DNA of 35,770 nt from Methanobacteriota archaeon (lineage in GTDB: Archaea; Thermoplasmatota; Thermoplasmata; Methanomassiliicoccales; Methanomassiliicoccaceae): contig JAAYQQ010000051.1 in NCBI GenBank assembly GCA_012519255.1, positions 1 through 35,770 of the forward strand. Direction: 5' to 3'. How positions within the stretch are numbered: position 1 is the first letter of the stretch; the number at the start of each line of letters is the position of its first letter. Both the position numbers and the translations under genes were made by a program. Shown piece after piece: positions 1-35,770 of this stretch. The notes beneath the pieces were generated by a model. That model had not been told where the DNA came from. It worked only from the letters and a program-made list of their open reading frames with translations, and searched no databases.

Positions 1-41
1 CGCCCAATAGTGTAGGTGACCTCTCGGGCAAGGTAGGAAGT

Positions 42-413
42 ATGGATAATGACTTCAGCTCACTTCATCCCCTGGCCAAGGCAGTCTACTATCTTGGAGA
101 CATGAACTGCCATACCATGGCCGAGCGTTCCTACGAGCTCAATGGCAACCAGATGCCCTTCTGCGCCCGAGATATTGGACTATTCCTGGGCCTCGCCTTG
201 GGGATGGCAGTAACCCTATGGTTACGCCCTCGCTTCAGCTGGCTCATCATTATCCTGCTAGCTCTTCCCATATTTGTTGACGGCGGTGCCCAGATATTGA
301 TCAGTTACGAGTCCACGAACCTGATAAGAATTATTACCGGCATCCTCGGCGGAATAGCTACGGCCCTATTCCTGGGACACCTCGCCGACGTCATGCTCTC
401 CATCAAGAAATGA
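42..413 (+). CDS. DUF2085-like small membrane protein
   Basis: 123 aa ORF with N-terminal 'NCHTMAERSYELNGNQMPFCARDIGLFLGL' (CH...RS...G.Q.P.CARD.G pattern typical of DUF2085) followed by several hydrophobic segments. Confidence 0.75.
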   Translation: MDNDFSSLHPLAKAVYYLGDMNCHTMAERSYELNGNQMPFCARDIGLFLGLALGMAVTLWLRPRFSWLIIILLALPIFVDGGAQILISYESTNLIRIITGILGGIATALFLGHLADVMLSIKK

Positions 414-423
414 AAAAGGGTGA

Positions 424-533
424 GACAGGCAGGCACGGGAAGTCCTGACGGGTGGCCGCTCTGATTTCCATTTAGGAGCACACGACATCAGTCTTGAGTG
501 CAAGTGCGAAAGCGGTCTTACACCCTACCTGTC
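424..533 (+). ncRNA. Candidate structured RNA or structured 3' UTR
   Basis: Nested complementary segments: GACAGG(424-429)/CCTGTC(528-533), GGGTG(450-454)/CACCC(521-525), CCGCT(456-460)/AGCGG(511-515), CTGAT(461-465)/ATCAG(487-491), CTTG-AGTG-CAAG hairpin (493-504). No convincing ORF. Confidence 0.3.
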
Positions 534-1193
534 CCATGAGATGAACTGCCTCCTTAGAATTTAAACTTGTTGCCAAATTCTTGACGTTTTTTAGTGGTTT
601 TATAACGATAAAACATTACGAATTATATATGCAAATTTCGAAAAGAGTAATATTATGACGCTACAAATAGCATTCGAACTATCAATGTCCGTATGCCGAA
701 TGATTCCCAGTTTCCTTGTCAATCTGCTAGATAAAATGATAGCCCCCTGGCCATAAATAGCAAAATATAACGTAACCAATTGGTAGGAATCGAAATGGCC
801 GATACGTCGATCTTGTGGTTAATATCATATACATACTATTGCGCCGCGACACGCTCTGCTCGTCCATCAAAGAAGGGCATTCACCATTCGATTAGAACTT
901 CAAGGCGCGTGACATGCTTCGGTATGTGTTGGCAATATAGGGAGGCAAAACACTCGATGAGTGGACCGATAGGAGATCGTATCTCGCCGAGAAAGATGAA
1001 ACTCCATCACACCATTACAGGAGGGGAGAGGCTATCCTTTCGCAGCTGGCCGAAAATGGTAGTGCGAGATCATAACAGACCTCTTTCCTTTCAGAGCTTT
1101 GGAGACGGCATATCAATACAGTTTTATACTATAGCCTCGTAGAGGGAGTGGAAGCCTCGGTTAGAAACGAGGAACCGGTGAGACGGATTGGCA

Positions 1194-1231
1194 GTCCAAA
1201 TATGACTCTGGCCTGGCCAGTGAATTTGGAC
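1194..1231. promoter_or_regulatory. Nested inverted repeat upstream of psmB
   Basis: GTCCAAAT(1194-1201)/ATTTGGAC(1224-1231) perfect 8 bp arms enclosing CTGGC-ctg-GCCAG (1208-1220); AT-rich TATA-like TTATTTATATAA follows at about 1235-1246. Confidence 0.45.
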
Positions 1232-1234
1232 AAG

Positions 1235-1246
1235 TTATTTATATAA
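1235..1246 (+). promoter_or_regulatory. TATA-like promoter element for psmB
   Basis: ttatttatataa about 70 nt upstream of the psmB ATG at 1313. Confidence 0.5.
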
Positions 1247-1312
1247 CTGCTTTCATTCGTAACACCTAACAAAATTAGTAGCTTTTAACCCACTTTTGAG
1301 AGTTGATGGCAC

Positions 1313-1975
1313 ATGGCAGACAATAAGCTTAAGACGGGTACTACCACCATTGGGATCGTTTACAAGGATGGAGTGGTCATGGCCACAGAGCACAGGGCCA
1401 CCATGGGCAACATCATCGCTCACAAGGATGTCCAAAAACTGTTCAAGATTGATGATAATATTGGACTTACTGTGGCTGGCCTTGTCGGTGATGCTCAGAT
1501 TCTAGCCCGATACATCAAGGCGGAGCTAGAGCTGTATAAGCTCAAGAAAGGCTCCCCCATGTCTGTGAAGTCCGCCGCTACGCTGCTGAGCAATATCATG
1601 CGGAGCGGGGGCGGTGCATATGGCTACTATTACGTTGGCCTTATCATAGGCGGTATCGACACCACGGGAGGGCACGTCTACTCGCTCGACGCCGCGGGTG
1701 GATCCATAAGTGACGATTATGTTTCCATTGGCTCGGGTTCCGTGTTCGCCTACGGCGTCCTGGAAGATCACTTTAAGAAAGAAATGAGCAAGGATGAAAC
1801 CATTGATTTGGCCATCCGTGCCCTTAACGCCGCCATGCGCCGGGACTCCGCTTCCGGAGATGGCTATGCGGTATCCGTCATCGACAAGGACGGCTTCCGC
1901 GAGCTTACGGCCGAAGAGGCCCTTGAACGGGCCGAGGCCATGGATTTGCGGATTGGCTACGTCCGCCAAAAGTGA
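1313..1975 (+). CDS. psmB: Archaeal proteasome beta subunit
   Basis: Short propeptide then G|TTTIGIVYKDGVVMATEHRATMGNIIAHKD (catalytic N-terminal Thr after Gly); full-length 220 aa. Confidence 0.97.
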   Translation: MADNKLKTGTTTIGIVYKDGVVMATEHRATMGNIIAHKDVQKLFKIDDNIGLTVAGLVGDAQILARYIKAELELYKLKKGSPMSVKSAATLLSNIMRSGGGAYGYYYVGLIIGGIDTTGGHVYSLDAAGGSISDDYVSIGSGSVFAYGVLEDHFKKEMSKDETIDLAIRALNAAMRRDSASGDGYAVSVIDKDGFRELTAEEALERAEAMDLRIGYVRQK

Positions 1976-2035
1976 AACCCTTTCCCTCTAACTCCCCTTT
2001 TGTCATTTGTAAAATATACCAAGCAGGAATTGTTC

Positions 2036-3946
2036 ATGAGCGCTGAGAGAATTCTAGAAGATGCAAGAGAGCAAATACGGAAGATAGCGCCTTCCGATGT
2101 TGATATTACGGCCATCGAGTTCGAAGGGCCAATAGTTGTGATCTATACGAGGGACATGGAAAAGTTCGCCTCGAATAATGACATCGTGAGGCAACTTGCC
2201 CAGGGCCTCCGTCGGCGGGTAGCGATCCGCCCAGACCCCTCCACACTGGCTGATCCAGATACAGTCGAAAAGAGGCTGCGAGAGATCATACCTGAGGAGG
2301 CAGAGATCACTGACATTTATTTTGAGGATGATACTGGCGAGGTAACCATTGAGGCAATCGCCCCCGGTTTGGTTATTGGAAAACACGGCAGCATTCTCAA
2401 CGAGATTAAGAAAGAGATCGGTTGGGCGCCCAAGGTAGTGCGTGCGCCTCCCCTGCCATCAAAGACCGTGTCGGACATACGAAACTATCTCCGCCAGATC
2501 GGTGATGAGAGAAAGGCATTCCTCAAGAAGGTAGGACGGCGCCTCTCTCGCCAGAAGATAGAGGGAGAGGCATGGGTGCGTCTAACCGCACTGGGTGGCT
2601 ATCGCGAGGTTGGACGCTCTGCCACGCTTCTGAGCACCCAGGAGAGTAAGGTACTCATCGATTGCGGCGTCGATCCGTCTGACCGAGAGGGCTCTACCCC
2701 TTACTTTAACGCACCAGAGATGCTGCCGCTGGAAAATCTCGATGCTGTCGTCATAACTCATGCTCACGCAGATCACTGCGCCCTTCTGCCGGCCCTGTAT
2801 AAATACGGCTACGACGGGCCCGTATACTGCACTCCCCCCACTCGCGACCTGATGTCTCTCAACCAGCTTGATTACATCAAGGTCTCCTTCGGCGAGGGGA
2901 AGAAGGCACCGTATGATTCATCGCATGTTCGCGAGGTGGTCGCCCACTGCATACCGCTCAAGTATGGTGAGACCACCGACATCGCCCCTGACATGCGACT
3001 CACATTCCAGAATGCAGGACACATCCTTGGCTCATCGATATGCCATTTCCACATCGGTGATGGCCTGTACAACATCGCCTTCACCGGCGACATGAAGTTT
3101 GAGAGGAGCTGGCTATTCAACGCTGCGACCAATAGATTCCCTCGTCTGGAGACATTGGTCATTGAGAGCACATACGGCGGATATCGTGATATCCAGCCTT
3201 CCCGCATAGATGCATCCAACCAGCTCAAGAGGATCTGTGAGCGTACCCTTGCCAGAGATGGAAAGGTTCTCATCCCTGTTTTCGCAGTGGGACGTTCCCA
3301 AGAGGTCATGTTGGTGCTGGAAGAGCTCATGCGCACGGGCAAGCTCCCCAAGGTTCCGATATACCTCGATGGTATGATCTGGGAGGCCACGGCCATCCAT
3401 ACTGCCTATCCAGAATACCTTAACTCCCAGTTACGGACCCAGATATTCCAGATGGGACAGAACCCATTCCTTTCTCCCTTATTCAGGAGAGTGGAGACTC
3501 AGGAAATGCGAGAACGCATATCTCATGATATTGAACCTTGCATCGTGTTGTCTACCAGCGGTATGATGAATGGGGGGCCAGTCCTTGAATATCTCAAGAA
3601 CTGGGCCGATGAACCCAAGAACACCCTCGTCTTCGTAGGGTATCAGGCCAATGGGACAATAGGAAACAGGATCATGAAGGGCATGACCAACCTTGAACTC
3701 TCAGAGCGCGGGAAGCCTGTGAGCGTCAAGTTACGCATGGATGTCGAGACGGCCGAGGGATTCTCTGGCCACTCTGACCGCAGACAGCTCATGGCCTATA
3801 TCTCATCGCTTGATCCCAAACCAGATAGGATCATCATCGGTCACGGAGACGAACATAAGTGCGCTGACCTTGCCTCCTCATTGTATAAGAAATTCAATAT
3901 GGAGACCAGGGCGCCGATGAACCTTGAGACCATCCGCATGAAATAA
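2036..3946 (+). CDS. fttA: aCPSF1-type KH/beta-CASP metallo-beta-lactamase ribonuclease (FttA transcription termination factor)
   Basis: N-terminal KH-like region (VIGKHGSILNEIKKEIGW), HAHADHCALLP metal motif, beta-CASP 'FSGHSDRRQL' and 'GHGDEH'. The ORF track begins at a TTG (2000), but the ATG at 2036 (MSAERILEDAREQI) is the likelier start. Confidence 0.95.
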   Translation: MSAERILEDAREQIRKIAPSDVDITAIEFEGPIVVIYTRDMEKFASNNDIVRQLAQGLRRRVAIRPDPSTLADPDTVEKRLREIIPEEAEITDIYFEDDTGEVTIEAIAPGLVIGKHGSILNEIKKEIGWAPKVVRAPPLPSKTVSDIRNYLRQIGDERKAFLKKVGRRLSRQKIEGEAWVRLTALGGYREVGRSATLLSTQESKVLIDCGVDPSDREGSTPYFNAPEMLPLENLDAVVITHAHADHCALLPALYKYGYDGPVYCTPPTRDLMSLNQLDYIKVSFGEGKKAPYDSSHVREVVAHCIPLKYGETTDIAPDMRLTFQNAGHILGSSICHFHIGDGLYNIAFTGDMKFERSWLFNAATNRFPRLETLVIESTYGGYRDIQPSRIDASNQLKRICERTLARDGKVLIPVFAVGRSQEVMLVLEELMRTGKLPKVPIYLDGMIWEATAIHTAYPEYLNSQLRTQIFQMGQNPFLSPLFRRVETQEMRERISHDIEPCIVLSTSGMMNGGPVLEYLKNWADEPKNTLVFVGYQANGTIGNRIMKGMTNLELSERGKPVSVKLRMDVETAEGFSGHSDRRQLMAYISSLDPKPDRIIIGHGDEHKCADLASSLYKKFNMETRAPMNLETIRMK

Positions 3947-4144
3947 GGCCATCTGCTCGGCTGGACGATGCCCATATGCGGTGCACCGTGTGGCAGGGAT
4001 TCTTAATGTATTTCCCACACACCCGGCGAAATATAACCGAGAGGGCGTTGCTCCCCTGCCATCCAATCATGAGTCGGACAGGGGCACGCCGAAAGGTAGT
4101 CTTATCAACTGCCTAGGTATTCGCGCTGAGAAAGGTGATCTCTC

Positions 4145-4693
4145 ATGAGATGTGCCAAATGTGGAACCGAGAGTACAACAGATGGTCAATTCTGTATCGA
4201 ATGTGGGGCCGCGATAGTTGCTCCTCAGGAACCAGCCAATAATCACACGCCAATGGCTGACCCGGGAGCTCAGCAGACGGCAGCCGTCCCTCCCCTGCAC
4301 AAACAATCTACCAGCCACCCCGAGAAGATACCGACCATAAAGAATGTTCATCTCGGCGAGATCCTGTTCCTCCTGTCTGGAATTCTTCTGATAGCGGCAG
4401 GGCTTGAGAATCTGGGATGGAGTACGAGGGGGTTCGGATTGCAGTACCTGCTCCTTGGTATCTTCGCCATTGTGGGAGGATTGTATCTCGTGGCCGTGAT
4501 AGTCATGCCTAACATGGTCGGAGAACTGAGTAAGGCCTCCAATAAAGCGACTGTCCTCATCGCACTGACCTTCCTGATCTGGGGATTCGCAGCGGCGTTC
4601 GCCGTTGATGTAGGCGCCAATGGCGGCCTGCTAGTCGCGGCCGGTCTCGCCGCAGCGCTGGGCGTCATGCTACGAGAGAGCATGATCCAGTAA
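4145..4693 (+). CDS. Zinc-ribbon membrane protein of unknown function
   Basis: N-terminal CAKCGTESTTDGQFCIECGA zinc ribbon, Pro-rich linker, about four hydrophobic segments. Confidence 0.8.
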   Translation: MRCAKCGTESTTDGQFCIECGAAIVAPQEPANNHTPMADPGAQQTAAVPPLHKQSTSHPEKIPTIKNVHLGEILFLLSGILLIAAGLENLGWSTRGFGLQYLLLGIFAIVGGLYLVAVIVMPNMVGELSKASNKATVLIALTFLIWGFAAAFAVDVGANGGLLVAAGLAAALGVMLRESMIQ

Positions 4694-4788
4694 GCCTTAC
4701 GAATGCAGGCCCTGACCTGCCCCTTCATTTCTTCTTTCTGCAAAGAGATTTAGATCAGGGCGTTACCGCCCCCATCAATGTAGAAATG

Positions 4789-5712
4789 TCAGAACAGGGA
4801 TGTTTTTGAACCTTGTCGACCCAGAAGCGCCACCCTGGAGTCCCGCCTCTCCATGAGAACCTGCATGCCAAGTTTACGCCCCAGGCGCTCTGAGAACTCC
4901 CTTACCATGGCGGGAGATGGCATATTGTCGATAGTCATCCTCCTTCTTGAGTCGCCCACAAATACGTAACCCTTCGGCTCTACGAAGGTAGGGTCCGCTT
5001 TGGCATCTAATTTGGCGTAGTCGCCCTCCCATCCAATGTTCCAGTCCTTGACCAGGGTATGTCGGATGACCGTCCTTGTATCAAGAGAGGGCAATAGTTC
5101 TAGCGTTCGGTTAAGCCGCTCCCATCCGTCAGGAATGCGTGGGACGCATAGTCTCTTGTAAATCTCCTCGGTCGGCGCGGCCACCGTCACATACAGTTGC
5201 GTGGGCAACGGATCAAGCTTCTCCAGGACCTCTGGGAAAGTGCCATTGGTCACCAGGAATGTGCTCATACCCCTTCGGTGGCATACATCAATGAAATCAC
5301 CGAGGTAGGGATACATGGTCGGTTCGCCAGATAACGATATGGCGACGTGCCTGGGTTCTCTGGATTCCTGCCACATCTCTCGCGAACAGCGTTCGTCCCC
5401 TCCAAAACCAGATACGAGCTTACGCTGCTCCTGGATACATCTATCAAGTATCTCTTCCGGCTCCTTCCACTGCACCTCCTCTGATTCAAAACCTTGCACG
5501 CGCCAGCAGAAAAGACAATTGTGGGTGCATTGATTCACTACCGGAGTCATCTGTAGACATCGATGGGAGCGGATGCCATAGAACTCCTCCTTGTAGCACA
5601 CGCGCCCATGGAGTAGAGACTGCTTCATCCAGTGACATAGTTTAACCGCGGCATGATCTCCGTATATCTTGTACTGTTGTTTTTCCAGGGTTCTCTTGAC
5701 GTCAGTGGCCAT
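4789..5712 (-). CDS. taw1: 4-demethylwyosine synthase (radical SAM, TYW1/Taw1 family)
   Basis: YGIRSHRCLQMTPVVNQCTHNCLFCWR with radical SAM CxxxCxxC; 'SLSGEPTMYPYLGDFIDVCHRRGMSTFLVTNGT'; 'YVTVAAP'. Confidence 0.93.
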   Translation of the reverse strand: MATDVKRTLEKQQYKIYGDHAAVKLCHWMKQSLLHGRVCYKEEFYGIRSHRCLQMTPVVNQCTHNCLFCWRVQGFESEEVQWKEPEEILDRCIQEQRKLVSGFGGDERCSREMWQESREPRHVAISLSGEPTMYPYLGDFIDVCHRRGMSTFLVTNGTFPEVLEKLDPLPTQLYVTVAAPTEEIYKRLCVPRIPDGWERLNRTLELLPSLDTRTVIRHTLVKDWNIGWEGDYAKLDAKADPTFVEPKGYVFVGDSRRRMTIDNMPSPAMVREFSERLGRKLGMQVLMERRDSRVALLGRQGSKTSLF

Positions 5713-5718
5713 GTTACC

Positions 5719-7143
5719 TCAGAACGAGAATAGACGCTTCTGGCACATCGCCGGCTTGGACGATGAGCCATCTTTGGCTTTTTTCATCTCGGGCTCCGGC
5801 GAAATGGACTTTTTCGACTGAGATGATGGATGTGTTGTCGACTTTTTTACACTGGCCATCACTCGTTTTACCGCCGCGCTGTCGATCTTAGCATCTAACA
5901 GGAAGGCGACCTCCTCCACATCCAGCTCTAGCTTGATGGTCATGTGGAGCCGGAACTCCTCATTATTCTGGAACATTTGCTTGAAGGGCGGCAGGAAATC
6001 CTGCCTTACTCCCGCAGCGGACATATGTATCATAGATCCCAGTTTAGAAGATATATTCGCCTGGAGAGCGCGGTTCCCCTTACTGCGGGACATACGAATA
6101 AGGTACGAGGGGAAGTTATAACGCACATAGCCGCGGACATCCCTCTGCTTGGCCGCGCAGACGGCAAAACTGAGGAAGTCGTTGGCATAGGACCAGAATC
6201 CATAATGCTGCCTCCTGTAGACGCGTCCAAGAAAGTTATCGGCACGAGCCACAGCCTTCATTCCTCGATATAGATCAAGATTGTCTCGATACGCATTGGG
6301 TAAGTTCTCATCTATCCAGAGAAGTTTTGTATCGGGCGTCTCGTCCACCTCTAGAAGGGCTTTGCGAGCAAGGATGGGGTCACGGGATTTGAATATGTCA
6401 TCCATGACCTGGAACATGGTCTGTTCGACCTCTCTGAAGCCCACTACCGCGGCCTGATCCTCATCCACTTCCTGCTTCCCCATGGCAACAGCCTGGAGGT
6501 CCCTAATGGCGGAGCGAAGGTCGCCATTGCTATTTTCGGATAATACCCTGAGGGCCTGGTCGGTTATCTTGATCCCACGGTCCTTGGAGATGCGTCTCAG
6601 GACCCCTCTCACGGTGACGGTCCTAATGCGGTTGAACTTGATCTGCTGTGTCCCGGATTTAAGAGCAGAGCTCTTCCTGCTCAGCGCGTACCAGTCGTTG
6701 ACTATGAGGATCACTGGCTGCTTGGTCGAACGGACCACCTCGGCGATGGCGGGTATTCCACCACGATCTTCTCTTCCGCTGATGTTGTCCGCCTCGTCCA
6801 GGACGATGAGTTTGAGATTGCCTTCCTTGCTGGAGAGATACTCGCCATCCTCGGAGAAGGTCTCTCCAAGAGCGCCTCGCAGAGCTACCGCCTTGATGGC
6901 ATCAGCATTGCGCTGATCTGAGGCGTTCATCTCCACCACGTCCCAATTAAAGTCCGCAGCGAGAGCAAGAGCAGCACTGGTTTTTCCTGTGCCAGGGGAC
7001 CCCATGAGTACAGCAGCCTTCTTGATTGGTTTTCCGGCCACCCATGTTTGGGCCCATGCTCTCAGTTCCTGCACCGCCTTGGGATTGCCCACCACTTCAT
7101 CAAGTCCAGCAGGCCGATATGTCTCGGTCCAATCCTCACTCAT
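5719..7143 (-). CDS. rfcL: Replication factor C large subunit
   Basis: WTETYRPAGLDEVVGN, Walker A GSPGTGKTSAALALA, Walker B LIVLDEADNI; C-terminal PIP-like QKRLFSF. Confidence 0.95.
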   Translation of the reverse strand: MSEDWTETYRPAGLDEVVGNPKAVQELRAWAQTWVAGKPIKKAAVLMGSPGTGKTSAALALAADFNWDVVEMNASDQRNADAIKAVALRGALGETFSEDGEYLSSKEGNLKLIVLDEADNISGREDRGGIPAIAEVVRSTKQPVILIVNDWYALSRKSSALKSGTQQIKFNRIRTVTVRGVLRRISKDRGIKITDQALRVLSENSNGDLRSAIRDLQAVAMGKQEVDEDQAAVVGFREVEQTMFQVMDDIFKSRDPILARKALLEVDETPDTKLLWIDENLPNAYRDNLDLYRGMKAVARADNFLGRVYRRQHYGFWSYANDFLSFAVCAAKQRDVRGYVRYNFPSYLIRMSRSKGNRALQANISSKLGSMIHMSAAGVRQDFLPPFKQMFQNNEEFRLHMTIKLELDVEEVAFLLDAKIDSAAVKRVMASVKKSTTHPSSQSKKSISPEPEMKKAKDGSSSKPAMCQKRLFSF

Positions 7144-7217
7144 GTCGTGCTGAAAAAATGCCTAGTATGATAAATAACTGCCCCTGGGGTGAGTGAGGGG
7201 GACCGGCCATCGACGGA

Positions 7218-7258
7218 GTGGGGGCCCCGGATCCAGGCATATGTCTGCCGGAGCCCAC
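7218..7258. repeat. Imperfect long hairpin in the intergenic region upstream of rfcL
   Basis: GTGGG(7218-7222)...CCCAC(7254-7258) with internal CCGG/CCGG and CAGGC-atat-GTCTG. Confidence 0.4.
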
Positions 7259-7371
7259 ATTATGGGTCATACTTCACTCGCTGCCCCTTAAAAACCCCTA
7301 ATGGCTTCAACAACGACATGATCATTATCGGTCTCTGATGCCACCCATGGGTCATGCCAGGCTTGTTCACA

Positions 7372-7746
7372 TCATCCTTTACCCCGCAAGGAGTAGTGTT
7401 CAAAGGTGGTAAGACCAAGAGTATTGGCCAACTCCATAAGGCCCTCATATATGCGAGCCAATCCAGCCTCCACCGACGGATTGGTGAGCTCGATCCTCTC
7501 CAGACTATGCAGTCGCTCCTGGAGATCCTCAAGCCTGGAGGATATGAACTCGTCTTCTTGGCTCTCTATCTCCTGAGAGATTAGGCGGGCGAGCAGATGG
7601 GATGCTGCAAGCATACGGCAGTGCATGATGTGTTCGGAGGGCGCTTCCCGTATGAATGGAGCAGTTAGCGATAATAGATTATCAACATAGCTGATGCTTT
7701 CCTTCCCAGATTGACCAGATGGTGTGGCCTCGGCCCGGTCCAGCAA
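7372..7746 (-). CDS. Hypothetical protein; 5' end probably lies in another frame (see findings)
   Basis: 124 aa helical ORF from a TTG (SGKESISYVDNLLSLTAPFIREAPSEHIMHCRMLAASHLLARLISQEIESQEDEF...) in a gap otherwise lacking genes on the minus strand. Confidence 0.45.
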   Translation of the reverse strand: MLDRAEATPSGQSGKESISYVDNLLSLTAPFIREAPSEHIMHCRMLAASHLLARLISQEIESQEDEFISSRLEDLQERLHSLERIELTNPSVEAGLARIYEGLMELANTLGLTTFEHYSLRGKG

Positions 7747-8124
7747 TGCCTTGGCTTCCCTAACGGCTTTGGGCCGGCCCGCCTGCCTATCTCTGCAATA
7801 ATGATGAGCCTGAGCTCAGCCATTCGACGATGGTCACGGCTATTCTCACTCCCCCCTGGGAACTCGACCAACCGCTCTTGGGTCACCATCACACCTCCAC
7901 TGATTTGGATGCCCTGCCATCATAATGCTTTCTCCTGCCCTCCTACCCTTTGACCGATCGGTGACCTGCAGGGCCTCTGGTCCAACCGTTCGAGTGGGAG
8001 ATGAAACTGGATAATGTGGTTCTGGCCCCATCCCTGCTTGCCTGATGCCCATCTGCCAAATTAGGATGGGCGCGCAAATAGGGTGTGGGAGTTGGAAATA
8101 AAAATAAAAGAGGGGGAAAGGGGT

Positions 8125-9240
8125 TTATTGGCCTTGATCGATGTCTTCGTCTCTAACCTTGGCCTTGGTGGTCCTGCCGACCTCTTCACTCTCCCTGATT
8201 TCCCGACCCATATCCTCCTCGAGTTGTTTTAGCTCGGCCCTGAGCTCGTCGTGCGAGGGGATCGGACCAAGGACATCCTCCGGTCGTCCCACTGCGGCCT
8301 CAATATCTTCGTGGTCAACAATTTCCCGCGGAGGAGTCTGACGGCCTACGCCCATGTATTCGGACATGCCCTCCATGACCTTGGTGACCTCGAAGGGGAC
8401 GATCCACTTTGTGCTATCAGATTGGCCTAACTTCTGCACGGTCTGCAGAGATAGAACCGTCAGTGCTTTGGAATCTAGTGGGGCCGCGCCTACCGACAAT
8501 ATGCGTAACTTCTGCGCCTCACCCTGGCTCTGCAGGATGATTGCCAGCCGCTCGCCCTCGGCCTCAACGACCTTTGACTGTCGGACACCCTCAGCCTGTA
8601 GGATGCGGGCCCTCTTGCTACCTTCAGCAGTTAGGATTGCCGCGCGCTTCTCACCATCGGCCCGCAGGATGGCGGCTCGCCTGAGCCTCTCCGCAGAGGT
8701 CTGCTCTTCCATGGCCTGCTTGACCTTGGGGGCAGGGTCAACCTCACGGATCTCCACTGCCTCTGCCCTAACGCCCCATTTGTCTGTGGCATCATCCAGG
8801 ATATCGCGCAGGCGTAGATTGATCTTATCCCGAGAGGAAAGGATCTCATCTAGTTCCATGTCGCCGATGATCGCCCTTAGTGTGGTCTGGGCCAGATACA
8901 CCGTGGCAGCACGATAGTTGGTCACCTCGAAGTACGCCTTCTTGGGATCGACCACCTTGATGTATATGATGGCGTCCACGTGCGTAGGGGAGTTATCTTT
9001 GGTAATAACTTCCTGACTTGGGACCTCCAGCACCTGTGTCCTCAGGTCTAGCGTGGTCACCTCACTTATCAGGGGATAAACATAATTGAAGCCGGGGTTC
9101 AGCGTTCTCTTGTACGTACCTAGCACGACATATATTGCCTGCTCGTACGGCTTGATGATCCTGATTCCCGTCACCAAGATGGCGACCACCGCGATGATGG
9201 CGAATAACAGGAGCGCAATCGTTATTGGATCTATTTCCAT
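8125..9240 (-). CDS. Slipin/stomatin-family SPFH (Band 7) membrane protein
   Basis: N-terminal TM then RIIKPYEQAIYVVLGTYKRTLNPGFNYVYPLISEVTTLDLRTQVLEVPSQEVITKDN; A/E/R-rich 'ERLRRAAILRADGEKRAAILTAEG'. Confidence 0.95.
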   Translation of the reverse strand: MEIDPITIALLLFAIIAVVAILVTGIRIIKPYEQAIYVVLGTYKRTLNPGFNYVYPLISEVTTLDLRTQVLEVPSQEVITKDNSPTHVDAIIYIKVVDPKKAYFEVTNYRAATVYLAQTTLRAIIGDMELDEILSSRDKINLRLRDILDDATDKWGVRAEAVEIREVDPAPKVKQAMEEQTSAERLRRAAILRADGEKRAAILTAEGSKRARILQAEGVRQSKVVEAEGERLAIILQSQGEAQKLRILSVGAAPLDSKALTVLSLQTVQKLGQSDSTKWIVPFEVTKVMEGMSEYMGVGRQTPPREIVDHEDIEAAVGRPEDVLGPIPSHDELRAELKQLEEDMGREIRESEEVGRTTKAKVRDEDIDQGQ

Positions 9241-9252
9241 TCTATAACCTCC

Positions 9253-9726
9253 TTACATGCATTCTAGGGATGTTGACATCTGGTCGATGACTTCCACCCT
9301 TACATGGACGCCTTCGCTGTGCACCACTTTTACTCGGTACCCCACGGGGATGATCTTGTCGGCAGTGGCGCTCCAGACATCGCTCTCGATCTTAACCTTG
9401 CCTTTCAAGCTGTTCGGACAGACTTCTCTTACCACCATACCCTCCCGTCCAATAAGGGATGAGGCCACCGTGGTGGTGGGGGGCTCAGGTGGAGATAGCT
9501 TCTGATACATCTTGACAGTGAGCAGAGTCGTAGGCACGAGAATGATGATGGCAATGATCGGAGACCATATGCTAAGCAGTAACTCAGGAGCGAGCATGCC
9601 AATGACTCCCAAGACTATCAGCACCGTTGCCGGTACGATTATGAAAGAGCCAGGCGTCGATGCCTCGATTAGGAGCATGATCACTCCGATGATAATTAAT
9701 ATGAGCCCAAGTTCCGCTCCGGTCAT
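9253..9726 (-). CDS. NfeD-family membrane protein (short form with C-terminal OB domain)
   Basis: TM segments then 'SSLIGREGMVVREVCPNSLKGKVKIESDVWSATADKIIPVGYRVKVVHSEGVHVRVE'. The ORF track starts at 9780, but a TATA-like element at 9748-9759 lies inside that extension, so the ATG at 9726 (MTGAELGLI) is the likelier start. Confidence 0.88.
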   Translation of the reverse strand: MTGAELGLILIIIGVIMLLIEASTPGSFIIVPATVLIVLGVIGMLAPELLLSIWSPIIAIIILVPTTLLTVKMYQKLSPPEPPTTTVASSLIGREGMVVREVCPNSLKGKVKIESDVWSATADKIIPVGYRVKVVHSEGVHVRVEVIDQMSTSLECM

Positions 9727-9747
9727 ATATAGTAGAGGCCCGAGGGA

Positions 9748-9759
9748 GTTTAAAAATAT
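9748..9759 (-). promoter_or_regulatory. TATA-like element for the nfeD-slipin pair
   Basis: minus strand ATATTTTTAAAC about 25 nt before ATG 9726; identical 12-mer at 13866-13877. Confidence 0.45.
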
Positions 9760-9832
9760 ATGCCAGTTAAAAAAGTCCATTAAGGCAAAATATGTCTAAA
9801 CTCCGCCGATGGGGGATATTTTGGAGATCGCT

Positions 9833-10426
9833 TCACACTGCCAGATGCAGTCCGGAGGGACTGGAAATAAAGGGCAGATAGATAACTTTGGCTTCCTGAA
9901 CCTCTAGATCATAATCCAGGTACTGTAGCGTCCCCGGCTTTTCTGCCTCCAATGTCACTGCTATGAAGTCAGCAAGTTCGATGGCTTCCTCTCGTCCAGT
10001 GGTCGCGGGCATCCGCTGGACGTCGGCAAAGTCATCTCTCACGCTATAGCGAGGATTGTTGACAGTGAGGTTTACAGACCAATAGCGGAAGACCGCAATG
10101 TCTAGATCGGAAGCGGGTACAAAGATGCGGAGCTGCCCACCATCATCGCCGCCCTTGAGGGCATTGGAAAGCTTGTGAAGATATCCTCCCTCCACGCTAC
10201 GCGATTTAATCTGAAAATCACATTGTAGTCGCCAGAAGGGGATATAGTGGCAGTCATCCAGCGGAGTGCCAGGCCTAAAGTTGGCAATCTCATATGGTAT
10301 CCTCTCCACGCCATGAATACCGCGGACATGGATCGTCCCGCAGCTTGAGCAGTAGAAGAAGTCATCCTTCTGCCTCATGTAGATAGGCAGATCGCACTGT
10401 GGGCACTTGACCTGTGTAACCTTCAC
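9833..10426 (-). CDS. TFIIB-type zinc-ribbon protein without an obvious TM segment (third paralogue)
   Basis: CPQCDLPIYMRQKDDFFYCSSC; 'YIPFWRLQCDF'; GTG start overlapping the previous stop (GTGA). Confidence 0.85.
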   Translation of the reverse strand: MKVTQVKCPQCDLPIYMRQKDDFFYCSSCGTIHVRGIHGVERIPYEIANFRPGTPLDDCHYIPFWRLQCDFQIKSRSVEGGYLHKLSNALKGGDDGGQLRIFVPASDLDIAVFRYWSVNLTVNNPRYSVRDDFADVQRMPATTGREEAIELADFIAVTLEAEKPGTLQYLDYDLEVQEAKVIYLPFISSPSGLHLAV

Positions 10427-11424
10427 CTGTACGCCTCCTGGATAAGCTTACCGACATCCTGCATGTCCCTGATTCCGGGCATCTTCTTCTTGTCGGGAAA
10501 ATCTCCCTGCACTATCTCTGATCCGTGACGGAAGAACCAGTAGGTTGCGCCGAGAGCAAGTATGCCAAAGATTATGCCAGCGATTCCAAGCTCAGTGCCA
10601 AACTCGGCCAATGCAATTATGCCTCCAGCGGCGGCGATGCCCCCCACGGAGGTGCCGGCGGTGACGGCGAGGCTCTGGAACAATGGGTCCCCAGGCGCAC
10701 GCCCGCTGAGTACCTGACCCGTGACTCCGTCTACGGTGCATATGTACATACGCTGTTGGTAATCATAACGGATGACCCATACGGGGTAGTATATCATACT
10801 CATCTTGCGCACAAGCACGTGCAGGCGCTCGAATGTGATGTTGGGGATGTTGGTGCTGGCTCGCCCTCTAGCCATGGAATCAAAACGAGCATGCTCAACG
10901 GCGTCGTCGCGGCTGGTGGTCGATTCGAATGTAGGGATCATATCGAGATCCTCAAAGGAGGCTTTACCGTCGAAGTTGTTCATCGATCGTAATCCCAGAT
11001 CTCCGGGATCACAGGCGATCTCCGAGAAAGTAACATCTTGAAGAACCATTTCTTCCTTGTATTCTCTCTCCGTCCGGGTGTGCCCCTTGGAGTCGGTATA
11101 TGTCCGCTCTTCGTAACCGCAGACCCATCCCGCTACACGAGTCCCTATGCTCCAGAAAGGGAGATAGATGGGATAGATCTCGGTGATCGTACCAACGTGC
11201 CTGAGATCCCTTGCCTTGAAGCCCTTCTTCCACCATTCCTTCACGGCATTGGTGGCAACATCTCGAGTGATATTATTCTTGAAAGCAATGGTAGAGACTC
11301 CCTGATCTCCCTCCACATAAAGCGTGGAGCCGCAATACCTGCAGTTGATCGAGCGGTCCCCATCCATTACCGTTATGGCGCCACCGCAGGTTGGACAGTT
11401 CAACCCAACCGATAAATTGCTCAT
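10423..11424 (-). CDS. TFIIB-type zinc-ribbon membrane protein (second paralogue)
   Basis: CPTCGGAITVMDGDRSINCRYCGSTLYVE; 'PIYLPFWSIGTRVAGWVCGYEERTYTD'; 'IYYPVWVIRYDY'; C-terminal TM hairpin. ATG at 11424 directly follows the upstream TAG. Confidence 0.87.
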   Translation of the reverse strand: MSNLSVGLNCPTCGGAITVMDGDRSINCRYCGSTLYVEGDQGVSTIAFKNNITRDVATNAVKEWWKKGFKARDLRHVGTITEIYPIYLPFWSIGTRVAGWVCGYEERTYTDSKGHTRTEREYKEEMVLQDVTFSEIACDPGDLGLRSMNNFDGKASFEDLDMIPTFESTTSRDDAVEHARFDSMARGRASTNIPNITFERLHVLVRKMSMIYYPVWVIRYDYQQRMYICTVDGVTGQVLSGRAPGDPLFQSLAVTAGTSVGGIAAAGGIIALAEFGTELGIAGIIFGILALGATYWFFRHGSEIVQGDFPDKKKMPGIRDMQDVGKLIQEAYR

Positions 11425-11425
11425 C

Positions 11426-12169
11426 CTAAAGCCTCCTGGCCACAAATAGTGAGGACGCCAACACGGCCACCACCGTTATGCCCATGAGCACGAGCGCAAG
11501 AAAGAGGTTCATCGTCGCCACCAGTCCTTCTGCCACGAAGGCAAGGAAACCGAGGATGGCCACGGCGAGGTAGGCCGTCGAGCCGCGGGCGGGGAAGATA
11601 GAAGCGAAGACCTCGGAAGAGGAGGCATCCACGACCACCTGATAATCCTTTCCACCAAAAGTATAATCTATCGTCCAGATCGGGAAGAACACCAGGCTTT
11701 GTTCCTTTGCGGTTCCGGGAAGGGAGCTGAGGTAATGGGTCATGTCGATGTCGGGCTTGACCATCTCTGCACCATTGGTGTCAAAGGTAGCGTCGAATAT
11801 CTTGAGATCGCCTCCCGGTACCTTGAGTTGATGGAGTCCCGGAAGTATCGTCGAGCCCGCCGGTTCAATGATCACCTCTTCCTTGCCGTCTACATCCCGT
11901 CGAAATAGATATACTGGAAAATATCGCTTCTTTACCTTGCCGATCTGGGCAAGGCGGTCGAGATCCTTGGCCTTTGTGGATCCACCGGCCCATCGCTTGA
12001 ACGTCCCTATAGCGTCGCCTTCTGACAACTTGAATGGGATGGCATAATAGAAACCCGCCCCCGAGCGGTCGATGTAGATCTGAGAGTCACAATAACTACA
12101 CTTGACGAATCGAGTGCCAGCATCGAACTCTACCGGTGCGGCGCACTTGGGACATCTGATCTGAGCCAT
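11426..12169 (-). CDS. TFIIB-type zinc-ribbon membrane protein (first paralogue)
   Basis: CPKCAAPVEFDAGTRFVKCSYCDSQIYID; 'KRYFPVYLFRRDV'; 'LVFFPIWTIDYTFGGKDYQV'; two C-terminal TM segments. Confidence 0.87.
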   Translation of the reverse strand: MAQIRCPKCAAPVEFDAGTRFVKCSYCDSQIYIDRSGAGFYYAIPFKLSEGDAIGTFKRWAGGSTKAKDLDRLAQIGKVKKRYFPVYLFRRDVDGKEEVIIEPAGSTILPGLHQLKVPGGDLKIFDATFDTNGAEMVKPDIDMTHYLSSLPGTAKEQSLVFFPIWTIDYTFGGKDYQVVVDASSSEVFASIFPARGSTAYLAVAILGFLAFVAEGLVATMNLFLALVLMGITVVAVLASSLFVARRL

Positions 12170-12178
12170 GTGAGAGCC

Positions 12179-13300
12179 TCACTGAATGGGTTCCCCACAT
12201 TGGGGGCAGAACTTGCTAGATACGGGGACTTCTGCACCGCATTTGGAGCACTTTCTGTCTCCCAGGGGATTACCGCAGTCGGGACAGAATTTGGCGCCAC
12301 CTGGCACATTATTCCCACATTTGGAGCATTTCTTGTCGGGCTCGAACCTGGTGCCGCACTCTGAGCAGAACTTATTGGTGGGAGGGTTGACAGTGCCACA
12401 TTTGGGACACTTTGCAGAGGGGCCGAATGGCATGGCTCCCCCGCCAGCAGCCTGTTGTGACTGTCCCGCTGGGCGCATCTGATCGACCATGGTCCACCCC
12501 ATCCCTATGCCCGCACCGACCCCCACGCCGGCTCCGGCAGCCCCATTTGCAGGGTTACTGGCAGCCTCGCGCATGGCCTGCCCGGTCTGGTAACCCATGT
12601 AGCTGGTGCCCAGTACCTGCATGGAAGCGCGAGTGTCCACCGCCTTCTGGACCTCGTCAGGAAGAGAAATGTATAATCCAGAAATCTTGTCGATTCCTAC
12701 GCCATATAGATCGAAATGATCTCCACTCTTGGATAGAATGCCTTGTTCTATATTCATGAGGCTAGAAGCGAGATCAGCGACTCCCATACCCTGATCCTTC
12801 ATCTCACCAATGACGTTGTAGATCAGTACGATCATCTGTTCCTTGATACGCTCTTCTACCTCGGCGGAAGATGCATAGTTAAAGGTTCCGATGAACTGGT
12901 TAACAAAATTAGCGGGGGATGAGACCCTATAGCGGAACTCTCCGAATACACGCAGGTTCACCACGCCGAACTCCTTGTCTCGGAACTGATAGGGTTGCTT
13001 GGAGCCGAACTTCCCATCCAGGACACGCTTCTGTAAGTATATGACCTCAGCCTGCTGCCGCACCCCCGAAAGGAACTTGACTATGGGGGCGACGATTGGA
13101 TCATTGAGTGAGGTGAGTGCGTAACGATCGGGCCGGTCAAAGTAAGCTAGAACCTTTCCGTCACGATAGAAGACTGCGATCTCGTCCTCACGAACCACTA
13201 TGTTATCGTTGAGCTTGATGTTACGAGGGATGCGCCACATTATGTTGCCGCGCTTGTCCGCATCCTCCCACTTGAAAGTCTCCGCACCAATAATTGACAT
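12179..13300 (-). CDS. SPFH-domain protein with triple C-terminal zinc ribbons (YdjI/COG4260-like)
   Basis: 'MSIIGAETFKWEDADKRGNIMWRIPRNIKLNDNIVVREDEIAVFYRDGKVLAYFDRPDRYALTSLNDPIV'; Gly/Ala-rich linker; CPKC..CSEC, CSKC..CPDC, CSKC..CPQC. Confidence 0.92.
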   Translation of the reverse strand: MSIIGAETFKWEDADKRGNIMWRIPRNIKLNDNIVVREDEIAVFYRDGKVLAYFDRPDRYALTSLNDPIVAPIVKFLSGVRQQAEVIYLQKRVLDGKFGSKQPYQFRDKEFGVVNLRVFGEFRYRVSSPANFVNQFIGTFNYASSAEVEERIKEQMIVLIYNVIGEMKDQGMGVADLASSLMNIEQGILSKSGDHFDLYGVGIDKISGLYISLPDEVQKAVDTRASMQVLGTSYMGYQTGQAMREAASNPANGAAGAGVGVGAGIGMGWTMVDQMRPAGQSQQAAGGGAMPFGPSAKCPKCGTVNPPTNKFCSECGTRFEPDKKCSKCGNNVPGGAKFCPDCGNPLGDRKCSKCGAEVPVSSKFCPQCGEPIQ

Positions 13301-13302
13301 TC

Positions 13303-13833
13303 TTACACCTCTGTCCCAGTGATGAGCTTGAGACGCCTCTCAAACTGCATCTCGAAATTGTTGATAAGCGTTCTCATCTGAAGGATGTCATTCTGGGCCT
13401 GAGCACCTTCTCTGGAGATCAGCGAGCTCCTGATATTGTCAACGCTGGAGTGCATATCATTGAGCATATCAAGCATGTTGGCGTCGTGATCATAAAGGCG
13501 ATAGATCTCATCCTCCTTGACCTCAATATCGGCGACGAAACCCGAGTAGCCAGTCTCGGCGTGAAGCACCTTGCCCTCTACCTTCTTCAACTGGGCAATG
13601 ACTCCGCCCATAAGCTCAAGCTCCCTGGAATTCCATCCTCCCGCCACGAGAGAACGAGAATCCTCTAACGCCTTGCGGACCTTACCAAGCTCCTGAGCGA
13701 TTTGGGAACGGAGCATGCGGTCGGCATCGCGGAGATCCTCCCTCTTCCTGTAGCCTCTGAAGCCGGGGACAAAATTTTGGATCCTCTTCAGGACGCCCTG
13801 GTCCTCTTGAACCCTCTGGCGGATGTCTGGCAT
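13303..13833 (-). CDS. Helical/coiled-coil protein of unknown function, first gene of the SPFH/zinc-ribbon operon
   Basis: 176 aa, 'NFVPGFRGYRKREDLRDADRMLRSQIAQEL...', predicted largely helical by eye; 2 nt from the SPFH gene. Confidence 0.85.
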   Translation of the reverse strand: MPDIRQRVQEDQGVLKRIQNFVPGFRGYRKREDLRDADRMLRSQIAQELGKVRKALEDSRSLVAGGWNSRELELMGGVIAQLKKVEGKVLHAETGYSGFVADIEVKEDEIYRLYDHDANMLDMLNDMHSSVDNIRSSLISREGAQAQNDILQMRTLINNFEMQFERRLKLITGTEV

Positions 13834-13865
13834 TTGGAATCCTCAACCTCATATCGATGTCTTAG

Positions 13866-13877
13866 GTTTAAAAATAT
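13866..13877 (-). promoter_or_regulatory. TATA-like element for the SPFH/zinc-ribbon operon
   Basis: minus strand ATATTTTTAAAC 33-44 nt before ATG 13833. Confidence 0.45.
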
Positions 13878-14094
13878 CGAGGTGCATGACGTCAATATTG
13901 TTTTACGCACCACTGCTCATCCTTAGAATGAAGTTATACTGTTTGGCACGTCCAGCATATATTAGAGATGTTGGGCGTTCTGAGCTCCCTCAATAATATA
14001 TTGCAGGGACCTTCCCAACCCATTACGCAGAGGAACTCGGCGATATGTTATTTGAACATGTGATTCACTTAATCTAAACAATCGGTTGGTCATC

Positions 14095-15165
14095 ATGCAT
14101 CCCATACGGACTAGATTCTTTTCCACGGGGGAGCAAAAAGAACTGGTGAAGATGTTTGAGGAAGTGATGGATTGGCCAGGGTTCGTTCACAATGGGACTG
14201 GTCTTGATTACTGGGAGTGGAAGTATCGCCGAAGATCATGTCCAGGCTTTGCAAGCTGCGCAGCCTGGTCCAATGGCCATCCAGTCTCCCATGCCTCCTG
14301 GATCAACAGTCAGATGCTCGTTAACGGCAGAGAGCTCCTGGCGGGACAGATTAGTGACCTATACACCCATCCAAACTTCCGGGGCCATGGACTGGCCGAT
14401 AGGGTCCTCGGTTGCCTGAACAAGCACAGCCTTGCCAATGACGTAGAAATGATGTTTGCTTTCCCCTCCTCGATCGGTTATGAGATCATGCGCAAGAGAG
14501 GGTATTTTGAGATTGGTTCACAGTTCGTCCAGTATCAGCTCATTACCAATCCATCCAAGTTCTTCGCCCAGACAAAGCTGGGCATGCTTAAGAGGATGGC
14601 ATATGAAGCCATGCTGGCAGTCCGATCCCCGTCCCTCCGTGGAACTGTCGAGGAGGTGGATTCCTTTCCTGAAGACGTGGGGGAGATGACCCGAGCGTTC
14701 GAGGCTCGCTTCGACCTGGTCGCTCGTCATTCTACCGAGTATCTCAACTGGAGATATGCAGATCCTGCCGGCGGAATGTTCAGAATACTTATCACTCGCC
14801 AGGAGGCGCGGACGACGGGCTTTGCAGTCCTGCGACCATACTCCATGGATGATGCCCACTACATGGACATCGTCGACATGATGTTCGATCTCAATGATCC
14901 CATGGTCGCTCAGGAACTCATTGCTGCGGCGATCTCAGCAGCCCAGGATGAGTGTGCAGACGGCATCCAGACATGGTTGCCAGGTGGCCATATTCTCGCA
15001 CCCATTCTTGGTCGTACAGGTTTCCTCATACGCGCCCCTCTGACCGGAGAACGCCAACTCCGGATGCTCTACCAGACCGCCGAAGGGGAGGATGAACTAC
15101 AGAAGACCTTGGATCGCCCTGATCTAAAGATCCATATAATGCTCGGAGACACTGATTGGGTCTAG
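14095..15165 (+). CDS. GNAT-family N-acetyltransferase
   Basis: 'GQISDLYTHPNFRGHGLADRVLGCLNKHS' acetyl-CoA-binding-like motif; 'FAFPSSIGYEIMRKRGYFEIG'. ATG at 14095 preferred over TTG 14086. Confidence 0.8.
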   Translation: MHPIRTRFFSTGEQKELVKMFEEVMDWPGFVHNGTGLDYWEWKYRRRSCPGFASCAAWSNGHPVSHASWINSQMLVNGRELLAGQISDLYTHPNFRGHGLADRVLGCLNKHSLANDVEMMFAFPSSIGYEIMRKRGYFEIGSQFVQYQLITNPSKFFAQTKLGMLKRMAYEAMLAVRSPSLRGTVEEVDSFPEDVGEMTRAFEARFDLVARHSTEYLNWRYADPAGGMFRILITRQEARTTGFAVLRPYSMDDAHYMDIVDMMFDLNDPMVAQELIAAAISAAQDECADGIQTWLPGGHILAPILGRTGFLIRAPLTGERQLRMLYQTAEGEDELQKTLDRPDLKIHIMLGDTDWV

Positions 15166-15422
15166 GGGCACCAATCTTCTCCCATTCTCTATCTGGACCT
15201 CAGCCATCCCGGGAGATCGGCAGAAGAGTCGTTGGAATGGCCACTAGACAATAAGACATCTTTCTCGGTGCAAATTATGCAGCATCCTTTCCAGAAAGGT
15301 CCATGTAACGACTGCAGAAGTAGGGGGCATCACTCGATATTGCACAAGGGGTTGAGCATACATCATCTATACTTAGTAGATAACGGAAAGATTTATTCAT
15401 CAAATCTTCCAACATAAAAACG

Positions 15423-16451
15423 ATGTCTTTCCGATGGCCCCCTATTCTTGTTATTCTCCTAATATTTCTCCTACCCGTTGCCGCTGCCCACGTACCCATA
15501 ATAGAAGGGGGCGGGGATGAACTGAATGATGCTACAGTAGTGGAAAAGCCTACCAAATCTTGGGCGATCTACACTCATTATGAAGCAGGCCAGGTCGATT
15601 ATTACCGATTGAATATGAAGCAGGGAGAGATCATCTTCCTGATGCTCATGGTCCCGGCAACAGAGGGAGAGAGGGGGTTTGCACCCGATCTCGCCCTTAT
15701 GGGTCCCGGATTGGAAGATAACGGCACCCTGCCTGAGCAGGTGCAGAGGGCAGACGGTGGAGCCATAGTCCGTAACGGAGAGATCCCGCCCGAGCCAACC
15801 TATGAGCCTTTCTCCCCCAGTGTCTTCTACGAGATTATAGAACTCTCCATCTCAGCGCCATCGGACGGGGACTATTATGTGGCGATATACAATGATAATG
15901 GCGGCGACTATAGCCTTGCAGTGGGAAAGGAAGAGTCCTTCACCATTACGGAATGGTTGACCATTCCTATTGCACTGTTGCGGGTGTATCAATGGGAAGG
16001 TCAGGAATGGTGGGCCATCGCTCTACCCGGCGTGATGGCATTCTTGATAGGCCTTATGGTGATGATCTCAGACTCACGTAAGAGACAGCAGCGGCCGGAC
16101 CTGCTTTGGCTCATTGTTGTTGCCTCCGGGCTCCTAATGATCTCTTCGGGAGTCGTGACAGGATATCAAATGATTAACAAACTCTTCCAGATAGGGGCGT
16201 TTGAGCCAGCTGCGTTACTAACCATGATCTTCGCCGCGATCCCAATATTACTGGGCGCGGCCGCGCTTAGGATGGCCCACCGATTCCCCAGGCAACCATC
16301 ATCTGGAGCCAATCTCAGGCGGCGGATGTTCCTGCTTGCCATAGGTCTGCTAGGTTTACTTACCTGGTCAGGATGGCTACTGGGTCCCGTCCTGGCCATC
16401 CTGGCGGCGGCACTTCCCCAGAGATGGCTCGATCACCCCATCCGTCGCTGA
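15423..16451 (+). CDS. Exported/membrane protein: signal peptide, extracytoplasmic domain, multiple C-terminal TM segments
   Basis: N-terminal hydrophobic signal (ILVILLIFLLPVAAAHVP); beta-rich domain; at least four C-terminal hydrophobic helices. Confidence 0.75.
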   Translation: MSFRWPPILVILLIFLLPVAAAHVPIIEGGGDELNDATVVEKPTKSWAIYTHYEAGQVDYYRLNMKQGEIIFLMLMVPATEGERGFAPDLALMGPGLEDNGTLPEQVQRADGGAIVRNGEIPPEPTYEPFSPSVFYEIIELSISAPSDGDYYVAIYNDNGGDYSLAVGKEESFTITEWLTIPIALLRVYQWEGQEWWAIALPGVMAFLIGLMVMISDSRKRQQRPDLLWLIVVASGLLMISSGVVTGYQMINKLFQIGAFEPAALLTMIFAAIPILLGAAALRMAHRFPRQPSSGANLRRRMFLLAIGLLGLLTWSGWLLGPVLAILAAALPQRWLDHPIRR

Positions 16452-16555
16452 AAGGCAGCACCCAACGAGCAGGGCGTGATGCCCATGCACAGTCTTTCAT
16501 GACAATATGGCCTCATTCGCGTGAGTGTTAAATAGATGCCAGATGTTCAAACGAG

Positions 16556-17497
16556 ATGATGAGCCCGGTTTCTGCGGTCCGCCAGTTATCCCACTATGCT
16601 GGGTGGTATATACGGTCGATCTTTGGCAAGAAGGATCCTCTTGTAAATACCATGGTCATACATTATGGCTGTAATCTTCGCTGCACCCATTGTGCCGTCA
16701 CCGCCAACGAAGATGAGGGCAGACTCTCTGGGCCCCGCTCCATGACCTGGGAACTGGCCACCAAGGAGATGCGGTCAGAATATAACAAGGGCAGCCGCAT
16801 CGTATTCTTCGAAGGGGGCGAACCAACCATCTGGAAGGATGGAGATAGACGCTTTATCGACCTTATCGATGAGGCCCATCGCATGGGCTATTACGTCGTT
16901 GGATATACGACAAATGGCACTGGCACCATTTATGAGCAGAGTGATGTTATTTCCGTATCCCTCGATGGGCCAAGGGAAGTTCATGACCGGCTGCGAGCTC
17001 CCGGCGTGTACGATATGCTAATGGAGAACTTGGCAAAGACCACACATCAAAACATCTTCGCCAACATGACCGTCAGCAAGCTGAATCAGGACGTTATCAG
17101 AGAGACGGCGGAGATAGTGAGGAACAGCCCCCAGATTCGTGGACTTATGATTAACTTTCTGACACCGCCGCCCTCCAAATTTACCCTGACCTATGATGAG
17201 AAAGAGGCGGTTGTAAAGGAGGCGCTTGGGCTAAAGAAGGAAGGATTCCCTATCGTCAACTCCAAGCGCGCCCTGAAGGAGTTGCTCATCACTGATTACA
17301 CCGATAAATGTCCCTACTGGGTATCCAGCTTCATGCTGCCCGATGGCACCAAACACTATGGTTGCCCCATGCGTGCAGTTGAGGCATGCCGGGACTGCGG
17401 TTTCGACGCCGTGAGGGAGTATCGCCTCATCACCGCAGGGAATGTTGACACGATATTCAGCATGTCACGGTTCGCAATATCAAAGCCACCAAAGTGA
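16556..17497 (+). CDS. Radical SAM protein with C-terminal Cys-rich segment
   Basis: YGCNLRCTHC (CxxxCxxC), 'FFEGGEPTIWKDGD', 'TTNGTG', 'VSLDGPREVHDRLR'; C-terminal CPYW...CPMRAVEACRDC. Confidence 0.9.
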   Translation: MMSPVSAVRQLSHYAGWYIRSIFGKKDPLVNTMVIHYGCNLRCTHCAVTANEDEGRLSGPRSMTWELATKEMRSEYNKGSRIVFFEGGEPTIWKDGDRRFIDLIDEAHRMGYYVVGYTTNGTGTIYEQSDVISVSLDGPREVHDRLRAPGVYDMLMENLAKTTHQNIFANMTVSKLNQDVIRETAEIVRNSPQIRGLMINFLTPPPSKFTLTYDEKEAVVKEALGLKKEGFPIVNSKRALKELLITDYTDKCPYWVSSFMLPDGTKHYGCPMRAVEACRDCGFDAVREYRLITAGNVDTIFSMSRFAISKPPK

Positions 17498-18413
17498 GGA
17501 GCTGCAGACTAACAGCCAATTTTAGGAATAGGGGGATTGGCCTCCAGAACCTGAGACGATCCTTCTTCTGCTGTAAGCGAAGGGCCTTTATCGGGATGGG
17601 CAGAGTTATGAACAGCAATAGGAAAAACCAGTCTGTCATGGCCGCCAGAGCAACAAAAGTGTAGAACAGTACCAGCAATATGATCTCGATCTTGGTGACG
17701 TTCTCCAGGCCAAAGCGGACGACGAGATTCTTCTCCCCCTTCTTAACGTGCGAATCGTAGCCGGGAGTCTCATCAGATATGCGCATGATCATGACCGCCG
17801 TCCCAATGGCCAGAGAGAGGAAGAGCATGGTCCAGGAGAACTCCTGAACGATGACGAAGTAAGAGAAGAAGGAGATCATGGTGAAGGATATCAATACATC
17901 TACTTCGCCGAGGCCTCTTGCTCCCAGGTTCACCGGAGGGGCGGTGTAGAAGAATGCCAGTGCCAGTCCGATGAGGCCGAGGATAATGATGGTCCAGCCA
18001 CCATAGAGGATGATCGGGATGGCCAGCGTGACGATGCAAATAACCAGAGCAGTCATTAGCAACTTGCCCTGCTTCTCAGTGATTATCCCCCGATCCAGGG
18101 AGTTGCCCGACCAGAACAACTTTTGATCAAACAGCTCGAATAGTTCTCGCTGGAGTTCCGGATCGCTGTCGGTATCGAACCGAAGCTTATCCACCCCGCT
18201 CTTGTGGTCAAAATAGTCATTGGAGAAGTTGACGAAGAGCGCTAGGAAGAGTACATCCAGCGGGATTAGAAGGGCGATAAGCCATTCTTGACTCATCGTA
18301 AGGGCGAAAGAGACCCCAACGACCGAAGCCAGGACGAAAGGAAGTGTATAGGCGATTCTTAGAACCTCCTTGGCCCTCTCCCACCTAGTCAGATCAGCAA
18401 CGCCTTCATCCAT
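17457..18413 (-). CDS. UbiA/MenA-type prenyltransferase
   Basis: 'NFSNDYFDHKSGVD' prenyl-diphosphate/Mg-binding motif, multi-TM; ATG at 18413 (MDEGVADLTRWERAKEVL) preferred over the upstream ORF start. Confidence 0.88.
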   Translation of the reverse strand: MDEGVADLTRWERAKEVLRIAYTLPFVLASVVGVSFALTMSQEWLIALLIPLDVLFLALFVNFSNDYFDHKSGVDKLRFDTDSDPELQRELFELFDQKLFWSGNSLDRGIITEKQGKLLMTALVICIVTLAIPIILYGGWTIIILGLIGLALAFFYTAPPVNLGARGLGEVDVLISFTMISFFSYFVIVQEFSWTMLFLSLAIGTAVMIMRISDETPGYDSHVKKGEKNLVVRFGLENVTKIEIILLVLFYTFVALAAMTDWFFLLLFITLPIPIKALRLQQKKDRLRFWRPIPLFLKLAVSLQLLTLVALILRTVTC

Positions 18414-18510
18414 TAACAGATCACCAGAGCACTGAAAGCGGGGTTGCCCATATAGTTTTCTGACTGCCCAATAATAAGCAAATAAAGAAAGGAAGGGGTT
18501 TGGGGTAAGC

Positions 18511-18786
18511 TCAACGATGCTTCTTGGCATCAATGGCCTTGTACCTTGCGTGCACCCTTCCAATTAGAATAATGGCAACCACGGCGACGATGGTCACAAC
18601 GACAGCGTAGATCAGCTTGCCGGTAGGGTCATCGGGGTTGGTGAACCAGATCCTCAGAACGGTTTGTATGGCATCGTTCCATGCCAAGGCAGCCACGAAG
18701 CCGAACGCCGCCGTCATCAGCGCCACGATGGTCTCGATGATGAGCGTGGTCGTGCTCTTTCCATCTTCTTCCTTGATGTCTACCAT
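18511..18786 (-). CDS. DUF5654-like small membrane protein
   Basis: 'TTTLIIETIVALMTAAFGFVAALAWNDAIQTVL' plus second TM; start MVDIKEEDG. Confidence 0.75.
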   Translation of the reverse strand: MVDIKEEDGKSTTTLIIETIVALMTAAFGFVAALAWNDAIQTVLRIWFTNPDDPTGKLIYAVVVTIVAVVAIILIGRVHARYKAIDAKKHR

Positions 18787-18834
18787 TATATTCCTCAAGG
18801 GGAAGAAGATATCTGGGAGATATTATACCTACCA

Positions 18835-19545
18835 TCAGTCAGGGATGGTGGTGATGATTTTCTCATTCTTCACCCGGCCCGATAGATAAGATGCTAGTGC
18901 GAGAAGCCCGGCCGAGGCGATAAATACCCCCGTCACTGCCGGCCCCAGTAGTGAGAGGTCTTCCATGACCAGCCCAGAGGAAATGGATAGACCAAGTATG
19001 AGAACAAAGAACACTCCGAAGTTAATGAGCCTGTTCTCTCTCATGCCCAGGGCCAGTTGCACATAACCCATTAGGCCTATGGCGGCTGCGGTGAATAGAG
19101 GGGCCACCAATGCCAGATTCACTATGGTTATGGGCTGCACTGGCTGGATGACCATACCGCTGATTAGGGCAAAGATGGAGATTATACCCACTGCCACCAG
19201 TACTAGGAAGTATGCCGGTATGGTAACTCCCATAACTTTGCCCATCCAGATTGTTCTAATATTAAGGGGTGTGCACAGTAGCGTCTCGATAACCCCGCTC
19301 TGCTTCTCGCGATAGAACACTGCCCCACAGAGCGTAAAGCCAGCAAAGGCGCCTATGAGCAGAGAGACGTTTAAAAGGATCCCGTCCAACACCAGGGCCT
19401 GCCCTTCGCCCATCGAGAACAACCTTAGTATGTAGATAAAAGAGAAGAATATGGGTAGGAGGAGGATCGAGATATAGTTACCTTTGTTGCTGACGATCTC
19501 CTTCAACTCCTTACGGGCCACGATAGATACGCCTTCCCAGTTCAT
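18835..19545 (-). CDS. ABC-2 type transporter permease
   Basis: 'VARKELKEIVSNKGNYISILLLPIFFSFIYIL', six TM-like segments, 'FYREKQSGVIETLLCTPLNIRTIWMGKV'; start overlaps upstream stop (ATGA). Confidence 0.9.
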   Translation of the reverse strand: MNWEGVSIVARKELKEIVSNKGNYISILLLPIFFSFIYILRLFSMGEGQALVLDGILLNVSLLIGAFAGFTLCGAVFYREKQSGVIETLLCTPLNIRTIWMGKVMGVTIPAYFLVLVAVGIISIFALISGMVIQPVQPITIVNLALVAPLFTAAAIGLMGYVQLALGMRENRLINFGVFFVLILGLSISSGLVMEDLSLLGPAVTGVFIASAGLLALASYLSGRVKNEKIITTIPD

Positions 19546-20465
19546 GCACTCCCCTCCTTGACAAGATCGATATATACATCCTCCAGAGACCTCGCCGCCC
19601 TCCGGACCTCCTCCAGAGGAATGCCAGCGAGGGCCAGATGAGTGACCAGAGGGGAGACACACTCGTCCGACAACACGATGGAGATTAACTTACCAGAACG
19701 GGAGGCCGTTATTACAGAGGGATGAGAACGCACCAAGCCCTCCGCCTTTATGGCCTGCTCTAGGGTGGCGACCTCTATCACCACGCCGTAGCCTCTGCCG
19801 GCGGAGCGGAGATTCTCTACTGAATCACATGCTCTCAGCCAGCCTGACTTGATGACTGCCACGCGATTACAGACCCTCTGCACCTCATCCATATTATGGG
19901 AGCTTAATAGCACGGTGATGTGTTCGTGTTGGGACAGATCCAATAATACTTCCCGCACCATCTTCTGCGCTTCCGGGTCCAGACCTGAAGTTGGCTCATC
20001 GAGTAGTAGGACATCAGGGTCGTGGACTATCGCCCGGGCAATGCCCAACTTCCGGCGCATTCCCTTGGAAAATGTAAATACCTTATCATCACGCCGATCA
20101 GACAGCCCAAACTGTTCAAGGAGTTGAGCTATGCGGGCCTCTCGATCCCTGACGCCGTATAGGCGAGCATAGTAGTCTAGGTTCTGATGGGCAGAGATTC
20201 GATCATAGAGGCCATCATTTTCCATGAGCACACCAACCGAACGCCTGGCTTCATCATCAGTTCCTAGATCAGTACCCTTTACCCACGCCTCCCCAGAAGT
20301 AGGTCGGAGTAGACCTAGGATTATTCGCATAGTGGTAGTCTTACCGGCTCCATTGGGACCTAGAAGGCCGAATACTTCTCCTTCTTCAACTGAGAAGGTA
20401 ATCCGGTTGAGTACTGATCGACCTTCGAAGACTTTGCTGACCTCATGAAGTTCAATGACTTTCAT
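19542..20465 (-). CDS. ABC transporter ATP-binding protein
   Basis: Walker A GPNGAGKTTT, signature FSKGMRRKLG, Walker B DVLLLDEPTSGLD. Confidence 0.96.
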   Translation of the reverse strand: MKVIELHEVSKVFEGRSVLNRITFSVEEGEVFGLLGPNGAGKTTTMRIILGLLRPTSGEAWVKGTDLGTDDEARRSVGVLMENDGLYDRISAHQNLDYYARLYGVRDREARIAQLLEQFGLSDRRDDKVFTFSKGMRRKLGIARAIVHDPDVLLLDEPTSGLDPEAQKMVREVLLDLSQHEHITVLLSSHNMDEVQRVCNRVAVIKSGWLRACDSVENLRSAGRGYGVVIEVATLEQAIKAEGLVRSHPSVITASRSGKLISIVLSDECVSPLVTHLALAGIPLEEVRRAARSLEDVYIDLVKEGSA

Positions 20466-20622
20466 AGACCGATTTCGCCTTTCAAGGCAGGGAATGTTAT
20501 TTTTCCATTAAAACCATTCCACGAGATGCCGGAGCAGGAGAGATATTAAAAAGTGCACATTCGAACATTATTTAAATATATATTAGAGATATGGATAATC
20601 GTTCTACCTATTTCATACACAT

Positions 20623-20657
20623 TGTCTATAGCTCAAAATATAGCTCAAAAATAGACA
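20623..20657. promoter_or_regulatory. Operator-like element: tandem 12-nt direct repeat within a 7-bp inverted repeat
   Basis: TGTCTAT(20623-20629)...ATAGACA(20651-20657) enclosing TATAGCTCAAAA x2 (20627-20638, 20639-20650), between divergent genes. Confidence 0.45.
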
Positions 20658-20849
20658 TTTGTTCAGATTATTTTTGGCAGGGACTGCTTTGAAATTTTTC
20701 AGATATCCGTGAAAGTGTTCATATGGCCAGTGAGTCACTTAAAAATTAGACAATAAAATAGTAATTCAAATACCTCAAAGGTTATTATTGGGATAGTCAT
20801 TGAGCTTTTGATAGGAAGATCGCGGTTTTATGGGGCCGAGGATGATGAA

Positions 20850-22469
20850 ATGATATCTATCGAAAATGCGAGGTCTACCACCGGAACAAAATCAAGAGTG
20901 GAGGACATCTCCCCGATCAGTGGGATGTGCCCTCTTTGCATTGAGGAATGCGGCGTTGTCTGTGAGGTCGGCAAGGCCGCCTTCCGAGGGAGGGAAGTAC
21001 TTTACCCCAGCACCGAACACTTCGGGCAGTCCACCGCAGCCTCCAATAAGGATTTTATGTTGGATTGGTCCCACTTCCAGATATTGGCAGAACTTCTAGG
21101 GGCCTATGGTGTTGAGCCCGACCCTGACAAGGCCTTCTTTGAGAATGCCAAGATCTCCACGCAGGTTGCCACGCACTCCGGGAAGCCTATCAAACTAAAG
21201 GTCCCTGTAGTCCTCGCTGGCCTCGGCTCAACCGATGTGGCCAAGCGTAACTGGGAAAGTCTGGCCAAAGGCGCAGCGATGTCTGGCACAATTGAGGTCA
21301 TTGGTGAGAACGTCTGCGGCATGGATTCCAACGCCGTATATACCGACGGAAAGGTTGTCAAATCCCCTGAGCTTGAATATAGGGTGGCTCAGTACCGGGA
21401 ACTTTGGGATGGCAAATATGGCAACATTGCGGTACAGACCAATGTAGAGGATCTGCGTGGTGGAGTGGACGCCTATGCCGTCAGCAAACTTGAAGTAGAT
21501 ATCATCGAGAGAAAATGGGGGCAGGGCGCCAAGGCGATCGGTGGCGAGGTTCGGGTTAAGAGCCTGGAAAGGGCCATTGAGCTGAAGAGACGCGGATATC
21601 TTGTACTGCCAGACCCCGAAGACCCCATGATTCAGGCGGCCTTCAAAGAAGGGGCGTTCAAGACATTCGAGCGGCACTCCAGGGTAGGGTTCCCAGACCA
21701 TCGCGCCTTTGTCGAAGATGTTGAGGGACTGCGCGAAGCTGGAGCGAAGTACGTATTCCTCAAGACTGGTGCATATCGCCCCGAGGTTGTCGCCTTCACC
21801 ATGAAGGCCGCTTCGGAAGCTCGCATAGATATGCTCACCTTCGATGGTGCCGGTGGCGGCACGGGCATGAGTCCTGTGCCCATGATGAACGAGATGTCCA
21901 CGCCCACCGTACATCTGGAGGCCCAGGTACTTCTGGCCGCTGCGATTCTACGGAAGCAGGGTCGGTTCATTCCCGATATTTGCTTTGCTGGCGGGTTTAC
22001 CAACGAGAGCCAGATCTTTAAGTCCATGGCCATGAGCAACCTTGGTGATGGCCCACTGGTCAAGGCTATCGCCATGGCCCGTGCTCCACTTACTGCGACC
22101 ATGAAATCACAGTACTTCGCCAGGCTGGCCAAGAATGGTAAGTTACCAAGATCATTCGTTCAAAGCTACACTGGCGACCCTCACACATTCTTCGTGAGGG
22201 CTGGGGACATCGCCAAGAAGTACCCTGAGAAGAAACTGGGCGAAGATATCCCATGGGGCGCCGTGGGTCTCAACACATACCTTGAAGAACGGATCGGAGA
22301 GGGGCTAAAACAGCTCCTAGCGGGCTCAAGAAAGTTCCGCCTCGATCTACTGGAGAAGGATGATATCGCCTCGCTGAGCGAGTACGCCTCCAAGGTCACC
22401 GGTGTGGAGACCTTCGATCAAATGGCCTCACGAACTATTCCCGGCATATTGGAGTGCTGGGACAAGTGA
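20850..22469 (+). CDS. FMN-binding glutamate synthase-like domain protein with N-terminal Cys cluster
   Basis: 'DMLTFDGAGGGTGMSPVPMMNEMSTPTVH', 'PDICFAGGFTNESQIFKSMAMSNLGDGPLVKAIAMARAPLTATMKSQ' resemble the GltB FMN/synthase domain; N-terminal CPLCIEECGVVCEVG. ATG 20850 preferred over TTG 20808. Confidence 0.85.
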   Translation: MISIENARSTTGTKSRVEDISPISGMCPLCIEECGVVCEVGKAAFRGREVLYPSTEHFGQSTAASNKDFMLDWSHFQILAELLGAYGVEPDPDKAFFENAKISTQVATHSGKPIKLKVPVVLAGLGSTDVAKRNWESLAKGAAMSGTIEVIGENVCGMDSNAVYTDGKVVKSPELEYRVAQYRELWDGKYGNIAVQTNVEDLRGGVDAYAVSKLEVDIIERKWGQGAKAIGGEVRVKSLERAIELKRRGYLVLPDPEDPMIQAAFKEGAFKTFERHSRVGFPDHRAFVEDVEGLREAGAKYVFLKTGAYRPEVVAFTMKAASEARIDMLTFDGAGGGTGMSPVPMMNEMSTPTVHLEAQVLLAAAILRKQGRFIPDICFAGGFTNESQIFKSMAMSNLGDGPLVKAIAMARAPLTATMKSQYFARLAKNGKLPRSFVQSYTGDPHTFFVRAGDIAKKYPEKKLGEDIPWGAVGLNTYLEERIGEGLKQLLAGSRKFRLDLLEKDDIASLSEYASKVTGVETFDQMASRTIPGILECWDK

Positions 22470-22562
22470 GCCTCAAACCCTTTCCCAACCCTTTCCCTAT
22501 TTCTAAACTCAAATCTTTACAATCGTGAGGACATTTTATATGTTCTTACCACATGTAATAAT

Positions 22563-22672
22563 ATAACCTGTTCGAGGCGAACAGAGAAGAGAACATGTTC
22601 TCTACACCATAGGAGGAGGAAAAAAGGGTTGAGCCATTTACCTAGGCGCTCAAACCCATTTCTTTAATTTTT
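22563..22672 (+). ncRNA. Candidate small RNA or attenuator-like leader
   Basis: TATA-like ttttatatg (22534-22541), hairpins CTGTTCG-agg-CGAACAG (22568-22584), perfect palindrome AGAGAACATGTTCTCT (22588-22603), GGGTTGAGC...GCTCAAACCC (22626-22657), then T-rich tttctttaattttt. Confidence 0.4.
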
Positions 22673-22720
22673 CGACCTCTTCTTTGAAATACTTACTTTT
22701 CTGATATTTTCTCGAGGACC

Positions 22721-24784
22721 ATGAGAGGGCAGGGAGCAGCAAGGAAAGCTGGCCGAGGGAGCCACCTAATAGGTGAGAGCAGCCCCTATCTGCTGCGGCA
22801 TGCTCGCGATCTCGTGGACTGGTATCCCTGGAAAGAGGAGGCGTTCCGTCGGGCGGTAGAGGAAGATAAGCCCATCTTCCTATCCATTGGATATTCCTCC
22901 TGTCACTGGTGCCACGTCATGGAAGAAGAGTCCTTTATGGATGAAGAGGTCGCAGATATACTCAATCGCAACTTTGTATGTATAAAGGTGGATCGGGAGG
23001 AACGACCAGACATCGATGCTGCATATATGGCTGCAGCCCAGCTGCTCTCAGGCGTCGGCGGATGGCCCTTGACATTATTCCTTACGCCGATGAAGAGACC
23101 GTTCTTCGCTGCCACTTACCTCCCAAAAGAGAATGATTACGGCATGACCGGGATGAAGACTATTCTCCCCATTATAGTTCAATTCTGGAAAGAGCGGCGG
23201 GCGGAGATCGAGGAGACTTCGGAGAAGGTGATGGGGGCAGTGCGGACGCGTACCGCCTCAATGGACGGCGGGGGCCTCGGCATGGAAGTGCTGCTGGAGG
23301 CATATCATAGATTGAGAATGGATTACGACCAGAGATACGGCGGTTTTGGGCGCGCTCCCAAGTTCCCCGTGCCACATCGTCTTACTTTCCTACTTCGATA
23401 CTGGAAAAGGACGCATGACGCCTATGCATTGGCCATGGTAGAAAGGACTCTGGATGCGATGCGCCGAGGGGGCATCTACGATCAGTTGGGAGGTGGATTC
23501 CATCGTTACTCTACCGATTCTCTCTGGTTTATCCCCCATTTTGAGAAGATGCTGTATGATCAGGCCCTGTTGCTGATCGCCTATGTAGAAGGTTGGCAGG
23601 CTGCTGGAAAAGGGATGTACGAACGAACCGCCCGAGAGATCATCGAATACGTCCTGGGCAGGATGACCTCACCTGAGGGGGGCTTCTTCTCCGCCGAGGA
23701 TGCCGATAGCGAGGGGGAAGAGGGCAAGTTCTATATATGGACAATTGAGGAACTCTCCTCCTTCCTCACCGCAGAAGAGTTCGCCGAAGTGGAGAACGTG
23801 TTCGACGTATCCAGAGAGGGCAATCTGAGGGAGGGCATTCATGGACCTCTTGGAGGGAAGAACGTTCTGCATCTTGTTGGGGAAGGGACGGGAGCGACTG
23901 ATGCCACCATGGAGAAGATGCGTGCCCGCCGGGAGCTGCGGCCACCGCCATTTATGGATGATAAGATAATGGCAGACTGGAACGGTCTGATGATCGCCGC
24001 TCTTGCCAGGGCCTATGGGGCATGGAGAGACCCTCGCCACGGCAACGCGGCAAGGAGGGCTGCCGAGTTCGTGCTAAACCATATGAGAATTGATGGGACA
24101 CTACATCACATCCATCGTGCCGGGCGGAGTGGTGGACCTGCATTCCTGGACGATCATGCTTTTATGGCATGGGGCCTACTGGAGCTATACGCTGCAGACC
24201 TCCGGCCCATATGGCTAGAGGAGGCCATCAGTCTGGTCGATATAATATTGACGGAATTCATGGATTTTCAGAACGGCGGCTTCTTCCAGTCATCTCTTAG
24301 CGGTGAGAAAGTGGGCGAGGGGGGGCCCCATCCAGTCAAGGAAGTATACGACGGAGCCGTGCCATCGGGGAATTCAATAGCCCTGCTTGACCTCATTCTC
24401 CTTTACAATATCACCGGACGACAAGAGTATAGGATAGCGGCTGAAAGAACAGTGACCGCACTCTCGGGAGCAGTGTTTCGCGCGCCAGACGACCACACAC
24501 AATTCCTCAATGCCATTGACCTCATGCTCGGCCCATCCTCAGAAGTTGTGCTGACAGGATCCACCGATGAGATTGAACCATTCCTGTCAGAGATGGGTGG
24601 ATCTTTTCTTCCGCATAAGGTGGTTGTGCATGCGTCTGGGAACTCCCGGATATCTGAGCTTAGTCCCCTGGCGCATGGCCGGACGGCAAGCGGCGGCCCC
24701 CTTGCATACGTCTGCATAGGGCGGACCTGCTTTCCTCCGACGTCTCATCCAGTGGAGATGGTTCGCCTGCTGTCCAAGAACTAA
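22721..24784 (+). CDS. DUF255/YyaL (spermatogenesis-associated protein 20-like) thioredoxin-domain protein
   Basis: '[54 protein letters not shown]'; 'DREERPDID', '[21 protein letters not shown]'. Confidence 0.95.
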
Positions 24785-25365
24785 AGCAGCTCAAACGCCG
24801 CGGCCATGGCCCCTTCTTCAGCACGCTGCAGATCGGTCGATGTGCCGATGATGATTACGTCCCCATTCTTGAGGTCAAACAGCTGACGGATTATCTTGGC
24901 CACTTCCGGGTCTTCCTTATCCAGGTCGAAATCCACTGGAATCGTGAGGCGACCTTCCTTAACTATGATCGTAGTGGCTCCATCGGCGCCAGCCTTGATG
25001 GCCTGGTCTCGCTGTTCCATCCCCGTTCGGATCTTTGACGCCATGCCACGCACCTGTACGGCCACGGAATGTTCGCCTAGAGAGATTCCGGGAACATCCA
25101 GACAATAGACATGTAAGGGCAGCTGGCTTATGAATTCCATGCCTGCCTTGGATATCTTGATCCCGGTCTGTTTGACATCCACCAGGCCTATGTCGCGGAG
25201 ATAGTCAACTATCGTGCGCATGCTTCCCTCGCCCACCCCGATGCGATCCGCTATATGCTTGCGACCCTTCCGTCTACCATCGGTTAGGACCGAGAGTGTT
25301 TTGTATATGTGATAATCGCTGAATCTATAGAGGGGCCCATATTTTGGGCGATCAATGAACTTCAT
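24781..25365 (-). CDS. DUF4443-type putative transcriptional regulator with N-terminal winged helix
   Basis: '[55 protein letters not shown]' wHTH; C-terminal ligand-domain-like region. ATG 25365 or TTG 25386 possible. Confidence 0.75.
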
Positions 25366-25372
25366 GGCGTGT

Positions 25373-26650
25373 TCAGAATACGCCAACTCTCCCTTTAACG
25401 ATTTGGTCTGTCAGGCTCTCAATTCCCTCAAGAAAGCCATCGGCAATCTCTTTTGCTCGGGGCTGCCATCGACGGAAAGCCGCCTCATCTCGGGTACATA
25501 GTTCCACACTAGCGAGCGCTGGGAGGTCGATGGGGCTGCCGATCTGCGAAAGTAGGCGGACCTGCACCTCAAATACCTCCGACCCGGCCTCATCGGCTAT
25601 CTGAGTCGCTATCTGATTGGCCAATACATTGTACAGTTTGCCCACGTGAGTGACTGGATTCTTGCCGGCAGCTGCTTCCATACTCATTGGGCGGAAGGGC
25701 GTGATAAGCCCGTTGACCCGGTTCCCTCGCCCCACTGAACCATCGTCGCCGTTCTCTAGAGAGAGGCCCGTAATGGTGAGATAGTAATCACTGGGGTCCT
25801 CACTAGCAGTGTTGTCAGCATGATTGATGACTATACCAATCTCTGAATCGGTGAGCTCGGCTGCTTTTTCCTGGCAGAGGTCGTGGAGCTGAGCCACGAC
25901 ATTGCGATACTCTGCCGCACTGGCTATGCGGGAAGATATCATGGCGCAGGCGATGGTCAGATCGATCTTCTTACCCCTCCTGGACGCCATGACCTTGACG
26001 TCGCAGCCAGTGGCGGTCAGACCATGCTTTGTTTTGACGTCCCCATTGATGAATCGCTCCATCTCGTAGACCAACTGCTCCGTCTCGGTAAGGGGTGCAA
26101 ACCCTACTCCAAACGAGGTGTCGTTGGCCGGTCGGCAGGTGCGATGATCGGTAGGGCATCTCTGGGCGGTCCGCCTGAAGTTCTGGATGAGATCTTGGGA
26201 CCCTTTGCCTACCTTGGCATCCACGATGACATCCTCAGCCACGCTGAAGCCAGTTTCGCTCACCAGGGAAGGATCATGGAAGTGCTCCCAGAGATAGCTT
26301 CGGGCAGTCCTAACCGCTAGATCTCGTACCGGAAAACGGACCCGGCGGTCCGGCGTGATGGCCTCGTCAACCGCTCGGCCCAGTAATAGAATATACGGGG
26401 GCTCAAGCACCTTCCCCCCGCCAAAGACGGCCTCAGACTGGCCACCCGAGACCTCACTCTGGTCAACGTTGTGGTGCAACACTTCCCCCACCTCATCCAC
26501 ATAGAGCTGACAGAGGGAACGACTAAATGCCTCCGCCAGACCATCGGCGAGGCTGTCGGGATGGCCAATACCCTTGCGCTCCACCAGCTCTACCTCTCCC
26601 ATGGCAACAGGCACCCGATCTAGCCACGACACCACAATATTGCGCTTCAT
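25373..26650 (-). CDS. mat: Archaeal-type S-adenosylmethionine synthetase
   Basis: '[46 protein letters not shown]', '[21 protein letters not shown]', '[35 protein letters not shown]'. Confidence 0.96.
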
Positions 26651-26695
26651 ACTTACCCCATCCATATATTGGAGGGCAAGGATGAATAATGATTG

Positions 26696-27610
26696 TTAAG
26701 CGCGCTCTCGCACCCGGACCGTAAATGTCATGAGGTCGTGCGCCACGACGGTGTTGGGAAAAATCTCCCTGGCCTCTGCCTCCAGGACGGCAGCGTCGTC
26801 ATATCGATTGGATATGTGAGTGAGGATGAGAGTTCCCACTTCAGCAGCCTTAGCCACCTCGGCAGCGTCCCGGGCAGTGGAGTGACCATATTCCCAGGCT
26901 CCCTCGGACAAGGTGGAGTCGAGGGTTGCCTCATGCACCAGTACCTCTGCTCCGCGGGCCGCTTCAATGAGCGCCTCGGTAGGGCGGGTGTCTCCCGAGT
27001 AGACTACTTTCCGCCCGGGCCGGGGCGGCCCCATGACCTCCTCTGGCGATATCTCCCGCCCCCGCACTGTTACGCTTTTCCCGGCCTGCAACTGCGAAAA
27101 CAGGGGCCCCCTGGGCACTCCTAGCTCACGGGCACGGTCGACTCGGAAACGACCGCGGCGGGGGGGCTCTTCTAGCACATAGGAAAGGGCAGGCACCGTG
27201 TGATCTGAGTGGATCGCAGTGACCGTGCAGCGGCCGAGATTTACCCGTTCTCCCGCCTCGATATCTCTGGCACAGATGTTGAAGGATGGTTGAAATTCGC
27301 CAAGGGTGGCGATGGTGGCAGTGATATCCACCATCCCAGCCGGGCCGAATATGAAGAGATCTTCTTCTCGGCCAGAGAAGTTCATTGATTGTATCAGACC
27401 AGGGAGGCCAAGAAAATGATCTCCATGGAAATGAGTGATGAATATTGATTTAACCTTCATGAATGAGAGTGGAGATATCATAAACTGTCTCTGGGTGCCT
27501 TCTCCACAATCAAATAACAACATGTCCCGCCCCATCTGGACGGCCAGGGCGCTAACGCCCCGCGTCGGTGATGGCAGTCCGCCACCAGTCCCCAGGAAGG
27601 TCAGCTTCAC
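26696..27610 (-). CDS. rnz: Ribonuclease Z (tRNase Z)
   Basis: 'MKLTFLGTGGGLPSPTRGVSALAVQ', 'FITHFHGDHFLGLPGL', 'AIHSDHTVPALSYVLEE', 'HEATL'. Confidence 0.95.
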   Translation of the reverse strand: MKLTFLGTGGGLPSPTRGVSALAVQMGRDMLLFDCGEGTQRQFMISPLSFMKVKSIFITHFHGDHFLGLPGLIQSMNFSGREEDLFIFGPAGMVDITATIATLGEFQPSFNICARDIEAGERVNLGRCTVTAIHSDHTVPALSYVLEEPPRRGRFRVDRARELGVPRGPLFSQLQAGKSVTVRGREISPEEVMGPPRPGRKVVYSGDTRPTEALIEAARGAEVLVHEATLDSTLSEGAWEYGHSTARDAAEVAKAAEVGTLILTHISNRYDDAAVLEAEAREIFPNTVVAHDLMTFTVRVRERA

Positions 27611-27815
27611 ACCCCGGCCATTGTTCCGAGATGATTAATAGTTGTGCTGGGCCGCACCGAACAAACACATCTCATCTTTTGTTCAAGACTTCATATCCCA
27701 TTGGCCGTGGCGAAGCGCACCAGCTGCCCCCGGGCGGCGTTACTCCTCCAGCTCCATGCCCATGAGACGTGCGTCCCATAGTGTTCTAATGATCACATCT
27801 TCCAAAGGCGTTTGT

Positions 27816-27846
27816 CAGTTCGCCATAAAGGCGGTGGAGCGAACTG
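27816..27846. repeat. Perfect 8-bp inverted repeat/hairpin
   Basis: CAGTTCGC(27816-27823)...GCGAACTG(27839-27846), with internal CGCC-ataaa-GGCG. Confidence 0.4.
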
Positions 27847-27890
27847 GAGTCGATCCGTTTAGGAAGAAAAACTGACGAGGAGGGACGGGT

Positions 27891-28085
27891 TCAGCGTCCC
27901 AGAGTCTCGAGCTTACGATCCGTTTTTGTGGCCTTTTTGAACTGTTTATTATGTTCCTTACAAAGGCGCATCCTTCGTGCATTCTCATTCTCTGGTTTCA
28001 GGCCAGCCTGCTCGCATGCCTCACGGGCGTAGGATCTGACGGCTACCTCATCGCACCCGGCGACCCCACATTTGTCCTCTGCCAT
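27891..28085 (-). CDS. Small Cys/His zinc-finger-like protein
   Basis: 64 aa, CGVAGC...CKEHN spacing; basic C-terminus. Confidence 0.65.
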   Translation of the reverse strand: MAEDKCGVAGCDEVAVRSYAREACEQAGLKPENENARRMRLCKEHNKQFKKATKTDRKLETLGR

Positions 28086-28172
28086 GCGCCAAGGATTTCT
28101 CTACTTTCAATAAATAGATTCCGGAGAGATAATCCAGAACCCTTAAGAGCGTATAGCCGATAGGCTGAGAAT

Positions 28173-28850
28173 ATGGTTAAGGTCGCGCCATCCATCCTGT
28201 CGGCAGACTTCAGCCGACTGGGCGAGGAAGTTCAGAGGTTAGAGAAAGAGGGCGCGGACTGGGTCCATGTCGATGTTATGGACGGCGTCTTCGTGCCAAA
28301 TATCACCATAGGTCCGTCAGTCGTGCAGGCACTCCGCCCTCACACATCACTGCCCTTTGATGTCCACCTCATGATCACATCGCCCCAACGATATGTCAAG
28401 CAGTTTGCCAGGGCAGGTGCGGATTATATCACCATCCATGTGGAGGCGACCGAGGATGTAAGGGGGACCATTGACACCATTCGATCCCTGGGCTGCAGGG
28501 CAGGTTTGTCCCTTAATCCAGAGACGCCCTTCTCGGCCGTCGAACCATATCTGGAACACATCGACCTGCTGCTGGTCATGACCGTGCACCCTGGCTTTGG
28601 AGGCCAGTCATTTATGCCTGTCGGCCTTCCCAAGATCGCCGCTGCCAGGAAGTATTTCGATGATAATGGCATTGATGCGGAGATCGAGGTCGATGGGGGC
28701 ATCAACCACGATACGGGGCGACAGTGCGTTGAGGCAGGGGCGACAGTGCTGGCGGCGGGCAGTTCATTATTCAAGTGCTCGGATATGGGTGCTGAGATGG
28801 AGAGTTGGCGGACCTTTCGTAGGAAAGGCCTCAGTTCGCAACATTCATAA
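28173..28850 (+). CDS. rpe: Ribulose-phosphate 3-epimerase
   Basis: 'VKVAPSILSADFSRLGEEVQRLEKEGADWVHVDVMDGVFVPNITIGP', 'LLVMTVHPGFGGQSFM', 'EVDGGIN'. Confidence 0.96.
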   Translation: MVKVAPSILSADFSRLGEEVQRLEKEGADWVHVDVMDGVFVPNITIGPSVVQALRPHTSLPFDVHLMITSPQRYVKQFARAGADYITIHVEATEDVRGTIDTIRSLGCRAGLSLNPETPFSAVEPYLEHIDLLLVMTVHPGFGGQSFMPVGLPKIAAARKYFDDNGIDAEIEVDGGINHDTGRQCVEAGATVLAAGSSLFKCSDMGAEMESWRTFRRKGLSSQHS

Positions 28851-28880
28851 GCATCTCTCTATATGCTTGGGGTCGTGCGT

Positions 28881-29060
28881 ATGAGCTTTGATGAACTTGT
28901 TAGCTCGAAATGGTTCCTGTTACTTATCTCCATAATAGTACCGCTTATTCTCCTGGCAGTAGCCATGATCTTCAATGCCCACATATGCGTCATGATTGTG
29001 TTGCTGGTGTGGATTGGATCGGCCCTTCTCATGCTCTACCTGCCCATGCATAAAGAATAG
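28881..29060 (+). CDS. Small two-TM membrane protein
   Basis: MSFDELVSSKWFLLLISIIVPLILLAVAMIFNAHICVMIVLLVWIGSALLMLYLPMHKE; follows rpe. Confidence 0.55.
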   Translation: MSFDELVSSKWFLLLISIIVPLILLAVAMIFNAHICVMIVLLVWIGSALLMLYLPMHKE

Positions 29061-29177
29061 ATGCATGTTTTGTAGAGATGGAGGGCATCGGTCGGTTGTG
29101 CCAACTCGAATAAGCTAGGTTCCAGGAGGATGTGGGTAGAAAACCCTAAATCATCTGGTGCCCTTTGATGGGATACC

Positions 29178-30209
29178 ATGGGAGTCAATATTTCCAATAT
29201 AGTCCCGGTCGAGAACATGCGGCTCGAGGACCTAAACGGGAGGGCCGTTGCCATCGATGCCTATAACGCGATCTATCAGTTTCTTAGCATCATTCGCGGT
29301 CCCGATGGCACGCCTCTAAAGGACTCCTATGGACGGGTCACTTCTCATCTTACTGGCCTTTTATACCGGACCGTTAACCTCCTAGAGGCAGGGGTCCAGC
29401 CAGCTTATGTATTCGACGGTAAACCTCACGAGTTGAAGTCCCAGACCCTTGCCGAGCGTTCAGAGCGGCGCTCCAGGGCCCGTGAGGAGTGGAAAGAGGC
29501 CATCAGTGAAGGGGACATTGAACGCGCAAGATGCAAGGCAACGCAATCGTCCCGCATGACCAATGAGATCGCAGAGTCATCACGTATACTTCTAACATAT
29601 ATGGGAATACCAGTGATCCAGGCACCAGAAGAGGGCGAGGCGCAGGCAGCATACATGGCTTCCAAGGGTGACGTTTGGGCCGCATCATCACAAGACTATG
29701 ATGCGCTGCTTTTTGGGGCACCCCGATTGGTGCGCAATCTAAACATCACAGGGCGACGGAAGATGCCCAACTCAAGGAAATACCGGGACATAGAGATCGA
29801 GGTCGTCGAACTGGATAAGGTTCTCAAGGCCAATGGGCTAAGCTCACGGGGACAGTTGATCGACCTCGCTATCCTCATAGGTACTGATTATAATCCCGGG
29901 ATAAGGGGCATCGGTCCCAAGCGAGGGTTAAAACTTATCCAGAAACATGGCGATCTCAAGAGGGCGCTGGAGGCTATCAATGAGAGCATCCCTCAAGGCG
30001 AGTGTGTTCAGGACATCTTTCTGCGCAGCGAGACAAGCGATGAATATTCGCTAGAGTGGAGAGAGCCCGACCGAGAGAAGATCATAGATTTCATGTGTAG
30101 AGAGCATGAGTTTTCAGAGGATCGCATCGCTTCAGCCCTGGATCGCCTGGAAAGTGAGAAGAAGACAAAACTTTCCAAATCTCAAGTGAGTTTGGATCGC
30201 TGGAGCTGA
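29178..30209 (+). CDS. fen: Flap endonuclease 1
   Basis: 'MGVNISNIVP...LNGRAVAIDAYNAIYQFLSIIRGPDGTPLKDSYGRVTSHL', 'APEEGEAQAAYMASKGDVWAASSQDYDALLFG', C-terminal PIP-like QVSLDRWS. Confidence 0.96.
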   Translation: MGVNISNIVPVENMRLEDLNGRAVAIDAYNAIYQFLSIIRGPDGTPLKDSYGRVTSHLTGLLYRTVNLLEAGVQPAYVFDGKPHELKSQTLAERSERRSRAREEWKEAISEGDIERARCKATQSSRMTNEIAESSRILLTYMGIPVIQAPEEGEAQAAYMASKGDVWAASSQDYDALLFGAPRLVRNLNITGRRKMPNSRKYRDIEIEVVELDKVLKANGLSSRGQLIDLAILIGTDYNPGIRGIGPKRGLKLIQKHGDLKRALEAINESIPQGECVQDIFLRSETSDEYSLEWREPDREKIIDFMCREHEFSEDRIASALDRLESEKKTKLSKSQVSLDRWS

Positions 30210-30302
30210 GCGATACCTTCCCACGACGCAGGCGCCCAGTGCTGTAACCAAATACAATAGGTTTTAAAGGGGCAGGCTATTACCGTCCTCCGGGAGCCAG
30301 CG

Positions 30303-33300
30303 ATGATAAAGCAGGTTCGATCTAGTTATAATCCCCCAGAGCTGGAAAAGAGGGTCCAGCAGTATTGGAACGATACCGACGCTTACAAGAGGACCAAGGA
30401 GTTTCGCGCCAACGGAGCGGACTTCTATTTCGTAGATGGTCCTCCTTACACTACAGGTTATATCCACCTAGGAACTGCCTGGAACAAGGTCATCAAAGAC
30501 CTTGTGGTGCGGTACAAGCGGATGCAGAATCATAACGTCCGCGATCAACCAGGCTATGATATGCACGGCCTCCCCATAGAGGTGAAGGTCGAGCGATCTA
30601 TCGGTATCAAAAGCAAAAAAGAGATCGAGAGCTACGGTATCGATCGCTTCGTCTCCACCTGCAAGGACTTCGCCATGAAATTTCAGAAGACGATGACTGG
30701 CCAGTTCAAGGAGCTAGGGGTGTGGATGGATTGGGATAATCCATACATGACCATTGTTCCCTCGTATATCGAGGCGGCGTGGTGGACGCTGAAACGGGCT
30801 TATGATAAGGACCTATTGGTCTCCTCGAACCGCGTTATCTCATGGTGCCCCCGTTGCGAGACCGCCCTGGCAGAGGCCGAGATAAACTATTGGGAAGAGA
30901 GGGATCCATCGATCTACGTAAAGTTCCCTCTTCGGAACGAGCCAGGCGTCTCATTGCTCATATGGACCACTACTCCATGGACCCTTCCGGCAAACATGGC
31001 TGTGGCCGCTCACCCCGATTACCAGTATGCCAAGGTTAAGTGCATTGGAGAGGGGAAGTCGGACACCGTCATAGTTCTGGAATCCTTAATTGATCAGATC
31101 GCCACCCTGGGAGGCTGGGATAGCCATGAAGTGCTCGCCACCATGAAAGGTGATGAATTGGCAGGCACAGAGTACATCCCCCCGCTGGAAGCAGAGGTTC
31201 CGATCCAGGCTGAGGTGAATGGAGAGTGGGTGCACAAGGTCATTCCTTCACCCACCGTCGAGGCCGACATGACTGGCCTGGTCCATATTGCACCAGGCCA
31301 CGGCCCTGAGGACTTCGAGCTTGGGAAGAAGTTCGACCTGCAGCCACTATCTCCCATCGATGAAGGAGGGAAGTTCACTGCAGAGGCTGGCAAGTATCAG
31401 GGGCTGTTCGTCAAGAAGGGTAACCCCATTGTGATAGAAGATCTTGAGGAAAAGGGACTGATGTTCCATTCTGGCACCCTGGAGCACCGCTATGGCCACT
31501 GCTGGAGGTGTAGTTCTGGTGTGCTCTTCCGCAACACCGATCAATGGTATCTGCGTATCACACAGGTCAAGGACCTCATGCTAGATGAGATCTCCAAGAT
31601 CCAATGGACGCCTGAATGGGCAGGATCCGGCCGACAGTACGACTGGACCGCCAACGCTCGCGACTGGTGCATCTCCAGGCAAAGATACTGGGGCATCCCA
31701 ATCCCAGTCTGGACCTGCCAATGCGGGCACATGAAGGTAATTGGGTCGGCTGATGAATTGAAAGGCGCCGAGGGATATAGTGAAGGCATGGATCTCCATC
31801 GCCCCTGGATCGATGGCGTCATCCTTGAGTGTGACCAATGCGGGAAAGATATGAAAAGGGTCCCCGATGTCCTAGACGTCTGGTTTGACGCAGGGGTGAC
31901 CTCATGGGCACAGCTTGGATATCCACGCGAGCAAGAAGAGTTCAAGCGCTGGTGGCCGGCCAAGTTCATAACCGAGGCTCATGACCAGACTCGAGGCTGG
32001 TTCTACTCTCAGCTCGGCTCATCCTGCGTCGCCCTTGGACAGGCGCCCTATGAGCAGGTGCTCATGCATGGCTGGATGCTTGATTCTCAGGGCCAGCCAA
32101 TGTCCAAGTCCCGCGGTAATATCGTCGAGCCAGCCACAGTCATATCAGATTATGGTGCCGACGCCTTGCGGCTCTATTTTATGCGCGTCTCTGCCCCCTG
32201 GGAGGATATATCCTTCCAGTTCGAGGGAGTCAAGAATACCAGGAAGACCCTCAATGTCCTGTGGAACGTGGTCAACTTCGCGTCCACCTATATGAGCATC
32301 GATAAGTTCGACCCTCAGACTCTCGACGAGATCGCGGTGAGAAATGCCCTGCGTCCAGAGGATCGTTGGTTAAACTCGCGGACAGAGCGGCTTAAGGCTG
32401 ATGTGACTCGTGACATCAACGCCTATGATCTGCACAAGGCCGCACGAGCCCTGGAAGAATACATCCTGGATGATCTGTCCCGTTGGTACGTGCGCCTCAT
32501 TCGAGACCGCATGTGGCGCGAGGCCACTGATTTGGATAAGCTTGCTGCATATCACACACTTCATAACGCCTTGATGACCACGGTCAGACTGCTAGCTCCA
32601 TTCTGCCCTCACATAACAGAAGAGATCTATCAGGCCCTCGATGGGTCCCTACCTACCGTCCATATGACCGATTGGCCTGTAGCAGACCTGAGTCTGGTGG
32701 ATGATAAACTAGAGGCATCGATGAGGTTGATGCAGCAGCTGGTAGAGGAGATCTCCAAGGAACGCCAGAGGAATAATCTCAAGCTGCGCTGGCCCCTCCA
32801 GAGGATCATTGTTAAGACAGAGGACGAGGACACTCTTGAGCTCGTACAGCTGATGGAAGAGGTCTTGCTCTCTCAGGGCAACATCAAGCGCATAGAATAC
32901 ATCCCCGTGGATGAGGAATGGGGGGGACTCACTCTAGAAGTGGTGCCCAACCTCAACGTGATCGGCAAGGTGTATCGCCAATGGTCTTCGAAGATAGTGG
33001 TAATGCTTAAGAACCGCCCGGCCGAGGATATTAGGGCGGCCCTGAATAAGGGCGAGTATTCATTGGGCATCGAGGGACAGATCATCAAGATCCAACCCGA
33101 CATGGTCTCTTACACTACTTCACTGCCTGAGAATTACGTAGAGGTGGAGTTCGAGAAGGGGCGTGTGTACATCGACTTCAACATGAATGCAGAGATCCGG
33201 GCCGAGGGCTTTGCCAGGGAACTCATCCGCAGGATCCAGCAGATGCGCAAGGACATGAAGCTGGATGTGGAGGAGTTCATCCGGGCAGAGGTCCGCGCCC

Positions 33301-33488
33301 CCCGCGCCATTGAAGAATACTTCAGGGAATGGCAGGAGCATATCATGAAAGAGGTCCGCGCCCTCCAGCTAGATTTCACCGATTCCCCCAAGGGCGAGTA
33401 CGAGGCCAGCTGGGAGGTGGAGAAGCAGGCGATGGATATTGCCCTCACCACCCTGGGAATGAGCAAGGATAGCGAGAGTGCGCAGTAG
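30303..33488 (+). CDS. ileS: Isoleucyl-tRNA synthetase
   Basis: 1061 aa; 'GPPYTTGYIHLGTAWNKVIKD' (HIGH-type), 'QPMSKSRGNIVEP' (KMSKS), zinc-binding CRCSS, editing domain 'TTTPWTLPANMAVA'. Confidence 0.97.
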   Translation: MIKQVRSSYNPPELEKRVQQYWNDTDAYKRTKEFRANGADFYFVDGPPYTTGYIHLGTAWNKVIKDLVVRYKRMQNHNVRDQPGYDMHGLPIEVKVERSIGIKSKKEIESYGIDRFVSTCKDFAMKFQKTMTGQFKELGVWMDWDNPYMTIVPSYIEAAWWTLKRAYDKDLLVSSNRVISWCPRCETALAEAEINYWEERDPSIYVKFPLRNEPGVSLLIWTTTPWTLPANMAVAAHPDYQYAKVKCIGEGKSDTVIVLESLIDQIATLGGWDSHEVLATMKGDELAGTEYIPPLEAEVPIQAEVNGEWVHKVIPSPTVEADMTGLVHIAPGHGPEDFELGKKFDLQPLSPIDEGGKFTAEAGKYQGLFVKKGNPIVIEDLEEKGLMFHSGTLEHRYGHCWRCSSGVLFRNTDQWYLRITQVKDLMLDEISKIQWTPEWAGSGRQYDWTANARDWCISRQRYWGIPIPVWTCQCGHMKVIGSADELKGAEGYSEGMDLHRPWIDGVILECDQCGKDMKRVPDVLDVWFDAGVTSWAQLGYPREQEEFKRWWPAKFITEAHDQTRGWFYSQLGSSCVALGQAPYEQVLMHGWMLDSQGQPMSKSRGNIVEPATVISDYGADALRLYFMRVSAPWEDISFQFEGVKNTRKTLNVLWNVVNFASTYMSIDKFDPQTLDEIAVRNALRPEDRWLNSRTERLKADVTRDINAYDLHKAARALEEYILDDLSRWYVRLIRDRMWREATDLDKLAAYHTLHNALMTTVRLLAPFCPHITEEIYQALDGSLPTVHMTDWPVADLSLVDDKLEASMRLMQQLVEEISKERQRNNLKLRWPLQRIIVKTEDEDTLELVQLMEEVLLSQGNIKRIEYIPVDEEWGGLTLEVVPNLNVIGKVYRQWSSKIVVMLKNRPAEDIRAALNKGEYSLGIEGQIIKIQPDMVSYTTSLPENYVEVEFEKGRVYIDFNMNAEIRAEGFARELIRRIQQMRKDMKLDVEEFIRAEVRAPRAIEEYFREWQEHIMKEVRALQLDFTDSPKGEYEASWEVEKQAMDIALTTLGMSKDSESAQ

Positions 33489-33509
33489 TCTCGGGATCGC
33501 CTCCCGAGA
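33489..33509 (+). terminator. Hairpin immediately downstream of ileS
   Basis: TCTCGGGA-tcgcc-TCCCGAGA perfect 8 bp stem right after the stop codon; no U-tract. Confidence 0.3.
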
Positions 33510-34027
33510 TAATGCCGGATCCAGTCAGAGTGGATAAGAAACCCTCTGACAACTCTCACATGGCAAGATAGATGATCCTATAGACTGTCAATAGCGGCGG
33601 GATATGGGGGATATTGAGCCTTGGATCTCACCCATGTATCGAAGATGAGGATAAATGTCCTTGCAGCATGTGCCCTGAGGCGCCTGGTAGGAAGATAGAG
33701 TTATTGCGTAACCCGAGATCATCCTCTGAAGATACACTCAAAATAGGATCTGGCAAAACACCGAGCGTCTGGCTCTCAAGAACAGAAAGTAGGGACCTCT
33801 GCGACCTGAAGAGCCATACGCTTACTGAAGCAATTTTCCTCAGAGATCAATTGAAAGATGCTTCTCGACAGCCTGGAATATCTGTCATCACTCATAATCT
33901 CCCGGCCGTGCTGAAGCATACTGTCAGTACGAGATCGGACCGTTAAGGGTCGAGGCGCCCTGTTGATAAACATGAGCCCCTCGACACCAGCCCTCATGAC
34001 CTCTGCTGGAGGGAGAGTAGATCAGTA

Positions 34028-34804
34028 TCAACTGATCAGAGAGCGGAGGGCCCTGTCCAGACCGGGCACGGTCCTCAGCTCATCCAGCTGTTCGGGGCGC
34101 ACCCACTTGTGCTCGGTATGCTCCCAATCCAGCTGGACCTGACGCTCCCGAGCCTGGAATAGGAATGGATGAATTGTCCAGATGACGTTTCCATCTCTCA
34201 CCCGCATGGTCGGCGCTGAGGCGATCAGCTCAGGATCATCTATGCTCAGCTCCTCCCGGATCTCCTTGAGCGCTGTTTCCTGAGCGGTGTCTCCATCCTC
34301 AATATGTCCGCTCACTCCGGCCCAATGTCTCTGGAAGGTGCCTACCTTATCGCTGCGTTTCAGTACCAGGATATCTTCCCCATGGCGGAGGAAACAAGTG
34401 ACCACCTCTATCTCCCTAACATCGGGCAGCTCCACTGTTCCAGCGGTGCCGTCAACCACGCAGGTATCGCCCGGACGTAATAATTCTAAATCGATGTGAT
34501 CGACCAGGGGGACGCCGGACATGACCGCGCCTGTAGCCACGATCGGTTCGACCGACGAGTTGATTATGGCAGCGGGCAACGTACCCACCCGTTCCATCTC
34601 CAGCAACACGTACGAACCAACAGTGCTTCCCTTCCCACAAGGGAAAGCGAAGACCGCGCCCTTGATAGACTGGCCGTTGAACGCCTTGTCCGTCAGCACG
34701 CCAGTTGACGGCGCCACGTCACCGAGGAAGCTGACGGGCGAGGAAGAGAGTATGATCTTGTCGCCTGCCCGTCCACGAGATATGCCCCGTCCTCTCAGAA
34801 TCAT
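34028..34804 (-). CDS. Fusion: aconitase-X small subunit/DUF126 swivel domain + C-terminal Nudix hydrolase domain
   Basis: N-terminal 'RGRGISRGRAGDKIILSSSPVSFLGDVAPSTGVLTDKAFNGQSIKGAVFAFPCGKGSTVGSYVLLEM'; C-terminal Nudix box GHIEDGDTAQETALKEIREELSI; ATGA overlap with the upstream large-subunit gene. Confidence 0.88.
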   Translation of the reverse strand: MILRGRGISRGRAGDKIILSSSPVSFLGDVAPSTGVLTDKAFNGQSIKGAVFAFPCGKGSTVGSYVLLEMERVGTLPAAIINSSVEPIVATGAVMSGVPLVDHIDLELLRPGDTCVVDGTAGTVELPDVREIEVVTCFLRHGEDILVLKRSDKVGTFQRHWAGVSGHIEDGDTAQETALKEIREELSIDDPELIASAPTMRVRDGNVIWTIHPFLFQARERQVQLDWEHTEHKWVRPEQLDELRTVPGLDRALRSLIS

Positions 34805-35770
34805 GAGATCATCTCCACAAGCTCTTCAGTATCACCAAACACGGACTTCTGAGCGCAGAGGGTGGGCAGATAGTTACAGGCCTTGCCTGAATTGGATGCG
34901 GTGCACCTGAACCTTTCCTCGATAGGCGTTACCACCATACATGTGTCGCACACCAGTTTTCCGAACCGCTCTAGCTCCTTGGCTTCTCGCGGACACTGAG
35001 AGAGGGTGTGTCGGGATGTACAGAACCATACTTCGGCATCGCCCTTACGCGTTCTACCCTTGAGCAAACGAGCAAGCTCTTGTATTTCGGCCACTGAAAG
35101 ATGAGGGCACCCAAAGGCGATGAGCTCGGGATCCTTTCCCGTACTCAGCATCTCTCTGGCCCTGTCCAGCTCGGCCTTGCCGATAGAGACCTTCTCCAAA
35201 CCAGTGAGGTCCGCCTCCGCGGCCTCGGGAGTGACACCTTCGACGTGGAACAATGCGACCGCTCCGGCGGCGGCCATGGCTGCGGCAAGAGTCTTAAGTT
35301 GTTCGATCGTTGGGCGGATGCCCCTGAAATAGGGGACACGATTGCCAACTATCAACCCGGCTGCCTGCCCCAGGAGAGAATAATTGACATTTTCTGCCTC
35401 TACCTCGATGATGACGGTGGGTCTCCTATTCTCATCGAGATGCAAACCATACTCTGGCGTCTTTCCAATGATGGCTGCGCACAGTGCGCCCGGTCCGCCT
35501 TCCCTATTGGTCCTTGCTCCAATCGCAGAGTTGGCAAAGCTAAGTGCACTGGATTCTGCCCAGGCAATGTGCTGTCCCTTCTTGGGGACGTTTGTACCAA
35601 GGTATGGAGTACAGGAGCAATCGGAAATGACGCCAAGTCGCTCATAGCAGTCAATGATGTGACGCTGCCGGTCGGCAAAGTGAGGGCGGATCCCCATCTC
35701 CTTCCACCGTTGACGATCCATTCCAGCTGGATTTAGTGTGGTGGGAACACATACAGCAGCATCCCTGCCC
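34801..35770 (-). CDS. Aconitase-X large subunit (DUF521; phosphomevalonate dehydratase large subunit-like), 5'-truncated by the window edge
   Basis: In-frame 'VPTTLNPAGMDRQRWKEMG' continues to the window edge; 'SDCSCTPYLGTNVPKKGQHIAWAESSALSFANSAIGARTNREGGP'; 'FGCPHLS', 'CDTCMVV'. Confidence 0.93.
   Translation of the reverse strand, partial: GRDAAVCVPTTLNPAGMDRQRWKEMGIRPHFADRQRHIIDCYERLGVISDCSCTPYLGTNVPKKGQHIAWAESSALSFANSAIGARTNREGGPGALCAAIIGKTPEYGLHLDENRRPTVIIEVEAENVNYSLLGQAAGLIVGNRVPYFRGIRPTIEQLKTLAAAMAAAGAVALFHVEGVTPEAAEADLTGLEKVSIGKAELDRAREMLSTGKDPELIAFGCPHLSVAEIQELARLLKGRTRKGDAEVWFCTSRHTLSQCPREAKELERFGKLVCDTCMVVTPIEERFRCTASNSGKACNYLPTLCAQKSVFGDTEELVEMIS

Follow-up and report, generated by a model that had tools for sequence, protein, structure and literature searches.

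A conserved archaeal operon pairing an all-helical protein with an SPFH protein and zinc-ribbon paralogues

Genes at the locus

The window, i.e. the whole stretch of DNA analyzed (35,770 nt), is a 35.8-kb contig from a methane-producing archaeon whose 1.75-Mb genome comprises 149 contigs and is given as 97% complete. Five ORFs were confirmed on the minus strand at positions 9833-13877, in the order HEL, SPFH, Z1, Z2, and Z3. As described in an earlier note on this DNA, the gaps between them are close to zero: 2 nt (HEL/SPFH), 9 nt (SPFH/Z1), 1 nt (Z1/Z2), and -4 nt (Z2/Z3). Given these small gaps, SPFH, Z1, Z2, and Z3 are very likely to be co-transcribed, and HEL lies 2 nt ahead of them. A TATA-box-like sequence, GATATTTTTAAAC, can be read upstream of HEL on the same strand (about 13866-13878), and a T/A-rich block is found at the same place in the HEL upstream region of aligned relatives. 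GATATTTTTAAAC is probably the single promoter of the operon, with the stretch up to 13877 as the promoter region. A sigma-70 and terminator scan, of a kind not suited to archaea, gave results near shuffle level, and neither a stress regulator nor a stress-type promoter motif could be identified.

The first gene, HEL (13303-13833, minus strand), encodes a soluble, all-helical protein of 176 aa. Its AlphaFold2 model (pLDDT 85) contains helices at residues 4-21, 31-62, 70-90, 107-139, and 143-172, and its loops carry the conserved motifs PG[YF]xGY and GYS. Residues P23, G27, Y28, R35, D38, R42, G95, D117, and R167 are invariant in an alignment of 27 HEL sequences; judged from helix order rather than coordinates, they seem to lie near the same end of the bundle and may constitute an interface. 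The HEL of the window has no informative Pfam match, and its relatives have scattered weak ones only. PDB sequence searches with HEL returned only designed and coiled-coil proteins, a Foldseek search of the model against the PDB gave nothing at E ≤ 0.001 and no solved relative, and a search of plasmids found no relative of HEL. The NCBIfam family LIMLP_15305 (NF047596) of Leptospira matches every one of the 27 aligned HELs over nearly their full length (best E-value 2.3e-20), but wherever scores are shown they are under the curated cut-off; for the HEL of the window the score is 38.6 bits against a cut-off of 210 (E = 9.8e-10, residues 6-170). On this profile similarity, HEL is a distant relative of the LIMLP_15305 family and not an equivalog.

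The second gene (12179-13300, minus strand) encodes a 373-aa SPFH protein that matches Pfam Band_7_1 (PF13421) at 1.2e-32, with 113.7 bits against a curated cut-off of 24. The Band_7_1 domain (about residues 23-229) is linked by a Gly/Ala-rich segment (about 247-275), which hardly varies across an alignment with bacterial relatives in it, to three C-terminal double-CxxC zinc ribbons (298-368, with six CxxC motifs at 298-365; DZR 7.9e-23). The earlier description of an SPFH protein ending in three zinc ribbons is thereby borne out, and the protein has no transmembrane (TM) segment. SPFH proteins are ubiquitous, yet few of them have known targets.

The three remaining genes encode proteins with one N-terminal CxxC...CxxC ribbon apiece, whose cysteines are invariant in the family. 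Z1 (11426-12169, minus strand; 247 aa) continues into a beta domain with P-x-W motifs and a C-terminal TM hairpin (about 194-247). Z2 (10423-11424, minus strand; 333 aa) has an ATG start with a good Shine-Dalgarno sequence, the mechanically called ORF beginning further upstream at a TTG, and its AlphaFold2 model (pLDDT 85) shows long antiparallel beta strands, a TM hairpin at 247-299, and a short C-terminal cytosolic helix. Z3 (9833-10426, minus strand; 197 aa; GTG start) is soluble, without a TM segment, so that the TM hairpins ascribed earlier to two of the three proteins are those of Z1 and Z2. The N-terminal ribbons noted earlier were likewise found, but the view of these as three distinct proteins was not upheld: Z1 and Z2 are homologous by BLASTP (3e-11), and Z3 matches a Z1/Z2 profile in hhalign (97.7%, 1.3e-12). 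Three unrelated proteins are therefore ruled out and, by sequence homology, Z1-Z3 are a single diverged paralogous family. PDB searches with Z profiles gave no match, and a fold search with Z2 yielded nothing meaningful (TM-scores of about 0.1 at best) and no solved relative of the beta domain. A single-sequence tblastn search with Z2 in plasmids found nothing.

Downstream of Z3, at a distance of 52 nt, lies a gene for an NfeD-like membrane protein (9253-9780, minus strand; PF01957, 5.1e-11), followed by its partner, a stomatin-type SPFH gene (8125-9240, minus strand; PF01145, 9.2e-42). These two genes are possibly co-transcribed with the five-gene operon. Both are conserved at this site in the window's family, the NfeD-like gene in most of its genomes, and the NfeD-stomatin pair next to the operon is restricted to two families of Methanomassiliicoccales (f1 and f6).

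Conservation of the operon and of the HEL-SPFH pair

Nearly every genome of the window's order, the Methanomassiliicoccales, retains the system. The gene order HEL-SPFH-Z1-Z2-Z3 is preserved in families f1, f3, and f6, and in the gut family f2 most genomes have HEL-SPFH alone at the locus, where Z genes were searched at that locus only. The operon is also present in other Thermoplasmata, in Methanoperedens, and in ANME-2. Methanocorpusculum varies: several of its loci read Z1-Z2-Z3-HEL-SPFH, and others have divergent Z genes. The entire gene order recurs, as anticipated, in further families of the window's order and across other classes of archaea, so the operon is not a chance arrangement.

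HEL and SPFH are closely associated in each sample of genomes. HELs were counted as strong at E below about 1e-35, a threshold chosen after viewing the score distribution. Among 155 genomes of the window's phylum, a strong HEL is present in 44 and a Band_7_1 SPFH in 46, with both in 43 (Fisher p = 1.6e-33, ignoring shared ancestry). Of the 44 strong HELs, 42 adjoin SPFH; one is separated from it by a Z-like gene, and the other occurs in a genome that is 72% complete and has no match to SPFH. SPFH is found without HEL in three genomes (G015, G049, and G207), of which at least the latter two carry weaker-scoring SPFH variants. The two sets coincide fully across 247 genomes of the phylum to which Methanocorpusculum petauri belongs, the same 14 genomes carrying HEL and SPFH (Fisher p = 4e-23, again ignoring shared ancestry), and all 15 HEL-SPFH pairs are adjacent, one genome having two pairs. 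HEL was likewise present in 11 of 11 SPFH genomes in an order-level sample of Methanosarcinales that partly overlaps the phylum sample. Across fetched loci with enough downstream sequence, SPFH lies directly downstream of HEL in 113 of 115 (median gap 3 nt), although these are not all independent cases because two collections supplied some of the same DNA.

Weaker HELs, under the threshold, number eleven in the window's phylum and one in the Methanocorpusculum petauri phylum, all in genomes without Band_7_1. At five of six inspected loci (of the eleven), in other Thermoplasmatota-type genomes, HEL is followed by a gene whose product, about 400 aa long, is recognized as SPFH by hhalign (93.6%, 2.1e-7); four of these five products, as read, have a terminal zinc ribbon at the C-terminus. 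The neighborhood of the sixth was not resolved by ORF picking. Four lower-scoring HELs were also seen in the Methanosarcinales-order sample: one has the normal HEL-SPFH-Z-Z order, two have a coiled-coil gene between HEL and a zinc-ribbon SPFH of the N-terminal-ribbon type, and the fourth has no recognized SPFH nearby. Overall, the genomic linkage points to HEL-SPFH as a hard-wired pair in two phyla, in which HEL would be an almost obligatory partner of one archaeal SPFH subfamily.

The association of SPFH with Z-family proteins extends to bacteria. On plasmids of Paracoccus, Comamonas, Vibrio, and Tsukamurella, four Band_7_1 SPFH genes are followed by genes for Z-family proteins, which match archaeal-only profiles at E-values of 2e-25 to 3e-14; these four are the cases that were annotated or could be read in 25 plasmid records, not a survey. 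The adjacency of SPFH and Z-family homologues in these bacterial pairs of SPFH with a two-zinc-ribbon protein, as in Paracoccus for example, resembles the archaeal arrangement. However, no HEL was seen in any of the four stretches, and in Paracoccus a TelA gene (PF05816) lies upstream of SPFH instead.

Comparison with PspA-YdjGHI and ESCRT systems

In Bacillus subtilis, membrane localization of YdjI requires YdjG and YdjH, and YdjI in turn recruits PspA; YdjI has no TM anchor, contains a low-complexity region, and has a zinc finger near its C-terminus (PMC8581546). YdjH is a TPM-domain membrane protein, and YdjG combines a zinc ribbon, a YpeB-related domain, and a TM region (PMC11237479). The SPFH protein of the window is YdjI-like, as the earlier note had it: PF13421 also matches in B. 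subtilis, and the lack of a TM segment, the low-complexity region, and the C-terminal zinc ribbons are common to both. In both operons, moreover, the gene for a helical protein comes first, and zinc-ribbon/TM proteins are encoded. In contrast, the archaeal first gene, HEL, has no detectable similarity to PspA, there is no TPM protein in the archaeal operon, and three Z paralogues follow the SPFH gene. A YdjH-type likeness of the zinc-ribbon proteins was not found, in that the TPM domain is not listed for Z1-Z3 or in the Pfam tables shown for their relatives. A kinship of Z1 and Z2 with YdjG is tentative: set against the published description of YdjG, they have a ribbon and a TM region, and PepSY is matched weakly by a few Z2-family members (best 0.0038). 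The claim of an archaeal PspA-YdjFGHI equivalent thus stands for the SPFH family, the layout, and the gene order, and does not for PspA likeness or the TPM domain; "archaeal equivalent" is fair as a working analogy, not as a result of homology.

It is very unlikely that HEL is a diverged PspA or ESCRT-III protein and the operon a true PspA-YdjGHI homologue. The shared SPFH family, the similar gene set, and an N-terminal helix followed by long helices would fit such an origin, and PspA, Vipp1, and ESCRT-III (PF04012, PF03357) are, like HEL, small, soluble, all-helical proteins that in some systems are encoded beside an SPFH gene. However, HEL shows no similarity to them by Pfam, hhalign, or fold. 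An hhalign comparison of HEL with archaeal PspA, the latter profile consisting of only five similar sequences, gave a probability of 1.2% over 15 columns, whereas a diverged HEL was matched by HEL at 98.7% over 158 columns, and Vipp1/PspA was recovered from the PDB at 1e-22 by the PspA profile. None of the 50 Foldseek matches listed for the AlphaFold2 model of HEL was a PspA, Vipp1, or ESCRT-III protein, and the helix lengths of HEL are bundle-like. HEL is therefore not a recognizable PspA, and the strict homology reading is, on these sequence and fold comparisons, already largely refuted. True PspA is also encoded at separate loci in three of 11 operon-bearing genomes outside the order (Methanoperedens and ANME-2), and thus HEL is no simple substitute for PspA, contrary to the earlier proposal that the helical protein replaces it. 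In the genome of the window itself, PF04012 found nothing at E ≤ 1, in a search that matches in most control genomes, and Snf7 (PF03357) found nothing at E ≤ 0.1, in a less sensitive search for which controls match only below the cut-off.

Zinc-ribbon SPFH proteins are also known from predicted membrane-remodeling loci of archaea, as Meth_adaptin ESCRT loci hold coiled-coil/zinc-ribbon SPFH proteins (PMC10936438). The window operon differs in that no Vps4, ESCRT-III, or adaptin-like gene was recognized in it. A link between the two is only suggested, by neighbors read in some loci of the Methanosarcinales order.

Proposed function and its alternatives

The operon is a real, conserved, and uncharacterized archaeal SPFH module; no description of the HEL-SPFH pair was found in the open-access full-text literature searched. 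We consider it moderately likely that the products of the operon form a membrane complex built on SPFH, in which HEL is the obligate partner and Z1 and Z2 are the anchors, and which would serve in membrane maintenance under stress. From the linkage of HEL, SPFH, and the Z genes we infer a physical complex of their products, which would lie on the cytosolic face of the membrane. The anchorless SPFH protein would be an oligomeric scaffold, its oligomerization being presumed, and Z1 and Z2 (with their TM hairpins and cytosolic zinc-ribbon/beta domains), together with soluble Z3, would form a receptor/adaptor set that tethers it; the tethering of SPFH to the membrane by Z1 and Z2 is proposed by analogy. 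The HEL bundle may be bound or positioned by SPFH, as client or effector, and would thus fill, by means of an unrelated protein, the slot that PspA occupies beside YdjI in Bacillus. The most likely job of such a complex would be the upkeep of the membrane or of membrane proteins under stress. The role in stress is drawn solely from the Bacillus analogy, and stress induction and membrane repair are speculative.

SPFH proteins commonly serve as scaffolds for the quality control and assembly of membrane proteins. It is possible, if rather unlikely, that an SPFH ring here corrals membrane proteins in the manner of HflK/C or prohibitin, with HEL as adaptor or chaperone and with no role in envelope stress. 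Such a function fits the data nearly as well as stress maintenance does, links between SPFH proteins and FtsH have been reviewed (PMC2636767), and in the window's family an NfeD-stomatin pair lies just downstream of the operon; however, the conserved operon contains no protease or chaperone gene, and the NfeD-stomatin neighborhood is confined to families f1 and f6. The density of zinc ribbons (six in all, three in SPFH and one each in Z1-Z3) and the invariant cysteines of the Z family could instead reflect a membrane sensor of zinc or redox state. Such ribbons mostly have a structural or protein-binding role, though, and the conserved neighborhood contains no metal transporter or metalloregulator, so that a zinc-responsive sensor is highly improbable. 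Some conflict systems contain SPFH domains, and a TIR-domain gene lies beside one bacterial SPFH-Z pair. An antiviral or conflict system is nevertheless extremely unlikely: PADLOC gave no meaningful match, for which a defense system was set aside, the patterns tried on viral contigs revealed no HEL or SPFH relative, and retention in nearly all genomes of the order, with stable vertical inheritance, argues against it.

An extension of the membrane-maintenance model, which we regard as doubtful, is that HEL is the founder of an SPFH-dependent archaeal family of membrane-remodeling or membrane-sealing proteins, convergent with PspA and ESCRT-III and used where both are absent. If this is true, then archaea without PspA and ESCRT-III, like the genome of the window, use HEL-SPFH-Z for membrane repair. 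The comparison with bacteria hints at an ancient SPFH/zinc-ribbon core with a helical partner that differs by lineage, namely PspA in Bacillus, TelA beside the Paracoccus pair, and HEL in archaea. One archaeal SPFH subfamily thus gains a concrete and testable client or effector of undescribed function, and a four-protein receptor/scaffold set is offered in organisms without detectable PspA and ESCRT-III. The linkage points to a widespread and unstudied archaeal membrane complex.

NfeD-like, stomatin-type and aconitase-X genes in the window

Directly downstream of the operon, on the minus strand at 8125-9780, is a gene pair encoding an NfeD-like protein and a stomatin-type SPFH protein, and the tandem loci in the window encode two different SPFH proteins (that of the operon and the stomatin-type protein). 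Most members of the window's family have the pair conserved at this place, as does one genome of a second Methanomassiliicoccales family (f6). Elsewhere in the window, a minus-strand gene (34028-34804) encodes an unusual fusion protein, in which an aconitase-X swivel domain (PF01989) is joined to a NUDIX domain, and is adjoined by the gene for the aconitase-X large part (34801-35721). This neighbour may be a mevalonate-pathway dehydratase.

Variation in the association of HEL with SPFH genes

One locus (L099) has the complete operon HEL-SPFH-Z1-Z2-Z3 and, approximately 1.2 kb downstream of it, a second, diverged copy of the helical protein HEL (5828-6376) without an SPFH gene of its own. HEL is absent with the Band_7_1 SPFH genes of loci L041, L057 and L198 (genomes G015, G049 and G207, respectively), and in G049 the opposite strand carries a Z-like gene. 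These HEL-less SPFH genes may represent a separate SPFH subgroup.

In two genomes of the Methanosarcinales order (G088 and G152; loci L175 and L176), a diverged HEL is followed by a coiled-coil protein of 335-398 aa and then by an SPFH protein with two N-terminal zinc ribbons and one C-terminal. Upstream in L175, and divergently placed in L173, is a protein with an N-terminal part that, by eye only, resembles the adaptin-appendage-like regions encoded in archaeal ESCRT loci described in the literature (PMC10936438).

Bacterial plasmid loci

On a Vibrio coralliilyticus plasmid (L187), genes encoding TIR-domain and TRAFs-binding-domain proteins lie near an SPFH/Z-family pair. On a Paracoccus ferrooxidans plasmid (L075), TelA (toxic anion resistance) and a DUF2927 gene are upstream of one SPFH gene and one Z-family zinc-ribbon gene, and TelA is possibly a further helical protein occupying the partner slot.
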